DNA of 64,000 nucleotides from Clostridia bacterium. Lineage in GTDB: Bacteria > Bacillota > Clostridia > Oscillospirales > Acutalibacteraceae. This document shows positions 1 through 64,000 of this stretch, one piece after another. The notes beneath the pieces are model-generated. The model searched no databases and had not been told where the DNA came from. It saw nothing but the letters and a program-made list of their open reading frames with translations. The DNA is taken from contig JAFRQQ010000009.1 in assembly GCA_017428525.1 (NCBI GenBank), positions 186,001 through 250,000 on the forward strand. Reading direction: 5' to 3'. The translations under genes and the position numbers were made by a program. The stretch's first letter is position 1. Every line of letters starts with the position of its first letter.

Positions 1-178
1 CGCAGCGAGGATTTCATCCGTTTCGCGGCCCCTCAGAAACATGGTCACACTGCTTGCTTGTAGCGCTGCGCATTGCTCCCTGTTTCTTCACCTCACCGCC
101 TCGCTGCATCCGACACCGGCGGCGCTTCGGCGGTTCGCCCCGGCACGCTCCGCGTGCCTCGGGTCATCGTTTCCACGC
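1..178 (-). repeat. Non-coding tRNA-tail element candidate downstream of tRNA-Trp
   Basis: No convincing gene is seen here. Read on the minus strand, the stretch follows the tRNA-Trp terminator. It carries a piece (about 150-165) that repeats the T-arm side of the Trp tRNA in inverted orientation (shared CCGCGTGCC followed by a GGGT block), and then a GCAGCGAGGCGGTGAGG block at about 93-115. The same order occurs at the tRNA-Pro and tRNA-fMet loci of this window, so this is probably a third, diverged copy cut by the window edge. The similarity is weaker than between the other two. Confidence 0.35.
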
Positions 179-217
179 AAATCAAAAGCGGACGCCTTGC
201 GGCATCCGCTTTTGATT
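179..217 (-). terminator. Rho-independent terminator after tRNA-Trp
   Basis: An 18-bp inverted repeat (179-196 against 201-218) with a 4-nt loop lies directly after the 3' CCA of tRNA-Trp. The AAATCAAAAG arm gives a T-rich 3' side on the minus strand. It ends the two-tRNA transcript. Confidence 0.8.
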
Positions 218-293
218 TGGCAGGGGCAGAAGGACTTGAACCCTCGGCACGCGGTTTTGGAGACCGCTGCTCTACCAACTGAGCTATACCCCT
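218..293 (-). tRNA. tRNA-Trp (CCA anticodon)
   Basis: A 76-nt cloverleaf with encoded CCA tail. The acceptor stem AGGGGTA pairs with TGCCCCT, the anticodon stem GCGGT/ACCGC encloses loop CTCCAAA with anticodon CCA, and the T-arm GGTTCAAGT is intact. It is the second gene of a minus-strand tRNA pair. Confidence 0.95.
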
Positions 294-302
294 ATATCAA
301 AT

Positions 303-379
303 TGGTGGGCCATCAGGGACTCGAACCCCGGACCGACCGGTTATGAGCCGGTTGCTCTAACCAACTGAGCTAATGGCCC
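303..379 (-). tRNA. tRNA with CAT anticodon (elongator Met or Ile2)
   Basis: A 77-nt cloverleaf with encoded CCA. The acceptor GGGCCAT pairs with ATGGCCC, the anticodon stem CCGG/CCGG has loop CTCATAA, and the D-arm AGCTCAGTTGGTTAGAGC is standard. The CAT anticodon is read either as elongator methionine or, if C34 becomes lysidine, as the minor isoleucine tRNA. Sequence alone does not decide this. It is not the initiator, because the first acceptor pair is a normal G-C. It is transcribed ahead of tRNA-Trp. Confidence 0.9.
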
Positions 380-397
380 ATACACTCAACGCAGATT

Positions 398-426
398 ATC
401 ATATCAAAAAACTGTTCATTTGTCAA
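398..426 (-). promoter_or_regulatory. Sigma-A promoter for the tRNA pair
   Basis: On the minus strand TTGACA (421-426) and TATGAT (398-403) are separated by 17 bp, about 20 bp upstream of the first tRNA. Confidence 0.85.
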
Positions 427-475
427 TCACTTTTTGAAATCTTTTTCATTTCACGCGCGGCGAAGGGGCGGGTCC

Positions 476-504
476 TTGACTTTCGGCGCGCGGATTGCTA
501 TACT
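476..504 (+). promoter_or_regulatory. Sigma-A promoter for the ABM/YgjP genes
   Basis: TTGACT (476-481), a 17-bp spacer and TATACT (499-504), placed 29 bp before the ATG at 534. Confidence 0.75.
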
Positions 505-533
505 GAATTCAAATAAATAACACGGAGGCAATC

Positions 534-821
534 ATGACTGCACTGATTCTGACCTATCATCTCAAGGACGAGGCGACGCGCGTCGCCTTTTATCACGCGC
601 TGATTGATAACAACATTCAGGCTCTGACGCAAAAAGAAGACGGCTGCGTCAAATATGATTATTATCTGCCTTGCCACTGCGCGAGCGATCTGCTGCTGGT
701 CGAAATCTGGGAAAGCCCTGCGCATCAGACCGCGCATACACAGCAGGCGCATTTTGCAAAAACACAGGCGCTCAAAGCGCAGTTCGGCGTGACCATGGAC
801 TGCGAGAGCTTTTCCCGCTGA
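534..821 (+). CDS. ABM-domain (antibiotic biosynthesis monooxygenase-type) protein
   Basis: A 95-residue protein with the size and pattern of the ABM dimeric alpha/beta-barrel family: an N-terminal strand (MTALILTYHLK), an acidic helix, DGCVKYDYYLP, then LLLVEIWES and a C-terminal helix rich in His and Ala. Members of this fold are small quinol oxygenases, heme-degrading enzymes or YdhR-like proteins, so the substrate cannot be read from sequence. ATG 534 is chosen because CACGGAGG sits 8 nt upstream and a promoter precedes it. The next gene begins 20 bp downstream and is probably co-transcribed. Confidence 0.7.
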   Translation: MTALILTYHLKDEATRVAFYHALIDNNIQALTQKEDGCVKYDYYLPCHCASDLLLVEIWESPAHQTAHTQQAHFAKTQALKAQFGVTMDCESFSR

Positions 822-841
822 AAAAGCAGGGGAGACGACCG

Positions 842-1402
842 ATGAAACAGGCTGTGCCGGAGTATAGAATCATTCGCTCCGATCGCAAATCCGTCGCGCT
901 GCAGGTCAGACCCGAAGGGCTGATCGTCCGCGCGCCCAAGCGCATGTCCGACAGGCAGATCAAAGCCTTTGTCGAATCGCGGTCGGACTGGATCGCCGCG
1001 CACACTGCAAAGATGCAGGCGGCGCAGCAGGCAGCCGTGCAGCCGCTGACCGATGCGGAAATCCGCGCCCTTGCCGCGCAGGCGCGCAGAGAGATCCCGC
1101 CGCGCGTTGCCTATTATGCCTCCCGGCTCGGCGTCACATACGGGCGCATCACCATCCGCTGCCAGCGCTCCCGCTGGGGCAGCTGCTCGGCCAAGGGGAA
1201 TCTGAATTTCAACTGCCTGCTGATGCTCACGCCCCCGGAGGTGCGCGACAGCGTGATCGTGCACGAGCTGTGTCACCGCAGGGAGATGAATCATTCCGCG
1301 GCGTTTTACCGACTGGTCTGTCAGCTCATGCCCGACTATCCGGCCCGGAATCGATGGCTCAAGGAAAACGGGACCGCGCTGATGCTGCGGCTGAGCCGAT
1401 AA
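842..1402 (+). CDS. YgjP-like (DUF45) zinc metallopeptidase
   Basis: A 186-residue protein of the YgjP/M48-like family. HELCH at residues 141-145 is the HExxH zinc motif and His151 (MNHSAAFY) is a likely third ligand. The family signature RWGSC is at 111-115, and the N-terminal half shows the usual beta-rich segment (VRPEGLIVRAPKR). Such proteins are soluble metal-dependent hydrolases of unknown substrate. The start at 842 follows GGGGAGACG at proper distance; longer readings would run into the ABM gene. Both genes appear to share the promoter at 476. Confidence 0.8.
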   Translation: MKQAVPEYRIIRSDRKSVALQVRPEGLIVRAPKRMSDRQIKAFVESRSDWIAAHTAKMQAAQQAAVQPLTDAEIRALAAQARREIPPRVAYYASRLGVTYGRITIRCQRSRWGSCSAKGNLNFNCLLMLTPPEVRDSVIVHELCHRREMNHSAAFYRLVCQLMPDYPARNRWLKENGTALMLRLSR

Positions 1403-1504
1403 CTGCATACGCATTTTCAGCCGAACGACGGGAACGCCGCTCGGCTTTTGTCGTTCTTTGCGACGGATCGTTTCGTGAATTTCGCAAGTCCTTGTGCTTC
1501 GGGC

Positions 1505-1532
1505 TTGACATTGACGCTAGATTTGGTATAAT
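1505..1532 (+). promoter_or_regulatory. Sigma-A promoter for parE-parC
   Basis: Perfect TTGACA (1505-1510) and TATAAT (1527-1532) with a 16-bp spacer, 36 bp before parE. The ribosome-binding site CCGGAGG lies at about 1556-1562. Confidence 0.85.
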
Positions 1533-1568
1533 AGTATTTGTTTTACTATATCTTTCCGGAGGTTCGGC

Positions 1569-3557
1569 ATGGCAAAGAAACCGACCTATAACAATGAAAG
1601 CATCAAAACATTGAAGGATGAAGAGCGTGTGCGCAAAAAGCCGGCGGTCATTTTCGGTTCGGACGGCATCGACGGCTGCGAGCACGCGATCTTTGAGATC
1701 GTTTCCAATTCCGTGGATGAAGCGCGCGAAGGCTACGGCAACAAGATCATCGTCACGCGGTATGCCGACCGTTCGGTCGAGGTGCAGGATTTCGGCCGCG
1801 GCATTCCCGTCGATTACAATCCCAAAGAAGGCCGCTACAACTGGGAATTGGTCTTCTGCGAGATGTATGCCAGCGGCAAATATGACAACGGCGACAACGG
1901 CAGCTATGAGTATTCGCTGGGCACCAACGGCCTGGGTCTGTGCGCGACGCAGTATGCCTCGGAATACATGGAGGCGGAGATCCACACCGGCGGCTTCCGT
2001 TACGTGCTGAATTTCGAAAAGGGCAAGCCGGTCGGCGAGATGCTGAAGGAACCGTACAACAAACGCGACACCGGCTCGCGCATCAAGTGGCGCGCAGATC
2101 TGGACGTATTTACCGAAACGGACGTTTCGCTGGAATTCTTCCAGGATATGATGATGCATCAGTCGGTCGTCAACGCCGGCGTGCATTTCATCCTGAAAAA
2201 CCAGGTCGGCAAGGGCTTCGACACCTATGAATACTTCTATCAGAACGGCATTGCCGACTATGTGGCGGAGGCGGTCGGCAGCGACGCGCTCACGGGCCTG
2301 CAGGTCTGGCACAACGAAACGGAATGCCGCGACCGCGAGGATCTCGGTCTTTATAAGCTCAAAACCAACGTCGCGCTGACCTTCTCCAATAAAATTCAGC
2401 TCAAGGAGTATTATCACAATTCCAGCTTCCTTGCCAACGGCGGCTCGCCCGACAAGGCGACGCGGCAGGCGTTTGTATCGCAGATCGACGCCTATCTCAA
2501 GCAGAGCGGCAAATATCAGAAGAGCGACAGCAAGATCACCTTCCAGGATATCGAGGACTGCCTCGTGCTGGTCATTTCGAGCTTTTCGACCGTTACTTCA
2601 TATGAAAACCAGACGAAGAAATCCATCAACAACAAGGGTATTCAGGACGCGATGACGGCCTTTCTCAAGCATCAGCTCGAGGTCTATTTCATTGAGAATC
2701 CGCTGGAAGCGGATAAAATCGCTGCGCAGGTGCTGATCAACATGCGCTCGCGCGTCAAGGCGGAAAAAACACGGCTCGGCATCAAGGAATCCCTGATTCA
2801 GAATGTCGGCAATCTGACCAACCGCATCCAGAAATTCGTCGACTGCCGCAGCAAGGACCCCGCGGTGCGTGAATTATTCATCGTGGAGGGCGATTCCGCG
2901 CTCGGCGCCTGCAAGCAGTCCCGCAATTCCGAATTCCAGGCGATCATTCCCGTGCGCGGCAAGATTCTGAACTGCCTGAAATCGGAATATGACCGCATCT
3001 TCAAGAGCGACATCATCACCGATCTGATCAAGGTGATCGGCTGCGGCGTGGAGATCCCCGCGCGCAAAAAAGCCGGGAAGGACCTGGTTTCTTTCAACCT
3101 CGACCTGCTGCGCTGGAGCAAGATCATCATCTGCACGGACGCGGACGTCGACGGCTTCCATATCCGCACGGAGATCCTCGCCATGATCTATCGCCTGATG
3201 CCCACGCTGATCACCGAGGGCAAGGTCTATATCGCGGAGTCGCCGCTGTATGAGATCACCTGCGGCGACGAAACCTGGTTTGCCTACACGGAAAAGGAAA
3301 AAACAGACGCGCTCGCCGCCATCGGCAACAAGAAGTATTCGATCCAGCGCTCCAAGGGTCTGGGTGAAAACGATCCGGATATGATGTCCCTGACCACGAT
3401 GAATCCGGCCACGCGCCGCCTGATCCGCGTGGATCCCGCCATGGCGCAGGAAACCGCGGAGAAATTCGACCTGCTGCTCGGCGACAATCTGACCGGGCGC
3501 AAGGAATACATTGCGGAAAACGGGCATCTTTATATTGACATGACCGACGTATCCTGA
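1569..3557 (+). CDS. parE: DNA topoisomerase IV subunit B (ParE-type)
   Basis: A 662-residue type IIA topoisomerase ATPase subunit. The GHKL ATP site is visible at EIVSNSVDEA (about 44-53) and in the glycine-rich lid around GTNGLGL (about 118-124). The Toprim domain has EGDSALG near residue 439, PVRGK, and the metal-binding DADVDG near 524. It forms the ATP-driven strand-passage machine with the next gene, acting in chromosome decatenation. It starts with ATG 1569 behind a strong Shine-Dalgarno. ParE rather than GyrB is inferred from the pairing with a ParC-type subunit lacking a GyrA box. The sequence diverges from well-studied gyrases, so it could also be a third, clostridial-type gyrase-like pair. 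Confidence 0.85.
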   Translation: MAKKPTYNNESIKTLKDEERVRKKPAVIFGSDGIDGCEHAIFEIVSNSVDEAREGYGNKIIVTRYADRSVEVQDFGRGIPVDYNPKEGRYNWELVFCEMYASGKYDNGDNGSYEYSLGTNGLGLCATQYASEYMEAEIHTGGFRYVLNFEKGKPVGEMLKEPYNKRDTGSRIKWRADLDVFTETDVSLEFFQDMMMHQSVVNAGVHFILKNQVGKGFDTYEYFYQNGIADYVAEAVGSDALTGLQVWHNETECRDREDLGLYKLKTNVALTFSNKIQLKEYYHNSSFLANGGSPDKATRQAFVSQIDAYLKQSGKYQKSDSKITFQDIEDCLVLVISSFSTVTSYENQTKKSINNKGIQDAMTAFLKHQLEVYFIENPLEADKIAAQVLINMRSRVKAEKTRLGIKESLIQNVGNLTNRIQKFVDCRSKDPAVRELFIVEGDSALGACKQSRNSEFQAIIPVRGKILNCLKSEYDRIFKSDIITDLIKVIGCGVEIPARKKAGKDLVSFNLDLLRWSKIIICTDADVDGFHIRTEILAMIYRLMPTLITEGKVYIAESPLYEITCGDETWFAYTEKEKTDALAAIGNKKYSIQRSKGLGENDPDMMSLTTMNPATRRLIRVDPAMAQETAEKFDLLLGDNLTGRKEYIAENGHLYIDMTDVS

Positions 3558-3571
3558 AGGAGGGCAGGGGA

Positions 3572-5812
3572 ATGGCAAGAAAATCCAAAAAAGATCCGGC
3601 CGCCGATCTGCCCAGGCTGGATGACAAAACGCATATTTTCGGCGCAGGCGACGTCGTGGAGCAAAGCATCGTCGACACGCTCGAGCTCAACTACATGCCC
3701 TATGCCATGAGCTCCATCATGTCGCGTGCGATTCCGGAAATCGACGGCTTCAAGCCCTCGCACCGCAAGATTCTTTATATGATGTATAAAATGGGTCTGC
3801 TGACAGGTCCGCGCGCAAAATCCGCAAAGATCGTCGGCCAGGTCATGCAGCTCAACCCGCACGGTGACGCCGCGATTTACGACACGATGGTGCGCCTGTC
3901 CAAAGGCTATGAGGCGCTGCTGCACCCCTATGTGGATTCCAAGGGCAATTTCGGCAAATACTTCTCGCGCGATATGATGTGGGCCGCCTCGCGCTACACA
4001 GAGGCGAAGCTCGAAAAGATCTGCGCGGAATTCTTCAACGACATCGACAAGGACACGGTCGACATGGTGGATAATTTCGACAACACCATGAAAGAACCGC
4101 GACTGCTGCCCGCGACCTTCCCGAGCGTGCTCGTCAACGTCAACACCGGCATCGCCGTGGGCATGGCCAGCTCCATCTGCTCATTCAATCTCGAAGAAGT
4201 CTGCAACACGACCATCGCGCTGCTGCGCGACCCGAAGGCCGAAATCGCCGACACGCTCCTTGCGCCGGATTTCGCCGGCGGCGGGCAGATCCTGTTTGAC
4301 CGCGCGGCGTTTGACGAAATCTACCGCACCGGACGCGGCGGCTTCCGCGTGCAGGCGAAATATCATTACGACAAAAGCAATCACTGCATCGACATCACGG
4401 AGATCCCGCCGACCACGACAAGCGAAGCGATCATCGACAAAATCATAGAGAAGACGAAAACCGGTTCCATCCGCGAGATCAACGACATCCGCGACGAAAC
4501 GGATCTGAAGGGTCTGAAAATCACGATCGACCTGAAAAAAGGCATCGATCCAGACAAGCTGATGAAAAAGCTCTATGATTCCACGCCGCTGCGCGACACC
4601 TTCTCGTGCAATTTCAATATTCTGATCAACGGCGTGCCGCGCGTGCTGGGCGTGCGCGAAATTCTACAGGCATGGATCGAATTCCGCAGCGAATGCGTGC
4701 GCCGCCGCACGGCGTTCGATCTCAAGCGCGCGAAAGACCGTCTGCACCTGCTGCGCGGTCTGGAAAAGATTCTGCTCGATATCGACAAAGCGATCCGCAT
4801 TATCCGCAACACGGAGGAGGAAGCCGAGGTCGTGCCGAACCTGATGATCGGCTTCGGCATCGACAAAATTCAGGCGGAATACGTCGCGGAGATCAAGCTG
4901 CGCCATCTGAATAAAGAATACATCCTCAAGCGGCTGCAGGATATTGAAAAGCTCGAGGCCGCCATCAAGGATCTGGAGGATATCCTCGCGCACAACCGCA
5001 GGATCAAGGCGATCATCGCCTATGAGCTCAAGGACGTCATCAAGAAATACGGCCAGCCGCGCCGGTCGGAGATCATCTCCGTTGAGGAAATCGACGACGC
5101 GCCGCCGGAGGAGGACGTGCCGGATTATCCGGTCACGCTGTTCTTCACGCGCGAGGGCTATTTCAAGAAAATCACGCCGCAGTCCCTGCGCATGAGCACG
5201 AGCAATAAGCTCAAAGACGGGGATGAGATCACGCAGACCGTGGAAACCACAAACGCTGTGGAGCTGCTGTTCTTCACCAACCGCTGTCAGGTCTACAAAA
5301 CCACCGCCGCCGCGTTTGAGGATACCCGCGCGAGCGCGCTCGGAGATTTTATCGCCGCCAAGCTCGAAATGGAGGAGGGGGAATCCCCGCTTTATATGGC
5401 GGTGACAAAGGATTACGCCGGCTACATGCTCTTCTTCTTTGATAACGGCAAGCTCGCGAAAATCGATCTGAACGCCTATAAGACCGTCACCAAGCGCAAG
5501 AAGCTGATCCGCGCATATTCCGACAAAGCGGAGCCGGTCGCGATTCTGCAGATCCCGGCGGATCAGGAGCTGGTCGTCATATCCTCCGCCGGCCGCCATC
5601 TGCTGCTCAACACGGCGCTGATCCTGCCGAAAGCCACAAAGGATTCCATGGGCGTGAGCGTCATGACGCTCAAGAAGGGGCAGCGCGTGATGCAGGTGCG
5701 CCCGTATCGGGAAGGGGAGTTTGCCAAACCCCACCGCTACCGCGCCAAGAATCTGCCCGCCGCGGGCGCGCTGCTGAGCGCGGATGACGCCGGAGAGCAG
5801 ATGACCTTCTGA
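3572..5812 (+). CDS. parC: DNA topoisomerase IV subunit A (ParC-type)
   Basis: A 746-residue breakage-reunion subunit. The winged-helix region PEIDGFKPSHRKILY and the HGDAAIYDTMVRLS segment are canonical. The catalytic tyrosine sits in SRYTEAKL at about residue 141. A coiled-coil arm (about 380-480) is followed by a degenerate beta-propeller C-terminus (from about 510). No QRRGGKG-type GyrA box was seen, supporting ParC. It begins 14 bp after parE, with GGAGGG upstream of ATG 3572, so the two are translated in step from one mRNA. Confidence 0.87.
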   Translation: MARKSKKDPAADLPRLDDKTHIFGAGDVVEQSIVDTLELNYMPYAMSSIMSRAIPEIDGFKPSHRKILYMMYKMGLLTGPRAKSAKIVGQVMQLNPHGDAAIYDTMVRLSKGYEALLHPYVDSKGNFGKYFSRDMMWAASRYTEAKLEKICAEFFNDIDKDTVDMVDNFDNTMKEPRLLPATFPSVLVNVNTGIAVGMASSICSFNLEEVCNTTIALLRDPKAEIADTLLAPDFAGGGQILFDRAAFDEIYRTGRGGFRVQAKYHYDKSNHCIDITEIPPTTTSEAIIDKIIEKTKTGSIREINDIRDETDLKGLKITIDLKKGIDPDKLMKKLYDSTPLRDTFSCNFNILINGVPRVLGVREILQAWIEFRSECVRRRTAFDLKRAKDRLHLLRGLEKILLDIDKAIRIIRNTEEEAEVVPNLMIGFGIDKIQAEYVAEIKLRHLNKEYILKRLQDIEKLEAAIKDLEDILAHNRRIKAIIAYELKDVIKKYGQPRRSEIISVEEIDDAPPEEDVPDYPVTLFFTREGYFKKITPQSLRMSTSNKLKDGDEITQTVETTNAVELLFFTNRCQVYKTTAAAFEDTRASALGDFIAAKLEMEEGESPLYMAVTKDYAGYMLFFFDNGKLAKIDLNAYKTVTKRKKLIRAYSDKAEPVAILQIPADQELVVISSAGRHLLLNTALILPKATKDSMGVSVMTLKKGQRVMQVRPYREGEFAKPHRYRAKNLPAAGALLSADDAGEQMTF

Positions 5813-5863
5813 CGCTTTGCAGACGGAAAGCAAGGTTTTTAACAAAGAAAATGAAAAAAACGC

Positions 5864-5892
5864 TTGCAATTCGGGTTCTTTTGTGTTAGTAT
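5864..5892 (+). promoter_or_regulatory. Sigma-A promoter for secG
   Basis: TTGCAA (5864-5869), a 17-bp spacer and TAGTAT (5887-5892), 36 bp before the secG start. Confidence 0.65.
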
Positions 5893-5928
5893 CTATTGGT
5901 ACAAAATATTTTTGGAGGTTTTTCACCC

Positions 5929-6183
5929 ATGGCATGGTATGAAATCGTATTGGGCGTCGTCCTGATTCTCACATCTCTTATGCTGATCGTTGTTGTTCTG
6001 ATGCAGGAGAGCCGCTCTGCAGGTCTGTCCGGCGCAATCGCCGGCGGCGCCGAGACCTTCCTCGGCAAGAATAAAGGGAAAACCATCGAGAGCAAGCTGG
6101 TCAAAATCACCAAGGTGCTTGCCGGTGTGTTTTTCGTGCTTTCCCTTGCTGCCACGCTGATCGTTCTGTTTGTCAACAAATAA
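5929..6183 (+). CDS. secG: Preprotein translocase subunit SecG
   Basis: An 84-residue membrane protein with two transmembrane helices (about 4-24 and 59-81) joined by a cytoplasmic loop containing QESRSAGLSGAIAGGAETFLG, the SecG hallmark. It is the auxiliary subunit of the SecYEG protein-conducting channel. ATG 5929 is chosen because TTGGAGG lies 9 nt upstream; an in-frame ATG 11 codons earlier overlaps this site and is unlikely. The gene stands alone, with its own promoter and a strong terminator behind it. Confidence 0.9.
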   Translation: MAWYEIVLGVVLILTSLMLIVVVLMQESRSAGLSGAIAGGAETFLGKNKGKTIESKLVKITKVLAGVFFVLSLAATLIVLFVNK

Positions 6184-6203
6184 TTGATCTGCTGAAAGAC
6201 AAT

Positions 6204-6246
6204 GCCGTATCGGGTTCCCGCGGGAACATCCGATACGGTATTTTTT
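6204..6246. terminator. Bidirectional terminator between secG and sigK
   Basis: A long near-perfect hairpin (CCGTATCGGGTTCCCG against CGGGAACATCCGATACGG) followed by a T-run at 6241-6246. It lies between two convergent genes and can serve both. Confidence 0.85.
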
Positions 6247-6257
6247 ATGCCCAATTT

Positions 6258-6947
6258 CTATTTTGCATCAAATCTGCACCGCAGCTTTTCCAGCGCCCGT
6301 TTTTCAATGCGGCTGACATAGGAGCGGGAGATTTTCAGCTGCCGCGCAATTTCATTCTGTGTGCACGGCGCGCCGCCGTCCAGTCCGTAGCGCAGAACCA
6401 GCACGGTCTTTTCGCGCGGCTCCAGCGCGGTTTTCAGGTAGTCGCGCATCTGACCGATTTTGATCTTGCGGTCGAGATCGTCCGCGATCGTATCCTCCAC
6501 GCTAATGATATCCATGAGTGTGAGCGGATTGCCCTCATGATCCGTTTCGATCGGCTCGTTGATGGAGATCTCGCTGCTCAGGCGTTTGCGGCTGCGCAGA
6601 TGCATCAGGATTTCGTTTTCCACGCAGCGCGAGGCGTAGGTCGCAAGCCGCGTTTTCTTTGTCCTGTCAAAGGTATTCACCGCCTTGATCAGCCCGATCG
6701 TGCCGATGGAAATAAGATCCTCCTGGTCGCCGACGGCGGAATAATACTTTTTGACGATGTGCGCAACCAGACGCAGGTTATGTTCGATCAGGGCGTTGCG
6801 CGCGGCTTCATCGCCCTGCGCGCTGCGTTCGAGCAGCGCCGCTTCCTCGGCGGCGGAGAGCGTGGGCGGAAACGAACCGCCGGAGCCGATATGCAGCGCA
6901 AAAAACAAAAATCCTCTTGACAGCAACGCCGCCAGCGCAGAAAACAT
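6258..6947 (-). CDS. sigK: RNA polymerase sporulation sigma factor SigK
   Basis: A 229-residue sigma-70 family factor very close to sigma-K of endospore formers. It carries a hydrophobic N-terminal pro-sequence (MFSALAALLSRGFLFFALHI), region 2 (NLRLVAHIVKK, EDLISIGTIGLIKA, RLATYASRCVENEILM) and region 4 with the HTH NEIARQLKISRSYVSRIEKRA. Sigma-K drives late mother-cell genes (coat, cortex maturation). The reading frame is continuous, so there is no skin-type excision element here. GGAGG lies 7 nt before the second ATG, which is preferred over one two codons upstream. The pro-sequence implies membrane tethering and proteolytic activation. Confidence 0.92.
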   Translation of the reverse strand: MFSALAALLSRGFLFFALHIGSGGSFPPTLSAAEEAALLERSAQGDEAARNALIEHNLRLVAHIVKKYYSAVGDQEDLISIGTIGLIKAVNTFDRTKKTRLATYASRCVENEILMHLRSRKRLSSEISINEPIETDHEGNPLTLMDIISVEDTIADDLDRKIKIGQMRDYLKTALEPREKTVLVLRYGLDGGAPCTQNEIARQLKISRSYVSRIEKRALEKLRCRFDAK

Positions 6948-6978
6948 CCGCATCCCTCCAAATCAGATCGGTCACTTC

Positions 6979-7007
6979 ATCGTATGCCGGCGGGATGAAA
7001 AATGTGC
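6979..7007 (-). promoter_or_regulatory. Possible sigma-E-type promoter of sigK
   Basis: On the minus strand CATACGAT (6979-6986) resembles the sigma-E -10 element CATACANT, with a weak CACATTTT-like -35 about 13 bp upstream. The known regulation of sigK in relatives makes this plausible, but the -35 match is poor. Confidence 0.3.
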
Positions 7008-7018
7008 AATGGTTTTTC

Positions 7019-7047
7019 TTTACTTTTTTATAAAAAATTGGTATAAT
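7019..7047 (+). promoter_or_regulatory. Sigma-A promoter for the Pr6Pr gene
   Basis: TTTACT (7019-7024), 17 bp, TATAAT (7042-7047), just upstream of GGAGGGCGATGAC and the ATG at 7070. Confidence 0.65.
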
Positions 7048-7069
7048 CGGAGCAAAGGAGGGCGATGAC

Positions 7070-7828
7070 ATGAATCGATCTCGTTCTGTCTGGGAAAAGA
7101 ATCCGGTCGGCGTGATCCTGCTGTTCTTTGCGGTGCTGATTGCGGCCTCTGTCGTGTGCCGCGTGATCTTCTATCGCTTTGAATACGATGCGCAGTATTA
7201 TCCCGTTGATTACGGACGCTTCAACTATTTTTCCTACTTTACCATTCAGTCCAATCTGATGGTGATGCTCTATTGCTTTTTCGCCGCGCTCGCGATCTTC
7301 GGCGTGCGGCGCGTGCAGTGGATCCGCAAGCCGGGCTTCGGCCTGTTCGTCACAACTTATATTCTGATCACCGGCGCGGTCTATTGCAGCGGTTTTCCCA
7401 TGGGTCTCACGCCGCCGCTGGTCTGGGATACGGCCTATCACTGCATGCTCAACAGCTTTCAGATTCTGCATCATATGATCATGCCGCCGGTCATGCTGTT
7501 TTTCTGGCTGCTGCAGGGGACGGAGCCGCCCCTGCGCGCAAGGCTGCTGCCGGCCGTCGGCATTTATCCGTTCATCTATTCACTGCTGTGCATCGCACGC
7601 GGCGCATTCGTCAAGCCGACGTTTTACACCTATCCGTTCTATAATCCGGGCTTCCTGGTCGACACGGTATTTCCCGGGAAATCCGTATCGCCGCTCATGG
7701 GCTATGTGATCATGCTGCCGCTGCTGATCGTGGGCATCGGCCTGTTCATCCTGGTCGCGGCGATCCTGTTCGCAATCCATAATGCGCAATGCAAAAGAAG
7801 GGGAGGGCAAAGCAATGAAAAAGAGTGA
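7070..7828 (+). CDS. Pr6Pr family six-helix membrane protein
   Basis: A 252-residue integral membrane protein with about six hydrophobic segments (roughly 14-33, 62-82, 95-113, 138-156, 164-184, 215-240). The motif YFTIQSN in the first third is typical of the Pr6Pr family, whose biochemical role is unknown. A conserved-looking His pair occurs in ILHHMIMPP. It overlaps the following glycosidase by 14 bp, implying translational coupling, though the two proteins need not act together. The start at 7070 has a clear GGAGG upstream. Confidence 0.7.
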   Translation: MNRSRSVWEKNPVGVILLFFAVLIAASVVCRVIFYRFEYDAQYYPVDYGRFNYFSYFTIQSNLMVMLYCFFAALAIFGVRRVQWIRKPGFGLFVTTYILITGAVYCSGFPMGLTPPLVWDTAYHCMLNSFQILHHMIMPPVMLFFWLLQGTEPPLRARLLPAVGIYPFIYSLLCIARGAFVKPTFYTYPFYNPGFLVDTVFPGKSVSPLMGYVIMLPLLIVGIGLFILVAAILFAIHNAQCKRRGGQSNEKE

Positions 7829-8666
7829 GATCAATATCCGCGATCCCTTTATCCTGAAGGAAAACGGGGTCTATTATCTTTACGGCACGCGCGGCGCGAA
7901 TTTCGGCGTCAAGGTCAACGGCTTCGACGTTTACACCTCGGCGGACCTCGAGGAATGGAGCGATCCGATCCCGTGCTTCAACGGCGAGGATTACGCGATG
8001 AACGCAGGCGTGAGCTGGGCGCCGGAGGTGCACCGCTATCAGGGCGCCTATTATCTCTTTGCCACCTTCACGCAGCCGAACGGTCTGCGCGGCACTTACT
8101 GTCTGCGTGCAGAAACGCCGGAAGGCCCCTTTGTGCCGCACAGCAAGGGCGCGCTCACGCCGACGGACTGGGAGTGCCTGGACGGCACGCTGTTTGTGCA
8201 GGACGGCACGCCGTATCTGGTCTTCTGCCATGAGCACACGCAGATCATCAACGGCACGGTCTGTTATCAGCGCCTGAAACCGGACTTGACTGCGGCCGAT
8301 GGCGACCCCGTGCTGCTCTTTCACGGCGACGATCCGTTTTATGTTCCGCGCCTGCCGGAGGGGGAGCATTATGTGACGGACGGGCCATATCTCTTCCGCT
8401 TCCGTGGCCGGCTTTTCATGCTCTGGTCCACGATTCTGGCCGGTCAATACGCGCAGTGTCTGGCGGAATTCACCGACGGGCGGCTGGACGGACGGCTTGT
8501 GCATCTGCCGCCGCTGATTACGGATGACGGCGGGCACGGCATGATTTTTGAGGCCGACGGCGTGCCGACGCTGACCTTCCACAGCCCCAACCGGTCGGGC
8601 ACGGAGCGCCCGCAGTTTCTGCCGCTCGCCCCGCTGATGGTCGCGGTTCTTTCAAAATCTGAATAA
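7815..8666 (+). CDS. Glycoside hydrolase family 43-like protein
   Basis: A 283-residue cytoplasmic five-bladed beta-propeller enzyme; no signal peptide is seen. INIRDPFIL at residues 6-14 holds the catalytic base Asp of GH43, WAPEVH near 61 and the DGTLF segment near 121 mark the next blades, and the VTDGPYLFR block occupies the place where the general-acid region lies. The family cleaves arabinosyl or xylosyl linkages, and intracellular members trim imported oligosaccharides. Its substrate is unknown. The start at 7815 follows GGGAGGGC and overlaps the previous gene. The next gene, a sugar isomerase, has its own promoter. Confidence 0.8.
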   Translation: MKKSEINIRDPFILKENGVYYLYGTRGANFGVKVNGFDVYTSADLEEWSDPIPCFNGEDYAMNAGVSWAPEVHRYQGAYYLFATFTQPNGLRGTYCLRAETPEGPFVPHSKGALTPTDWECLDGTLFVQDGTPYLVFCHEHTQIINGTVCYQRLKPDLTAADGDPVLLFHGDDPFYVPRLPEGEHYVTDGPYLFRFRGRLFMLWSTILAGQYAQCLAEFTDGRLDGRLVHLPPLITDDGGHGMIFEADGVPTLTFHSPNRSGTERPQFLPLAPLMVAVLSKSE

Positions 8667-8723
8667 AAGCAGGCAGATCTCTCAATTTTTCCCGCATTTT
8701 TTCGCATATTCCGAAAGAATCTC

Positions 8724-8752
8724 TTGCATAATAATTTAAAATATTATATAAT
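8724..8752 (+). promoter_or_regulatory. Sigma-A promoter for the isomerase/phosphoesterase pair
   Basis: TTGCAT (8724-8729), 17 bp, TATAAT (8747-8752) in a sharply AT-rich patch, 37 bp before the start codon. Confidence 0.75.
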
Positions 8753-8789
8753 ATATGGAAACAATGATCCGGAAAGGATGTGTTTGCCG

Positions 8790-9572
8790 ATGTCAGCCAT
8801 CAAACTCGGCGCCCAGCTTTACACGCTGCGCGAATTCATTCAGACACGCGATGATTTTGAAGCGACGCTGCGCTATCTTGCCGGCATCGATATTCATCTG
8901 ATCCAGATCTCCGGCATCGGTCCGATTCCCGCCGAGGAGATCGCGGCCTTGACGCAGGCTTACGGCATGGAGGTCTGCGTTACGCACACCTCGTTTGACC
9001 GCATGCAGACGGAGCTTGACGCGGTGATGGCCGAGCACCGGCTGTTTCACTGTGACACGCTCGGCATCGGCGCCATGCCGGACAAATACCGCGGCTCGCT
9101 CGAGGGCGTGAAGGAATTCATCCGGATCGCGTCGGAAATCGGCCGCAGGATGCACGAAAACGGCCTGCAGTTTGCCTATCACAACCACGCTTTTGAATTT
9201 GCCCGCCTCGAAAACGGCGCGCGCATCTTTGATTATCTGATCGAATCGACGCAGCCGGAGTTTTTCTCCTTCATCGGCGATACTTACTGGTTCCAGTACG
9301 GCGGCGTGAATCCCGCGGATTATATCCGCAAGCTCAACGGCCGCATGAAGGTCTGCCATTTCAAGGATTACAAGATTCTGAACGGTCAGCCGACCTTCGC
9401 CGAGATCGGGACAGGCAACCTGGATCTGGACGCGTGTTACCTTGCCTGCCGCGACGCCGGCGTTAAGGACATCGTCATCGAGCAGGACACCTGCGAGATC
9501 GATCCGCGCGAGTCGATGGCGATCAGCTATCGCAATCTGATAAAGATCGCAGAAAGGAATCAAGTGAAATGA
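8790..9572 (+). CDS. Sugar phosphate isomerase/epimerase (AP endonuclease 2-type TIM barrel)
   Basis: A 260-residue TIM-barrel protein of the xylose-isomerase-like superfamily. It shows the typical N-terminus IKLGAQLYTLRE, a central YHNHAFEF metal/substrate motif (about 128-135), IGDTYWFQYGG near 157 and CHFKDYK near 183 with a C-terminal VIEQDT. Members isomerise or epimerise sugars and inositol derivatives such as keto-inosose. The specific substrate cannot be assigned. ATG 8790 is chosen over upstream in-frame codons because AAAGGATG precedes it at the right spacing. It overlaps the next gene by 4 bp (ATGA). Confidence 0.8.
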   Translation: MSAIKLGAQLYTLREFIQTRDDFEATLRYLAGIDIHLIQISGIGPIPAEEIAALTQAYGMEVCVTHTSFDRMQTELDAVMAEHRLFHCDTLGIGAMPDKYRGSLEGVKEFIRIASEIGRRMHENGLQFAYHNHAFEFARLENGARIFDYLIESTQPEFFSFIGDTYWFQYGGVNPADYIRKLNGRMKVCHFKDYKILNGQPTFAEIGTGNLDLDACYLACRDAGVKDIVIEQDTCEIDPRESMAISYRNLIKIAERNQVK

Positions 9573-11173
9573 AACCGCTGACAATTACGGTTGCCACCGA
9601 TATCCACTATTATTCCGAAGAAAACGGCAGCAGCGGCAGCGCCTATGAGACCGCCGATTACAAGAGCCAGAAGCTGCTCTCCGGCGCGGCGGAAGTGCTG
9701 CGCGCCATGTGCGATCAGATCGTTGAGGATGAGCGCAGCGACATCCTGCTCATCAGCGGCGACACCACCAACAACGGCGAAATGAACGCCCACCGCGAAG
9801 TGATCGAGCTGCTGCGCAGCGTGAAAGCGCGCGGCAAGCAGGTCTATGTGATCACCGCGACGCATGATTATAAAGGCGACGGTCTGGCAACGGCCTATCG
9901 CGGCGACGAAAAGATCAAGACGCCGGCCGCAAAGCGCGAAGATCTCTTTGACCTCTATCGTGAATTCGGCCCGGATCAGGCGATCGCCGTGCACCGCGAA
10001 AGCATGTCCTACATCGTGCAGCTTGCGGACGGCTATCGGCTGTTTGCCCTCAATGACGACACGAACCGCAACGGCAAAAGCGGCTTTTCGGATGACTGCT
10101 TTGCGTGGATCGCCGCGCAAGCCGCGCAGGCGCGCGCGGACGGGCAGTTCATCATCGCCATGACGCATCATCCGCTGATCGCGCCTTCCCCGGTCTATGA
10201 GCTGATCGGCAAGGGCGATATGCTCGGTGATTACGATCAGCGCATTCAGCAGCTGGCGGATCTCGGCGTGCAGTTCATGTTTACCGGCCACACGCATATT
10301 CACAATATTTCCGCTTATCAGAGCCCGCAGGGCAATGTGCTCTATGATATCTGCGCCGCGTCGCCCATCGGCTATCCCGGCGTTTTCCGCACCGTGACAT
10401 TCCGGCCGGAAGACGGCGTTGTGCATGTCGAAACGGAGCGCGTGCAGGAGCCGGAAAGCTATAAAGAGAAGCAGCAGACTCTGCGCGACCGGCTGTCCTA
10501 TCAGATGATCGGCGTCATCCGCGAAATGATCGACGTTGCCGGCAAGGACATCGACCGCTTCGCCGATATGGCGACCGCCATCAGCATCAAGCCGAAGGTC
10601 ATCTACCGCTTCGGCTGGCTGCTCAAGCCCGTGTTCAAATTCCTCAATGCGCTGAAGGTCGGCACGGTCGGCAGCTGGACGAAAAAGGAAACCGGCCTGC
10701 GCAAAGCCGACTGGGCAGAGATTAAGGACCGCAAAGTCGTGGATGTGATCACGGAGCTCGTGCTCAACCTCTACGCGGGCGAAAGCAACTATCCGCCGCA
10801 GAGCGCGACTTATAAGATCACCATGGGCTTTATGAGCATTCTGGACAGTCTGCTGCGTGTGCTGCACATCGATCTGAAAAAGATCCTCAAGGTCGTGCCG
10901 GACGCATCATCCCTGATTGAGCCGCTGCTATATAACGCAAAGATTGACGCGTATACGGCCGATCTTGAGATCTATGATTACTGCGGGGAAGGGGAGCAGG
11001 CGAAACAGCTGCCCGCGCCCGCACCGCAGCGCACAGTAAAAAAGAGCAAAAAAGGCCTGCCGATCCTGATCTGCGCAGTGCTGATCCTGCTCGTATTCTT
11101 GCCGGTCTGGCTGGTGCTGCTGCTTATAGGCTTTGTGATCAACCAGATCCGCTACGGCAAAAAAATGAAATGA
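9569..11173 (+). CDS. Membrane-anchored calcineurin-type metallophosphoesterase
   Basis: A 534-residue protein. The N-terminal phosphoesterase domain carries the metal motifs ATDIHYY (about 9-15), SGDTTNNGE (about 65-73), ATHDY in place of GNHE (about 95-99), MTHHPL (about 198-203) and TGHTHIH (about 239-245). A long helical middle follows, and a C-terminal hydrophobic helix (about 500-525) next to a lysine-rich stretch probably anchors it in the membrane. It overlaps the isomerase gene by ATGA and shares its transcript. The substrate (phosphodiester, nucleotide or phospholipid) is not evident. Confidence 0.75.
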   Translation: MKPLTITVATDIHYYSEENGSSGSAYETADYKSQKLLSGAAEVLRAMCDQIVEDERSDILLISGDTTNNGEMNAHREVIELLRSVKARGKQVYVITATHDYKGDGLATAYRGDEKIKTPAAKREDLFDLYREFGPDQAIAVHRESMSYIVQLADGYRLFALNDDTNRNGKSGFSDDCFAWIAAQAAQARADGQFIIAMTHHPLIAPSPVYELIGKGDMLGDYDQRIQQLADLGVQFMFTGHTHIHNISAYQSPQGNVLYDICAASPIGYPGVFRTVTFRPEDGVVHVETERVQEPESYKEKQQTLRDRLSYQMIGVIREMIDVAGKDIDRFADMATAISIKPKVIYRFGWLLKPVFKFLNALKVGTVGSWTKKETGLRKADWAEIKDRKVVDVITELVLNLYAGESNYPPQSATYKITMGFMSILDSLLRVLHIDLKKILKVVPDASSLIEPLLYNAKIDAYTADLEIYDYCGEGEQAKQLPAPAPQRTVKKSKKGLPILICAVLILLVFLPVWLVLLLIGFVINQIRYGKKMK

Positions 11174-11263
11174 TCGCGTCAAAAGGGGAGACTATGGTGT
11201 ATTTTGACCGGGAGTTTGTTCCTTTATTGCAAAGAGAAAACCGGAAAGGAGGAACCGTCTGAG

Positions 11264-13528
11264 ATGGCAAAAGAGAAGAAGAAAAAGAGAAACCGCATGA
11301 GTATACCGGGGATGGTCTTTCTCGGCATTTTCCTCGTGGCGTTTTTCACTGCGATCATCGTCGCCGGCTATTTCTTTTATGAAGTCAACAACAGGATCAA
11401 CGGCGACCTGATCATCAATCTCGATGAATACAAAGCCAATCAGAACCAGACCTCCTTCATTTTCGGCACGCAGGCCGACGGCGAGGTCATCGAGCTTGCG
11501 CGTCTGCACGGCGAGGAGGACCGCGTCTGGGTCGATCTGGACGACATGTCGCCTTATATGGGCGACGCCGTCATCGCGCTGGAGGATACGCGATTCCGTC
11601 AGCATCACGGCGTTGACTGGCAGCGTCTGGGCGGCATCATTCTCAAGCCCGAGCAGCTCGGTCAGGGCGGCTCCACCATCACGCAGCAGCTGATCAAAAA
11701 CCTGACCAACAAGAAGGACGTCACCGTCGTTCGTAAATTCAATGAGATCCTCACCGCGCTGAATCTGGAGCGTTATTATGATAAGAATACGATTCTCGAA
11801 GCTTATCTGAATACCGCTTACTTCGGCAGCGGCTGCTACGGCGTAAAGACCGCGAGTGAAAAGTATTTCGGCAAGGACGTCGGCGATCTGAACGCCGCCG
11901 AGTGCGCCGTCATCGTTTCCATCACGAAAACGCCGACCGCAAACAATCCCTTGCTCCATCCAGAAAATAACCGCAACCGCCAGCTCTATTGCCTGAAACA
12001 GATGTATAATGAAGGCAACGGCACGCTGACGAAGGAAGAATATGACGAAGCCGTCAATTACGAGCTGATCTTCACCAACAGCGAAAACTATGTTCCGTCG
12101 GAAGAAGAAGTCTCCAAGCTGAAGGAAGAGGAAAAAATCAACAGCTTCTATGTGGACTACGTCATTCAGTCCGTGCGCGACGACCTGATGAAGGAATACG
12201 GCTACACCAAGCAGCAGGCGACCGACCGCATTTATTACGGCGGCCTGCAGATTTACGCCGCCGTGGATCTTGAGATGCAGGAGACGCTGGAAAACTATTA
12301 CGAGAATCGCAAGAACTTCCCCGATCTCGGCGTGGATTCCCACGGCGATCCCGTGCAGTCCTCCATGACGATCATGGATTATCAGGGGCGCGTGCTGGCC
12401 ATTGTCGGTCAGATCGGCGAGAAGAAGCAGAACCGCGGTCTGAACCGCGCGGCCAATTCCTACCGTCAGCCCGGTTCCACGATCAAGCCCATCGCGACCT
12501 ATGCGCCCGCGATCGATCAGGGTCTGATCAATTATTCGAGCAAGGTCAAGGATTACGCCATTGCCTATAACGGAGAGCTCTGGCCGCACAACGTGGACAA
12601 GACCCTCGGCTCAGGCAGCAACGTGCTGATCGAATACGCCATTCAGGAATCGCTGAATACCGTTCCCGCGCGCATCATCAAGGATACGCTCGGCGTCGAT
12701 ACGTCGTTTGATTATCTGCAGAATAAATTCCATCTCTCCCATCTGGATGAGACCAAGGACCGCGCGCTCTCACCGCTTGCCATCGGCTCGCTCACGCACG
12801 GCACCAACACCGTGGAAATGGCCGCTGCCTACGCGACCTTCGGCAACGGCGGACTGTATTATTTCCCGTATTCCTATTATAAAGTGACAAACAGCCAGGG
12901 CACGCAGGTGATCCTGAGCAACGAGCAGCCGAAGAATGAACGCGCGATCTCCGCGGAAACCTCCGACATCATCTGCGAGCTGCTGCAGACGGTCAGCACG
13001 AAGTATTACGGTGACGCGCCGAACGTCCGCCGCTTCCAGATCATGGCCAAAACCGGTACCACGAGCAGCCAGCGTGACCGCTGGTTCTGCTGCGGCACGC
13101 CGTATTATGTGGCGTCTGTCTGGGTCGGTTTCGACCAGGAGAAGTATCTGAGCGCCGTGATCAACCCGGCCGGCGAGATCATGTTTGACGTGTTCAATAA
13201 GCTCCATAAGGGTCTGCCCGAAAAAGAATTCCCCAAGTGCTCCGGTGTGGTGCAGAAAACCTATTGCCGCATCACCGGCAAGCTCGCCGGGCGCGGATGC
13301 TATTCCACGGCGAAGGGCTGGTATAAGCTCACGGATCTGCCGGGCACGTGCACCTATTGCTCCTATTCCTACTCCGGCGATGACGACAGCGGCAGCAGCC
13401 GCAGAAACAACAATTCCGGCGGCGGGAATAACGGCGGCGGGAATAACGGCGGCGGGAATAACGGCGGCGGGAATAACGGCGGCGGCGGAATTGTCAGCGG
13501 CATTCTGGATGCGCTTTCAGGTAACTAA
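11264..13528 (+). CDS. Class A penicillin-binding protein (glycosyltransferase/transpeptidase)
   Basis: A 754-residue PBP1-type enzyme that polymerises and crosslinks peptidoglycan outside the membrane. A basic N-terminus and one transmembrane helix (about 17-38) lead into a GT51 domain with EDTRFRQHHGVD (about 107-118) and GGSTITQQLIKN (about 137-148). The transpeptidase domain shows STIK, SLN and KTGTT, the three active-site boxes. The tail is a low-complexity GGGNN repeat. ATG 11264 is selected for AAAGGAGGA 9 nt upstream; a longer frame starting at 11204 lacks a good site. It is followed by ruvX. Confidence 0.9.
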   Translation: MAKEKKKKRNRMSIPGMVFLGIFLVAFFTAIIVAGYFFYEVNNRINGDLIINLDEYKANQNQTSFIFGTQADGEVIELARLHGEEDRVWVDLDDMSPYMGDAVIALEDTRFRQHHGVDWQRLGGIILKPEQLGQGGSTITQQLIKNLTNKKDVTVVRKFNEILTALNLERYYDKNTILEAYLNTAYFGSGCYGVKTASEKYFGKDVGDLNAAECAVIVSITKTPTANNPLLHPENNRNRQLYCLKQMYNEGNGTLTKEEYDEAVNYELIFTNSENYVPSEEEVSKLKEEEKINSFYVDYVIQSVRDDLMKEYGYTKQQATDRIYYGGLQIYAAVDLEMQETLENYYENRKNFPDLGVDSHGDPVQSSMTIMDYQGRVLAIVGQIGEKKQNRGLNRAANSYRQPGSTIKPIATYAPAIDQGLINYSSKVKDYAIAYNGELWPHNVDKTLGSGSNVLIEYAIQESLNTVPARIIKDTLGVDTSFDYLQNKFHLSHLDETKDRALSPLAIGSLTHGTNTVEMAAAYATFGNGGLYYFPYSYYKVTNSQGTQVILSNEQPKNERAISAETSDIICELLQTVSTKYYGDAPNVRRFQIMAKTGTTSSQRDRWFCCGTPYYVASVWVGFDQEKYLSAVINPAGEIMFDVFNKLHKGLPEKEFPKCSGVVQKTYCRITGKLAGRGCYSTAKGWYKLTDLPGTCTYCSYSYSGDDDSGSSRRNNNSGGGNNGGGNNGGGNNGGGNNGGGGIVSGILDALSGN
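13418..13477 (+). repeat. Four perfect 15-bp tandem repeats in the PBP tail
   Basis: Units of GGCGGCGGGAATAAC at 13418, 13433, 13448 and 13463 encode GGGNN four times near the PBP C-terminus. Perfect identity suggests recent slippage and a length-variable extracellular linker. Confidence 0.9.
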
Positions 13529-13591
13529 TTGTCAGCGGCGTTTGCCTTGTTGCAGACGCCGCGGATTCTTTCAACAGAAAGGAACTGCTTC

Positions 13592-14011
13592 ATGATTATT
13601 CTGGCCGTGGATTACGGCGATGTGCGGACCGGCCTTGCCGTGTGCGATCCGACGGAAACGCTCGCTTCGCCCGTTTGCTCCATCACGCAGCGGGATCCCG
13701 CGCGGCTGGCGCAGGAGATCGCTGCCGTCGCCGCGGAGCACGCAGCGCAGCTGCTGGTCGTCGGTCTGCCGAAAAATATGGACGGCAGCGAAGGTGCCCG
13801 CGCGGAGAAATGCATTGCGTTTGCAACGCTTCTGCAGGAGCTGACGGGCCTTCCGACGCAGCTGCAGGATGAGCGGCTGACCACGGTCAGCGCGCATCAG
13901 GCACTCAACCAAACGAATACGCGCGGCAAAAAGCGAAAAGCCGTGATCGATCAGGTTTCCGCCGTGATGATCCTGCAGGATTATCTGGATGCGAAGAAAC
14001 ACAATTTATAA
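13592..14011 (+). CDS. ruvX: Holliday junction resolvase-like RuvX (YqgF)
   Basis: A 139-residue RNase H-fold protein. Catalytic acidic residues are seen in MIILAVDYGDVRTGLA (Asp7), in LVVGLPKNMDGSEG (about 61-74), in QDERLTTVSAH (about 96-106) and in the terminal IDQVSAVMILQDYL. YqgF/RuvX acts on Holliday junctions or 16S rRNA precursor ends. AGAAAGGAAC lies before ATG 13592, so the in-frame extension upstream is rejected. It sits between the PBP gene and cwlD. Confidence 0.88.
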   Translation: MIILAVDYGDVRTGLAVCDPTETLASPVCSITQRDPARLAQEIAAVAAEHAAQLLVVGLPKNMDGSEGARAEKCIAFATLLQELTGLPTQLQDERLTTVSAHQALNQTNTRGKKRKAVIDQVSAVMILQDYLDAKKHNL

Positions 14012-14074
14012 TTGAATCATGCGCCCGTGCGCAGCGGCATAGAATGGTAGCATCAACCGCAGCGGGGTGTTGCA

Positions 14075-14821
14075 ATGAAAATCATCGCACCGAAGGCCAT
14101 GCTCGCAAGACTCTGGATGGTGCTCGCGCTGACCGGCATCGTTTCCGGCCTGTTGATCGGCTACCGCGTGATCGGGCGGCAGAGCGTCACTGTTTCCGCC
14201 GGGCGGCAGAGCTTCTCGACGGTCGTGATCGATCCCGGCCACGGCGGCTTTGACGGCGGCGCAAGCGCGCAGGACGGCACGCTTGAAAAAACGATCAACC
14301 TGCAGATTGCGCTCGCCGTGCGTGACTGTCTGGATGCAATGGGCGTGCGCACCGTCATGACCCGCACGCAGGACAGCGGCACCAACGACGCAGACGTCAG
14401 CGGACTGCATGAGAAAAAAGTTTCCGATCTCAAAAACAGACTGGCGCTCATGCACAAGGAGCAGAACCGGATCTTCGTGAGCATTCACCAGAATCATTTC
14501 TCCCAGGCCGAATACTACGGCACGCAGGTGTTTTATTCCGGCAATCATCCGGATTCAAAAGTGCTTGCGGAATGCATTCGCGCGTGCGTTGTCACCGATC
14601 TGCAGCCGGAAAACCGGCGGGAATCAAAGCGCAGCGGCGCGGAGATTTATCTGCTGCATCAGGCGAAGGTGCCGGCCGTCATGGTCGAATGCGGCTTCTT
14701 ATCCAACGCCGCGGAAACGGCAAAACTGAAATCCGAACCCTATCAGAAACAGCTGGCGTTTCTGATCGCGCTCGGCATCCTGGATTATTTACAAGCGGAG
14801 GAACAGCAAAATGGCTTCTAA
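14075..14821 (+). CDS. cwlD: Germination-type N-acetylmuramoyl-L-alanine amidase CwlD
   Basis: A 248-residue amidase_3 enzyme with an N-terminal signal anchor (about 9-29). Zinc and catalytic motifs are visible: VVIDPGHGGFDGG (about 50-62), SIHQNHF (about 135-141) and VMVECGFLSN (about 204-213). CwlD strips peptide side chains from cortex muramic acid so that muramic-delta-lactam can form, a mark recognised by germination enzymes. Assignment to CwlD rather than a general amidase rests on size, the single domain and the sporulating context. It overlaps radA by 11 bp. Confidence 0.82.
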   Translation: MKIIAPKAMLARLWMVLALTGIVSGLLIGYRVIGRQSVTVSAGRQSFSTVVIDPGHGGFDGGASAQDGTLEKTINLQIALAVRDCLDAMGVRTVMTRTQDSGTNDADVSGLHEKKVSDLKNRLALMHKEQNRIFVSIHQNHFSQAEYYGTQVFYSGNHPDSKVLAECIRACVVTDLQPENRRESKRSGAEIYLLHQAKVPAVMVECGFLSNAAETAKLKSEPYQKQLAFLIALGILDYLQAEEQQNGF

Positions 14822-16178
14822 ACCGAAAACCGTCTATATCTGCTCCAATTGCGGCTATGAAACGGCAAAATGGGGCGGCCGCTGCCCGGAATGCAACGAA
14901 TGGAATACGCTTGAGGAAGAAGTCCGTACCGCCGCAACCAAGAAATCCGCAGCCGGCACGGCGATGCAGCCGCTTGCGGCGCAGCGGATCGAAGAGATCA
15001 GCGCGGAGAATGAGATCCGCTATCACACCGGCATGGCGGAGCTCGATCGCGTGCTCGGCGGCGGCATTGTGGACGGCTCGCTGGTGCTGCTCAGCGGCGA
15101 TCCAGGCATCGGCAAATCCACGATCCTGCTGCAGATCTGCCAGTATCTCGGTCAGACGCTGGAAATCCTCTATGTCAGCGGCGAGGAATCCGCGCGGCAG
15201 ATCAAGCTGCGCGCAAACCGCCTGCATGTATCTACGGAACATCTGCGCATCCTGTGCCAGACCGACGCGGAACGCATCGCCGAGTATATCCGCACGGAGC
15301 GTCCCGGGCTTGTGATCGTCGATTCGATTCAGACCATGTATCTCACAGAGCTGACCTCGTCGCCGGGCAGCGTGACGCAGGTGCGCGAGTGCACCAATCT
15401 CTTCATGCACTGCGCAAAGGATTACGGCATTCCCACGCTGATCGTCGGCCATGTGAATAAAGACGGCAACATCGCCGGGCCGAAGGTGCTCGAGCATATT
15501 GTCGACTGCGTGCTGTATTTTGAAGGCGAACGGCATCTTTCTTACCGCATCCTGCGCGCGGTGAAAAACCGCTACGGCTCAACAAATGAAATCGGCGTGT
15601 TTGAAATGATGGATCACGGCCTTGTCGAGGTGCAGAACCCCTCGCTGATGCTCATTTCCGGCAAACCGAAAAACACTGCCGGCACCTGCATCGCCTGCGT
15701 CATGGAAGGCAGCCGCCCGATCCTTGCCGAGGTGCAGGGTCTGGTCGCCGCGTCCAATTACGGCAACGCGCGCCGCATGGCAACCGGCTTTGATTATAAC
15801 CGCATGAATATGCTCCTGGCCGTGCTGGAAAAGCGCGCCGGATTCTTCTTCGGCAACAGCGACGCCTATATCAATGTCGTCGACGGCCTGAAGCTGGACG
15901 AGCCCGCGACGGATCTCTCGGTAGCGCTCGCGCTGATTTCCAGCCTGCAGGATACGCCGATCCGTGACGATACGCTCGCCATCGGTGAAATCGGCCTGGG
16001 CGGCGAGCTGCGCGCGGTATCTTTCTGCGATCAGCGCGTCAAGGAGGCCGAGCGGCTCGGCTTCGCGCGCTGCATCATCCCGCGCCACAACATGAAAACA
16101 CTTGCCGACGGCATCAAAGGAAATATCGAAATCGTCGGCGCGTCCAATGTCAACGAGGCCTTCCATGCTGCCGTCTGA
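14811..16178 (+). CDS. radA: DNA repair protein RadA/Sms
   Basis: A 455-residue protein with the three RadA parts: a C4 zinc finger (CSNCGYETAKWGGRCPECNEW, split as CxxC at about 9-12 and 25-28), a RecA-like ATPase with Walker A GDPGIGKST near 98 and the RadA-specific KNRYGSTNEIGVF near 252, and a Lon-like C-terminal domain. RadA promotes branch migration during recombinational repair. Its start lies inside the end of cwlD and its own end overlaps the next gene by 14 bp, indicating a tightly coupled operon. Confidence 0.93.
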   Translation: MASKPKTVYICSNCGYETAKWGGRCPECNEWNTLEEEVRTAATKKSAAGTAMQPLAAQRIEEISAENEIRYHTGMAELDRVLGGGIVDGSLVLLSGDPGIGKSTILLQICQYLGQTLEILYVSGEESARQIKLRANRLHVSTEHLRILCQTDAERIAEYIRTERPGLVIVDSIQTMYLTELTSSPGSVTQVRECTNLFMHCAKDYGIPTLIVGHVNKDGNIAGPKVLEHIVDCVLYFEGERHLSYRILRAVKNRYGSTNEIGVFEMMDHGLVEVQNPSLMLISGKPKNTAGTCIACVMEGSRPILAEVQGLVAASNYGNARRMATGFDYNRMNMLLAVLEKRAGFFFGNSDAYINVVDGLKLDEPATDLSVALALISSLQDTPIRDDTLAIGEIGLGGELRAVSFCDQRVKEAERLGFARCIIPRHNMKTLADGIKGNIEIVGASNVNEAFHAAV

Positions 16179-16926
16179 CCGACCGCTGCAAAGCCCGCAT
16201 CTGCCGCAATCGCGCGTTACAAGCGTTGCCATCAGCGAAACAGCAGGGGAGAGCATCAAAAAACTGGAGTCCCTGGGCATTCAATGCATCCCGATCTCCG
16301 CGCATCCGGACCTGCCGGCCGAGATCAGCAGCCACGCGGATCTGCAGATGTTTCACATGGAACTTTTTGACATTTTTGTAGACGAACACTTGTTCGGTGT
16401 TTCTCCGGATAAAAGATTCGAATTTAGAATCATCCCTGAAAAACTGCAAAATACATATCCGGGGGATGTGCGGCTGAATGCCGTGCGGCTCGGCAACCGA
16501 CTGATCTGCAATCCGAAAACCGTCAGTCAGGCAGTGCTAGAATCCGCGCATAAACACAAGCTCGAAATCGTCCACGTCAATCAGGGCTACACGAAATGCA
16601 GCATCTGCTGTCTGACCGAAGACGTCATCATCACGGACGATCCGGGAATCTACAAATCCGCTCAGTTTTTCTGCAGCGACCGATTGCTCGTTTCAAAAGG
16701 CTCCATTCGATTGAGCGCAGCGCATTACGGCCTGATCAGCGGCTGCTGCGGCAAACTGGACCGCAATCTGATCGGCTGGAACGGAAGAATCGAATCCCAC
16801 AGCGACGCGGAGGAGATCCTGGCGTTTTTGAAAAAGCATCACATGGAAAGCATCAATCTGAACGACGGACCGCTGACAGATATCGGCGGAATCCTGCCGC
16901 TGACAGAAGAAATAACGACGCTATAA
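16165..16926 (+). CDS. DUF6873-like GME-fold protein
   Basis: A 253-residue protein of a clostridial family of unknown function related to the guanidino-group-modifying-enzyme fold. The most conserved-looking blocks are VHVNQGYTKCSICCL (about 146-160), ITDDPGIYKS (about 166-175), HYGLISGCCGKLD (about 201-213) and the terminal LTDIGGILPL. Cys and His residues in these blocks could form an amidinotransferase/deiminase-like site, but no activity is established. ATG 16165 overlaps the end of radA and has GAGG upstream; longer frames read through radA out of phase. Confidence 0.7.
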   Translation: MLPSDRPLQSPHLPQSRVTSVAISETAGESIKKLESLGIQCIPISAHPDLPAEISSHADLQMFHMELFDIFVDEHLFGVSPDKRFEFRIIPEKLQNTYPGDVRLNAVRLGNRLICNPKTVSQAVLESAHKHKLEIVHVNQGYTKCSICCLTEDVIITDDPGIYKSAQFFCSDRLLVSKGSIRLSAAHYGLISGCCGKLDRNLIGWNGRIESHSDAEEILAFLKKHHMESINLNDGPLTDIGGILPLTEEITTL

Positions 16927-16950
16927 TATAAAACATATATATTAATGGTT

Positions 16951-17020
16951 CCTATGTCACGGCAAAGCGAAAGCCATCCGGGAGGACCGGCCCGCACCTT
17001 GCCCGTAATTCCCGGGCGCT
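16951..17020 (+). ncRNA. Possible structured leader upstream of xer
   Basis: The 241-bp gap before the recombinase gene holds a compact GC-rich block. ACGGCAA (16959-16965) can pair with TTGCCCGT (16999-17006), enclosing a GC-GAAA-GC hairpin and a CGGG/CCCG hairpin. The same GCCCG (17001-17005) can alternatively pair with CGGGC (17013-17017). The two folds exclude each other, as in a switch. No known riboswitch class was recognised. Confidence 0.3.
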
Positions 17021-17167
17021 GTTTCTCCCCTAACTTGCGCAAAACTTTCATTTTGTGAAGTAACTATTGATTTTTTTTCCGGGATATGATAAACTATAGT
17101 CAGTAGCCCCCTCTTGACCCCGACGGCTGAAAAAACGATGTTTTTGCAAAAACGGAGGAATCCTTGC

Positions 17168-18154
17168 ATGCGATATGAAGAACTGGCGACCATGCCGGCG
17201 CTGTCCATCGACTATTTTCATTATTTATCCGGCGTGCGCGGCAAATCCGAGCTAACCGTGCTGGAATACGCGTCGGACCTGCGCTCCTACTTTCGTTTTC
17301 TCAAGCTCCATCACGGGCTGGTTCCCAAGGACACGCCCTTTCACACGATTCCCGTTGCCGATCTTCCGCCGAAGCGCATTCTGGAAGCAACGATCAGCGA
17401 CGGCTATGCGTTCATCGCCTACTGCAAAAACCAGCTGAAAAACGACAACAACGCACGCGCGCGCAAGGTTGTTTCCATCCGCCGGTTTTATAAGTATCTG
17501 AAAGCGCACGGCGTGATTGAGGACAGTCCCCTGCTCATGCTCGAATCCCCCGGCACAAAACGAGCGTTGCCGAAATATCTGACGCTCGAGCAGAGCAGGC
17601 AATTATTGTCAGCTGTCGAGGGCAAAAACAAAGCGCGGGATTTCTGCATCCTGACGCTGTTTCTCAACTGTGGCATGCGTCTGTCCGAGCTGGTCGGCAT
17701 CAATCTTTCCGACCTGCACGACGACGAAACCCTGCGCGTGACGGGCAAAGGCAACAAGGAGCGTACGATTTATCTGAATAACGCCTGTCAGGAAGCCCTG
17801 CGCGATTATCTGAAGGAACGCCCTGCCGATCAGCTGATCGACCGGGACGCGCTCTTTATTTCCAATCAAAGGAAACGCATCAGCCATCGCAGCGTTCAGA
17901 TGATGGTCGAAAAATACCTTGAAAAATCCGGCCTTGCCGGGCAGGGCTATTCCGTACACAAGCTGCGCCATACGGCCGCCACGCTGATGTATCAATACGG
18001 CCATGTGGATCCCCTGCAGTTAAAAGAGATCCTCGGGCACGAGAATCTCTCAACAACGGAAATCTATACGCATGTCTATGACGAGCAGCTGCGCGCCGCC
18101 GTGGACGCGAACCCCCTCAATACGCCCTCAAAGCCGAAAAAGTCCGGTGAATAA
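17168..18154 (+). CDS. Tyrosine recombinase XerC/XerD-type
   Basis: A 328-residue tyrosine recombinase with an N-terminal SAM-like core-binding domain (about 1-115) and a C-terminal catalytic domain. Catalytic residues are seen as Arg in CGMRLSELVG (about 181-190), Lys in GKGNKERTIYL, HKLRH (about 267-271), LGHENLSTTEIY with the nucleophilic Tyr near 302. The family resolves chromosome dimers at dif. Position next to spoIIM parallels ripX/xerD in Bacillus. ATG 17168 follows ACGGAGGA. Its 3' end overlaps the convergent spoIIM gene by 27 bp. It is not linked to the tRNA-fMet island and looks like a housekeeping gene. Confidence 0.88.
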   Translation: MRYEELATMPALSIDYFHYLSGVRGKSELTVLEYASDLRSYFRFLKLHHGLVPKDTPFHTIPVADLPPKRILEATISDGYAFIAYCKNQLKNDNNARARKVVSIRRFYKYLKAHGVIEDSPLLMLESPGTKRALPKYLTLEQSRQLLSAVEGKNKARDFCILTLFLNCGMRLSELVGINLSDLHDDETLRVTGKGNKERTIYLNNACQEALRDYLKERPADQLIDRDALFISNQRKRISHRSVQMMVEKYLEKSGLAGQGYSVHKLRHTAATLMYQYGHVDPLQLKEILGHENLSTTEIYTHVYDEQLRAAVDANPLNTPSKPKKSGE

Positions 18155-18757
18155 CGCGCTGAACCCGGCTTCAATGGCCGCGGAAAGCGCGCAAAGCAGG
18201 AGATAAACAGTCTGCCGCACCAGAAACAGTCTGGTTTCATTCTGCGCCACCTCTCCCCTGCCGCGGATCGCTTTTTCATATGCGTTTGCGGAATAATACC
18301 AGCTTTCCCGGCAGGAAAACAGCAGCGCAGCGCCCGCGACCAGCGCCGCCGGATAGAGCACAGCAAGGCAATAACCGACGCCCGTCAGATGATAGACGCT
18401 GTAAAAATACCCGCTGACAAGGCCGAGACCGGCGCCCTGAAAAAACGGCACGAGCAGCAGCAGCGGACAGCCGATCAGGGAAAAGCCGAGAAAAATCGTC
18501 ATCAGCAGCGCCCCGCCGTGCATCAGCAGCGTATCCTTGAAAATCTGCAGCGCAGAGCCGCTGTGCGCGTCGATCACATGCCGCACCAAATCGGTCAGCG
18601 CGTTCGTCTGCTGCTGTGTCAGCCTGCCGATTGCCCCTGCCCCGCAAAGCAGACCGAGCAGCCATGGGATTGCCGGCGCATAGAATTTCGCGTGCTGCAA
18701 TGCTTCCCGCAGGGCTTTCCCGTTATAAACTTTATATGGATATCCGGTCTTGCGCAT
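18128..18757 (-). CDS. spoIIM: Stage II sporulation protein M
   Basis: A 209-residue membrane protein with about five hydrophobic helices, matching SpoIIM in size and topology. In Bacillus SpoIIM works with SpoIID and SpoIIP to remodel septal peptidoglycan so that the mother cell can engulf the forespore. The start is the ATG at 18757, directly after ACGGAGGAAG. A longer frame of 26 codons lacks a ribosome-binding site. Upstream CATATAAT could be a sigma-E -10 element, but no clear -35 is seen. It converges on and overlaps the xer gene, a neighbourhood conserved with Bacillus. Confidence 0.8.
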   Translation of the reverse strand: MRKTGYPYKVYNGKALREALQHAKFYAPAIPWLLGLLCGAGAIGRLTQQQTNALTDLVRHVIDAHSGSALQIFKDTLLMHGGALLMTIFLGFSLIGCPLLLLVPFFQGAGLGLVSGYFYSVYHLTGVGYCLAVLYPAALVAGAALLFSCRESWYYSANAYEKAIRGRGEVAQNETRLFLVRQTVYLLLCALSAAIEAGFSALFTGLFRL

Positions 18758-18813
18758 AGGTTCTTCCTCCGTTCTCTGGTAAATTATATGAGCAAGTCCG
18801 GTTTTTATGATGA

Positions 18814-18850
18814 GAAAAACACCGACGGAATTCAAACGATTCCATCGGTG
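18814..18850 (-). terminator. Terminator of the pfkA-pcrA transcript
   Basis: A 12-bp stem (18820-18831 against 18839-18850) with a T-run on the minus strand (18814-18819), 20 bp after the pcrA stop. Confidence 0.85.
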
Positions 18851-18870
18851 CTTAATTATTATATAATTTA

Positions 18871-21264
18871 TTACGATCTGGAGATCACTTCGACCTTTGC
18901 GTAATTCGCCATGATCTTCTTTGTGCCGGCGTTTGTGAACGCGATTTCCAGCAGCGTGTCGTTGCCCATCGGCTTCGCGCTGAGGATCACGCCCTCGCCG
19001 TAAGCCTTGTGCAGCACGGTATCGCCGACATGGAACGTCGTCGTGTTGCGCTGAATCGGCTTCGGCGCGCCGACAGAAAATCCGCGGGAAACCGTCTGCG
19101 GGCGCGTCGGCGGCGGCGTGCTTGCGGCAAACGGCGACCGGTAGGCGCCGGCGGGTCGGATCGCGGATGCGCCGGTCTCATGAATCAGCGACGCGGGAAT
19201 CTCCTCAAGAAAGCGCGACGGCGGATTGAACTTGGTGGAGCCGAAGAGCATACGCATGCGCGCGCGAGTGAGATAGAGCTGTTCTTTCGCGCGCGTGATG
19301 CCGACATAGGCCAGACGCCGCTCCTCCTCGATCTCGGCCTCCGACGCCATGCCGCCCATATTGGAGGGAAAGATCGTTTCCTCCATGCCGGCAAGAAACA
19401 CGACAGGAAATTCCAGGCCCTTCGCGGAATGAATGGTCATCATCACGACCGTGTCGCTCTCCGCGTTATAATTATCAATATCCGTCATCAGCGACACTTC
19501 CTGCAGGAAATCATTCAGCGTCGCCCCTTCGACCTCCTGCTGGAAGCGCACGAGGTTGCTGCTCAATTCCTCCAGGTTTGCGAGGCGGTCCGCCTTGCGC
19601 TCCGGCTCGGCGTCCAGACTCTCGATATAATGCGTTTCCTCGAGCGTGCGCGCAAGCAGATCCTGCAGCGGCAGGGTCTCGCTTTCATTGATCAGCGCGT
19701 CGATCAGCAGGGAAAACTCCATCATCTTTTTTGCGCTTCTGCTCAGGCGCGGGAACTGATCCGCCGTGCGCAGCACATCGAAAAACGGGATTTCCAGCCC
19801 CTCCGCAATCTCCTGCGCCGCTGCAACAGAGGCGTCGCCGATGCCGCGCTTGGGTTCATTAATGATCCGCTGCAGACGCACGGTATCATTCGGATTCGCG
19901 ATCACGCTCAGGTAAGCGAGCGCATCCTTGATCTCCTTGCGGTCATAGAATTTATGCCCGCCGATGATGCGATACGGAATTCCCGCGCGCACAAACGACT
20001 GCTCCACTAGGTTCGACTGCGAATTCATGCGGTAGAGCACGGCAAAATCGCTGAATTTGCGTCCCCTTCTGCGCCCTTCCATCACCTGATCTGCAATGTA
20101 AAAGCCCTCGTCCCGGTCGGTTTCCGACAGATGGCTTTCAATCTTTTCTCCGCGTCCGTTCTTCGTCCAGAGATTCTTGCCCTTGCGGTTTTCGTTGTTT
20201 GCGATCACGTGATTGGCCGCGTCCAGGATCGTCTGCGTGGAGCGGTAATTCTGCTCAAGCCGGATCACGGTCGCGTTCGGATACTGTTCTTCAAAGGAGA
20301 GAATATTCTCGATCGTCGCGCCGCGGAATTTATAGATGCTCTGGTCGTCGTCGCCGACCACGCAGATATTGCGATGCCCGCCGGCAAGCAGCGCCGTGAG
20401 CAGATACTGCGCGTGGTTGGTATCCTGATATTCATCCACAAGCACATAGCGGAATTTGCGCTGATAGAAGCTGCGCACCTCCGCATCCTTCTCCAGCAGC
20501 TGCACGGTGAAGAGAATGATATCGTCAAAGTCCATGGCGTCGGCCGCGTGCAGACGCTGCTGATACGCCGCATAGAGCTCGCCGATATTCCGCTTGCGGA
20601 TATCCGCATAATTCTGGTTGGTGTAAGCGTCCGGCGAAATCAGCGCATCCTTTGCCCTGCCGATTTCGCTGAGCACGGTTTTCGGCGGCAGCATCTTATC
20701 GCTGATATTCAGGGCCTTCATGCAGTCCTTGAGCACGCGCTTGCTGTCATCGGTATCATAGATTGTGAAATTGGAGGAAAAGCCGATTTTATCCGCATTG
20801 CGCCGCAGAATGCGCACGCAGGCCGAGTGGAAGGTGCTCGCCCAGATATCGTTTGCCTGCGCGCCGAGCATCTGCTCCAGACGCGATTTCAGCTCGCCCG
20901 CCGCCTTGTTCGTGAAAGTAATTGCCAGAATCTCCCATGGTTTTGCGGCTTGGACCTGCATGAGCCCCTCGAGCTCAAACGGCAGCGGCTCCTCCCCTGC
21001 CGCGACCGCGCGCAGCTGCGCGAGCTCATGATCCGTCGGTTCATACGCCGCGTCTTCGCTGTGATAGGCGCGGCCGTATTTGATCAGATTCGCGATGCGG
21101 TTGACAAGCACGGTCGTTTTTCCGCTGCCCGCGCCCGCCAGCACCAAAAGCGGTCCCTCCGTAGAGAGGACCGCTTTTCTCTGCATCTCATTCAGTTTTT
21201 GAAAATCCCGTTCAATGATTCTGCGCCGCAGCGCAAGAAATTCAGCGCTCGCCATGCATTCCAT
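18871..21264 (-). CDS. pcrA: ATP-dependent DNA helicase PcrA/UvrD
   Basis: A 797-residue superfamily 1A 3'-5' helicase. Motifs in order: Q-motif LNEMQRKAV, Walker A LAGAGSGKTT (about 42-51), ITFTNKAAGELKSR, Walker B VDEYQDTN, DDDQSIYKFRGA, EQNYRST, TIHSAKGLEFPVVF and GITRAKEQLY. The C-terminal tail contains a GDTVLHKAYGEGVI Tudor-like segment, typical of PcrA, that contacts RNA polymerase. It unwinds DNA in repair and clears stalled complexes. The start is taken at 21264 because the pfkA stop and this ATG overlap (TGATG); ATG 21255 is an alternative. Confidence 0.92.
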   Translation of the reverse strand: MECMASAEFLALRRRIIERDFQKLNEMQRKAVLSTEGPLLVLAGAGSGKTTVLVNRIANLIKYGRAYHSEDAAYEPTDHELAQLRAVAAGEEPLPFELEGLMQVQAAKPWEILAITFTNKAAGELKSRLEQMLGAQANDIWASTFHSACVRILRRNADKIGFSSNFTIYDTDDSKRVLKDCMKALNISDKMLPPKTVLSEIGRAKDALISPDAYTNQNYADIRKRNIGELYAAYQQRLHAADAMDFDDIILFTVQLLEKDAEVRSFYQRKFRYVLVDEYQDTNHAQYLLTALLAGGHRNICVVGDDDQSIYKFRGATIENILSFEEQYPNATVIRLEQNYRSTQTILDAANHVIANNENRKGKNLWTKNGRGEKIESHLSETDRDEGFYIADQVMEGRRRGRKFSDFAVLYRMNSQSNLVEQSFVRAGIPYRIIGGHKFYDRKEIKDALAYLSVIANPNDTVRLQRIINEPKRGIGDASVAAAQEIAEGLEIPFFDVLRTADQFPRLSRSAKKMMEFSLLIDALINESETLPLQDLLARTLEETHYIESLDAEPERKADRLANLEELSSNLVRFQQEVEGATLNDFLQEVSLMTDIDNYNAESDTVVMMTIHSAKGLEFPVVFLAGMEETIFPSNMGGMASEAEIEEERRLAYVGITRAKEQLYLTRARMRMLFGSTKFNPPSRFLEEIPASLIHETGASAIRPAGAYRSPFAASTPPPTRPQTVSRGFSVGAPKPIQRNTTTFHVGDTVLHKAYGEGVILSAKPMGNDTLLEIAFTNAGTKKIMANYAKVEVISRS

Positions 21265-22232
21265 CAAATTGAAATCTCATGCGCGATTTTATAGAGCTCG
21301 GTATTGACGCTGCGCTCCATCTTCAGCGCTTCATAGATATCCAGATCCACGATCTTATCATCGCGCACGACGATCACGCGGTTGCCGATGCCCTGCAGCA
21401 GCAGCTGGACCGCATGATAACCCATCTCGCTGGCGACCACGCGGTCGCGTGCGGTCGGCGAACCGCCGCGCTGCACATGGCCGAGAATCACGGCGCGCGT
21501 TTCCACTTTGCATTCCTTCTCGATCTTGCGCGCAAGCGCTTCCGTGCCGCCGATGCCCTCGGCGACCATGACGATGAAATGCTTTTTATCGGTCTTCTGC
21601 GTGCGGCGGATGCGCTGGATCACGTGCTTCTCGATATCGTCGCGGATTTCGGGGATCACGATCGCGGTCGCGCCCACGGCGATGCCGGAATTGAGCGTGA
21701 GATCGCCGCAGCGATTGCCCATCACCTCAACGACCACGCAGCGGCTGTGGGATTCCACGGTGTCGCGCACTCGATCGACCATCTGCATGATCGTATTCAG
21801 GCAAGTGTCGTAGCCGATAGTATAATCCGAGGAGGCAATATCATTGTCGATCGTGCCCGGAATGCCGATGCACGGGATGCCGCGCAGCGAAAGATCGCGC
21901 GCGCCGCGGAAGGAACCGTCGCCGCCGATGACGACGATGCCGTCAATGCCGCGTTCCTTGCAGTTCGCAATCGCCGTCTGCATGCCTTCTTCTTCCTTGA
22001 ATTCGGGGCAGCGGGCGGAATAGAGCATCGTGCCGCCGCGATGAATGATATCCGACACGCTGCGGATATCCAGCTCGCGCATTCTATTTTCAATCAGACC
22101 GCGGTAACCGCTCTCGATGCCGAGCACTTCGATCCCCTGCTCACACGCAGTGCGGACCACCGCGCGCACAGCAGCATTCATGCCCGGCGCGTCGCCGCCG
22201 CTGGTCAGAACACCGATTCTTTTCATACCCAT
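21264..22232 (-). CDS. pfkA: ATP-dependent 6-phosphofructokinase
   Basis: A 322-residue PfkA. It phosphorylates fructose 6-phosphate in glycolysis. Signatures: GVLTSGGDAPGMNAAVRA at the N-terminus, GGDGSFRGA (about 102-110), PGTIDNDIASSDYTIGYDTC (about 123-142, catalytic Asp in TIDND), and GHVQRGGSPTARDR (about 242-255). GG in GGDGS supports ATP rather than PPi as donor. AAGGAG lies 9 nt before ATG 22232; TTG 22238 is too close. It has its own promoter although it follows dnaE, and its stop overlaps the pcrA start. Confidence 0.95.
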   Translation of the reverse strand: MGMKRIGVLTSGGDAPGMNAAVRAVVRTACEQGIEVLGIESGYRGLIENRMRELDIRSVSDIIHRGGTMLYSARCPEFKEEEGMQTAIANCKERGIDGIVVIGGDGSFRGARDLSLRGIPCIGIPGTIDNDIASSDYTIGYDTCLNTIMQMVDRVRDTVESHSRCVVVEVMGNRCGDLTLNSGIAVGATAIVIPEIRDDIEKHVIQRIRRTQKTDKKHFIVMVAEGIGGTEALARKIEKECKVETRAVILGHVQRGGSPTARDRVVASEMGYHAVQLLLQGIGNRVIVVRDDKIVDLDIYEALKMERSVNTELYKIAHEISI

Positions 22233-22265
22233 GGTCAAACACTCCTTGCTGATAATTCAATCTAT

Positions 22266-22294
22266 ATCATACACGTTTCGACGAATGATGTCAA
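22266..22294 (-). promoter_or_regulatory. Sigma-A promoter for pfkA-pcrA
   Basis: On the minus strand TTGACA (22289-22294) and TATGAT (22266-22271) with a 17-bp spacer, 34 bp before pfkA. Confidence 0.85.
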
Positions 22295-22340
22295 TTATTA
22301 TTTTATTATAATTACGTTTTTTTCGGCAGGAACCGACCGT

Positions 22341-25300
22341 TTAATTCTTCATCTGAAAAATCACATTTTCCTGCCCGAGCAGCTTGCGCAGCTCCCGCAG
22401 CAGCACATCATTCACATCCACGCCCTGCCCGATCGGATTGCGCCGGTATTGTTTGCAATCCGCAAAATAATAATACAGCGGCGTGTTGCCGTCAAAGATT
22501 TCCAGCAGACGGCGGCAAAGCTCGATCTGCGGCGAGGCGGCGCTGTCAAAGCGCAGAAACAGACCCGGCGCGCCGGTTTTCTTCTGCGCGGCAGGTGCAG
22601 ATTCCGCCGGCTGCTGCGGCGACGGCGTATCCTGCGTTTCGTCGGGCAGCGGCTCGATGCTTTCGCACACGAGCTTGATATCCTCATCCTCGCGCATGCT
22701 CACGCGCGCGTGCATGAGCAGCACCGTCCCTTCAAAGAAGGAGGTCGGATGCTCCTGCAGCGTTTTGGGGAACACAATGGCCTCCATGCCCCCGTAAGGA
22801 TCTTCGACCGTCAGGAACGCCATGGTCGCATCGTTGCGCGTGATCTTCTTTTTCATGGCGGCAACCTGCACGAGCACTGTCACGCGATCATTGTCGTGAT
22901 ATACGGACAGCTCCTCATTCGCGATTTCATTGAGCTTCGCGCAGTGCAGCTTTTCCGACAGCGCGCGGTATCTTGCCATCGGATGGCCGGAGAGATACAT
23001 CCCGGCCACTTCTTTTTCATAACGCAGCAAAAGATCCTGCGAGAATTCCTCCATCGGCGGATAATCAAACGAAGTCTTGACCGGCTGCGCGGATTCCTGA
23101 TCGGTCAGATCGCCGAATCCGATCTGCCCGTCGACATTCCTGCGTTTCGCCGTTTCCAGCTCCTCGAGCACGGAATCGATCACGGTAAACATTTGCCTGC
23201 GGTTGGCGCCCATGCCGTCAAACGCGCCGCATTTGATCAGACATTCCAGCGCGCGGCGGTTCAGATCGCGGCCGTACATCCGGCGGCAGAAATCATAAAA
23301 ATCAACAAACAGGCCGTTGGCGTTGCGCTCCTCAACGATGCGGCGAATGAAGCCGCGTCCGAGGTTCTTGACCGCCAGCAGGCTGAAACGGATGTTGCCG
23401 TCGACCGCCTCAAACGTGTCGGAGCTTTCGTTGATCTGCGGGGGCAGAATCCGAATGCCGAGCCGCGTGCATTCCGCGACATACTCGGCCACCTTGCCGC
23501 TGTTGTCAAGAAAGCTCGTGAGCAAAGCGGCGAAGAATTCGCAGCGATAATGGCATTTGAGCCAGGCGGTCTGATAAGCGACATAGGCATAGGCCGTCGC
23601 GTGCGCTTTGTTGAATGCGTAGGACGCAAAGGAGATCATTTCGTCAAAGATCGCGTTTGCGGCCGCTTCATCCACGCCGCGGCGCACAGCGCCGTCGCAC
23701 ACGACGTTGCCGTCGTCATCCACGGTGCCGTGCACGAAGTTGTCGCGCTCTTTCAGCATGACGTCGTGCTTCTTCTTCGCCATTGCGCGCCGCACGATAT
23801 CCGCGCGGCCGTAGGAATAGCCCGCGAGCGAGCGGCAGATCTGCATGACCTGCTCCTGATAGACCATGCAGCCGTAGGTCACGTCGAGAATCTCGCGCAG
23901 CTGCGGCGCTTTATAGCGGATCTTTTCCGGATGATGCCGGTTTTCAATGTAGGTCGGGATGGAATCCATCGGGCCGGGACGGTAAAGGGAAATAACGGCG
24001 ATCAGATCCTCCAGACTCTCGGGTTTGAGCTGCGAAAGAACGCTGCGCATGCCGGCCGATTCAAACTGAAACACGCCCTCCGTCTGCGCGGCGCACATCA
24101 TATCGTAAACCTGCCGGTCCTCCACGTCGATCTTTTCAATGGAAAAATCAGGATGACGGCGGCGGATCATCTTTTCTGCGTTGCTGATCACGGTCAGCGT
24201 GCGCAGGCCGAGGAAATCCATTTTCAGCAGGCCCAGCTCCTCGAGCGTCGTCATGGGGAACTGCGTCACGATCGCCTCGTCGTTGCGCGCGAGCGGCACA
24301 TAGGACACGACCGGATCGTGCGTGATCACAACGCCCGCGGCGTGGGTCGACGCATGGCGCGGCATGCCCTCCACGCGGCGCGCAAGATCGATCAGCTCCC
24401 GCGCCTGCGCATCATTGTCATACAGCGCCTTGAAATCGGCGGAACGCTTGAGCGCTTTGTCGATTGTGATATTCAGTTCATACGGCACCTGCTTTGCGAT
24501 CTGATCCACCGCGGCATAGGGCATGCCCATCACGCGGCCGACGTCACGAATGGCGGCTTTTGCGGCCAAGGTCCCGAAGGTAACGATCTGCGCCACATGA
24601 TCCGCGCCGTATTTGTCAATGACATAATCAATGACCTCGCCGCGGCGCTCGAAGCAGAAATCAATATCAAAATCCGGCATGCTCACGCGCTCCGGATTCA
24701 GGAAACGCTCAAACAGGAGCTGATACTTCATCGGGTCGATGCCGGTGATGCCGATGCAGTAGGCGCAGATGCTCGCGGCGCCCGAGCCGCGCCCGGGCCC
24801 GACGGGAATCCCCTGCTCCTTCGCGTGGCGGATAAAATCATGGACGATCAGATAATAATCCGTATAGCCCATGCGGTCGATCACGTCCAGCTCATAGTTC
24901 AGGCGGTCGATATAGGCCTGCGGCGGATTCTCGCCGTAGCGCTCGTGCAGTCCTTTGTTGCAAAGAGAGGCAAACCAGTCAAAATGCGTCCAGCCCGCCG
25001 GCACATCAAAATGCGGCAGCTTGGTGTTGCCGAATTCAAAGGTGACGTTGCACTGCTCCGCAATCCGCGCCGTATTCTCGACCGCCTGCGGGCAGTCGGG
25101 AAAGGCCGCCAGCATTTCCTCCTCGGATTTCAGATAGAACTCATCCGTGCCGAAATCCAGGCCGGTGTCCTCGCCGAGCATATGGTTGGTCTGAATGCAG
25201 ACGAGCACCTGCTGCACCTTGGCGTCGGCGCGCTCAACATAATGCGCGTCGTTCGTTGCGGCCAGCGGGATCGAGAGCTTCTGCGACAGCCGGATCAGGT

Positions 25301-25862
25301 CCGGCATGATCAGCTGCTGCTCCTCAAGGCCGTGATTCTGGATTTCCAGATAATAATTGCCCTCGCCGAAGGTGCTGCGGTACCAGGACGCCACACGCTC
25401 GGCTTCCTCGAGATCGCGCCGCACGAGCGCCTGCGCAACCTCGCCGGCCAGGCAGCCGGACAGCGCGATCAGGCCCTCGTGATACTGCGCGAGCAAATCT
25501 TTGTCCACACGCGGTTTCGTATAAAAGCCGTTGACCCAGCCTTCCGAAACGAGCTTGATCAGATTGCGGTAACCGGTGTTGTTTTTGCACAGCAGGATCA
25601 GGTGATAGCGCTCATTGTCGATCCCGTGCACCTTGTCAAACCGCGTGCGCGGCGCAACATAGACCTCGCAGCCGATGATCGGCTTGATGCCGCGCTGCAG
25701 CGCAGCTTTATAAAAATCGATCACACCGTACATGACGCCGTGGTCCGTGATGGCGCAGGCTGTCTGCCCCATGCTTTGAATGCGATCAAGCAAAGGGTTG
25801 ATTCTGCACGCGCCGTCGAGCAGACTGTATTCACTGTGCACATGTAAATGTGTGAAGGCCAA
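22341..25862 (-). CDS. dnaE: DNA polymerase III alpha subunit (DnaE)
   Basis: A 1173-residue C-family polymerase. The N-terminal PHP domain opens with THLHVHSEYSLLDG and CAITDHGVMYG. The palm holds GPGRGSGAASICAYC (about 349) and PDFDIDFCFERR (about 389-400, catalytic aspartates). A helix-hairpin-helix region is followed by an OB-fold (VTVLVQVAAMKKKITRNDA) near 980. It lacks the exonuclease insert of PolC, so it is the DnaE type that extends primers and shares replication with PolC in Firmicutes. The start is a TTG at 25862 preceded by GAGGGG; no in-frame ATG fits the conserved N-terminus. It follows whiA. Confidence 0.94.
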   Translation of the reverse strand: MAFTHLHVHSEYSLLDGACRINPLLDRIQSMGQTACAITDHGVMYGVIDFYKAALQRGIKPIIGCEVYVAPRTRFDKVHGIDNERYHLILLCKNNTGYRNLIKLVSEGWVNGFYTKPRVDKDLLAQYHEGLIALSGCLAGEVAQALVRRDLEEAERVASWYRSTFGEGNYYLEIQNHGLEEQQLIMPDLIRLSQKLSIPLAATNDAHYVERADAKVQQVLVCIQTNHMLGEDTGLDFGTDEFYLKSEEEMLAAFPDCPQAVENTARIAEQCNVTFEFGNTKLPHFDVPAGWTHFDWFASLCNKGLHERYGENPPQAYIDRLNYELDVIDRMGYTDYYLIVHDFIRHAKEQGIPVGPGRGSGAASICAYCIGITGIDPMKYQLLFERFLNPERVSMPDFDIDFCFERRGEVIDYVIDKYGADHVAQIVTFGTLAAKAAIRDVGRVMGMPYAAVDQIAKQVPYELNITIDKALKRSADFKALYDNDAQARELIDLARRVEGMPRHASTHAAGVVITHDPVVSYVPLARNDEAIVTQFPMTTLEELGLLKMDFLGLRTLTVISNAEKMIRRRHPDFSIEKIDVEDRQVYDMMCAAQTEGVFQFESAGMRSVLSQLKPESLEDLIAVISLYRPGPMDSIPTYIENRHHPEKIRYKAPQLREILDVTYGCMVYQEQVMQICRSLAGYSYGRADIVRRAMAKKKHDVMLKERDNFVHGTVDDDGNVVCDGAVRRGVDEAAANAIFDEMISFASYAFNKAHATAYAYVAYQTAWLKCHYRCEFFAALLTSFLDNSGKVAEYVAECTRLGIRILPPQINESSDTFEAVDGNIRFSLLAVKNLGRGFIRRIVEERNANGLFVDFYDFCRRMYGRDLNRRALECLIKCGAFDGMGANRRQMFTVIDSVLEELETAKRRNVDGQIGFGDLTDQESAQPVKTSFDYPPMEEFSQDLLLRYEKEVAGMYLSGHPMARYRALSEKLHCAKLNEIANEELSVYHDNDRVTVLVQVAAMKKKITRNDATMAFLTVEDPYGGMEAIVFPKTLQEHPTSFFEGTVLLMHARVSMREDEDIKLVCESIEPLPDETQDTPSPQQPAESAPAAQKKTGAPGLFLRFDSAASPQIELCRRLLEIFDGNTPLYYYFADCKQYRRNPIGQGVDVNDVLLRELRKLLGQENVIFQMKN

Positions 25863-25891
25863 GCTTGTCCCCTCTTTCGTTGCGGGCGCAC

Positions 25892-26788
25892 TCAGAGCTG
25901 CGTGCGCAGACGGTCGGCAAATTCCACGATCCGCGCCAGCCGGTGATTGATGCCGGAGCGGGAAATCGGTTCCGACAGCAGCGACTGGAGCGTGCTCAGG
26001 CTCGCGTCGCTGTTTTCCAGCCGGAGGATCGCCAGCTCCTGCAGCTGCTCGGGCAGCAGGCTGATGCCGCCGTGCGCGCGGATGAATTCAATGGCGGCGA
26101 TCTGCTCGGTGGAAGCGTCCAGCGTTTTATTCAGATTGGACATTTCAAAATTGATCAGACGGTTGATCTTATTTTTCATGTCCTTTTCGATTTTGATATT
26201 CATCACATAGAGCGATGCGTCGGACGCGCCGATGAAGGTCAGCAGATCCTCGATGCTCTCGCTGTCTTTGAAATAGACGATGTGATTGCCCTTGCGCACG
26301 ATGGATTTCGGTGAAAGCTCGAGCTCATTGAGCAGCTTCATCAGATCCGTGGAGAGCCTTTTATACGGCACGACGAATTCCAGATGATAGCCGCGCTCGG
26401 GGTCCGTGACCGTGCCGCAGGAAAGAAAGACGCCGCGCAAAAAGGCGGAAGTGCAGCATTCATCGGCCAGATTTGCGCGGTTGAGCCGCAGCGTCGGCTC
26501 CGTGAGCGTATGCCCGAACTGCGCAAACACGCGGGATTTCTCCTCCTCCGAGCGCACATAGGCGGTGAGCTTCTTGCTCCCGGTTTCGTTGATCACGGGC
26601 GTCACGCCGCAGGCGCGGATGCTCTGCAGATACATATCAAACACGTCGGGATTCTCCGTCGTGATGGAAAGATTGTATTTGGAGAAATGAGCAAAAAGCA
26701 CAAGCCCATAGACTTGTGCATGCTTGCAGCAGGGAGAAAGAATTTCAATTTTGGAAAGTTCGGATTTCAGGTTTGACGAAAACGACAA
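25892..26788 (-). CDS. whiA: WhiA-family DNA-binding regulator
   Basis: A 298-residue WhiA homologue: an N-terminal pair of LAGLIDADG-like halves (SCGTVTDPERGYHLEFV near 121 is typical) and a C-terminal helix-turn-helix (ELAILRLENSDASLSTLQSLL, split by SEPISRSGINHRL). In Firmicutes WhiA binds chromosomal sites and influences cell division and chromosome segregation. The gene starts at ATG 26788, preceded by AGGAGGAATC. It usually follows rapZ and yvcK, but here it directly follows murB with a 12-bp gap. Confidence 0.9.
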   Translation of the reverse strand: MSFSSNLKSELSKIEILSPCCKHAQVYGLVLFAHFSKYNLSITTENPDVFDMYLQSIRACGVTPVINETGSKKLTAYVRSEEEKSRVFAQFGHTLTEPTLRLNRANLADECCTSAFLRGVFLSCGTVTDPERGYHLEFVVPYKRLSTDLMKLLNELELSPKSIVRKGNHIVYFKDSESIEDLLTFIGASDASLYVMNIKIEKDMKNKINRLINFEMSNLNKTLDASTEQIAAIEFIRAHGGISLLPEQLQELAILRLENSDASLSTLQSLLSEPISRSGINHRLARIVEFADRLRTQL

Positions 26789-26800
26789 AGCCGATTCCTC

Positions 26801-27706
26801 CTATCCGATAAATTTCACTTCCGGCTCCAGAAGAACGCCCGTTTCACGCTGCACCACGGCGCGGCAATGATCGATCACGGCGTGCACATCCGCAGCGGTG
26901 GCGCCGCCGCGATTGATGACAAAGCCCGCGTGCTTATCACTGACCTGCGCCCCGCCGACGGCGAAGCCCTTGAGCCCACACTGCTCGATCAGCGCGCCGG
27001 CATAATAACCGGTCGGCCGCTTGAAGGTGCTGCCCGCGCTGGGATATTCGAGCGGCTGCTTGTCGCGGCGCCTGGCCATGAGCTCCTCCATGCGGTCGCG
27101 GATCGCCGCCGGATCGCCGGGCTGCAGCTGAATCAGAAGAGACGTGATGATCCGGGCAGTGTCGGAATACACGCTGCCGCGATAGCGCAGCGCGAGCGCA
27201 TCGCCTTCAAATGTGCCGGGTTCCCCGTCTTCCTCCACATGCGTGCAGGAGAGCAGCACGTCGCGCATTTCACCGCCGTAAGCGCCGGCGTTCATATAAG
27301 CGGCCCCGCCGGCCGTGCCCGGAATCCCGTAAGCGAATTCCAGCCCGGTCAGCGAATGATCCAGCGCAAAGCGGCAAAGACGCAGCAGCGAAACGCCGCT
27401 TTCACAGCGGATTTTGCCGTCGGAAAGCAGCTCGATGCGGTCGAGCTTCTGCGTGGAAATGATCACGCCGCGCACACCGCCGTCGGCAACGAGCAGGTTG
27501 CTGCCCTTGCCCAGCACAAAATACGGCAGCTGATACGCGCGGCAAAGCCGGATCACTTCGCCGATCTGCGCGGGCGCATCGGGGCTGACGAAATACTCCG
27601 CCGCGCCGCCGATGCGAAAGGTGGTATAATCAGATAAAGGCACCTGTGCCGTCGCTTCGCACCCGATGGCGCGGCAGGCGGCAAGGAAATCCAGATGATC
27701 GTTCAT
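26801..27706 (-). CDS. murB: UDP-N-acetylenolpyruvoylglucosamine reductase
   Basis: A 301-residue FAD enzyme that makes UDP-MurNAc for peptidoglycan. FAD-binding YTTFRIGGAAEYFV (about 27-40), GKGSNLLVADGG, PGTAGGAAYMNAGAYG (about 133-148), the YRGSVYSD segment and YPSAGSTFKRP near 221 (catalytic Ser) identify a MurB of the shorter Gram-positive type. The start is ATG 27706 after GGAGGATT; the in-frame extension upstream is rejected. It lies between a ROK kinase and whiA in one minus-strand run. Confidence 0.93.
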   Translation of the reverse strand: MNDHLDFLAACRAIGCEATAQVPLSDYTTFRIGGAAEYFVSPDAPAQIGEVIRLCRAYQLPYFVLGKGSNLLVADGGVRGVIISTQKLDRIELLSDGKIRCESGVSLLRLCRFALDHSLTGLEFAYGIPGTAGGAAYMNAGAYGGEMRDVLLSCTHVEEDGEPGTFEGDALALRYRGSVYSDTARIITSLLIQLQPGDPAAIRDRMEELMARRRDKQPLEYPSAGSTFKRPTGYYAGALIEQCGLKGFAVGGAQVSDKHAGFVINRGGATAADVHAVIDHCRAVVQRETGVLLEPEVKFIG

Positions 27707-27725
27707 GCAATCCTCCGAACCGGAT

Positions 27726-28673
27726 TTATTCGTCGAGAAGCGCAGCGCCGAAGATGCCGGCGTCATTGCCGAGCTCGGCAGACATCAACACGGTCTGCTT
27801 TTTCGCATACAGACTGTAGCGTTCGCGCTTGACATGGCGTCTGAGCGGCTCAAGGAGCGTTTCGCCCTCGTGGCCGATGCCGCCGCCCACGCAGATGATC
27901 TCGGGCTGCAGCGCGTTGATGATATTGATGATGCCGGTCGCGACATAGTAAATATAGCGGTCGACGACCTCTTTCGCGGCGGCGTCGCCCAGGCGCATCG
28001 CGTCAAACGCGGTCCGTCCGCTGACGGCGTCGATATTCTCCTCCACGAGCTGCCACATGCGGCTGTCCGGCGCGTGGCGCATCGCGTCCTTCGTCTGCGA
28101 AATCAGCGCGGTGGCCGAGGCATACTGCTCCCAGCAGCCGCGGCGGCCGCAGTTGCACTGCTCGCCGTCCACAACGATGACCATGTGACCCATCTCACCG
28201 GCGGCATAGTTCACGCCGCTGACGATTTTCCCGTTGAGGATGATGCCGCTGCCCACGCCCGTGCCGAGCGTGATCGCGACGAAATTGCCCACGCCCTTGC
28301 CGCAGCCCGCGACCGCTTCGCCGAGCGCGGCGCAGTTCGCGTCGTTGTCAAGATAAACGGTTTTATGCAGCCGTGCCTCGAGCATCTCCTTCGCGGGCAC
28401 CTGATTGAAATCCAGATTGTTGGCAAATTCAATATAGCCGTTGGATTTGTTGACGGAGCCGGGCGTGCCGACGCCGACGGAAAGCACCTCGTCCATCGTG
28501 ACGCCCGCATCCTGCAGCGCCAGATCGACCGCAACGGCAATATCGTCGAAAATCTCCGCGGCCGGGCGCGGGCATTTGGTCTTCACCTTGCCGCGACCGA
28601 CGATTTTCAGATCCTCCGAAACCACGCCGACGGCGATATTCGTGCCGCCGAGATCCACACCGATTCGATACAT
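27726..28673 (-). CDS. ROK-family glucokinase
   Basis: A 315-residue ROK kinase. The phosphate motif GVDLGGTNIAVGVV opens the protein; catalytic DND and GTGVGSGIIL occur near 100-140, and the ROK zinc site is EMGHMVIV...CNCGRRGCWEQYAS (about 157-183). Such proteins phosphorylate glucose, feeding PfkA downstream. Specificity for glucose over other hexoses is inferred. The ATG at 28673 is preceded by GCGGAGG. It ends 19 bp before murB, and follows hprK, placing sugar kinase and catabolite regulator together. Confidence 0.88.
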   Translation of the reverse strand: MYRIGVDLGGTNIAVGVVSEDLKIVGRGKVKTKCPRPAAEIFDDIAVAVDLALQDAGVTMDEVLSVGVGTPGSVNKSNGYIEFANNLDFNQVPAKEMLEARLHKTVYLDNDANCAALGEAVAGCGKGVGNFVAITLGTGVGSGIILNGKIVSGVNYAAGEMGHMVIVVDGEQCNCGRRGCWEQYASATALISQTKDAMRHAPDSRMWQLVEENIDAVSGRTAFDAMRLGDAAAKEVVDRYIYYVATGIINIINALQPEIICVGGGIGHEGETLLEPLRRHVKRERYSLYAKKQTVLMSAELGNDAGIFGAALLDE

Positions 28674-28712
28674 TTGAATTACCTCCGCTATGTTAATATT
28701 ATTCAGACTACG

Positions 28713-29681
28713 TTAAAAGCTGTGCCAGGTTTCAATTTCTTTCGTCTCCGGAATGATGTCGTCCGTCATGCCGAGGCTGTGCAGCAGCTCGCGCGCCGCA
28801 TTGTAGCCCATCTTCTTCTGACGGTTGTTCATCGCTGCCGCCTCGATGATGATGGAAAGATTTCGGCCGGGCTTGACGGGCACAACGGTCACTGGCACGC
28901 TGATGCCCAGCACATCCGTATATTCATTCTCGAGGCCGAGCCGGTCATAGACCTTGTCGCTGTCCCAGGCTTCAAGCTGCACGACCATATCGATCTTTTC
29001 CGTCAGCTTCACAGCGCCCATGCCGAACAGCCTGCGCGCATTCAGAATGCCCACGCCGCGCAATTCGATGAAATGCCGGATGTTGTCGGGCGCGGAGCCG
29101 ACGAGCGTTTTATTGGAAACGCGGCGGATTTCGACCGCGTCGTCCGCAATCAGACGGTGGCCGCGCTTGATCAGTTCAAGCGCCGTTTCGCTTTTGCCCA
29201 CGCCGCTGTCGCCGAGGATCAGCACGCCCTCGCCGTAGACCTCCACCAGCACGCCGTGGCGCGTAATGCGCGGCGCGAGCTCAACGCCGAGATAGGAAAT
29301 CGTCGCCGACATCGCGTCAGACGTGGATTCGGAGGCAGAAAGCACCGGCACCTCATGCTTGACGGCCGATTCCATCAGCGCGGGCGCGCAGTCGATATTG
29401 CGCGTAATAATCAAGGCGGGCGGCTTGCGCGCGACCAGACGCTCCGCGCTCGCAAGCGCATCCTGATAGCTGAGCTTCTTCAGATATTCCGTTTCGGCTA
29501 GGCCGAGAAACTGCAGACGCTCGGGATCGTAATAATCATCAAAGCCGGCAAGCTCCAGTCCGGGCCGGTTCACATCCTGCGACGTGACATACAGCTCCGC
29601 CGGAGGCTTGGGCGTATAAAGCACGGTCAGCGACAAATCGTCGACCATCTTCTGCAAAGAGACGGAATATTTTGTACTCAT
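28713..29681 (-). CDS. hprK: HPr kinase/phosphorylase
   Basis: A 322-residue bifunctional enzyme that phosphorylates or dephosphorylates Ser46 of HPr and so sets carbon catabolite repression. Walker A GDSGVGKSETALELI (about 159-173) and the downstream HRLIADDAVEI are clear, and the HprK signature RGVGILNARRLFG is near 211. The start at 29681 has GAGGG 8 nt upstream and a good promoter. It heads the run hprK-glk-murB-whiA-dnaE. ptsH is not in the window. Confidence 0.94.
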   Translation of the reverse strand: MSTKYSVSLQKMVDDLSLTVLYTPKPPAELYVTSQDVNRPGLELAGFDDYYDPERLQFLGLAETEYLKKLSYQDALASAERLVARKPPALIITRNIDCAPALMESAVKHEVPVLSASESTSDAMSATISYLGVELAPRITRHGVLVEVYGEGVLILGDSGVGKSETALELIKRGHRLIADDAVEIRRVSNKTLVGSAPDNIRHFIELRGVGILNARRLFGMGAVKLTEKIDMVVQLEAWDSDKVYDRLGLENEYTDVLGISVPVTVVPVKPGRNLSIIIEAAAMNNRQKKMGYNAARELLHSLGMTDDIIPETKEIETWHSF

Positions 29682-29718
29682 AAACAGAACCCTCAATCAA
29701 TCATTCGGAATCAGTTTT

Positions 29719-29747
29719 ATTATACTGTATTTTCATGCATTTTCCAA
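29719..29747 (-). promoter_or_regulatory. Sigma-A promoter for hprK
   Basis: On the minus strand TTGGAA (29742-29747), a 17-bp spacer and TATAAT (29719-29724), 37 bp before the start codon. Confidence 0.75.
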
Positions 29748-29760
29748 CCCTTTTTATAAA

Positions 29761-29787
29761 AAAATTTAAAAGAAGCCGCGTCCGGCT
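29761..29787 (-). terminator. Weak terminator after coat genes
   Basis: A 5-bp AGCCG/CGGCT stem (29774-29787) followed on the minus strand by a T-rich tract. The stem is short, so termination may be leaky into hprK. Confidence 0.45.
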
Positions 29788-29862
29788 GCGTGAAACAACC
29801 GAAAGCGGCCGAAAGCATCGATCTGTCCGAATCCCTGCTCCTCTGAGATAAAGAAGAAGCGA

Positions 29863-30141
29863 CTAAATCAGAACGGAAATCCCTTCGAATTTGCAAAGCG
29901 CGTCCTTGATATTCTGCGCGGGCGCGGGCTGCGTCTGATACCAGCCGTGCGCCTGCATCTGCTCAAAGACATCGTGCTGAATATTATGCTCATCGGCAAG
30001 AATCCCCAGCAGATCCGTCATCAGCGCGCAGCTGCTGCATTCATTCGTTATCGTGTTGTAAGACCCGGTGATCTGCTTTTGCGTCGAAAGTGCATCGGAC
30101 AGGATTTCCTGATCGCCGAACACAGTGCTCACGGAAAACAT
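29863..30141 (-). CDS. Small spore coat protein (CotF-like)
   Basis: A 92-residue acidic, helical protein resembling the small CotF-type coat proteins of Clostridia: a central ECSSCALMTDLLGILADEHNIQHDVFEQMQAHG region (four-helix-like, with Cys and His) and a C-terminal PAPAQNIKDAL. GGAGGGATT lies just before ATG 30141. Function is inferred from the family and from the paired gene upstream. It probably forms part of the proteinaceous spore coat laid down by the mother cell. Confidence 0.65.
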   Translation of the reverse strand: MFSVSTVFGDQEILSDALSTQKQITGSYNTITNECSSCALMTDLLGILADEHNIQHDVFEQMQAHGWYQTQPAPAQNIKDALCKFEGISVLI

Positions 30142-30152
30142 GCAATCCCTCC

Positions 30153-30338
30153 TCAATAAAGATAGCCCATCAGCGTGTTGAAATGCTGCTTGTGCCGATC
30201 CGCGATCTGCGCGCAGGCCGATTTGATGGCCGGATCGGAAGCGGTTTCGGAATACATCTTGAATTTGCGGACCAGCAGCTGCTCCTGCATGAGCTGATCC
30301 TCCAGCGCGGTCAGTTCTTTTTCGGTTAAAGAAGCCAT
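30153..30338 (-). CDS. Small spore coat-associated protein
   Basis: A 61-residue helical protein (ASLTEKELTALEDQLMQEQ, then a HKQHFNTLMGYLY end) of the type commonly annotated as spore coat protein and paired with a CotF-like partner. ATG 30338 is used because ATGGAGGG precedes it; 10 upstream in-frame codons are ignored. It ends 11 bp before the next coat gene, so both are one transcription unit. No clear sporulation promoter could be assigned. Confidence 0.6.
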   Translation of the reverse strand: MASLTEKELTALEDQLMQEQLLVRKFKMYSETASDPAIKSACAQIADRHKQHFNTLMGYLY

Positions 30339-30462
30339 TTGATACCCTCCATTCATTTGACAAAACAAAACGGTTCTGCCTGTTACTATTATTCACACAG
30401 CAAAGCGAATCATGAAATACAGTTCATCCAAATGCAGGAGAATAAAGGAAAACTTGAAATAA

Positions 30463-30494
30463 TACAAACTGTATAATGTTTTACAAATTGTATA
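30463..30494. repeat. Two operator-like 13-bp direct repeats
   Basis: TACAAACTGTATA (30463-30475) and TACAAATTGTATA (30482-30494) differ by one base and lie 19 bp apart. Each unit is itself nearly palindromic (TACA..TGTA). They sit in the divergent gap between the coat genes and the esterase, so a regulator could control either side. Confidence 0.5.
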
Positions 30495-30556
30495 GTTCTT
30501 GCTTTTGACATTTTCGGCCGATCATGTATAACATTTTGAAAAACGGCGCTCAGCGC

Positions 30557-30586
30557 TTGACCGCGCGGCAGGTTTCGTGCTATGAT
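30557..30586 (+). promoter_or_regulatory. Sigma-A promoter for the esterase
   Basis: TTGACC (30557-30562), 18 bp, TATGAT (30581-30586), 28 bp before ATG 30615. A second possible promoter lies upstream: TTGACA (30505-30510), 16 bp, TATAAC (30527-30532). Confidence 0.65.
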
Positions 30587-30614
30587 GATAAAAAATGATT
30601 GAGGAGCGGTGATT

Positions 30615-31502
30615 ATGCAGCGAATCCTGGCAATGATCCTGACCGTCGTGCTCGCCTTCACGACATTGTTCTTTACGATCGGCGAGAAGTATGACGTGTA
30701 TGAAAATGTGCGCTACGGCGAGGCGGAGCGCGACCTTGTGACGCTCTATGTGCCCGAGAGCGCCTACACAAATGAGCAGAACGGCTGTATCCTTTATATT
30801 CACGGCGGCTCCTGGCAGGGCGGTGAAAAAGAAGATATGGCGCCGCTTTGCAAGAAGCTGGCGATGAAGGGCTACATCACCGCCACGATGAGCTATTCCC
30901 TCTGTGCGGACGAAACCTTCGGCGAGGTCACCGTGTTCACGATGCTCGATGAGATCGGCGAATGCATCGGCGCGATCAAGACCTTCTTCGAGGAAAAAGA
31001 GCTGAATATCACGAAAATGGCCACGGCAGGGTATTCCGCAGGCGGTCACATTTCCATGCTTTACAGCTACACACGCGCGCAGGAGGCCCCGATCGAGCTT
31101 GCCTTCACCGCAAACCGCGTCGGCCCCTCCGATATGACGAAGGACGCCTGGGGCAGCGCCGCTTACTCCCTGACCTCCATGCTCACCGGCGTGACGATCA
31201 CGGACGAAATGAAGCAAAACGGCGAAGCGGACGCGCTCTGCGCATCGATCTCCCCCGTGAAATTCGTCAACGCGGATATTATTCCCTCCCTGTTCTGCTA
31301 CGCGGGCAACGATCCGCTTGTGACCAAGGGCAACCGCACCGCCATGGTCAAGGTCTTTGAGGAAACCTTCGGCGAGAGCGGCAACCATTATGACTACGTC
31401 TTCTATCCCCTCTCCGGCCACGGACTTCTGCTCGACCCGGTCAGCGAGGTGCAGTATTATCAGATCCTGTATCGCTATTGCGAAACGTATTTCGGCTATT
31501 AA
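30615..31502 (+). CDS. Alpha/beta hydrolase (carboxylesterase-type) with signal anchor
   Basis: A 295-residue alpha/beta hydrolase. An N-terminal hydrophobic helix (about 2-22) should anchor or export it. LYIHGGSWQGG (about 57-67) is the oxyanion-hole HGG motif, TAGYSAGGHIS (about 138-148) the nucleophile elbow GxSxG, and SGHGLLLDP near 270 supplies the catalytic His; the catalytic Asp is probably in YAGNDPLV. It resembles the BD-FAE/esterase-lipase group. The start at 30615 follows GAGGAG. The substrate is unknown. Confidence 0.8.
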   Translation: MQRILAMILTVVLAFTTLFFTIGEKYDVYENVRYGEAERDLVTLYVPESAYTNEQNGCILYIHGGSWQGGEKEDMAPLCKKLAMKGYITATMSYSLCADETFGEVTVFTMLDEIGECIGAIKTFFEEKELNITKMATAGYSAGGHISMLYSYTRAQEAPIELAFTANRVGPSDMTKDAWGSAAYSLTSMLTGVTITDEMKQNGEADALCASISPVKFVNADIIPSLFCYAGNDPLVTKGNRTAMVKVFEETFGESGNHYDYVFYPLSGHGLLLDPVSEVQYYQILYRYCETYFGY

Positions 31503-31584
31503 TTCCTTTTTATAATAACTTTTGCGGCGTTTGTCTTTGCGGGCAAGCGCCGCTTTCCTTTCCTCCGATCCGGTCTCCGGCAAG

Positions 31585-31613
31585 GCATATTCCGCGCTTT
31601 CGGTTCATAAAGT
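31585..31613 (+). promoter_or_regulatory. Sigma-E promoter of spoIIID
   Basis: GCATATT (31585-31591), a 14-bp spacer and CATAAAGT (31606-31613) fit the mother-cell sigma-E consensus (TCATATT, 14 bp, CATACAAT) well, and spoIIID is a known sigma-E target in Bacillus. Confidence 0.7.
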
Positions 31614-31662
31614 GTATCGAACGCTGCGCGGCGTGAAGCCGCATGAACCGGGAGGAACTGCT

Positions 31663-31911
31663 GTGAAGGGAATCGTGGAGCAAAGAGCCATCGCACTCGC
31701 TGAGTACATTGTTGAAAACAAAACGACCGTGCGCGCGGCCGCAAAGAAATTCGGCATCTCAAAAAGCACGGTCCACATGGACGTTGCAACGCGACTGAAA
31801 CAGCTCGATCCGTCATTATATACCGACGTACGCGCCGTTCTGGACGTCAACAAGGCAGAGCGGCACATTCGCGGCGGATTGGCAACGAAAGAAAAATATT
31901 CAAAATCCTGA
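31663..31911 (+). CDS. spoIIID: Sporulation transcriptional regulator SpoIIID
   Basis: An 82-residue DNA-binding protein nearly identical in layout to SpoIIID: an HTH in TTVRAAAKKFGISKSTVHMDV (two parts, about 21-41), followed by LYTDVRAVLDVNKAERHIRGG and a basic tail. SpoIIID tunes the sigma-E regulon and turns on sigK in the mother cell, so it links functionally to sigK at 6.3 kb. The start is a GTG at 31663 directly after GGGAGGAAC; the longer ATG frame begins upstream of the sigma-E promoter and is rejected. Confidence 0.92.
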   Translation: MKGIVEQRAIALAEYIVENKTTVRAAAKKFGISKSTVHMDVATRLKQLDPSLYTDVRAVLDVNKAERHIRGGLATKEKYSKS

Positions 31912-31921
31912 ATAATACTTA

Positions 31922-31950
31922 TTGAATTTGAACCGGATGTGTGATAGAAT
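31922..31950 (+). promoter_or_regulatory. Sigma-A promoter for the dehydrogenase
   Basis: TTGAAT (31922-31927), 17 bp, TAGAAT (31945-31950), ahead of GTGAAAGGACG and ATG 32001. Confidence 0.6.
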
Positions 31951-32000
31951 TGATGCATCGGGCAACGACCCGTGCTGAAGAAAAGTGAAAGGACGATACT

Positions 32001-33014
32001 ATGAAGCAGTTGAAAATCGGTATCATCGGCGCCGGCCGGATCGGTTCGCTGCACGCGAAATCGATCACCTATAATGTGCCGACCGCCGTTGTGGCCGGCA
32101 TCACGGATGTGTTCCGCGCAAACGCCGAAAAAGTGGCGGCGGAGCTGATTATCCCCAGAATCTATGACGATTACAAGCAGATGCTTGCAGACCCCGAGGT
32201 GGACGCGGTGCTCGTTTGCTCCTCGACGGATACGCACGCGGATATCGCCATCGAGGCGGCCGCCGCGGGCAAGCATATCTTCTGCGAGAAGCCCGTCGAC
32301 CTCACGCCGGAGAAGGTCAACGCGGTCATCGACGCCGTGGCGAAAGCGGGCGTCAAGCTGCAGGTCGGTTTCAACCGCCGCTTTGACCACAACTTTGCCA
32401 ATGTGCGCGCGATGGTCAACGACGGCAAAATCGGCGACGTGCACATTGTGAAAATCACCTCCAGAGATCCCGCGCCCCCGCCGGCGGAGTATTCGGCAGT
32501 CAGCGGCGGTATGTTCCTGGATATGACGATCCATGATTTCGATATGGCGCGCTTCTTGGCGGGCAGCGAGGTCACGGAGGTCTATGCCAACGCGACGTGC
32601 CTGGTCGATCCCGCGATCGGCGCAGCCGGCGACGTGGACACCGCGGTCATCAGCCTCAAATTTGCCAACGGCGCTGTCGGCGTGATCGACAACAGCCGCC
32701 GCGCCGCCTACGGCTACGATCAGCGCATCGAGGTCTTTGGCAGCAAGGGCGCCGCCGTCGCCTCCAATGATACGCCGACCAACGTCGTTTTCATGGGAGA
32801 AGAGGGCGTTGTGGCCGATAAACCGCTGTATTTCTTCCTCGAGCGCTATATGCAGTCCTTCCGTGATGAAATGCTGCAGTTTGTCGACGCCGTGCTCAAC
32901 GACAAGCCGACCCCGACTACCGGCGCGGACGGTCTGAATTCCATCCTGGTCGCGCTGGCCGCGAAAAAATCCGTCGCCGAAGGCCGCCCCGTGCTGCTTT
33001 CCGAAATCCAATAA
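32001..33014 (+). CDS. iolG: Inositol 2-dehydrogenase-like oxidoreductase (Gfo/Idh/MocA)
   Basis: A 337-residue NAD-dependent dehydrogenase. The Rossmann motif GIIGAGRIGSLHA (about 8-20), the catalytic EKPVD (about 96-100) and the second-domain GGMFLDMTIHDFD with Asp/His (about 168-180) match myo-inositol 2-dehydrogenase. It would oxidise myo-inositol or a related polyol to the inosose. No other iol genes flank it, apart from the unlinked isomerase/epimerase at 8.8 kb, so the exact substrate is inferred. A terminator follows directly. Confidence 0.82.
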   Translation: MKQLKIGIIGAGRIGSLHAKSITYNVPTAVVAGITDVFRANAEKVAAELIIPRIYDDYKQMLADPEVDAVLVCSSTDTHADIAIEAAAAGKHIFCEKPVDLTPEKVNAVIDAVAKAGVKLQVGFNRRFDHNFANVRAMVNDGKIGDVHIVKITSRDPAPPPAEYSAVSGGMFLDMTIHDFDMARFLAGSEVTEVYANATCLVDPAIGAAGDVDTAVISLKFANGAVGVIDNSRRAAYGYDQRIEVFGSKGAAVASNDTPTNVVFMGEEGVVADKPLYFFLERYMQSFRDEMLQFVDAVLNDKPTPTTGADGLNSILVALAAKKSVAEGRPVLLSEIQ

Positions 33015-33045
33015 TCCGTTTCTTTATCTTCATCTCATCAGCAAG

Positions 33046-33079
33046 CCGCCGCCTGTCGAATGCAGACGGCGGTTTTTTT
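33046..33079 (+). terminator. Terminator after the dehydrogenase
   Basis: A 10-bp stem CCGCCGCCTG/CAGACGGCGG (33046-33072) followed by seven T (33073-33079). Confidence 0.9.
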
Positions 33080-33100
33080 ATGAATCTAAGAGTTGATAAG

Positions 33101-33129
33101 TTGACTTTTTCGATGCAGCGTGCTAAAAT
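33101..33129 (+). promoter_or_regulatory. Sigma-A promoter of the transporter/S1P-lyase operon
   Basis: TTGACT (33101-33106), 17 bp, TAAAAT (33124-33129), about 40 bp before the DUF819 gene. It probably drives the next three genes, which are closely spaced. Confidence 0.7.
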
Positions 33130-33172
33130 TAAAATGTTAATAAACTATTAATATGGGAGCGATGTGTGCGCA

Positions 33173-34363
33173 ATGAGTTCCGTGATCTGTATTCTCATCT
33201 TTCTCGCCGTGCCGGCGCTGCTGATTCTGCTTTGTCGCAAGGTCCCGCTGCTCAACAAGCTCGGCGTCGTGCTGCTTTGCTATCTGCTCGGCATGCTCGT
33301 CGGCAATCTCGGCCTGCTGCCCAAGGCATTTATCACAGTCGGCCCCGGCGGCGACAGCCCGCTGACGCTCCTTCAAAGCATTTCGATCTGTCTCGGCTTG
33401 CCGCTCGTGCTCTTTTCCCTAGATATCAAAGGATTCTTCCGCATTGCGAAGAAAGGTTTGCTCTGCATGGTGCTCGCCTGCATTTCGGCCATTGCGGTCA
33501 CCTTTTTCCTGCATCTGTTTTTCCGCACGCGCGATCCGAATTCCGCACAGTATGCGGCCGGCGCGGTCGCGGTCTACACCGGCGGCACAGTCAATTTCGG
33601 CTCGATCCGCAATTCGATCGGCATATCCGACAACGATTATATCGTCTTCAACACCTATGACGCCGTGATTTCCGTGCTGTATATTTTCTTTCTCTCCACA
33701 GTCGGCAGAAAGTTCTTTACAAAGGTGTTTCGCCTGCCGCAGTTTGAGAAGGCGGAGACGGACGACGCGCAGTTCAATTCCACTGTCATGGATGAATCCG
33801 TGCATTCCTACGTCGCGCTGCTGAAAAAGGAGCATCTGCCCGGCCTGCTTGCGGCCTTCGGTTTATCCGTGCTGATTTTCGGCGTCTCCTACGGGCTGAA
33901 TATGCTCGTGTCCTCGTTCAACGCGAGCCTCGGTATGACCGTCATGATGCTTTCGATCACGACGATCAGCATCGCCCTGTCGTTTGTCAAAAAAATCCGT
34001 GAAATCAAATACAGCTTTCAGCTCGGCATGTATATCATCTATGTTTTCTGCTTTGCCGTTGCTGCCAGCGCGGATTTCCGCGCGCTGCTCAATTTCAGCA
34101 CGACCATCTTCTGCTATGTCGCGATTTCCATCGTATTCGGCACGCTTTTGCACGCGCTGCTGTGCAAACTGTTCCGCATCGACGCCGACACGATGATCAT
34201 CACGTCCGTTTCGGCAATCTGCTCCTCGCCCTTTGTGCCCGCCATGGCCGCTTCGCTCGGCAACAGCGCCGTCATGGTGTCCGGTCTTGTCACCGGCGTT
34301 GTGGGCTACGCGGTCGGCAATTACCTCGGCAACCTGGTCTATTATCTCTACGCTTTGATATAA
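33173..34363 (+). CDS. DUF819-family membrane transporter-like protein
   Basis: A 396-residue polytopic membrane protein with about ten hydrophobic segments, matching the DUF819 (YjcL-like) family, which has a fold related to sodium-coupled carboxylate and glutamate carriers. GAVAVYTGGTVNFGSI and SAICSSPFVPAMAASLGN are the two pseudo-symmetric re-entrant-type motifs. Substrate unknown. GGGAG lies upstream of both a GTG at 33164 (4 nt) and ATG 33173 (13 nt); the true start is uncertain. The lyase gene begins 12 bp after the stop, so the protein could import or export a compound handled by the lyase/ceramidase-like pair. Confidence 0.75.
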   Translation: MSSVICILIFLAVPALLILLCRKVPLLNKLGVVLLCYLLGMLVGNLGLLPKAFITVGPGGDSPLTLLQSISICLGLPLVLFSLDIKGFFRIAKKGLLCMVLACISAIAVTFFLHLFFRTRDPNSAQYAAGAVAVYTGGTVNFGSIRNSIGISDNDYIVFNTYDAVISVLYIFFLSTVGRKFFTKVFRLPQFEKAETDDAQFNSTVMDESVHSYVALLKKEHLPGLLAAFGLSVLIFGVSYGLNMLVSSFNASLGMTVMMLSITTISIALSFVKKIREIKYSFQLGMYIIYVFCFAVAASADFRALLNFSTTIFCYVAISIVFGTLLHALLCKLFRIDADTMIITSVSAICSSPFVPAMAASLGNSAVMVSGLVTGVVGYAVGNYLGNLVYYLYALI

Positions 34364-34375
34364 GGTGGTGGAAAG

Positions 34376-35911
34376 ATGAAAACGATTCCAGAATACGGCC
34401 TGCCCTACGAAGAAGTGCTCGCGCAGCTCGAAGCCTACGGCGCGGAGGATCCCGATTACAAAAGCGCAAAAACATGGAGCCTGGTCTACTACAAGGACGC
34501 GGAGTACACGCATTTTCTTTCGCAGGCATTTGAAAAATATATGTCTGCAAACGGTCTGAATCCGACGGCGTTCAAGAGCCTCAAGCGCTTTGAGAACGAC
34601 ATCGTCGCCTTTACCGCGGAGCTGCTGCACGCGGGAGAAAACGCGACCGGCTGCGTGACGAGCTGCGGCACGGAGAGCTGCATGCTTGCCGTGAAGACCT
34701 ATCGCGATTACGCGCGGCAGACAAAGCACATCACGCACCCCGAAATGATCGTTTCGCAGACCGCGCACGTCGCCTGGTTCAAAGGAGCCGAATACTTCGG
34801 CGTCAAGCTGCGCGTTGTGCCGCTCGATGAGAATTATCGCATCGATCTCAGGGAAGTCAAAAAGCGCATCAACCGCAACACGATCATGATCCTCGGCTCC
34901 GCGCCGGAATATCCGCACGGCATCATCGATCCGATTGCCGAGCTCGGCGCGCTCGGGAAAAAGCACAACATCCCCGTGCATGTGGATTGCTGCGTCGGCG
35001 GTTATCTGCTGCCCTTCATGGAGCAGGCAGGCGCACAGCTCCCGCTCTTCGATTTCCGTGCGCCCGGCGTGACCGGCATGACGGCGGATATCCACAAATA
35101 CGGCTTTGCGGCCAAGGGCTGCAGCTGCATTCTTTATGCAGATCCAGCGTATTTCCGCGCGCAGTGCTTTGTCAAGCACGACTGGCCCGGCGGCGTCTTC
35201 GCCTCGCCCGCCCTGCTCGGCACACGCCCCGGCGGCGCTTATGCGGCCGCATGGGCGGCAATCCGCGCCAACGGCAGACAGGGCTATATCGAAATGGCGA
35301 AGCAGACGATGGAAAACGCCGACCGGATCCGCAACGGCATCCGGGAGATCCCGGAGCTCGAGCTGATCGGCGATCCGCTTTGCAGCCTGATCTCCTATCG
35401 CTCCGTCGATCCCGTGAACTGCAATATCTTTGCCATTGGCGATCAGATGCAGGCAAAGGGCTGGCACATCGACCGTCTGCAGCATCCGGACGCGCTGCAC
35501 GCAATGATCACCTGCGCGCATACGGACGTGGTCGACGCGTATCTTGCGGACCTGCGCGAAGCGGTCGACGCGGTGCGCGGTCATCCGGAGCTGGCGTTCA
35601 AGGGGGACGCGGCAACCTATTCTGTTGTCGGGCATCTGCCGCTCGATCGCATTGTCAAAAAGAACGTGCTCGAGATCTTTGCAAAAGGATATGAAACCGG
35701 CGCCGGCGATATTGAGCTGTCGGACGGCGCTGCGATCACGGGCAATGAAAAGCTGGACGGCATCGTCAACAAGCTCATTTTAAAAGATATGGAAAAACCC
35801 GGCCTGCTCAGAAAATCGATCACAGCGGCAAAAGTCTCCGCCGTCGGTGTGCTTTCGGCGGGCGTTGCCGCGATCGGGGCCGGAATAATAAAGAAAGGAA
35901 AGAAGAAATGA
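34376..35911 (+). CDS. Sphingosine-1-phosphate lyase homologue
   Basis: A 511-residue group II PLP-dependent lyase. It resembles eukaryotic S1P lyase block by block: GTESCMLAVKTYRD (about 102-115), the VKLRVVPL segment, RNTIMILGSAPEYPHGIIDP (about 167-186), VHVDCCVGGYLLPFME, and the Schiff-base lysine in TADIHKYGFAAKG (about 238-250) followed by DWPGGVFASP and GTRPGG. The family splits phosphorylated long-chain bases into a fatty aldehyde and phosphoethanolamine. A hydrophobic C-terminal helix with a polylysine end (about 482-511) suggests membrane association, whereas the eukaryotic enzyme has its anchor at the N-terminus. It follows the DUF819 gene by 12 bp and overlaps the next gene by ATGA. 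Confidence 0.88.
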   Translation: MKTIPEYGLPYEEVLAQLEAYGAEDPDYKSAKTWSLVYYKDAEYTHFLSQAFEKYMSANGLNPTAFKSLKRFENDIVAFTAELLHAGENATGCVTSCGTESCMLAVKTYRDYARQTKHITHPEMIVSQTAHVAWFKGAEYFGVKLRVVPLDENYRIDLREVKKRINRNTIMILGSAPEYPHGIIDPIAELGALGKKHNIPVHVDCCVGGYLLPFMEQAGAQLPLFDFRAPGVTGMTADIHKYGFAAKGCSCILYADPAYFRAQCFVKHDWPGGVFASPALLGTRPGGAYAAAWAAIRANGRQGYIEMAKQTMENADRIRNGIREIPELELIGDPLCSLISYRSVDPVNCNIFAIGDQMQAKGWHIDRLQHPDALHAMITCAHTDVVDAYLADLREAVDAVRGHPELAFKGDAATYSVVGHLPLDRIVKKNVLEIFAKGYETGAGDIELSDGAAITGNEKLDGIVNKLILKDMEKPGLLRKSITAAKVSAVGVLSAGVAAIGAGIIKKGKKK

Positions 35912-36912
35912 ATCCGTTTTCACTCGCATGGGAATCCATCGTCAACTACAGCTTTTCCGACACGATGTCCCAGATCTCCGAGGCGCTGCATCACATGAAT
36001 TTCATTCAGTGGTTCACGCTTTACGGGATGGACTGGTCGCAGATCAGCAAGCTGGCGACCGACGGCAGCAGCTTCGGCGCGACCACCTTCGGTCAGTACT
36101 GCGCGCAGTACGCCGCTGTGATGACAAACTGGGCGTATACGCTCGCCGCCGTATTCAGCATCATTCTTCTGTTGTGCAAGAAGAACAAAAAATGGTATTG
36201 GTACATTTTCTTCGGCATCACCGCCGTCATGAGCGTCACGAGCGTGGGCATGCACACGGCCGATTACGGCGAATTCATGCCGGGCGTGATCACCACGAAG
36301 CTGCTCGCGAGCTTCGTCGACATGAGCTTCACGGAGCTGATGGCCTGGTCCGGCGTCGTGTGCTTCACGTTTGAATTCTATCGCGACGACATAAAAAAGC
36401 GCAACCGTATCGCGACCGCGGTCACGATCTTTGCCGCCTTTGTGCTGCTGATGCTGGCGTTTGAGGTGTTCATTCAGAAGAACCGCCCGCTCTGGATCGG
36501 CGGCCGCGACGAATTCGGCATGCCCTACGACATGGGCGGCGATCACGGCGGCCTGTCCTTTGCGGAATTCGGCTGCTTCATCACCTGCCTGCCGCTGCTT
36601 TTCATCCTGATCACGCGCATCCGCACCCTGCCGAAAAACGAGATCGGCCCCGTTGTGCTGCTTCTTTCGACCTTCCTTGTCGCGTTCATCATCACCTCAA
36701 TCTGGGGCGACAATGAGATCAATTCCATAGCGCAGGGCAATTTCCAGGGTCATTCCCTGTGGCATCTGCTGACCGCGATCGGCACCTTCGTGGCCTGCTT
36801 CTGGGTCGATACAAGAACGACGAATCAGAACCGCGAAAAAGAAATCGAAGAAGCCGTGCAGGCGGCGCTCGAAGCGAAAGAAAAAGAGCTTGCCGCCGCT
36901 GCCGCGAAATAA
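35908..36912 (+). CDS. CREST-superfamily (ceramidase-like) membrane hydrolase candidate
   Basis: A 334-residue membrane protein with about seven hydrophobic segments and a charged C-terminal coiled tail (about 310-334). Three motifs fit the CREST superfamily of alkaline ceramidases and PAQR proteins: SxxxH (SVGMH, about 112-116), an Asp in the following helix (SFVDMSF, about 136) and a late HxxxH (GHSLWHLL, His near 287 and 291). In ceramidases these residues hold zinc and cleave the amide of ceramide. The gene starts inside the stop of the S1P lyase gene (ATGA), which strongly suggests that the two proteins work on the same lipid. Family assignment is by motif only. Confidence 0.55.
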   Translation: MNPFSLAWESIVNYSFSDTMSQISEALHHMNFIQWFTLYGMDWSQISKLATDGSSFGATTFGQYCAQYAAVMTNWAYTLAAVFSIILLLCKKNKKWYWYIFFGITAVMSVTSVGMHTADYGEFMPGVITTKLLASFVDMSFTELMAWSGVVCFTFEFYRDDIKKRNRIATAVTIFAAFVLLMLAFEVFIQKNRPLWIGGRDEFGMPYDMGGDHGGLSFAEFGCFITCLPLLFILITRIRTLPKNEIGPVVLLLSTFLVAFIITSIWGDNEINSIAQGNFQGHSLWHLLTAIGTFVACFWVDTRTTNQNREKEIEEAVQAALEAKEKELAAAAAK

Positions 36913-36927
36913 TTCAGGCATCACGAA

Positions 36928-36957
36928 AGCCCTGCCGGAATCACGGCAGGGCTTTTT
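36928..36957 (+). terminator. Terminator of the S1P lyase operon
   Basis: A 10-bp perfect stem AGCCCTGCCG/CGGCAGGGCT with a 6-nt loop, followed by T at 36953-36957. Confidence 0.9.
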
Positions 36958-36972
36958 CATGGAAATTAATTT

Positions 36973-37887
36973 TTACCAGTTGAACATCTCTTCCGGATGG
37001 TGGAAGATCTCTTCCATACGTTTGATGAAGGGTACGATTTCATCGTAATCGACGGCACGGTGGTCAAAGACACAGCACATCGGGAGCATCTGACCGACGA
37101 CGATCTGATCGTTGCCGTCCGCGTCAGTCTTGACCATCGGGATCTTCTGAATCGCGCCCATGCAAATGACGAAAACCTCCGGCGGGATCACAGCCAGGAG
37201 CGTTACGCGCCCGGGAATGCCGCGCGTCGTGGAGCCGATGTTGGAAACGCAGACCGTCCCCTGCTCCAGATCCTCGCGCGTGAGACGTTCACTCTCCGGG
37301 ATCGCATAGTAATCTTTTTTCGCCTGTCCCTTGAGCGTCTGAATCTTATGTTTGCCGGTCTTCGCGCCGATCAGGCGGGTCACAGCCGTGCCGATGTGGC
37401 CTTTTTTCAGCTCCTTGATCGTGTCATGGAACGAAACGGAATACATGGCTTCGTCGAAATTTGTATTGTTGATCTTGCGTGCGGTCTGCTGAATGTAGTC
37501 GTTCAGTTCCGTCAGGCTCTTGCTGCCCAGATCATGAAGGTTGATCGTCATCATCTGATTGGTGGGCAGCTCCCAGGTCATGGAAACGTCGATATTCTCA
37601 TACTGCGTGATGCTGCCGCGCACGAATCTGGGATCAAACTGAATGTGCGCATTCAGCGCGGGCGACGCTTTCAGGCCCTCGGTGATCGCCTTGAGCATCA
37701 CGGTGTTCACGGTCATTTTTGTCGAAAATTTGCCGGATGCGTTCAGCTCCTTAACGGTTTTCATGAATTCCGTCACGTCCGGTTCATAGCTGTAGCCGAT
37801 GTGCGGCACGGTGCGCCAGCTCTGCAATGTCGTATTGGCTACGATCTTTCTCTGAATACCGAAAAAAGTGGTTTTGATCGGTCTCAT
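36973..37887 (-). CDS. Stand-alone 2-oxoacid dehydrogenase E2-type acyltransferase domain
   Basis: A 304-residue protein consisting only of the catalytic core of dihydrolipoamide acyltransferases; no lipoyl or E3-binding domain precedes it. The C-terminal FDHRAVDYDEI (about 271-281) corresponds to the catalytic DHRxxDG of E2 and CAT enzymes, with Tyr replacing Gly. TVCVSNIGSTTRGIPG near 210 is the family's substrate-binding strand. It could acetylate a small molecule like chloramphenicol acetyltransferase or work on acyl-CoA. It starts at ATG 37887 after GGGAGGC and stands alone. Confidence 0.75.
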   Translation of the reverse strand: MRPIKTTFFGIQRKIVANTTLQSWRTVPHIGYSYEPDVTEFMKTVKELNASGKFSTKMTVNTVMLKAITEGLKASPALNAHIQFDPRFVRGSITQYENIDVSMTWELPTNQMMTINLHDLGSKSLTELNDYIQQTARKINNTNFDEAMYSVSFHDTIKELKKGHIGTAVTRLIGAKTGKHKIQTLKGQAKKDYYAIPESERLTREDLEQGTVCVSNIGSTTRGIPGRVTLLAVIPPEVFVICMGAIQKIPMVKTDADGNDQIVVGQMLPMCCVFDHRAVDYDEIVPFIKRMEEIFHHPEEMFNW

Positions 37888-37918
37888 TCCGATTGCCTCC
37901 CGTTTTCAAATTAGGATC

Positions 37919-37947
37919 AGTATACCAAAGAAATCCGAAAAAGTAAA
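37919..37947 (-). promoter_or_regulatory. Promoter of the E2-like gene
   Basis: On the minus strand TTTACT (37942-37947), 17 bp, TATACT (37919-37924), 31 bp before the start codon. Confidence 0.5.
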
Positions 37948-38081
37948 TGATAATTTGATGAAATTCAAAGCTTGTTCACGATTTATGCGAATCAGAAATA
38001 ATAACAGCGTTTATTATTGCAGGTTCGAATTATGATTCCCTGCATCTGCGGAAAGAAATCGAAAATAATCCGATTTAGCTC

Positions 38082-38110
38082 TTGACTTTTTGCGCAATAG
38101 CGCTTATAAT
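38082..38110 (+). promoter_or_regulatory. Sigma-A promoter of tRNA-Pro
   Basis: TTGACT (38082-38087), 17 bp, TATAAT (38105-38110), 22 bp before the tRNA. Confidence 0.85.
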
Positions 38111-38132
38111 AGCTAAGCATTCGCAAATCAAC

Positions 38133-38208
38133 CGGGGTGTAGCGCAGATGGTAGCGCGCTTGGTTCGGGACCAAGAGGCCGTGGGTTCAAATCCCGCCAC
38201 TCCGACCA
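38133..38208 (+). tRNA. tRNA-Pro (CGG anticodon)
   Basis: A 76-nt cloverleaf with encoded CCA. The acceptor CGGGGTG pairs with CACTCCG, the anticodon stem CTTGG/CCAAG holds loop TTCGGGA with anticodon CGG, and the T-arm is GTGGGTTCAAATCCCGC. Its 3' half is repeated at 38529. Confidence 0.95.
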
Positions 38209-38244
38209 AAAAAGAAGTCATGCTTTTTGCATGGCTTCTTTTTT
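38209..38244 (+). terminator. Terminator of tRNA-Pro
   Basis: AAAAAGAAGTCATGC, a T5 loop, then GCATGGCTTCTTTTTT. A near copy occurs at 38560-38592. Confidence 0.85.
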
Positions 38245-38592
38245 GTTGCAATGGTCTGATCCCACGGTCTCTTGCTTGTCCCGGACCAATGTGAGGGACC
38301 AGGTGACGGAGCCGAGCGCGTCCTGCGTCAAAAGGGGCCCCCGAAAAGTACGCAGACTTTTCGGGGAGAGGAGGAGCAGCGGAGTGATTGAGAGCCTGTG
38401 CAGTCTGCTTTTGAATAGCACGGGCGCGAATGATACGAAGCTTGCGACGACGAAGGCGTAGGAAGAGAAAAACAAGGAGCATCACGAAGCGCTCCAAGCG
38501 AGTGAGGCGACTATGTTTTTCTCGGTCAGCCGTGGGTTCAAATCCCGCCACTCCGACCAAAAAAGAAGTCATGCTTTTGCATGACTTCTTTT
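38245..38592 (+). repeat. tRNA-tail element, copy A (tRNA-Pro locus)
   Basis: A non-coding 348-bp block without a credible gene. In order: an inverted partial copy of the tRNA-Pro 3' half (38259-38288); a strong hairpin with 11-bp stem, CCCCGAAAAGT (38339-38349) against ACTTTTCGGGG (38356-38366); the block GCAGCGGAGTGA (38376-38387); a 31-bp block starting GGGCGCGAATGATACG (38422-38452); a further GAGAAAAACA-type hairpin; and a 50-bp perfect direct repeat (38529-38578) of the tRNA-Pro 3' half plus its terminator (38178-38227). The same sequence of parts recurs at the tRNA-fMet locus near 59.2 kb. Confidence 0.85.
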
Positions 38593-38739
38593 AATTTATT
38601 CCGATTCTAATAAACAATCATCAAAACCGCGTGAATAATCCTTGCATTTTTATTCCTCATAGATTAAAATAGTTTTATGAAACGAATTGCTTTTCATTCA
38701 TTCTTCTCCCCCATTCCATCTCCGAAAGGATGCGGCGTT

Positions 38740-39711
38740 ATGTTCACACCGGGCGCGATCGATTTTTCAAAGACAACCACTTTTTCCGCGGCGGAGCGGC
38801 ACAATCTGGTCACCGTGGATGCCCTGCGCGTGCCGTGCATAGAAGCGGATGATTTGTTTCAAAGCGACGAGCTGGACATTCTGGTCGAGAAGCTGAAACG
38901 GGCGCGGGCAAAGGGGCTCGGCGTCACCTGCTTTTACGGCGCGCATGTGATCAAATGCGGGCTGTCCAACTATCTGATTGAGTTAATCAAAGACGGCTAT
39001 ATCACACATCTTGCTTCCAACGGCGCGGGGTCGATTCACGACTTTGAGCTCGCCTTCCTCGGCGGCACGTCGGAGCATGTGCCGACCGCGATTGAGGACG
39101 GCTCCTTCGGCATGTGGGAAGAAACCGGCGCGTGGATGAACGAGGCAATCATCGACGGCGCAATGCAGGGCCTCGGTTACGGACAGAGCCTTGCCGCCTA
39201 CGTGGACGCGCATCCCGACCGCTTCCCTTATCGCGACAGCTGCGTATTCTATCGCGCTTATCAGATGGGCATTCCGGCAACCTATCACGTAACGATCGGC
39301 ACGGATATCATCCATCAGCATCCCAAGGCCGATTTCGCGGCGATCGGGCAGACCAGCGGCAGGGATTTCGCTTTCTTCTGCCAATCGCTGACCACGCTCG
39401 ATCCGGCCGGCGTGCACCTGAATATCGGCTCGGCCGTCACCGGCGCGGAGGTCTTTCTGAAAGCGCTGTCCATCGCGCGCAATCAGGGGCACGGGCTGCA
39501 GGAAATCACCACGGCAAATTTCGACCTCCTGCCGCTGGGCGATTATAAATCGCCGGTCGGTCAGGATCGCTATGAATATTACTACCGTCCGCGCAAAAAC
39601 ATCATCAACCGTCCGGTTTCCCTGGGCGGCACCGGCCTATATATCTGCGGCAATCATATGCAGACGATCCCGAGTTTATGGCGCAGGCTGCAGTTGGCGG
39701 AGGAAAAATAA
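38740..39711 (+). CDS. Deoxyhypusine synthase-like protein of a sugar-phosphate operon
   Basis: A 323-residue soluble protein. GAHVIKCGLSNYLIELI (about 68-84), HLASNGAGSIHDFELAFLGG (about 90-109) and DGSFGMWEET resemble the NAD-binding blocks of the deoxyhypusine synthase fold, and TGLYICGNH ends the protein. Bacterial homologues have no eIF5A target; their activity is unknown. The catalytic lysine region of true deoxyhypusine synthase was not recognised. ATG 38740 has AAAGGA upstream. It is the first gene of a five-gene run (38.7-43.0 kb) and abuts the kinase gene (stop TAA immediately followed by ATG). Confidence 0.5.
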   Translation: MFTPGAIDFSKTTTFSAAERHNLVTVDALRVPCIEADDLFQSDELDILVEKLKRARAKGLGVTCFYGAHVIKCGLSNYLIELIKDGYITHLASNGAGSIHDFELAFLGGTSEHVPTAIEDGSFGMWEETGAWMNEAIIDGAMQGLGYGQSLAAYVDAHPDRFPYRDSCVFYRAYQMGIPATYHVTIGTDIIHQHPKADFAAIGQTSGRDFAFFCQSLTTLDPAGVHLNIGSAVTGAEVFLKALSIARNQGHGLQEITTANFDLLPLGDYKSPVGQDRYEYYYRPRKNIINRPVSLGGTGLYICGNHMQTIPSLWRRLQLAEEK

Positions 39712-40704
39712 ATGAACCTAAACGAACTTACACAAATCCTGCAGGCCATCCGCACCGTGCGCGTGAGCATGATCGGCGACCTGTGTCTGGACGCTTACTG
39801 GCTGGCCGACATGAAAAAAAGCCGCCTTTCGCGCGAAACGCCGCATTATCCCCTGCCCGTGACGCAGGAGCGCTATGCGCTCGGCGGCGGCGGGAATGTG
39901 GCTGCAAATCTCGCGGCGCTGGGCGTGGGCAACGTGCGCGCGCTCTCCGTGGTCGGCAAGGACTGGCGCGCGTATGTGATGCGCGGCTGTCTGTCCGAAG
40001 CGGGCATTGACGATCAGGGCGTGCTCACGGACGATTCACGGATCACTCCATGCTATTGCAAACCGCTGCGCGCCGGCATTTCCGACGTCGTTTATGAAGA
40101 TCCTCGGCTGGATTTTGAAAATGACGCCACGCTTTCTGCCGAAACAGAAGAGCAGCTCCTGCAGGCGCTCGACGACGCGGCGGCAGGCAGCGATATCCTC
40201 GCCGTCTGCGATCAGCTGACCTTCGGCGTCATCACGCCGAACATCCGCGAACGGCTTTGCGAAATCGCAAAAAAAATGCCGGTGATCGTCGACAGCCGCG
40301 ACCGGATCGCCCTGTATCGGCACGCGATCGTCAAACCTAACGACGTGGAAGCCGCGGCGGCAACCGGTGTGCGACAGAACGAACCCGAAGCAGCGACGCT
40401 CCGCCTCTCCGAGAAAAACGGCGCGCCTGCCATCGTGACCGTCGGCGCAGACGGGGCGATCTGGTGCGCGCAGGGGCAGGCGGTCCGCGTTCCTGCCGTG
40501 AAAACAGCGCCCCCCGTGGATCCTGTCGGCGCGGGCGACACGTTCCTTGCGGCCTTCTGTGCGGCCTATGCCGCCGGCGTAGATGGCCCGCAAGCGGTCG
40601 CATTCGCCAATCTCGCCTGCGCTGTCACCGTGAAAAAGATCGGCATGACCGGCACGGCGTCGCCGGAAGAACTGCTGCTTCTGGCAGTGGATGAGGAAGC
40701 ATAA
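39712..40704 (+). CDS. HldE/RfaE-like PfkB-family sugar kinase
   Basis: A 330-residue ribokinase-type enzyme resembling the kinase half of HldE, which phosphorylates heptose 7-phosphate at C1. VSMIGDLCLDAYW (about 17-29), LGGGGNVAANLAALG (about 60-74), IVKPNDVEA near 205 and the PfkB catalytic motif DPVGAGDTFLAAF (about 268-280, catalytic Asp) are clear. There is no nucleotidyltransferase half. It begins right after the previous stop, and the HAD phosphatase gene starts immediately after its own. The true sugar is unknown. Confidence 0.75.
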   Translation: MNLNELTQILQAIRTVRVSMIGDLCLDAYWLADMKKSRLSRETPHYPLPVTQERYALGGGGNVAANLAALGVGNVRALSVVGKDWRAYVMRGCLSEAGIDDQGVLTDDSRITPCYCKPLRAGISDVVYEDPRLDFENDATLSAETEEQLLQALDDAAAGSDILAVCDQLTFGVITPNIRERLCEIAKKMPVIVDSRDRIALYRHAIVKPNDVEAAAATGVRQNEPEAATLRLSEKNGAPAIVTVGADGAIWCAQGQAVRVPAVKTAPPVDPVGAGDTFLAAFCAAYAAGVDGPQAVAFANLACAVTVKKIGMTGTASPEELLLLAVDEEA

Positions 40705-41508
40705 ATGAAACAGAGCATAGAAATCCTGCACCCCGCGCATCGCCCTGCGGGCCGCATTCGCGCCGCCGTGTTTGACTTTGACGGCACGATCTCCACGCTG
40801 CGCTGCGGCTGGGAGCAGGTCATGGGCCCGATGATGATCGAATTCCTTTCCGGCGGCAAAGAGGCTCCCGCCGCGCTGCAGGAGGAAGTCATGCAGTATA
40901 TCGATGAATCCACGGGCATCCAGACGATCTATCAGATGCAGTGGCTGGCCGAGAAAGCGGAAACGCTTTGCGGTGTGCGGCGCGATCCCTGGTGGTATAA
41001 GGCGGAATATCAGCGCCGCCTGGAAATTGCCATCGCCCATAAAAAGCAGGCGCTTGCCGACGGCGACGCGCAGCCGGAGGATTACCGGATTGCCGGCGCG
41101 GCCGAGCTGCTCAACGCGTTCAGAGAAAGAAATATTGCGCTTTATCTTGCGAGCGGCACGGATCATGACGATGTGCTGCACGAGGCGCAGCTGCTCGGCG
41201 TGCGCGATCTGTTCACGCTGATCGCCGGGGCGCCGCCGCATCAGGCCGCCTGCTCAAAGGAAGCCGTGCTCCGGCAGCTGTTCACGCAGGCGCATTTTTC
41301 GTGCGACGAGCTGCTGGTCGTCGGCGACGGAAAGGTCGAAATCGCCCTCGGCTGCAAGGCCGGCGCATTTACCCTCGGCGCGGCAACGGACGAAGTGCAC
41401 CGCAGCGGCTGGAATCCGGTCAAGCGCGCGCGGCTGCTGCAAGCGGGCGCGGACGCGATCGTCGGCGATTTCGCCGATCTTGATTCGATTCTGCGCTGGC
41501 TGGACTGA
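40705..41508 (+). CDS. HAD-superfamily sugar phosphatase
   Basis: A 267-residue HAD hydrolase: motif I AVFDFDGTISTL (about 24-35, nucleophile Asp), an alpha-helical cap (about 40-130), motif II LYLASGTD (about 150-157), motif III Lys in CSKEAVL, and motif IV LLVVGDGKVEIAL (about 203-215). A role like GmhB, removing a phosphate from a sugar bisphosphate, would fit between the kinase and the isomerase of this operon, but sequence similarity to GmhB itself is low. Confidence 0.7.
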   Translation: MKQSIEILHPAHRPAGRIRAAVFDFDGTISTLRCGWEQVMGPMMIEFLSGGKEAPAALQEEVMQYIDESTGIQTIYQMQWLAEKAETLCGVRRDPWWYKAEYQRRLEIAIAHKKQALADGDAQPEDYRIAGAAELLNAFRERNIALYLASGTDHDDVLHEAQLLGVRDLFTLIAGAPPHQAACSKEAVLRQLFTQAHFSCDELLVVGDGKVEIALGCKAGAFTLGAATDEVHRSGWNPVKRARLLQAGADAIVGDFADLDSILRWLD

Positions 41509-41523
41509 AAGGAGAAGTGCAAG

Positions 41524-42390
41524 TTGAAGATTACATCCATGATGTTGACGCTCTCACTGATCATTACCTATCTGCTCGGGCTCGGCGGCAGAAACGTTGA
41601 AGGCGATCTGGTGCTTGCGCGGCAGGAAAAGCTGAATCCCATCGTTTCGATGTATTCCGCGCAGGGCCTCTGCTGCGACGGGACCTGGTTTTACGGTTCC
41701 GGCGCGATGACCGCCGTGCATTTCACCGGGCTTTCCAAATTCGACCTGCAGATGAAGTGCATCAAGAGAAAAGCGAACGCCGTGCCGAAGGAATTCACCG
41801 AGCGCTACGGCAGCGACCACATCGGCGGCATTGACTGCGCCGACGGCCTGATTTACGCCCCGGTGGAGGGCGAGTATGAAGATCAGGGCTATGTCTATAA
41901 TTTCATCCTGCTTTACAGCTGCGAAACGCTGGAATACACCGGCGTTTATTACGATCTGACGAGCGACTATCTGACCGACGGCATCCCCTGGTGCGCCGTC
42001 GACCGGGAAAACCGCATCCTCTACACCTCAAAATTCGACGACGTGCATGAACTGCTGCAGTATGATCTGGACTCCATGGAATTTCTCGGCGTATTGCCCC
42101 TGCAGCAGACGGTCAACCGCATTCAGGGCGGCTCCGTTTATAACGGGCAGATTTATCTTTCCTATGACGCGGCGCACAGCACGGATGAGCAGATCCTGTG
42201 CGTGGACCTGCAGACTGGCACGGTGAGCGTCTTCTGCACGCGGCATATGCCGAATTATGACAATGAAGCGGAGGATCTCTGCGTCTATCCGCTTGCGGAC
42301 GGAACCCTGATCCATACCGTGGATTATGACAAACTGCTGAATGTGAACGTGATGCATTATCAGCCGCTGGAAAGGAGCGACGCACAATGA
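41524..42390 (+). CDS. Secreted or anchored beta-propeller-like protein of unknown function
   Basis: A 288-residue protein with an N-terminal hydrophobic segment (about 4-19) and no recognised domain. Repeating Trp/Tyr/Gly strands (GLCCDGTWFYGSG, GGIDCADGLIYAPV, PWCAVDRENRILYTS, GGSVYNGQIYLSYD) look like blades of a YncE-type beta-propeller. The start is a TTG at 41524 preceded by AAAGGAG; ATG 41539 is an alternative. It overlaps the GmhA-like gene by ATGA, so it belongs to the sugar operon, yet its export signal sets it apart from the cytoplasmic enzymes. Confidence 0.5.
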   Translation: MKITSMMLTLSLIITYLLGLGGRNVEGDLVLARQEKLNPIVSMYSAQGLCCDGTWFYGSGAMTAVHFTGLSKFDLQMKCIKRKANAVPKEFTERYGSDHIGGIDCADGLIYAPVEGEYEDQGYVYNFILLYSCETLEYTGVYYDLTSDYLTDGIPWCAVDRENRILYTSKFDDVHELLQYDLDSMEFLGVLPLQQTVNRIQGGSVYNGQIYLSYDAAHSTDEQILCVDLQTGTVSVFCTRHMPNYDNEAEDLCVYPLADGTLIHTVDYDKLLNVNVMHYQPLERSDAQ

Positions 42391-43028
42391 AAACACCGGA
42401 CGAGCATTTTAACGCATTGTTTGCCTCTTATCCCGCGCTGCAGCCGCTGCGCGAGAAGATCGGGCAAGCTTTCGAGCTCCTGCGGGAATGCGCCGCTGCA
42501 AATGCAACAATTCTGGTCTGCGGCAACGGCGGCTCCGCCGCGGACAGCGAGCACATCGTCGGCGAACTGATGAAGGGCTTTTATCTCAAGCGCCCGCTTT
42601 CCAAAGAAGATAAAGAGAACTTCCGCGCGCTGCCCGGCGGTGAAGCAATCGCAGATAAACTGCAATGCGGCATCCGAGCGATCTCGCTGGTCAGTCAGTC
42701 CGCGCTGATTTCGGCCTATGCAAACGACGTGGACGCGTCCCTCGTTTTCGCGCAGCAGGTCTACGCTTATGCTTCCGCGCCGCAGGACGTTCTGATCGCG
42801 CTGTCCACCTCGGGCAATTCGCTGAATGTGGTCAACGCGGCGATTGCGGCCAAGGCCGCAGGGATGCGCGTCCTATCGATCACCGGCGCCTCCGGCGGCA
42901 AACTCGCTGCGCGCTCCGACGTTGCCGTCTGCCTGCCGGCCGAATCACCTGCGCAGGTGCAGGAGCTGACGCTGCCGGTCTATCACACGCTGTGCGCGAT
43001 GCTGGAAGCGGCGTTTTTCAGCGAATAA
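42387..43028 (+). CDS. GmhA-like SIS-domain phosphosugar isomerase
   Basis: A 213-residue SIS protein most like sedoheptulose 7-phosphate isomerase GmhA: LVCGNGGSAADSEHIVGEL (about 46-64), AYANDVDASLVFAQQV (about 110-125), IALSTSGNSLNVVNAA (about 136-151) and LSITGASGGKLA. GmhA converts sedoheptulose 7-phosphate to heptose 7-phosphate. An insert (about 65-95) is longer than usual. The ATG overlaps the stop of the preceding gene, and a terminator follows, closing the operon. Confidence 0.78.
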   Translation: MKTPDEHFNALFASYPALQPLREKIGQAFELLRECAAANATILVCGNGGSAADSEHIVGELMKGFYLKRPLSKEDKENFRALPGGEAIADKLQCGIRAISLVSQSALISAYANDVDASLVFAQQVYAYASAPQDVLIALSTSGNSLNVVNAAIAAKAAGMRVLSITGASGGKLAARSDVAVCLPAESPAQVQELTLPVYHTLCAMLEAAFFSE

Positions 43029-43043
43029 GATTTCATAGCAAGA

Positions 43044-43082
43044 ACTCCCGCTCTGCCGAAACAGAACGGGAGTCTTTTTTAT
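43044..43082 (+). terminator. Terminator of the heptose-like operon
   Basis: ACTCCCGCTCTG pairs with CAGAACGGGAGT around a 5-nt loop, followed by a T-run at 43075-43080. Confidence 0.85.
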
Positions 43083-43094
43083 TCTCAGATCAAT

Positions 43095-44174
43095 TTATCT
43101 GGAATAATGCTCGTAGAGATATGTGATATCATCCGCATATTTGAGCATCGTGATCAGCTCGTCAAAATGCGTAAAGACATACTTCAGATCGGCATAGACA
43201 ACACGCGCGGTATGCAGAAGCGACGGCAGCGAACGCGCGGCGGGCTTCAGGCTCTCCGGCTGACTGTCGCCCGTTACGGTGTAGGAAAACTCCGCGGCGG
43301 CCGCGGCGTGGTCGGAGAACGAGTTGCCCTGCGCGTCGGTATAAATGATATAATCATGCGAAAGCGCGGTCAGCGTGACCGCATCGCCGCTGCGATAGAG
43401 AATGTGCTCCACGCTGTCCCAATTGCCCCAGTAATCGCCGCTGTAGGCGGAATAATCGGTGAAGCTGCCGTGGTTGACCGTGTCGGTCCACGCATCGGAC
43501 ATGCCGAGCCCGGTAATAAAGATATCATACAGATCAGCGCCCTCGCCGTTTGTAAAATGAAACGTCGAGTTGAAATCGCCCGTGATGATCACCGCGCGGC
43601 CTGCGGACTGCGTCTGCACAAACTGCTGCAGCTGCCGGAAATTCGACTGCCGTGCCGCAATCGATTCCGCGCCGCCGAACGCGTCGCCGTGCAGATCATA
43701 CACGTCGATGAATACGCCCTCCGCGATTTCAACCGCCGCATAAAGAAAGCCCTTCTGCGATACGATATCGCCCTCCCAGAGCATGCCGCCTTTTTGCGCC
43801 CAGGCTTCGCGCGCAACATTGTAAACCGGCGTTTTCGAGAAGAGATTCAGGCCGTCACCGGTCACGGGATTGTTTGCGCCGTAGGTGCGATAAGGCGCGT
43901 TCAGCCCCTTGGAGAACTGGGTATCATAGCTGAAATCCTCCTGCACGGCGATCAGATCGTAATCCTCCTCCGCAAGCGTCTGCCCGAGGGTGCGCTGCAG
44001 CGCTGATTTGCCGGAAGACGGATTCAGCGACGGGAGGCCTGCAATATTGTAATTGAGAAAGCGGAACGTACCGCTCGCCGGCGCATCCGCGTCCACAGCG
44101 CCGACCGTGCAGACGGGCAGCAGCAAAAGCACACAGAGCAGGCAAGCGACGCAGGAAAACAGAGTCTTTTTCAT
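43095..44174 (-). CDS. Secreted endonuclease/exonuclease/phosphatase-fold hydrolase
   Basis: A 359-residue protein with a clear signal peptide (about 1-26, KKTLFSCVACLLCVLLLLP). EEP catalytic motifs: LNYNIAGLP (about 39-47), LIAVQED (Glu near 80), a DLHGDA segment with His (about 161-166), VIITGDFNST (about 196-205) and a final NSFSDHAA (about 287-294). The fold includes DNase I, sphingomyelinases and inositol phosphatases. The opening motif resembles bacterial sphingomyelinases, but no decisive sphingomyelinase signature is seen. A helical C-terminal 70 residues is extra. It has its own GGAGAG site before ATG 44174. Confidence 0.75.
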   Translation of the reverse strand: MKKTLFSCVACLLCVLLLLPVCTVGAVDADAPASGTFRFLNYNIAGLPSLNPSSGKSALQRTLGQTLAEEDYDLIAVQEDFSYDTQFSKGLNAPYRTYGANNPVTGDGLNLFSKTPVYNVAREAWAQKGGMLWEGDIVSQKGFLYAAVEIAEGVFIDVYDLHGDAFGGAESIAARQSNFRQLQQFVQTQSAGRAVIITGDFNSTFHFTNGEGADLYDIFITGLGMSDAWTDTVNHGSFTDYSAYSGDYWGNWDSVEHILYRSGDAVTLTALSHDYIIYTDAQGNSFSDHAAAAAEFSYTVTGDSQPESLKPAARSLPSLLHTARVVYADLKYVFTHFDELITMLKYADDITYLYEHYSR

Positions 44175-44192
44175 CTTCTTTTCTCTCCTGTC

Positions 44193-44227
44193 AAAAAGAT
44201 AAAAGACGGCCGCCGAAGCAGCCGTCC
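44193..44227 (-). terminator. Terminator of upp
   Basis: On the minus strand GGACGGCTGC and GCGGCCGTC form a stem with a 4-nt TTCG loop (44205-44227), followed by TTTTATCTTTTT. Confidence 0.8.
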
Positions 44228-44234
44228 GATTGCA

Positions 44235-44864
44235 TTATTTCGTGCCGAAAATACGGTCACCGGCGTCGCCGAGACCGGGCACAATGTAGCCGTGATCATT
44301 CAGATGATCGTCCAGCGCCGCGACATAGATTTCCACATCCGGATGCGCCTTCTCCAGCGCAGCGAGGCCTTCGGGCGCCGCAATGATGCCCATGAACTTG
44401 ATCTGCTTGGGGCCGCGCTTTTTGATCTGCGCGATCGCGTCGATGGCGGAGCCGCCGGTGGCAAGCATCGGATCCAGCACGATCACTTCACGCTCGCTGA
44501 TATCGGCGGGCAGCTTGCAATAGTACTCAACGGGCATGAGGGTCTTCGGATCTCTGTAAAGACCGATGTGGCCCACGCGCGCGGACGGAACGAGCGCAAG
44601 CACGCCGTCCACCATGCCGAGACCTGCGCGCAGGATCGGCACGAACGCCAGCTTCTTGCCGTCGATGATCTTCGTTTTCGCCACGGCGACAGGCGTCTTG
44701 GTTTCAACCTCGCGCAGCGGCAGATCTCTGGTCGCCTCGTAGCAGATCAGCGTTGCGATTTCGCTCACGAGCGCGCGGAACTCCTTCGAGCCGGTGCGTT
44801 CATCTCTGAGGATCGTCAGCTTGTGCTGAATCAGCGGATGATCCATAATCATAACTTTTGCCAT
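44235..44864 (-). CDS. upp: Uracil phosphoribosyltransferase
   Basis: A 209-residue enzyme that salvages uracil to UMP with PRPP. Signatures: [16 protein letters not shown] at the start, [13 protein letters not shown] (about 76-88), and the PRPP loop [18 protein letters not shown] (about 125-142), with [11 protein letters not shown] as the typical end. It is the last gene of a long minus-strand run that includes rpiB and the tsa genes. CGGAGG precedes ATG 44864. Confidence 0.96.
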
Positions 44865-44909
44865 TCAGATTCAACCTCCGTTTATTTAAAAGTCATTCTG
44901 TTTTTCAAA

Positions 44910-45353
44910 TCAGAAGCGCTCTTCCAGCGCCGTGATCTGCGCGATTCTGCGCGCATGGCGCTCCTCGCCGCTGAACGGCGTATCCAGGAAAAGATCAACC
45001 AGCTCGATCGCTTTTTCCGGCGTTACGACGCGGCCGCCCAGGCAAAGGATATTCGCGTCATTGTGGCGGCGGGTCATTTCAGCGGAAAAGGCGTCCGAGC
45101 AGCAGGCGGCGCGAATGCCGCGCACCTTATTCGCCGCCATGGAAATGCCGACGCCGGTGCCGCAGAACAGCAGACCGAGCGCGCATTCGCCGCTCACCAC
45201 CGCGCGCGCAGCCTTTTCGGCATAAATCGCGTAGTCGGCGGATTCGGGCGTGTAGGTACCGTAATCCTTATACTCGATGCCGCGCGCATCCAGATGCGCC
45301 ATCACGGCGGTTTTTAGTTCGAGACCTGCATGGTCACAACCCAAAGCAATCAT
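44910..45353 (-). CDS. rpiB: Ribose 5-phosphate isomerase B
   Basis: A 147-residue RpiB/LacAB-type enzyme interconverting ribose 5-phosphate and ribulose 5-phosphate. GCDHAGLELK (about 5-14), GLLFCGTGVGISMAANKV (about 60-77, with the catalytic Cys of the CGTGVG loop) and HNDANILCLGGRV (about 96-108) identify it. Its ATG overlaps the tsaB stop. Ribose 5-phosphate feeds PRPP, used by upp just downstream. Confidence 0.93.
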   Translation of the reverse strand: MIALGCDHAGLELKTAVMAHLDARGIEYKDYGTYTPESADYAIYAEKAARAVVSGECALGLLFCGTGVGISMAANKVRGIRAACCSDAFSAEMTRRHNDANILCLGGRVVTPEKAIELVDLFLDTPFSGEERHARRIAQITALEERF

Positions 45354-46045
45354 ACGGATTCTCCTTTTTTGATTTTTAATTCCCGCTCTGCCTGCGGCAG
45401 GCGCAGATAAGCAGGCGTCAATTGATCCGGCGGATCAAAGTTTCCGTTTGCAAGCGCCGCGCGCGCGACGCCGTAAGCGTGCTGAAATCTGCGGCTTTCA
45501 TCGGCCAGACGGCCCTGCGGAAGCTCTTTGCAGGCATCCGCGGCAAGCATAGCGCCGTCGCCGGCAAAATAGACCGGGCGGTCATAGGCGCGCAATCGCG
45601 CCGGCAGCGCAGCTGCAAGCATCGCTTCATCCGGCGTCAGTCGCGTCACAACGCCGTTTTCAACCGAAAACAGCGCTGTGTAAACCTGACCGCAACGCGC
45701 ATCCATCGCGGCGCAGATCACCGCGTCCGTATCGCAAAAGCCGTAGGCAATGCTCTCCAGCGTCGAAACACCGGCGCACGGGCGCGCGCCGACCGCAGCC
45801 AGACCCTTCACGGCAGCCACGCCGATGCGAACGCCGGTGAAGGACCCGGGGCCGGCATTGACGGCAAAGGCCTCCACGTCGTCCACGGTCAGATCCGCCT
45901 GCCGCAGCGCGTGATCCACCATGGCCATCAAGGTGCGGCTGTGCGTCAGACCGGCATTCACAAAGCAGGCGCTGATCAGATGCGCATCCTGCGCAACAGC
46001 GACGCTTGCGGTTTTTGCGGAGGAATCAATGGCCAGGATTTTCAA
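45350..46045 (-). CDS. tsaB: tRNA threonylcarbamoyladenosine protein TsaB
   Basis: A 231-residue ASKHA-fold protein: KILAIDSSAKTASVAV opens it, GLTHSRTLMAMVDHAL (about 33-48) and NAGPGSFTGVRIGVAAVKGLA (split at about 63-84) are TsaB hallmarks. It is the TsaD partner needed for t6A at position 37 of ANN-decoding tRNAs. It sits next to tsaE and overlaps rpiB by 4 bp. tsaD is not in the window. Confidence 0.92.
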   Translation of the reverse strand: MKILAIDSSAKTASVAVAQDAHLISACFVNAGLTHSRTLMAMVDHALRQADLTVDDVEAFAVNAGPGSFTGVRIGVAAVKGLAAVGARPCAGVSTLESIAYGFCDTDAVICAAMDARCGQVYTALFSVENGVVTRLTPDEAMLAAALPARLRAYDRPVYFAGDGAMLAADACKELPQGRLADESRRFQHAYGVARAALANGNFDPPDQLTPAYLRLPQAERELKIKKGESV

Positions 46046-46046
46046 A

Positions 46047-46472
46047 TCAGTCAGCTCCGATCACGGTGATCCGCCGCTGGGACGGATCCGAGGTTTTGTC
46101 GATCGTAATGCGAACGCAATCCTCCGGCAGCGCGGCTTCAATATTTTCGCTCCATTCGATGAGAAGATATGCGCCGGTATCGATATAATCGAAAAATCCG
46201 GTCGAATACAGATCCTCCCACCCAGATATGCGGTACATATCAAAATGATACAGCGTTTTGCCGCCGCCGCGGTATTCATTCACAAGCGCAAAGGTCGGGC
46301 TGCTCACCGCAGCGTCGATGCCGAGACCGCGGACAAAGCCGCGCGCAAAGGCCGTTTTGCCCGCGCCCAGCTCGCCGAACAGCGCAATCACCGCGCCCGG
46401 CTTGCAATGCGCGGCAAGCGTTGCGGCCAGCGCTTCGGTTTCCGCCGGACCGTGCGTGAGATATTCCGTCAT
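46047..46472 (-). CDS. tsaE: tRNA threonylcarbamoyladenosine ATPase TsaE
   Basis: A 141-residue P-loop protein: LFGELGAGKTAFARGFVRGLG (Walker A GELGAGKT about 31-38), SPTFALVNEY (about 56-65), HFDMYRI and LIEWSEN (Walker B-like). TsaE drives the t6A cycle with TsaB and TsaD. Two ATGs lie six bases apart (46478 and 46472); AGGAAGG is at good distance only from the second. It is followed after a single base by tsaB. Confidence 0.9.
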   Translation of the reverse strand: MTEYLTHGPAETEALAATLAAHCKPGAVIALFGELGAGKTAFARGFVRGLGIDAAVSSPTFALVNEYRGGGKTLYHFDMYRISGWEDLYSTGFFDYIDTGAYLLIEWSENIEAALPEDCVRITIDKTSDPSQRRITVIGAD

Positions 46473-46474
46473 GT

Positions 46475-46858
46475 TCATCCTTCCTCTGCCTTTTTCGCAG
46501 AGACGATCTCCGCGCCGAACGGCATCAGAGAGAGCTGCGCAAGCTTGAAGAACTGCTTGCCGAAGGGAATGCCGACGATCGTGATGCACCAGAGCAGGCC
46601 GAACAGCGCGTTTTCCAGCGCCATGGGCAGACCGCTGAAAATGATCCACACCATGTTTACCAGCGTCGACACGACGCCGCCGCGATAGCGGATCTCCTTG
46701 CCGAAGGGCGAAAAACTCATCTTCGCGAATTTAAAGCACTGTCTGCCGATCGGTATGCCGACGATCGTGACGCACCAGAGCAGACCGGCAATCCACCACG
46801 ACAAGCCGCTGATCAGACCGCCGAACAGGAACCACAGAATATTCCCGATCGTTTTCAT
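46475..46858 (-). CDS. YccF-family inner membrane protein
   Basis: A 127-residue membrane protein with a duplicated YccF motif: LLWCVTIVGIPIGRQCFKFA (about 27-46) and GLLWCITIVGIPFGKQFFKLA (split, about 87-107), each followed by a Ser-Pro/Met-Pro-Phe-Gly turn. Four hydrophobic helices are predicted. The role is unknown. Its stop lies just inside the tsaE leader, and 17 bp separate it from the GDPD gene upstream. Confidence 0.88.
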   Translation of the reverse strand: MKTIGNILWFLFGGLISGLSWWIAGLLWCVTIVGIPIGRQCFKFAKMSFSPFGKEIRYRGGVVSTLVNMVWIIFSGLPMALENALFGLLWCITIVGIPFGKQFFKLAQLSLMPFGAEIVSAKKAEEG

Positions 46859-46875
46859 TGCAGTTTCCCCTGCCC

Positions 46876-47646
46876 TCAGCCGGCGGATTCAAAACGCTCT
46901 ATAAGCGCATTGACCTGGTCGGGCACATTGGTGATGATGCCGTCCACGCCGCATTTCAGCATCCGGTTGACAAGATCCGGGCTGTCAACGGTCCAGACGT
47001 TGACGCCGATGCCGTTCTGATGCAGCTTCTCAACATAGTGCTTGTTGACAAAGGAAAAATGCGGGTGCAGATACTCCACGCCCAGCTCCTTGGCAAAGCC
47101 GACATAGTTGAAGATCATCTTCTGCCACGCGATCTTGCGGTCCGGGCTGTAGAGGAAGCCGGTCTTGCACTTCGGGTCGATCTTCTTCGCTTCGATCAGA
47201 AGCTCATGGCTGAAGCTGGAGATCAGGAGCTTGTCAAACAGTCCGTGCGCTTTCGCGTCGCTGATCGTCTTTTCCACAAGCCCCGTTTCGCCGTGCAGCG
47301 GCGTTTTCAGCTCGATATTCATCACGGTGATATCCGAATTCTCGCAAAGGGTCAGGAACTCTTCCACGGTCGGCAGCGTCACGCCCTTGAACTGCGGGCT
47401 GAAATAGGAACCGAAGTCATGCGAGCGCAGCTCCTCGAGCGTCATGGACGCGACTTCGCCGGTCCCGTCGGAGGTTTCGTCGATCGTGTAGTTGTGGCAG
47501 ATGACAGGCACGCCGTCCTTCGACAGATGCACGTCCGTCTCAAAGCCGTCCACGCCGATTTCCAGCGATTTCTGAAACGCGGGGAGCGTATTCTGCGGAG
47601 CCTGTTTATTGGCGCCGCGATGAGAGATCACCTTGCAGATAGCCAT
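46876..47646 (-). CDS. Glycerophosphodiester phosphodiesterase (cytoplasmic)
   Basis: A 256-residue GDPD TIM barrel without signal peptide. SHRGANKQAPQNTLPAF (about 8-24, catalytic His), GVDGFETDVHLSKDGVPVICH (split at about 31-51, metal-binding Glu/Asp and His) and GVNVWTVDS (about 210-218) are typical. It releases glycerol 3-phosphate from deacylated phospholipids. Start ATG 47646 follows AAGGTGATG; a 7-codon extension is less likely. A second, membrane-anchored GDPD lies at 52 kb. Confidence 0.9.
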   Translation of the reverse strand: MAICKVISHRGANKQAPQNTLPAFQKSLEIGVDGFETDVHLSKDGVPVICHNYTIDETSDGTGEVASMTLEELRSHDFGSYFSPQFKGVTLPTVEEFLTLCENSDITVMNIELKTPLHGETGLVEKTISDAKAHGLFDKLLISSFSHELLIEAKKIDPKCKTGFLYSPDRKIAWQKMIFNYVGFAKELGVEYLHPHFSFVNKHYVEKLHQNGIGVNVWTVDSPDLVNRMLKCGVDGIITNVPDQVNALIERFESAG

Positions 47647-47653
47647 AAACGCA

Positions 47654-47854
47654 TCACCTTTCTTCATCGAAGAGCGTGCAGCCGCTTTGCCGGAACTGCG
47701 CGATCATTTCCTCCGCCCGCGCGCGGGTCAGGCCGAAATGCGCGCAGAGACAGTCGATGCAGCAAAAAGACTGCGCTCCTCTGTTTATCATTTTTTTGTG
47801 AAAGCCAATGTCATTGCGGTCCAGAACACGGCCGCAGCGCGTGCAGGTCTGCAT
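47654..47854 (-). CDS. Small cysteine-rich zinc-binding protein
   Basis: A 66-residue protein with CTRCG (residues 4-8) and CCIDC (about 31-35), a likely treble-clef or ribbon zinc site, followed by a helical half ending in GCTLFDEER. The pattern is found in a small clostridial protein family with no known function. It is packed between the alpha-galactosidase (3 bp) and GDPD (7 bp) genes and so is surely translated as part of the operon. Confidence 0.65.
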   Translation of the reverse strand: MQTCTRCGRVLDRNDIGFHKKMINRGAQSFCCIDCLCAHFGLTRARAEEMIAQFRQSGCTLFDEER

Positions 47855-47857
47855 CGC

Positions 47858-48979
47858 TTATTTCGCCAGCTTGCAGATGTAGCACTCGCAGTCGTGCGCG
47901 GGGATACGGCGGCGCAGGAATTCCTTCTTGACGCCGAGGCTCTCGCCCGTGAAGACGTCCGTCATCTCCAGACCGTAGCCGGAATCGGCGGGAATGCCGA
48001 GATTTTCAAAGAACACGCAAAGATGCGTATCGTAATCGTTGAGATTGGCCAGCATGATCGCAAACTCATTGTCGGAGAGAATCTTGACAAACACGCGCGC
48101 GTCATTCTCACGCTCCGGCGCAAAGCACGGCCGCGCCTCGGGATCCTGATTGATCCGCAGGAGGGTTTTGTTCGTGACAAGCGCCAGCGTTTTCTCGCTG
48201 AAGGTGCGGATATCGCCGCCGAGCATGAGCGGCGCGCTGAACATACACCAGAGCGCAAACTGCGTTTTATAATCGGTATCGTTGCAGCCCGTGGAGCCGA
48301 CGTTGCCCTTGCCGTACATGCCGATGGTCAACATATCGATATCGTTAAAGCAGCCGACGGCGGAATAGGCAAGATTGTCGATCTGGCTCAGCGCGATCTC
48401 GCGCATGGAGGGGAAGGAATCGTTGATATCGCCTGTGGAGCGGAACATATGCGCGCCGGCCGAACGGATCCAGGTGTGCACGTCGTCGCAGCCCCAGTTG
48501 CACGCGGAGAACAGGATCTCGCGCCCGCAGGCCTTGAGCGCCATGCCCATCTTGCGGTAAAGCAGCGGGCCGTTCGCCGTGTTGGGCTTGTAGCAGTAAT
48601 CGTATTTCAGGAAGTCCGCGCCGTATTCGGCAAAGGTTTCCGCATCGAGGAACTCATGGCCGAACGAACCGGGATAATCCGCGCAGGTGCGCGTACCGGC
48701 GCAGGAATACATGCCGAATTTCAGACCCTTTGCGTGCACATAATCGCTGACCGCCTTCATGCCGTTGGGGAATTTCGCCGGCTCCGGCACGATCTTGCCG
48801 GTTTCGGGGTCGCGTTCGCGCTTGCTCCAGCAGTCGTCGATCACAAGGTATTCATACCCCGCGTCGCGCAGACCGGTCGCAACCATCGCGTCCGCCGTTT
48901 CCTTGATGACGGTTTCGTTGATGTCTTCGCCGAAGGTATTCCAGGTGTTGAATCCCATCGGAGGCGTTTTAGAAAGCAT
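47858..48979 (-). CDS. Alpha-galactosidase, GH27
   Basis: A 373-residue cytoplasmic GH27 enzyme. PPMGFNTWNTFG (about 6-17), LVIDDCWS (about 45-52), FLKYDYCY (about 122-129, catalytic nucleophile Asp), and NDIDMLTIG with SAPLMLGGDIR (about 207-245, acid/base Asp region) are family hallmarks. It cleaves alpha-galactosides such as melibiose or raffinose-type sugars after uptake; no transporter is adjacent. It heads the minus-strand run down to upp, with its own promoter at 49013. Confidence 0.9.
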   Translation of the reverse strand: MLSKTPPMGFNTWNTFGEDINETVIKETADAMVATGLRDAGYEYLVIDDCWSKRERDPETGKIVPEPAKFPNGMKAVSDYVHAKGLKFGMYSCAGTRTCADYPGSFGHEFLDAETFAEYGADFLKYDYCYKPNTANGPLLYRKMGMALKACGREILFSACNWGCDDVHTWIRSAGAHMFRSTGDINDSFPSMREIALSQIDNLAYSAVGCFNDIDMLTIGMYGKGNVGSTGCNDTDYKTQFALWCMFSAPLMLGGDIRTFSEKTLALVTNKTLLRINQDPEARPCFAPERENDARVFVKILSDNEFAIMLANLNDYDTHLCVFFENLGIPADSGYGLEMTDVFTGESLGVKKEFLRRRIPAHDCECYICKLAK

Positions 48980-49012
48980 AATTCCATCTCCAATCCTTCA
49001 TTGTTATTCTTT

Positions 49013-49041
49013 ATTTTAACAGACTCTCACTTATATTGCAA
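49013..49041 (-). promoter_or_regulatory. Sigma-A promoter of the alpha-galactosidase run
   Basis: On the minus strand TTGCAA (49036-49041), 17 bp, TAAAAT (49013-49018), 33 bp before the start. Confidence 0.7.
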
Positions 49042-49091
49042 GGCTAAACGAAGAAAAATGAAGAATTTCGGCGGCAACTTTTCGATGACAC

Positions 49092-49120
49092 TTGATTTTT
49101 TTGCCGTTATTAGATATGAT
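49092..49120 (+). promoter_or_regulatory. Sigma-A promoter of the glycosyltransferase fusion
   Basis: TTGATT (49092-49097), 17 bp, TATGAT (49115-49120), 42 bp before ATG 49163. It diverges from the alpha-galactosidase promoter. Confidence 0.65.
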
Positions 49121-49162
49121 AAGAAAAAGATGACCGAAAACCATTGTAAAGGATTGGTCTGC

Positions 49163-51799
49163 ATGATCGATTTCAGGTATAAAATTTCTGTTGTGATCCC
49201 GGTTTACAACTGCGCGGAATTCATCGACGACTGCATCCGCAGCCTGCGCAAGCAGAGCATGCGGTTTGATGATTTTGAGATCATTTTCGTTGACGACGGG
49301 TCGGAGGACAACGGCGGCGAACTGTGCGTCGCCTATGCCGCGCGCTACTCCAACGTCCGATGCATCCGCAAGGAAAACGGCGGCGTTTCCTCGGCGCGCA
49401 ACGCGGGCATTCAGTGCGCGCAGGGCAAATATATCCTGTTTCTCGACGCGGACGACACGCTGACCCCGCCGACGCTCAAGCGCGTGTATGCGTTCTTTGA
49501 AAAGCACTATGACGAAACGGATCTAGTCACATATAAAATCGTGCCCTACCGCAACGGCGAGCCGCAGAAGCTGCACTTCCGTTATCAGATTCTCAAGGAA
49601 AGCGGCATCTATGACCTGAACGATCTTGACAATTGCCATATCGTGCAGACCACGATGAATATCTGCGTGAAAAACCTGGGCGATCAGAACCCGCTGTTCG
49701 ACACCGCGCTGACCATCCATGAGGATCAGAAATTCATCTGCTCCGTGCTCAGGGAAAAGCAGACCATCGGCTACTGCAAAGGCGCGGAATACCGCTATCT
49801 CCGCCGCCCGAACAGCGCCATGAGCAAGGTCAAGGCTTATTATATTTTCGAAGATACGACCGCGCTGTGGGAGTCGATGTTTGCCGCCTTTGACGGCGCG
49901 CCGCCGCGCTATCTGCAGGCCTATGTGCTGCATGATCTGAACTGGAAAAATGTTTCGGACGTGCTGCTCCCCTATCACTATGAGCCGCAGAAATTCGACG
50001 CCGCCGTGGAGCGCCTGCGCGCGCTGGCGCGTCAGATCGACGACGACGTGATCCTCTCCCGCCCTTCCGCGGATTTCTATCACAAGCATTTCCTGCTGCA
50101 ATTTAAAGGCAGCGACGCAATTCAGCTCAAGTGCGAAGACGGCAAGCTCGCGCTGCTGTATGCGCAGGAGCCGGTCTATGAAGCCGAAGCGGTCACTGCA
50201 GTCTTCAACTCGCTGAAGATGAAAAACGATCAGATCGAAATCGACGCGTTCCTGAAATCGCCGGTCTTTTTGTATGCCGACGAACCGCAGCTCTTCCTTT
50301 GCGCCGACGGCGATCGTGTGCCGCTGCAGCTGACGCATTCACTGCACGAGCGCTATCACGCCAACATCAAAACCGCCGTGTTCTGGCGCTTCTGCTGCAA
50401 GATCGATCTGAATCAAACAACGCGCTTTCATTTTGAAGCGGTGGTCAACGGCATGACCGTGCCGATCATCTGCTATTATACCGCGAATGCGGCGCTTCTG
50501 CAGGGCAAAAAGCTGCGCACTTACGTCAGGGACGGCCGCGTTCTGCGCGAGCAGCACGGCGTTTTCACTGTGCGTCCCACACGAACGGCAGGCGCGCGGC
50601 TGCTGATGGCCGCGGCGTTTCTCTATCATATTATCTTTTATGGTCGTGTGGATCTGCGCATTCTGCGCAACCGCATTTTCGGCCTGCAGGCACGGTTCAA
50701 CAAAGAGCGCATCTGGATTTATCAGGACCGTTACGGCGTTTACGACAACGCCTACGATCAGTTCCTGCACGACGCGGAAAAGCAGGACGGCGTCAAGCGT
50801 TATTATGTGACGCACCCGCAGGACGCAGCCGACATCCCGGAGCGATTCCCTGCGCAGTTGCGCGACCGGCTGATCACCTACGGCTCCGCGCGGCACAAGT
50901 ATCTCTACTTCGCCTGCGAGAAGATCATCACGTCCTTCTCCAATCTTTCCAACTTCTGCCCCTTCAGCGGCGCGATGCGCTGGTATCGCGATCTTGCGGG
51001 CTATGAGCTGGTCTATCTGCAGCACGGCGTTCTGCACGCAAATCTGCTGAAAATGTACGGCAAGGAATTCGGCATGATCGACCGCGTGGTCGTATCCAGC
51101 GGATTTGAGCAGGAGAATTTCGTGCGCAATTACGGATATGCGCCCGAGGAGCTGATCCCCTCCGGCATGCCGCGCTATGACGCAATGCAGCCCGACGGCA
51201 AAAAGAAAAACCGCATCCTCTTCTCACCTTCCTGGCGCAGCAACCTGATCGGCGGGCTGATCAATCAGCAGCGCGAGGAAAAGCCGGAGCTGTTCCTCGC
51301 CTCCGATTTTTACCGCGAGGTCTCCGCTTTTCTCAATTCGCCCGCGCTGAACGCCCTGCTCGAGCAGTATGACCTGTATCTGGATTTCAAGAATCATCCG
51401 ATTTTCCAGTGCTACAATCCTCTGTTTGAGATTTCCGGCGACCGCGTGCACATCGGCGATTCCGGCACCAAGCAGGAGGAATACCGCCTGATGATCACGG
51501 ATTATTCCTCGATCGTCTTCGACTCCGTGTATCTCGGCTGTCCGGTGGTGTATTTTGTGCCGGATTACGATAAATTCCTCGCGGGCGTGTCGCACAATTA
51601 CCGCAAGCTGGATCTCCCGCTGGAGGAAGGCTTCGGCCCGTTTGCCAAGGATGCCGAGGAGCTGCTCGCCGCCGTGGCGCACGCGGCGGAAAACGATTTC
51701 ATCCCCGACGAGCCTTACCGTTCGCGCATGGACGGCTTTTTCCTGCATCACGATCAGCATTGCCGCGACCGGCTCTATGCGGCGCTGATTGACGATTGA
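49163..51799 (+). CDS. GT2 glycosyltransferase fused to TagF-like CDP-glycerol glycerophosphotransferase
   Basis: An 878-residue two-domain enzyme. The N-terminal GT-A domain has VVIPVYNCAEFIDDCIRSL (about 10-28), FVDDGSEDN, NGGVSSARNAG and the metal motif FLDADDT (about 94-100). The C-terminal half (about 500-870) has CDP-glycerol glycerophosphotransferase features: LQHGVLHAN, FSPSWRSNL, KNHPIF and TDYSSIVFDSVYLGCPVVYF. It would build glycerol- or ribitol-phosphate polymers with attached sugars, teichoic-acid-like, on the cell envelope. AAAGGA precedes ATG 49163; the open frame extends far upstream but is antisense to the alpha-galactosidase there. Confidence 0.88.
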   Translation: MIDFRYKISVVIPVYNCAEFIDDCIRSLRKQSMRFDDFEIIFVDDGSEDNGGELCVAYAARYSNVRCIRKENGGVSSARNAGIQCAQGKYILFLDADDTLTPPTLKRVYAFFEKHYDETDLVTYKIVPYRNGEPQKLHFRYQILKESGIYDLNDLDNCHIVQTTMNICVKNLGDQNPLFDTALTIHEDQKFICSVLREKQTIGYCKGAEYRYLRRPNSAMSKVKAYYIFEDTTALWESMFAAFDGAPPRYLQAYVLHDLNWKNVSDVLLPYHYEPQKFDAAVERLRALARQIDDDVILSRPSADFYHKHFLLQFKGSDAIQLKCEDGKLALLYAQEPVYEAEAVTAVFNSLKMKNDQIEIDAFLKSPVFLYADEPQLFLCADGDRVPLQLTHSLHERYHANIKTAVFWRFCCKIDLNQTTRFHFEAVVNGMTVPIICYYTANAALLQGKKLRTYVRDGRVLREQHGVFTVRPTRTAGARLLMAAAFLYHIIFYGRVDLRILRNRIFGLQARFNKERIWIYQDRYGVYDNAYDQFLHDAEKQDGVKRYYVTHPQDAADIPERFPAQLRDRLITYGSARHKYLYFACEKIITSFSNLSNFCPFSGAMRWYRDLAGYELVYLQHGVLHANLLKMYGKEFGMIDRVVVSSGFEQENFVRNYGYAPEELIPSGMPRYDAMQPDGKKKNRILFSPSWRSNLIGGLINQQREEKPELFLASDFYREVSAFLNSPALNALLEQYDLYLDFKNHPIFQCYNPLFEISGDRVHIGDSGTKQEEYRLMITDYSSIVFDSVYLGCPVVYFVPDYDKFLAGVSHNYRKLDLPLEEGFGPFAKDAEELLAAVAHAAENDFIPDEPYRSRMDGFFLHHDQHCRDRLYAALIDD

Positions 51800-51824
51800 C
51801 AATTCCTGCGGGAAATGATAAGAT
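51796..51824 (+). promoter_or_regulatory. Sigma-A promoter of tRNA-Leu
   Basis: TTGACA (51796-51801), 17 bp, TAAGAT (51819-51824). The -35 overlaps the stop codon of the glycosyltransferase gene. Confidence 0.75.
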
Positions 51825-51857
51825 AAACGCGGCCGATCCGCACGGATCGCCGTATAT

Positions 51858-51940
51858 GCGCCTGTGGTGGAATTGGCAGACACGCTGGATTTAGGATCCA
51901 GTCCGCAAGGGTGCAGGTTCAAGCCCTGTCAGGCGCACCA
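51858..51940 (+). tRNA. tRNA-Leu (TAG anticodon)
   Basis: An 83-nt class II tRNA with encoded CCA: acceptor GCGCCTG/CAGGCGC, anticodon loop TTTAGGA (anticodon TAG) in stem CTGGA/TCCAG, and a long variable arm. No tail element follows; a GDPD gene begins 30 bp later. Confidence 0.95.
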
Positions 51941-51970
51941 ATTGAATTTTAATCTCGACGAGGTGATCTC

Positions 51971-52954
51971 ATGAGAATTCTGTTCATTCTGCTCTGCATT
52001 CTTGCCGCCGCGATCGCGCTGCTGCTGTTGCTCTTCGTTTACGCGCTGGCGGTGTCGAATCACATCCCGAAGAATCTGCGGAATCTCCCGAAGAATCAGG
52101 GCAAGCTCTTTGCCGACAAGCATGCGCAGATCGGCGCGCACCGCGCGGGCGCCGGCATTGCGCCGGAAAATACGCCGATGGCAATCGACCATTGCCTCAA
52201 GCAGAAGGAATTCTTTGTGGATGAGCTGGAATTCGATCTGCACATGACCAAGGACGGCAAGCTGATCGTGCTGCACGATCCGTCGCTGGACCGCACGACC
52301 GACGCGGTGGAGCGCTTCGGGCGCACGAACAATCTGCCGGGCGACCTGACCTATGATGAGATCGCGTCGCTGAATCCCGGCGAACACTTCGTGACCGACG
52401 ACGGGCAGACGCCCTATCGCGGTTTGCGCGGAGATGCGATCCCGGACGGGCTGCGCATCCCCCTGCTCGAGGAAGTGATCGACCAGATCGAGGCCTGCGG
52501 CGAATATCTCTACAGCATCGACATCAAGGACAGCGGCGAAACCGGACGCAAGGCGGCGGACGCCCTGATTCAGCTGATCAACGAGAAAGGCATTCAGGAC
52601 CGCGTGATCGTTGCGACCTTCAATTCCGACATCACGCGCTATCTGACTGACAATTACCCGCAGACACAGCGCTCGATTGGCGTGATGGAAGGCATTTTCT
52701 TCTATTTTGCCTGCGCGTTCAATCTCAAAAAGGATCGCGCAAAGATCCCGTTCAATGCCGTGCAGATCCCCGCGAACCAGTTCAAAATCATCCGCTGCGG
52801 CACGGAACGTCTGATCCGCTATTGCCACAATCTCGGCATCGCCGTGCAATACTGGACCATCGACGACCCGGCGGAGATCCGCCGCCTGAGCGATATCGGC
52901 GCGGACTGCATCATCACCGACGTGCCGGACCAGATGTATCGTTTGTTCCATTGA
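51971..52954 (+). CDS. Membrane-anchored glycerophosphodiester phosphodiesterase
   Basis: A 327-residue GDPD with an N-terminal transmembrane helix (about 3-27) and an external catalytic barrel: GAHRAGAGIAPENT (about 55-68, catalytic His), DELEFDLHMTKDGKLIVLHD (about 85-104, metal ligands), and VQYWTIDDP near 297. It should hydrolyse glycerophosphodiesters or lipoteichoic-acid-related polymers at the membrane. AGGTGATC precedes ATG 51971. It lies just behind tRNA-Leu and may be co-transcribed with it. Confidence 0.9.
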   Translation: MRILFILLCILAAAIALLLLLFVYALAVSNHIPKNLRNLPKNQGKLFADKHAQIGAHRAGAGIAPENTPMAIDHCLKQKEFFVDELEFDLHMTKDGKLIVLHDPSLDRTTDAVERFGRTNNLPGDLTYDEIASLNPGEHFVTDDGQTPYRGLRGDAIPDGLRIPLLEEVIDQIEACGEYLYSIDIKDSGETGRKAADALIQLINEKGIQDRVIVATFNSDITRYLTDNYPQTQRSIGVMEGIFFYFACAFNLKKDRAKIPFNAVQIPANQFKIIRCGTERLIRYCHNLGIAVQYWTIDDPAEIRRLSDIGADCIITDVPDQMYRLFH

Positions 52955-52970
52955 ACATCCCCGCCCGTTC

Positions 52971-53001
52971 GCAGCGAGCAGCCGTGAACGGGCGGATTTT
53001 T
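52971..53001 (+). terminator. Terminator of the membrane GDPD gene
   Basis: CCGCCCGTTC/GAACGGGCGG stem (52971-52995) followed by ATTTTT. Confidence 0.85.
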
Positions 53002-53113
53002 CTCTGAATTATCACACTGTTTCACCTTCCTGTGCCGGACTGATAATCCGGTAAATGACCGATGGAGGAATCGCAGCGCCGCAGACGAGAATCAAAAAAA
53101 GTTCAAAAACCCC

Positions 53114-53141
53114 TTGACAATTCAACAAATCCGTGTATAAT
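53114..53141 (+). promoter_or_regulatory. Sigma-A promoter of tRNA-fMet
   Basis: Perfect TTGACA (53114-53119) and TATAAT (53136-53141) with a 16-bp spacer, 23 bp before the tRNA. Confidence 0.85.
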
Positions 53142-53164
53142 ATAAAGCACTGACAAATCGATAT

Positions 53165-53246
<82 letters not shown>

Positions 53247-53248
53247 AA

Positions 53249-53297
53249 CCGTTGACTTATAAGCGTTTCAAGCTGTTAAGTCAGCGGCTTTCTTTTT
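53249..53297 (+). terminator. Terminator of tRNA-fMet
   Basis: CCGTTGACTTA (53249-53259) pairs with TAAGTCAGCGG (53277-53287), followed by CTTTCTTTTT. Confidence 0.75.
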
Positions 53298-53310
53298 CTC
53301 CGATTGGGCG

Positions 53311-53332
53311 TTTGCTTCAGAGTTTTGCTTCA
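53311..53332 (+). repeat. Left-end iterated motif TTTGCTTCA (two copies)
   Basis: TTTGCTTCA at 53311 and 53324, 13 bp apart, in the same orientation as three copies at the right end (58835-58870). The placement resembles arm-type integrase sites. Confidence 0.6.
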
Positions 53333-53335
53333 GAG

Positions 53336-54793
53336 TCACTGAAATAAGCTCCGAAAAGCTATTGATTTTATTCGATGATATGTAAAATATGGATCAAGAA
53401 CAATGACTTCGCCGATTAATTTTCTCCCCAGTTCCTTTGATACAATTCCAAATGGATTAAACAGAGAATAAAAACTATCCGTAATCGGCTTGTTAAGCTG
53501 ATAGATTTTCGCATTATCTTCTGCGGTGCAATTAGTAAATTTTAACTTTATATCTTCAGAGGCACTGACGCCATTACCGCCCTGCCTTGCTTTCCATTTT
53601 CCTGTATCTACATATATTTCCGGGTCAGGTTTCCCAATTTTTCTTGCAAACGATACCAGAAAATCCCGCCATTTACTATACTCCTCTGGCATATATACTT
53701 TAGATAAGAACTGGGCACGTTCGTTGTTATTAGGACAACACCAGCAACCAACTCGATCATATCCAAGACGATATGCATCATTGAAATCTATTTTCTCGGA
53801 CAGAATGTATAACCAAACGTCAACATCCTTCCAATCAAAGATTGGAGCTGCAACAGTCTGCTTTTGAATCTTGACAGACTCATTGTTGGAAGAAACTCGA
53901 TCGTATTTGCTTCTACTGACAGATTCATATTTTCTTATGCCGTAAAAAGTTAGAATCTGCTTCTCTTTATACAAATTATTTATCACACGAGTTATTGGAC
54001 CTGTTTTGAACATAGAGCAACACCACCGCATCATACGTGCTGGTGGTCCAATATCCTCGCAAACATCGTAAAAAACTTGCTCTTTATTCTTTGCAATTTT
54101 CAGGACTGCTTTTGGGTTGTTTTTTCTAAAGCGATGAACATATTCAATTGTAAGAGGAAACTCGAGAGTAGTATTTCCAAAAATATGCACAAGATTGGGC
54201 TTTTCAAGGGCTCTAACCACCAAATCAGCAACTACAGTTGAATCTTTGCCACCAGAAAAAGAGATAACTGTATTCTCCGACGGATAATTACTTGCGGTAT
54301 CTCTAATAAAAGAATACGCTTCGCTTCGAATATAATCCAAGCGATCCGAGTTAGCCCTAATGAATGTTTTGATGTGTTTGTCAAAGCTCGAATATGTGTT
54401 TTTTTCTTTAAACTGATTCAGTCCTTGAATTAACATTGGGGTGTCAGCATCAGCAAATAATTTCAGGGGTATATTCTTTGTAACACCATCAAAATAGTAT
54501 TTGTTATTCGATGCCCAAACGGAACAATCGCTATATTTCATAGGACAATCTAGAAGAAGTTCTATAAGCAATCTTTCCTCTGGAAAAACTGGCCGAATAT
54601 CAGAACACAAGTATTCGGTTTGTCCACCGCATAAACCACAAATCTTTTTGCTATTATCATTAGCCCTTTTAATAAGGGGAGTTTTACAATGGTTGCACCA
54701 ATATACTTCAAAAGGGATATCCTTTAATGTGGTGCTTCCACAGGTATCGCATACATCAGAATATACTTCTTTTTCGCATTTTTTACACCACAT
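53336..54793 (-). CDS. PAPS reductase-like PP-loop protein with N-terminal zinc ribbons
   Basis: A 485-residue protein. Two zinc ribbons open it (WCKKC...CDTCG at about 2-18 and WCNHC...CGLCGG at about 32-57). A PP-loop ATP pyrophosphatase follows with VISFSGGKDSTVVADL (about 177-192). RWCCSMFKTGPI (about 261-272) and GCWCCPNN (about 343-350) supply cysteines that could hold an iron-sulfur cluster, as in 4Fe-4S APS/PAPS reductases and DndC. The arrangement resembles archaeal PAPS-reductase-like proteins of unknown role. It is the last gene at the left end of the island. Sulfur transfer to nucleic acid or a metabolite is conceivable but unproven. Confidence 0.75.
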   Translation of the reverse strand: MWCKKCEKEVYSDVCDTCGSTTLKDIPFEVYWCNHCKTPLIKRANDNSKKICGLCGGQTEYLCSDIRPVFPEERLLIELLLDCPMKYSDCSVWASNNKYYFDGVTKNIPLKLFADADTPMLIQGLNQFKEKNTYSSFDKHIKTFIRANSDRLDYIRSEAYSFIRDTASNYPSENTVISFSGGKDSTVVADLVVRALEKPNLVHIFGNTTLEFPLTIEYVHRFRKNNPKAVLKIAKNKEQVFYDVCEDIGPPARMMRWCCSMFKTGPITRVINNLYKEKQILTFYGIRKYESVSRSKYDRVSSNNESVKIQKQTVAAPIFDWKDVDVWLYILSEKIDFNDAYRLGYDRVGCWCCPNNNERAQFLSKVYMPEEYSKWRDFLVSFARKIGKPDPEIYVDTGKWKARQGGNGVSASEDIKLKFTNCTAEDNAKIYQLNKPITDSFYSLFNPFGIVSKELGRKLIGEVIVLDPYFTYHRIKSIAFRSLFQ

Positions 54794-54855
54794 AGAACTC
54801 CTCCTCTATTTAATCATAATTAATTATAGCAAAACCGATGTCCCATAAAACGGAC

Positions 54856-56085
54856 TCATATCATCCAAATTGGGACGATGAGATTGTTCTTGTCAAAAGC
54901 GCCGAGTTGTTCAGCCATGCAGAGAACGGCACCTGTGCCGATTTTGAGCGGCGCTTTATCAATTACGCCGAAAGCTTTTACAATACGTTTGTCAGGCAGA
55001 GCAGTTTTCTTGATTTCAATAGGACAAAGCGTGCCGTCGCCTTCTATAATAACATCTATTTCCTTGGCGTCCCGGTCACGGTAGTAGTAAAGATACGGTT
55101 CCATTCCAACGCTTTGATAACTCTTCACAATTTCAGAAACGGTGTAGTTTTCAAGCAGAGCGCCATTCATTGCACCGTTCTCGGCAATCTCCGGTGATGA
55201 CCACTTTGTCAGGTAGCAAACAAGACCGGTATCGTAGAAATAGACCTTGGGTGTTTTAATTGTTCGTTTTAACACATTGTTGGAGTATGGATGCAACAGA
55301 AATATAATGCCTAATGTTTCAAGAATGTTTGTCCAAGCTTTTGCGGTCTGAATATCTATATCGGCATCTTCAGCAACAGCGCTGAAATTAAGCATTTGTG
55401 CCGACCTCGCAGCCATGGCAGTTATAAATCGATTGAATTTCAAAGCATCAATATTGCCTGAAAGCTCACGCACATCGCGTTCGATATATGTGGAAATATA
55501 TGACGAATAGTAGATCTCGCGATCCGGGAAAAGCCCGCTGACAATGCCCGGCATACTGCCTTTCCAAAGTCGTTTATAAACCTCTGGTGCTGTGATTGGC
55601 TTAATCTTTTTGCTCTCTGCAACTAACATATCAAAGTTTGTCGAGAAAGGGACAGCGGGTCTGCCGTCAATCTCCCGCTGGGATAGCGGAGACATATGAA
55701 GCAAGGCAACACGCCCGGCCAGGGACTCCTGCACACCTCGCATCAGGCGGAAAATCTGTGAGCCGGTCATCCAGAAATCACCGGGGGTGTGTTTTTTATC
55801 AATGTGGATTTTAATATAAGTAAACAGTTCAGGCGCATACTGTACTTCATCTATCAGCACAGGAGGCTTGTGTAGCTGCAGAAACATCGCCGGATCATTC
55901 TTTGCCATTTCTCGCACGGATAGATCGTCCAACGTCACATATTCACGGCCAATATTCTCTTTTTCGGCAAGCATTTTAAGCATAGTGGTCTTGCCGGATT
56001 GACGGGGTCCGGTTATCAAAATTGCCGAATAAGACTCTGATAAAGAGAGCACTTTATCTTCCAAATGGCGGTTGATATATTCCAT
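54856..56085 (-). CDS. AAA ATPase with DUF4143 (AAA_14 family)
   Basis: A 409-residue protein. The N-terminal AAA_14 domain has LITGPRQSGKTTMLKML (Walker A about 23-34) and PPVLIDEVQYAP (Walker B about 73-84), the sensor-like WMTGSQIF, and the C-terminal DUF4143 domain ends in YYRDRDAKEIDVIIEGDGTLCPIEIK (two segments, a PD-(D/E)xK-like nuclease pattern: D..E.K near 345-360). Such ATPases are frequent on mobile islands in Firmicutes; function is unknown. It has a strong promoter of its own at 56127 and GGAGGTG before the ATG at 56085. Confidence 0.88.
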   Translation of the reverse strand: MEYINRHLEDKVLSLSESYSAILITGPRQSGKTTMLKMLAEKENIGREYVTLDDLSVREMAKNDPAMFLQLHKPPVLIDEVQYAPELFTYIKIHIDKKHTPGDFWMTGSQIFRLMRGVQESLAGRVALLHMSPLSQREIDGRPAVPFSTNFDMLVAESKKIKPITAPEVYKRLWKGSMPGIVSGLFPDREIYYSSYISTYIERDVRELSGNIDALKFNRFITAMAARSAQMLNFSAVAEDADIDIQTAKAWTNILETLGIIFLLHPYSNNVLKRTIKTPKVYFYDTGLVCYLTKWSSPEIAENGAMNGALLENYTVSEIVKSYQSVGMEPYLYYYRDRDAKEIDVIIEGDGTLCPIEIKKTALPDKRIVKAFGVIDKAPLKIGTGAVLCMAEQLGAFDKNNLIVPIWMI

Positions 56086-56126
56086 CTAAACACCTCCGCG
56101 TATAACTGGCTCAATATACGCTCTTT

Positions 56127-56155
56127 ATTATAAAAGGAAACAAGAGAAAAGTCAA
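56127..56155 (-). promoter_or_regulatory. Sigma-A promoter of the AAA ATPase gene
   Basis: On the minus strand TTGACT (56150-56155), 17 bp, TATAAT (56127-56132), 42 bp before the start. Confidence 0.8.
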
Positions 56156-56212
56156 TGATATTTTCGGCAAATTTTCGTAAAACATATAAATCTGCCGAGA
56201 TTAAAAATTGAA

Positions 56213-56234
56213 AAGCGGAGCCAGTATCGGCTCG
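56213..56234 (+). repeat. Imperfect inverted repeat, left arm
   Basis: AAGCGGAGCC followed by a CGGCTCG end matches, in inverted orientation, 58576-58598 with a few mismatches. The two arms bracket exactly the DUF3990-HTH-Ntn operon. Between 56156 and 56321 no gene is seen. Confidence 0.4.
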
Positions 56235-56321
56235 ACTGAAAACGGCTTGGTTGGCTGTTATTATGCTTATATCAAGTCAATGCAAGCAATTGCAAATCTT
56301 TACGATCATGTGACATCCGGC

Positions 56322-57191
56322 TTACTTAAAACGGACAATATCTCCGTTTTCATTTGCCTCAACCAACATCGGCATCATCAATCCGAAAAGATTTGGATTC
56401 TCTATATCTGAGGAATCTACTCGAAATCGTCGACTATACAGTATAGCAGGATTCATTTGATCTATTGTAATCAGGACGTTTTCAATATCTTTGTGTTCAA
56501 TCTCGTAAGAATAGCCACCGTCGCTTGCAGACGAATAGAAAATGATATTCTTTCCAAGTTCGACTGTCTGTGGTTTGGATGAATGGAACGCTCTTTCCCA
56601 GCGATATACATAACTACTTAATTGGTAATCGTATATGACTGCAATTACGTTGCCTCCCACCGTTTCGTCGTTCCCTCCGTTTACAACCTCGTGAAACGCA
56701 CGCTCCGTTTGGGTTGCGGCGTCACCACCTCCTGACAAACGAATTCTTTGAAAATCTTTAAACGCATCCTCTGAGCCTATATGTGCAAATGGAACATCTC
56801 TTTCAAGCGTTCTGTTCTTTATACAGTCAATATGGATTTGGTCGTTCAAAAAATATGTAATAATAAATTCAATATCATTTGTATTAGGAGCCTCATTGTG
56901 AAGCTTAAAAGCATAATCGGAAACATCTGCTACTTCAAACGTCTTCATCTCGTTTAGTAGTATGAACAATTTGGTTGCATAAACCGTATTGTTGCCTGCA
57001 AAAGAAACGCACAATTCCGGGCAGCATATCGTGCTTTTCACAACACCATATTTCAATAATAAATCATACGCCGTCTCGGAGAAATTAGATTTAGAATAAT
57101 TGGTTGCCGTAACTTTTGTATCACATAGTATTCGAACTGAATCGCGATTTGAATCGGCTTCTCTATATTTTTCCGCATAAATAAAACTCAT
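56322..57191 (-). CDS. Ntn-hydrolase/proteasome-like protein of unknown function
   Basis: A 289-residue protein. Alternating strands (SVRILCDTKVTAT at about 18-30, STICCPELCVSFAGNN at about 52-67, an AHIGSEDAFKDFQ segment near 137 and VGGNVIAVIYDY near 178) resemble the sandwich of Ntn hydrolases such as HslV and proteasome beta subunits, but no clear N-terminal Thr, Ser or Cys nucleophile after the Met is established (Ser2 is possible). It starts at 57191 with GAGGTGAG upstream, 20 bp after the HTH gene, so it is the third gene of the toxin-antitoxin-like operon. Confidence 0.4.
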   Translation of the reverse strand: MSFIYAEKYREADSNRDSVRILCDTKVTATNYSKSNFSETAYDLLLKYGVVKSTICCPELCVSFAGNNTVYATKLFILLNEMKTFEVADVSDYAFKLHNEAPNTNDIEFIITYFLNDQIHIDCIKNRTLERDVPFAHIGSEDAFKDFQRIRLSGGGDAATQTERAFHEVVNGGNDETVGGNVIAVIYDYQLSSYVYRWERAFHSSKPQTVELGKNIIFYSSASDGGYSYEIEHKDIENVLITIDQMNPAILYSRRFRVDSSDIENPNLFGLMMPMLVEANENGDIVRFK

Positions 57192-57211
57192 TAGAACGTC
57201 TCACCTCTTTG

Positions 57212-57826
57212 TTACTGTAACAATTCTTCTATCGTGCAATCAAGAGCGCGAGCGAGTAATTGCAGGGTTTCGCCCTGAGCTTTGGCGAGATCGTTATCAC
57301 CTTGCTCATATGCCCGGATCGAGCGAACGTTTACACCGCTGAGAAGCGCCAATTGCTCTTGCGTAAGCTTTCTTGACTTACGAATCTGCTTTAGCGCCGA
57401 CTCCTTGGGAGGAAATTTGCCGCAGATAAGGTCGATGGTCTTGCTGTCATCCGCTTCGTGATAAGGATGATATAGCGCGACCAAAGAGGAAAGCGGCATG
57501 ACAGACAGAATTTCCGCAAATGTTTTCCCGAGTTCCCATTGTGCTTTTGCCAGGATCCAACCCGCCCAATATTCAGGGGTACGGTCCATAGGAACAGTCG
57601 TATAACTGATACTCTTATTCAAAATGAGCGCGAGCATTTCGGTCGCCGATTTACCCGCGAGCATATCCGGAATGGCGTGCTCAATCTTTTTAGCGACGTC
57701 GGATGAAGCGAACCGTTTTCCAAACTCGTCCGCGTCAATCCCTTCTGCGTTGATTGCCATATCCGTTAACGCCGCAAGATTTTTCATAACCCCCGAAAGG
57801 TACATCTCATTGTAAGCGTGGATCAT
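57212..57826 (-). CDS. Antitoxin-like protein with C-terminal HTH (Xre type)
   Basis: A 204-residue protein. The first 130 residues are helical and unassigned (a partner-binding domain is likely; EYWAGWILAKAQWELGKTF is distinctive), and the C-terminus is a Cro/CI-type HTH: LKQIRKSRKLTQEQLALLSG and VRSIRAYEQGD, ending with LLARALDCTIEELL. It overlaps the DUF3990 gene by 20 bp and likely represses the shared promoter through the repeats at 58504-58554. Confidence 0.8.
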   Translation of the reverse strand: MIHAYNEMYLSGVMKNLAALTDMAINAEGIDADEFGKRFASSDVAKKIEHAIPDMLAGKSATEMLALILNKSISYTTVPMDRTPEYWAGWILAKAQWELGKTFAEILSVMPLSSLVALYHPYHEADDSKTIDLICGKFPPKESALKQIRKSRKLTQEQLALLSGVNVRSIRAYEQGDNDLAKAQGETLQLLARALDCTIEELLQ

Positions 57827-58481
57827 CAGCTTTCATCTCGTTTCTGATAATATCAATCATATAAAGATCTTCAGTGGAAAACGCAGTTCCTTGCTTGTTG
57901 GTCAAATAAGCGGCACGCGCCAGTTCATCTCTATTTTTACGAAGAGGCAGGTGGATTTCCTGCGATGCCTCTTCAAAGCCGAGAAAATGGATGGCCTTAA
58001 AAGCCTTTGGTGAAATCAACACAATTTGGTTGCCGAGATTACCGAGCTTCATAACCTGCGAAAGCCGTTTCACAGAGATCGCGTTCTGTAAAAAATCCCG
58101 GGCATAAGAGAAGTAGGAGTCATCCGCGCGATAACCCTTGATGATATCAAAACCTTCTGTGTTGACCGGGAAATTCTTCAGAATATAGTCTTTTGCCTGC
58201 ACGGCAAGATCGTTATCCAATGTGAACTTGCGGTTGTTCAGCAAAATGGAAATCCAATGAAGTATGCAAAAATCACTTCCATTGAGATCAAGTATTTTCA
58301 AATCTTTGATATTGAGCTCATATTTGTTTGCATACCCGCCGCCGTCATCATCGCATGCCCATTCCTTGGCGAGATCCGGGTATTCCGTGCAATAAAAGCC
58401 TCGCCCATAATCATTATAAGGCTTTCCTTTCCCGTACTCAGGCGTTTTAATGATATGTTTGGATCCGTGATAGATAATCAT
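57807..58481 (-). CDS. DUF3990 ADP-ribosyltransferase-like toxin
   Basis: A 224-residue DUF3990 protein, a family with the ADP-ribosyltransferase fold. The N-terminal YHGSKHIIKTPEY (about 4-16, NAD-contacting HGS), DYGRGFYCTEYPDLAKEWA (about 25-43) and the later YFSYARDFL segment are family hallmarks. In comparable pairs the protein modifies a host target unless bound by its HTH partner. Here the toxin-like gene comes first in the operon, followed by the regulator. It starts at ATG 58481 with GGGAG upstream. Confidence 0.75.
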   Translation of the reverse strand: MIIYHGSKHIIKTPEYGKGKPYNDYGRGFYCTEYPDLAKEWACDDDGGGYANKYELNIKDLKILDLNGSDFCILHWISILLNNRKFTLDNDLAVQAKDYILKNFPVNTEGFDIIKGYRADDSYFSYARDFLQNAISVKRLSQVMKLGNLGNQIVLISPKAFKAIHFLGFEEASQEIHLPLRKNRDELARAAYLTNKQGTAFSTEDLYMIDIIRNEMKADDPRLQ

Positions 58482-58503
58482 AGTATTACTCCCTTTCAGC
58501 TGT

Positions 58504-58554
58504 ATTATACCATTGCGATGTTAGTTTGTCAAGAAAATTATAACATTGAGATGT
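58504..58554 (-). promoter_or_regulatory. Promoter and duplicated operator of the DUF3990 operon
   Basis: On the minus strand TTGACA (58527-58532), 17 bp, TATAAT (58504-58509). Two 18-bp direct repeats, 58504-58521 and 58537-58554, agree at 16 positions (ATTATA..CATTG.GATGT on the plus strand) and are 33 bp apart, about three helical turns. One covers the -10, the other lies upstream of the -35. This fits autoregulation by the HTH protein. Confidence 0.75.
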
Positions 58555-58575
58555 GAGCTTATAATGAAAATTATA

Positions 58576-58598
58576 CGAAGCCGGTGTCGGCTCCGCTT
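58576..58598 (+). repeat. Imperfect inverted repeat, right arm
   Basis: Partner of 56213-56234. From here to 58834 no credible gene is seen; one hairpin-like stretch (GCCGTTGCAGTTGTAACGGC near 58752) is present. Confidence 0.4.
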
Positions 58599-58834
58599 GA
58601 AGTAGTATCCTCAAATATGTAATTATTCTCACCCTGCAAAAAGCGGAAGCCAATCTGTCGAAAAATCTGAAGTAAGTTCGTCAAAAACGCGAAATGGTGC
58701 TCAAAATCTATCGGAAGAATCCCAATAACTGCACTTAAACCATGAGACAGAAGAAGCCGTTGCAGTTGTAACGGCCATTTTTTTGCATATTTATTAATAT
58801 GAAATGCTGACCTCCGGGGTTTTGAAATCATGAA

Positions 58835-58870
58835 TTTGCTTCACAGTTTTTGCTTCAGAGTTTTGCTTCA
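58835..58870 (+). repeat. Right-end iterated motif TTTGCTTCA (three copies)
   Basis: Perfect TTTGCTTCA at 58835, 58849 and 58862, spaced 14 and 13 bp. Same motif, orientation and spacing as the left-end pair at 53311 and 53324. Confidence 0.65.
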
Positions 58871-59006
58871 ATATTCTGTATCAGAAATATATTGACATTT
58901 TTGATTTGTATATTTTGCACAGTTAAATATCTTCGCTATTGTGGAAACATACTGAAAAAATCCGCCTAAATTGATAAAAATGAAGAAATTCGGCTTAAAT
59001 TGAGCC

Positions 59007-59142
59007 CTCATAACCCGGAGGGTGAGGCGGGAGTGAATGACTGTCCGGTGGACAGTCAGAGCCGCCGAACAGACCGCAGCATTTTCGCAGCAGCGAAAAT
59101 GCAAGACCGGAGGTTCAAGTCCTCCCTCCGCAACCAAAGAAA
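59007..59142 (+). repeat. attR region: split partial copy of tRNA-fMet
   Basis: CTCATAACCCGGAGG (59007-59021) repeats the anticodon arm of tRNA-fMet, and 59108-59142 repeats its last 35 bp exactly. Between them lie about 86 bp with two perfect hairpins: GACTGTCC/GGACAGTC (about 59038-59056) and GCATTTTCGC/GCGAAAATGC (about 59079-59102). A small repeat element appears to have gone into the tRNA remnant. Confidence 0.75.
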
Positions 59143-59350
59143 GACAGTCCTCGAAAGAGGGCTGTTTTTCTTTCGTCTGAGGACGCAGAACCTCCGACCT
59201 CTGAAACGGGGTCCCCGAACAGTCGCAGACTGTTTGGGGAAAGGAGTCGCAGCGGAGTGAGCGAGCGCACGCGAAAAAAAAAATACAGCGCGGGCGCGAA
59301 CGATACGCAGCTTGCGACGACGCGGTTAAAGTCCTCCCTCCGCAACCAAA
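59143..59350 (+). repeat. tRNA-tail element, copy B (tRNA-fMet locus)
   Basis: Same order as copy A. A terminator hairpin (59144-59166, then T5). An inverted piece of tRNA-fMet, GAACCTCCGACCTC (59188-59201). A hairpin CCCCGAACAGT (59213-59223) against ACTGTTTGGGG (59229-59239). GCAGCGGAGTGA (59249-59260). A 31-bp block from GGGCGCGAACGATACG (59292-59322) that differs from copy A at 2 positions. Finally a direct copy of the tRNA-fMet 3' end (59325-59350, one mismatch). No gene is credible here. From 59351 to 59457 only a leader is seen. Confidence 0.85.
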
Positions 59351-59457
59351 AATCAGCAGGTGCCGTTAGGTTTCTATTGTATTTTTAATATTGTTGAAAT
59401 ATGATTGTCTGTATGATAAAATGTAATCGGAATGGATGTGCAGAAAGGAACGCGTGT

Positions 59458-59847
59458 ATGGCAGCGGAAAATGAGGTCATTTATATCGTCGCGGGTGACG
59501 AGATGCAAAAGCTCTTTGCAAAGGTCTTTCCGGATTATCAAACGATTCCGTTTCGGGAAGATTTCTCCAAAGGAAGCTGCGATGGAGTTTGCTTCAATGA
59601 GAAGATGATTGCGGACAGAGCTTCTTTCTGGGGCGTTGCAAAAGAGGCGTATCTTGCAAAAATGTCCCCGATCATTGATCTTGATCTCTCCCGCACCTAT
59701 GTCCTCACCTTCGGCAATGACTCGTGCTGCGCCGCGAACTTAAAATTCATGATCGGTTTTCTCAAATGCAAAGGATACGCAAAACCGATCCGGGTGCGCA
59801 TCGTCAACGAATACGACCTGACCGTCTTGCAGGAATACACCTGCTAG
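59458..59847 (+). CDS. DUF1835-like small protein
   Basis: A 129-residue protein beginning VIYIVAGDEMQKLFAKVF, with IPFREDFSKGSCDG (about 33-46) and a C-terminal half LSRTYVLTFGNDSCCAANL. The layout resembles the N-terminal part of DUF1835 proteins (a predicted nucleotide-like binding fold), but the usual longer C-terminus is absent. The start is ATG 59458 after AGAAAGGAAC. It stands directly right of the island and is not obviously related to neighbours. Confidence 0.5.
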   Translation: MAAENEVIYIVAGDEMQKLFAKVFPDYQTIPFREDFSKGSCDGVCFNEKMIADRASFWGVAKEAYLAKMSPIIDLDLSRTYVLTFGNDSCCAANLKFMIGFLKCKGYAKPIRVRIVNEYDLTVLQEYTC

Positions 59848-59882
59848 AATCCTTTATCAATCTTCAGAACGGAGGAAGAAAC

Positions 59883-59975
59883 ATGGCAGAATACAATCGG
59901 ATTGACATTGATTTTTATTCCAAGGGCACAAGGTGCAGCGCCTGGTTTTATCTGCCCGAAACAGAGGGAAAATGA
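59883..59975 (+). pseudogene. N-terminal fragment of an alpha/beta hydrolase
   Basis: A 30-residue frame (MAEYNRIDIDFYSKGTRC, then AWFYLPE) with GGAGGAAG before ATG 59883. It matches the first strands of dienelactone-hydrolase-type proteins, which continue with a PVIVMAHG-like motif; here a stop comes at once and the rest is missing. It is probably cut at a rearrangement junction near 59970. Confidence 0.55.
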
Positions 59976-59984
59976 TTGATCTTT

Positions 59985-60119
59985 TCATGGTGCAGTTCTC
60001 TCGTCTCTATATGGTTCCTCCAGGCTCAATTCAAACACCGTTTCCTTCGGCAGTGAGACAGAAAATCTGTGATTTTCATTGTCGAACTTATACAGCGTAG
60101 TGTGGGAGCCTTGATACAT
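59985..60119 (-). CDS. Short ORF or C-terminal gene fragment
   Basis: A 44-codon frame starting MYQGSHTTLYKFDNE and ending in SLEEPYRDERTAP. No ribosome-binding site of quality and no recognised family. It could be the tail of a lost gene joined at the junction near 59975, since stop codons lie directly in front. Confidence 0.2.
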   Translation of the reverse strand: MYQGSHTTLYKFDNENHRFSVSLPKETVFELSLEEPYRDERTAP

Positions 60120-60125
60120 CTTTCA

Positions 60126-60830
60126 TCATTCTGCTGCAGCCTCTATAAAGGCTTTGAGTATTTTCGTACTATTGGGATCTGTCTTCCATGAAAACTCCGG
60201 ATGCCACTGCACTGCCCACAAAAATCGATTCCCGGACATATAAACCGCTTCGATAATTCCATCCGGTGCTTTAGCCATTACTTTAAGATCGTCTGCCAAT
60301 GTTTTTACCGCTTGATGATGATAACTGTTCACAGAAAGCGTTTCTGTTTTCAAGCATTGGTATAGCGGTGAATCTTTTTCAATCATTACGTCATGGATTG
60401 GAACATCATATGGAGGTTTCTGGTGGTGTTCTATATCCGAAGGATGCTGAATAGGCAAATCCTGATACAACGTCCCTCCCAGAGCAGCATTTATAAACTG
60501 GATTCCTCTGCAGATACCAAGCACAGGCTTGTTTGAACTGATCGCTTCATGAAGATAAACCGTCTCCATGTCATCCCTTATTTCACAGCAGGACACAAGC
60601 CCATCCATTGGCTCTTCATGGTATAATTTTGGGGAAACATCATGTCCTCCAGTAAACAAAAAACCGTCACACAATCCAGCCAGTCTCTTAATCTCGCCCA
60701 CATCTGTTGAAAACGGTAATATGATTGGAATACCTCCCGTCTGATGTATTCCCTCCATATAACCCGGAAGCATCCATATACTTTCTTTTTCATCATCCCA
60801 CAGGGGCATGACGCCTATAATCGGTTTCAT
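60126..60830 (-). CDS. Gamma-glutamyl-gamma-aminobutyrate hydrolase-like (PuuD) amidotransferase
   Basis: A 234-residue class I glutamine amidotransferase-like hydrolase of the PuuD group: GFLFTGGHDVSP (about 64-75), VLGICRGIQFINAALGG (about 103-119, nucleophile Cys in GICRG), and QWHPEFSW (about 208-215, catalytic His and Glu). It removes the gamma-glutamyl group from GABA or similar amines. It overlaps the nadE stop by 4 bp (ATGA), and AAAGGATG precedes the start. Pairing with NAD synthetase suggests a shared ammonia or glutamyl theme, but this is inference. Confidence 0.85.
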   Translation of the reverse strand: MKPIIGVMPLWDDEKESIWMLPGYMEGIHQTGGIPIILPFSTDVGEIKRLAGLCDGFLFTGGHDVSPKLYHEEPMDGLVSCCEIRDDMETVYLHEAISSNKPVLGICRGIQFINAALGGTLYQDLPIQHPSDIEHHQKPPYDVPIHDVMIEKDSPLYQCLKTETLSVNSYHHQAVKTLADDLKVMAKAPDGIIEAVYMSGNRFLWAVQWHPEFSWKTDPNSTKILKAFIEAAAE

Positions 60831-62785
60831 CTCATCACATCCTTTAAATCGTCCAGCCACAAGCGCATTGAAGCATCGCTAGGCATCCGCCAATCTCCTC
60901 TCGGTGACAGAGAAACGCTCCCCACTTTAGGTCCATCCGGCAAACAGCTTCTTTTAAACTGTTGGGTAAAAAATCTGATATAAAAACGTTCAGCTGCTTT
61001 GATTATCTCCTTCCTTTCCAATTCCGGATAAGCACACATCGCGTAAGCTGCAGAACGGGAAGGCTCGAATCCATACCGGAGCGTATAATACAGTAAAAAA
61101 TCGTTCAGATCATACTTCCCGATCTTTTCCTCAGTCATCTGACTGATTTTTCCTTCATGGCTTGGAGTAAGCTCCGGTGTGATAGGTGTGTCACATATTG
61201 CGAAAATCACCCTCCTCAGTTCTTCGCTGCTGCAGAACTGTGCATATGTACGACAGATATACTTTACGAGCGTTTTCGGTACGGAAGCATTCACTGCATA
61301 CATGGACATATGATCCCCGTTGTATGTACACCAACCAAGCGCAAGTTCAGAAAGATCTCCCGTACCTACGACCAGCCCGTTTATCATATTGGCTGCATCC
61401 ATCAGTATATATGTACGCATTCTTGCCTGGGCATTCTCGTATGCAGAATCTCCTTCTCCCTGATAATCCTGGCTGTGTCCGATATCTTTCAGGTGCATCT
61501 GAACGCTTTCGCTGATCGGCACTTCGTGCACTTCGTCGGCGATAAGTCGCATCAGCTCTCGTGCATTTTTGTAGGTCAGACCGGATGTGTTTCCTTTGTT
61601 TGGCATCGTATACGCTATAATGCGAATCTCTGGAACCATACTCCTTGCCTCAGCGCAAACGAGCAGAGCAAGCGTGGAGTCCAGTCCGCCGGATATCCCG
61701 ATTAGAAGATTATAAATCCCGGTTGCCCTTATCCTTGTTGCCAGACCGTTTGCCTGAATGCGCATGATCTTTCTGCACCTGTCTCTCCTCTCCCGGTCGT
61801 CTGACGGTACAAAAGGATTTCTGCTAAGTACGACAGGGAGTTCCTTCAGTATATCCGCCATTTCACTGATCGATGCCTCGCCGTTCCTGAAAGCCCGTAT
61901 ATTTACATTTACTCTTCGATACATGTTCTCGTCGGCGTTCCCAAATGTATTCTGATGTCTTCTGTCGTACATAATACGCACCAGATCAATGGCACCGGTG
62001 CTTACGGAAGGGCACAGCGGAAATATATCTTCCTGAAGAACCGTTCCACATTGGCCAATAAGCGTGTGGCCCGAAAAGACAAGATCCGTGCTGCTTTCAT
62101 CCACCCCTGCAGAGGCATAGACATACGCACAGTAGCATGACCCGCTCTGTTGTTCTACAAGCCTTCTGCGGTATTCTTCCTTGCCGATCAGCTCATCCGA
62201 GGCAGACAGATTTGCGATGATGTTTGCCCCTGCAAGACACATGTGTGTGCTCGGTTTATCAGGCACCCAGAGATCCTCACAGATTTCTATACCCAGGACA
62301 GCCCCGCTTTCAGGATCCTCTGCAAGAATATCCGTTCCAAAAGGAATATCCTTCCCATGAATTCGTACGGAGCGTTCTGTCAAACCTTTCCCGGAGGAGA
62401 ACCATCTACCCTCATAGAACTCAGAATAATAAGGGATATATTGTTTTGGAATGATGGCGCAGACATTGCCTCCGGATATAACGGCCGCGCAGTTATACAG
62501 ATTGTTTTCAAACCGGATCGGCACCCCGATGATCACAGTAAGGCCTGAATATTCCTGTGTTGCCTCAGCAATCCTGATCATGCCATCCTGGGCTTTCTCC
62601 AGAAGCAGTCCGCTTCCAAACAGATCAGCACAAGTATATCCGGTCACAGATAATTCCGGAAAAACAATTAGACCGCATGCAGAGTTTTCTTTGATCAAAC
62701 GAACGATCTGATTCGTGTTATATTCCACATCTGCAACTTTAAGATCCGGTACTGCTGCAGCTGCGAGAATCAGTTGATTTCTCAT
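60827..62785 (-). CDS. nadE: Glutamine-dependent NAD(+) synthetase
   Basis: A 652-residue two-domain enzyme. The N-terminal nitrilase-like glutaminase shows the catalytic triad as PELSVTGYTC (Glu, about 44-53), a Lys in IIPKQYIPYY (about 112-121) and Cys in GIEICEDLW (about 169-177). The C-terminal synthetase has the PP-loop GISGGLDSTLALL (about 364-376) and GTGDLSELALGW. It converts deamido-NAD to NAD using glutamine. AAAAAGGAGTC precedes ATG 62785. The block is less GC-rich than the backbone, consistent with transfer. Confidence 0.95.
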   Translation of the reverse strand: MRNQLILAAAAVPDLKVADVEYNTNQIVRLIKENSACGLIVFPELSVTGYTCADLFGSGLLLEKAQDGMIRIAEATQEYSGLTVIIGVPIRFENNLYNCAAVISGGNVCAIIPKQYIPYYSEFYEGRWFSSGKGLTERSVRIHGKDIPFGTDILAEDPESGAVLGIEICEDLWVPDKPSTHMCLAGANIIANLSASDELIGKEEYRRRLVEQQSGSCYCAYVYASAGVDESSTDLVFSGHTLIGQCGTVLQEDIFPLCPSVSTGAIDLVRIMYDRRHQNTFGNADENMYRRVNVNIRAFRNGEASISEMADILKELPVVLSRNPFVPSDDRERRDRCRKIMRIQANGLATRIRATGIYNLLIGISGGLDSTLALLVCAEARSMVPEIRIIAYTMPNKGNTSGLTYKNARELMRLIADEVHEVPISESVQMHLKDIGHSQDYQGEGDSAYENAQARMRTYILMDAANMINGLVVGTGDLSELALGWCTYNGDHMSMYAVNASVPKTLVKYICRTYAQFCSSEELRRVIFAICDTPITPELTPSHEGKISQMTEEKIGKYDLNDFLLYYTLRYGFEPSRSAAYAMCAYPELERKEIIKAAERFYIRFFTQQFKRSCLPDGPKVGSVSLSPRGDWRMPSDASMRLWLDDLKDVMR

Positions 62786-62867
62786 GATGACTCCTTTTTT
62801 AGTTTTTTTGAAATGACCATTCTATTTCCTGCTTCGACATGCTGCTCTCAAGCCCGCATATAACAAA

Positions 62868-62906
62868 AAGCAGACACAGGCACAATCAGGCGCCTTTGTC
62901 TGCTTT
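62868..62906 (-). terminator. Terminator upstream of nadE
   Basis: A 14-bp stem (AAAGCAGACACAGGC against GCCTTTGTCTGCTTT) with poly-T on the minus strand. It ends the transcript of the MarR fragment and small membrane protein. Confidence 0.75.
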
Positions 62907-63012
62907 CTTATATTATACTCACAAAAGTCAAAATAGTCAATAAACTCTACGCTATTTTCCGCTTCCCACCGCTGCTGATGGTGAGGGAGTCTTCATTATT
63001 TCCTCCGCAGTT

Positions 63013-63171
63013 TCAGCTTCTTCTATTCTCAGGTTTTACCCAACAGTGCCACTTTGGAGCCTTCGGCATAGGTTCATGCTTCAAAAGTGCTTTAATAACA
63101 CGCCGGTGTGTAAACAGGCAGCAGGCACAAAGTGCCAAAATGACTATCAGAATAATTGTTCCAGGTTTCAT
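63013..63171 (-). CDS. Small single-pass membrane protein
   Basis: A 52-residue protein beginning MKPGTIILIVILALCACC, one transmembrane helix (about 4-21) followed by a basic, Trp/Pro-rich tail (KAPKWHCWVKPE). AGGAGG lies 10 nt before ATG 63171. It begins 13 bp after the MarR fragment stop, so it was probably part of that operon. Size and layout recall small FeoB-associated proteins, but the cysteine pattern differs. Confidence 0.5.
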   Translation of the reverse strand: MKPGTIILIVILALCACCLFTHRRVIKALLKHEPMPKAPKWHCWVKPENRRS

Positions 63172-63184
63172 TTCTACAGACCTC

Positions 63185-63430
63185 CTATCTCTCCATACGC
63201 GTCAGCGCCTTGTTCAGCAGATATTTGAGCTGGATCAGCTCCTCTTGCGGAAGATCGATACATCTTTGCATTGCCTTCGGAATATCAAGCGCCCTCTCTT
63301 TCAATGCTTCACCTTTTTCAGTCAGCGAAAGAAAGAGCCTGCGCTCATTGTTCTCCGGCCTGATACGGTTAATATATCCCTGTTTATCGAGCCGCTTCGA
63401 GAGCGGTGCCAGAGTAGTATTCTTTGCTTT
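63185..63430 (-). pseudogene. MarR-family regulator, 5'-truncated
   Basis: The frame reads the second half of a MarR winged helix: recognition helix and wing as LAPLSKRLDKQGYINRIR and NERRLFLSLTEKGEAL, then IPKAMQRCIDL and the dimerisation helix ending at TRMER. The N-terminal 60-70 residues are missing, the homology stopping near 63430 where unrelated sequence begins. Confidence 0.65.
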
Positions 63431-63548
63431 TCGTTATGTTTAGTTGCGTTATATGTAAGTATTACTGTTACGACATCAAAATCACAGCCACAACCCGCTG
63501 AAAATCAAGACTTTTTTTGCAATCCGGCGCTCTTTCTTTTGGCAAATA

Positions 63549-63572
63549 GCGGCGGGGATTGCTCCCCGCCGC
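63549..63572. terminator. GC-rich hairpin after TnpV
   Basis: GCGGCGGGG/CCCCGCCGC with a 6-nt loop. It lies just past the TnpV end; no T-run follows directly, so it may be a structural end of the element. The gap 63431-63548 shows no gene. Confidence 0.5.
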
Positions 63573-63580
63573 CCGTTACC

Positions 63581-63958
63581 TTATGCATAGATCAACTCGT
63601 GATTTACGATCTCTATTGCCCTGCCCCGGATGTTGTTCATCCGCTACACCCACAGCATTTGATCCTGTGCCTTGAGCTGTTCTGTCACGCCCTCACGCTC
63701 TGCCATCTGCTCTGTCAGCAGAAGCATTTGCTCCTTCGCCTGTTTGTTGATGTTGGCCAGATAGGTATTTAACTTGCCGCTGGTCAGTAGCTCCGTGTAC
63801 AGGGCTTTTCGCTCCGTCTTGAAGAACCGCAGGTGCCGCTGTCCCCATATCCCGATGGACTTTTCCTCTTTGGCTGGTACTGTCAGGCAGGGATAATAAT
63901 AGTCGCCCTGCAGCTCATACCACAAACCATTGTCTTTATCAAAAATGTACTTTTCCAT
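63581..63958 (-). pseudogene. TnpV transposon protein with in-frame stop
   Basis: The frame from ATG 63958 gives MEKYIFDKDNGLWYELQGDY, GIWGQRHLRF and LLTSGKLNTYLANI, typical of TnpV encoded by Firmicute conjugative transposons. A TAG at 63644-63646 interrupts it after LWV; the same frame then continues RMNNIRGRAIEIVNHELIYA to a TAA at 63581, the usual TnpV end. One codon has thus become amber (a Gly codon would be expected). The element continues beyond the window. Confidence 0.75.
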
Positions 63959-64000
63959 TGTGAAATCATCCCGTATAATAGTGTCGTTGATGTATTCGCA

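Follow-up and report, generated by a model that had tools for sequence, protein, structure and literature searches.

The window, a stretch of 64,000 nucleotides, is part of a 2.76-Mb draft genome. The closest relative that turned up among public genomes is a Clostridia MAG obtained from the rumen of a water buffalo (L061, 96% identity). It contains three genes in tandem, encoding a DUF819 membrane protein, a PLP-dependent lyase and a seven-TM protein of the CREST type (Table 1), that form one operon ending at a terminator hairpin. The DUF819 gene is separated from the lyase gene by 12 bases, and the stop of the lyase gene and the start of the CREST gene overlap in the tetranucleotide ATGA at positions 35908-35911. 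The initial annotation had described this gene order and overlap, and the coordinates, all on the plus strand, bear it out. Upstream of the operon lies iolG (485 bits), and a spoIIID gene is found just upstream, which is in line with the spore former that had been supposed. The 3' neighbour is encoded on the opposite strand and has a 2-oxoacid dehydrogenase acyltransferase domain. Stem-loop pattern matches in this region, including the candidate 3' of iolG, are no more numerous than in shuffled sequences. The grouping of the three genes is far beyond chance, because they recur together in unrelated contexts.

Table 1. Genes and candidate signals of the DUF819-lyase-CREST operon (window coordinates)
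Feature	Position	Strand	Evidence
Terminator-like stem-loop 3' of the upstream iolG, upstream operon edge	33053..33079	+	Pattern match only
Promoter-like site TTGACT-17-TAAAAT, TG before the second hexamer	33101..33129	+	Consensus only, 10/12 matches
DUF819 membrane transporter gene	33164 (GTG) or 33173 (ATG) to 34363	+	Pfam PF05684, AlphaFold model
PLP-dependent lyase gene, S1P-lyase family, 511 aa	34376..35911	+	Similarity, residue mapping, tree
CREST-superfamily seven-TM protein gene (putative zinc amidase), 334 aa	35908..36912	+	Motif residues, fold
Strong terminator hairpin closing the operon	about 36925..36957	+	RNA fold -25.7 kcal/mol, z -6.05

By bit score over the full length, the S1P lyases are the nearest relatives of the lyase, ahead of the other group II PLP enzymes. 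Compared with the S1P lyases in the PDB it scores 392 bits with the Symbiobacterium thermophilum enzyme (StSPL), 345 with the human, 323 with the yeast, and 291 with the Burkholderia enzyme. The S1P lyases of several organisms range from 217 to 392 bits, and the next family, MfnA, reaches 111 bits. A five-member lyase profile gives 425 bits for the best S1P lyase and 129 bits for the next family. The S1P-lyase-like scaffold recognised at the outset is thus well founded (392 bits with StSPL against 111 with MfnA), and the MfnA and Gad decarboxylases were rejected by score as the nearest family. The roles of the PLP, phosphate-pocket, and entry residues of S1P lyases have been reviewed (PMC6148460). 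In S1P-lyase numbering, the PLP residues G168, T169, H201, D274, C276, H310, and K311 are all kept, the PLP lysine of the window enzyme being K241, and the PLP-cup residue S353 is replaced by threonine. The phosphate-binding residues Y105, N126, and K317 are also present (Y38, N59, and K247), as is the equivalent of the substrate-entry Tyr482. However, two of the five residues of the phosphate pocket are altered, A103 to leucine (L36) and H129 to asparagine (N62). Together A103L, H129N, and S353T are the signature of a clade of lyases linked to DUF819 genes, and the leucine and threonine changes also occur in a more distant lyase (L126). The H129N exchange was rejected as proof of another substrate: a Burkholderia S1P lyase with glutamine at this position is active (PMC6148460, PMC5234717), so that the H129 change alone does not alter the function. 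The S1P lyases S1PL2021/2025 of Burkholderia pseudomallei share the scaffold and the non-histidine residue with the window enzyme but belong to another phylum, and the available part of the source describes no DUF819 or CREST partner for them.

In the tree the window lyase belongs to a clade (100/100 support) placed beside the canonical S1P lyases as their sister group, although the rooting is uncertain. The canonical side comprises the human S1P lyase and a Symbiobacterium-like enzyme (G812). The final tree was built without L030, whose branch is too long for an outgroup. Thus, the view of the protein as an S1P lyase stands as far as the scaffold is concerned, and is weakened by the separate sister clade and the altered phosphate residues. 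In the window lyase and its nearest kin the C-terminus is hydrophobic and rich in glycine and alanine, in other gut members it is short and amphipathic, and the non-gut clade member L123 ends earlier and has no tail. The C-terminal stretches of the gut lyases may be membrane tails. With StSPL (PDB 3MAD/5EUD) the window enzyme has in common the similarity over the full length, the PLP residues, the Y105/N126/K317/Y482 equivalents, and the Gram-positive host; it differs in the three signature exchanges, the separate clade, the hydrophobic C-terminal tail, and the DUF819 partner. A dedicated pair of sphingolipid genes in a Gram-positive bacterium had been singled out as notable, but an S1P lyase from such a host was already known from Symbiobacterium (PMC3148216). 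New here are the DUF819-linked lyase clade, its pocket signature, and the link to a CREST gene in gut Clostridia.

The CREST superfamily is defined by SxxxH at the end of TM2, an aspartate at the start of TM3, and HxxxH at the start of TM7 (PMC3146951). The corresponding residues of the membrane protein are S112/H116, D138, and H282/H286. They are invariant in 32 homologues down to 42% identity, which upholds the motif set reported from the sequence, and in the AlphaFold model (pLDDT 87.6) they are located in helices 96-117, 130-157, and 281-333, as demanded by the CREST definition. The top matches of this model in Foldseek and VIA-align are AdipoR1/2. In VIA-align these have Z-scores of 17.2-18.9, ACER3 is among the top eight with 17.5, and other seven-helix proteins do not exceed 15.7. 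ACER3 needs five residues for its function (PMC9436119), and the five motif residues of the window protein correspond to these. The Pfam family Ceramidase (PF05875) is the best family for the protein and the one weakly matched by most members (18 of the 32 homologues), but the score of 22.7 bits is under the cut-off of 32.5. For this reason the protein is CREST-like, a putative zinc amidase of this superfamily, and is not filed as a ceramidase; of the original ceramidase claim the CREST-type motifs and the fold remain, and the Pfam score speaks against the family assignment itself. Human ACER3 and the adiponectin receptors have the seven TM helices and the position of the SxxxH, Asp, and HxxxH motifs in common with it. 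In contrast to them, the window protein (12-15% identity) is bacterial, falls under the PF05875 cut-off, is encoded in an operon with a lyase, and is known from sequence and model.

The first protein of the operon matches DUF819 (PF05684) with 105 bits at a cut-off of 27. Its AlphaFold model (pLDDT 85) aligns over nearly the whole length with AspT (Z 26.4) and CitS (Z 25.0), the next group having 13.8 (VIA-align), in line with the placing of DUF819 among the CPA/AT transporters (PMC8396727). The predicted fold is thus of the AspT/CitS elevator type, and the protein would likeliest be a transporter of small organic anions. Unlike AspT and CitS it belongs to the DUF819 family and has an SPL-like enzyme as partner. 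A substrate or role of DUF819 was not found in the literature searched. Given its likeness to small-organic-anion transporters, the protein could well export a polar product of the lyase or exchange a small substrate for its product. The DUF819 gene lies directly before the lyase gene on the same strand in all 18 clade loci, three of which (L123-L125) belong to different families within the phylum; beside the more distant lyase L126 it adjoins the lyase gene on the opposite strand. Among 40 relatives, DUF819 was found in all four lyase-positive genomes (4/4) and in no other. Near the Symbiobacterium-like lyase gene there is no DUF819 gene within the about 7 kb that were read.

The CREST gene is less tightly associated. 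A scan of 84,980 species genomes yielded 33 CREST-gene loci. Almost all of them lie in gut MAGs of ruminants or other herbivores, which agrees with the gut setting proposed earlier. The operon is rare and found in ruminant-gut Clostridia. No viral contig and no plasmid match was found, so spread by viruses or plasmids was discarded; a BFVD fold search matched only general CREST/GPCR folds. The lyase and CREST genes are adjacent in the lineage of the window and in a genome of another family (L107) and one gene apart in L080, whereas most other genomes have them at separate places. A survey of gene neighbours had been suggested, and it shows the linkage in other species. In the genus the CREST gene is present in ten and the lyase in seven of 37 genomes, and all seven lyase-positive genomes hold the CREST gene (Fisher p 1e-5, without correction for kinship). 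Across 391 genomes of the class each gene was found in only two, and these are the same two genomes for both, from different families. These counts are not independent of phylogeny. The lyase was found in 13 of 30 CREST-positive genomes and not detected in the other 17, which are drafts. A search without a positive control found no CREST gene of this family in nine other genomes with lyase relatives, and none is detectable in the non-gut members of the DUF819-lyase clade. The conserved core is therefore the DUF819-lyase pair, to which the CREST gene of gut Clostridia is more loosely tied. The notion of a dedicated lyase and ceramidase-like pair is not sustained: the lyase is invariably accompanied by DUF819 and not by the ceramidase-like protein, and most CREST-positive genomes have no detected lyase.

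The best single reading, which we hold with slightly less than even confidence, is that the operon breaks down an amide-linked, sphingolipid-like lipid. Gene order, families, folds, motifs, conservation, and co-occurrence were computed, and from them we infer substrates, the direction of transport, the order of the reactions, and any kinase elsewhere. The CREST protein, as a membrane zinc amidase, would take off the N-acyl chain. The PLP lyase, which its C-terminal tail would keep at the membrane, would then bind the released long-chain amine as an aldimine and break the C2-C3 bond in a retro-aldol reaction via the PLP lysine K241. The products would be a fatty aldehyde plus a small polar amine, the latter being phosphoethanolamine in the case of a long-chain-base phosphate and taurine in that of a sulfonate. 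DUF819 would move or exchange the small charged product across the membrane. Any kinase step would act from elsewhere in the genome, which has three DAGK_cat genes away from the operon. This reading is supported by the nearness to S1P lyases and the position of the clade as their sister, by the kept PLP, Y105/N126/K317, and Tyr482 equivalents, and by the CREST motifs, the AdipoR1/2 and ACER3 matches, and the linkage and co-occurrence of the lyase and CREST genes. A lipid substrate also fits the hydrophobic or amphipathic tails of the gut lyases, which the non-gut relative does not have. Its weak points are the altered pocket, the operon without a kinase, and the many CREST genes without a lyase. 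The breakdown of ceramide and long-chain-base phosphates claimed in the initial annotation retains its parts, but the claim about the substrates exceeds the evidence. The operon contains no long-chain-base kinase, so that a path from ceramide to S1P lacks a step, and together with the altered head-group pocket this weakens S1P as the substrate. It is a long shot that the pathway serves to degrade sulfonolipids or ceramides of Bacteroidetes, with deacylation by the CREST protein, cleavage of the unphosphorylated amine by the lyase (capnine giving a fatty aldehyde and taurine), and export of taurine or phosphoethanolamine by DUF819. The literature searched has no account of the present operon, of a catabolic operon of this kind, or of a capnine lyase.

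A serious, though less likely, alternative is that DUF819 and the lyase form a self-contained module for a precursor and its product. In it the lyase decarboxylates or cleaves a small anionic amino acid, for example O-phosphoserine or cysteate, giving phosphoethanolamine or taurine, DUF819 exchanges the two as AspT does with aspartate and alanine, and the CREST gene is incidental. Such a module would not need a kinase, and it would account better than the lipid reading for the link to DUF819 (18/18 clade loci, only lyase-positive genomes among the 40 relatives, AspT and CitS as best model matches) and for the change in the head-group pocket. The non-gut members without a detectable CREST gene, and L123, whose end was read and has no tail, point in the same direction. 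However, it explains neither the membrane-like tails of the gut members nor the repeated CREST linkage, and the enzyme has kept the Lys317, Tyr105, and Tyr482 equivalents and is far more similar to S1P lyases than to decarboxylases. An ordinary S1P lyase that scavenges host or dietary long-chain-base phosphates, as has been proposed for Symbiobacterium, with two unrelated neighbours, is improbable. The ATGA coupling, the recurring CREST neighbour, and a DUF819 link that is invariant in the clade and not seen within about 7 kb of the Symbiobacterium-like gene are hard to reconcile with it, even though a Gram-positive S1P lyase with activity has been described (PMC3148216) and the Burkholderia enzyme is active with glutamine at the H129 position.

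The bacterium might instead remodel its own N-acyl aminolipids, a GH3-type synthetase making amides from fatty acids and amines, the CREST protein removing them, and the lyase handling a related amine, so that no foreign sphingolipid would be involved. We assign this a low probability. N-acyl amino lipids offer no beta-hydroxy amine to a retro-aldol lyase, and there is no GH3 gene in the window operon. GH3 genes are found in 30 of the 37 genus genomes, two of them in the genome of the window, and inside the DUF819-SPL operon of several relatives, but this also makes them much commoner than the CREST gene, which in turn is commoner than the lyase, as this explanation would have it. A bacterial GH3 enzyme is known to make N-acyl ornithine, and N-acyl amino acids have been reported from gut Clostridia (PMC12493201). 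Sphingolipid synthesis by the bacterium itself was dismissed; a TIGR01825 search of its genome found nothing better than an 18-bit match and hence no clear enzyme of the SPT type, which is weak evidence because this model is not specific for SPT.

If the lipid reading is true, Clostridia of the ruminant gut hold a compact pathway for the breakdown of sphingolipid-like lipids of the host or of Bacteroidetes, gut phyla would be linked through lipid cross-feeding, and DUF819 would gain a function. If the phosphoserine- or cysteate-type module is true, the scaffold of a well-known lipid enzyme now serves a lyase for small molecules that has an exchanger of its own. Under either reading the lyase clade is distinct and testable.

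Upstream of the transporter and lyase gene pair (DUF819-SPL), one sub-clade of the relatives' loci (L034-L038, L080, L112, and L113) carries a gene for a GH3 acyl-amido synthetase (PF03321), which is often preceded on its 5' side by the gene of a GtrA-like membrane protein and is present as two tandem genes at L113. The GH3 genes of the window genome are located elsewhere (Table). Sphingosine-1-phosphate (S1P) lyase relatives were also found in other Bacillota (L129, L130, and L131). In these, the substrate-entry Tyr482 is replaced by Asp or Glu and H129 of the substrate-phosphate pocket is altered, and they probably have functions other than S1P lyase.

The ceramidase-like CREST genes are found as a tandem pair at L069 and in a short form adjoining a Na/Pi cotransporter gene at L085, L087, L090, L092, and L093, where the lyase gene lies apart from them.

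Coordinates of neighbouring and related genes
Location	Feature	Details
Window, 38677-41508	GSU2086-family protein gene, then tandem PfkB/HldE-like sugar kinase and HAD hydrolase genes	374 bits (GSU2086 family)
Window genome, G000:C3:114630	GH3 gene
Window genome, G000:C15:130780	GH3 gene
L069:6524-9002	CREST gene pair	N-terminal extensions; 409 and 414 aa; MAG Firmicutes bacterium ADurb.Bin300
L126:9013-9771	TauE/SafE-family exporter gene	adjoins the genes of DUF819 and of one distant lyase

The exporter gene at L126 gives a single hint towards sulfonate chemistry. At L034-L037 and L112, an opposite-strand gene close downstream of the lyase encodes a product with a weak PI-PLC-X match. With this match near the lyase, and with iolG adjoining the window operon, it is conceivable that inositol sphingolipids are broken down.
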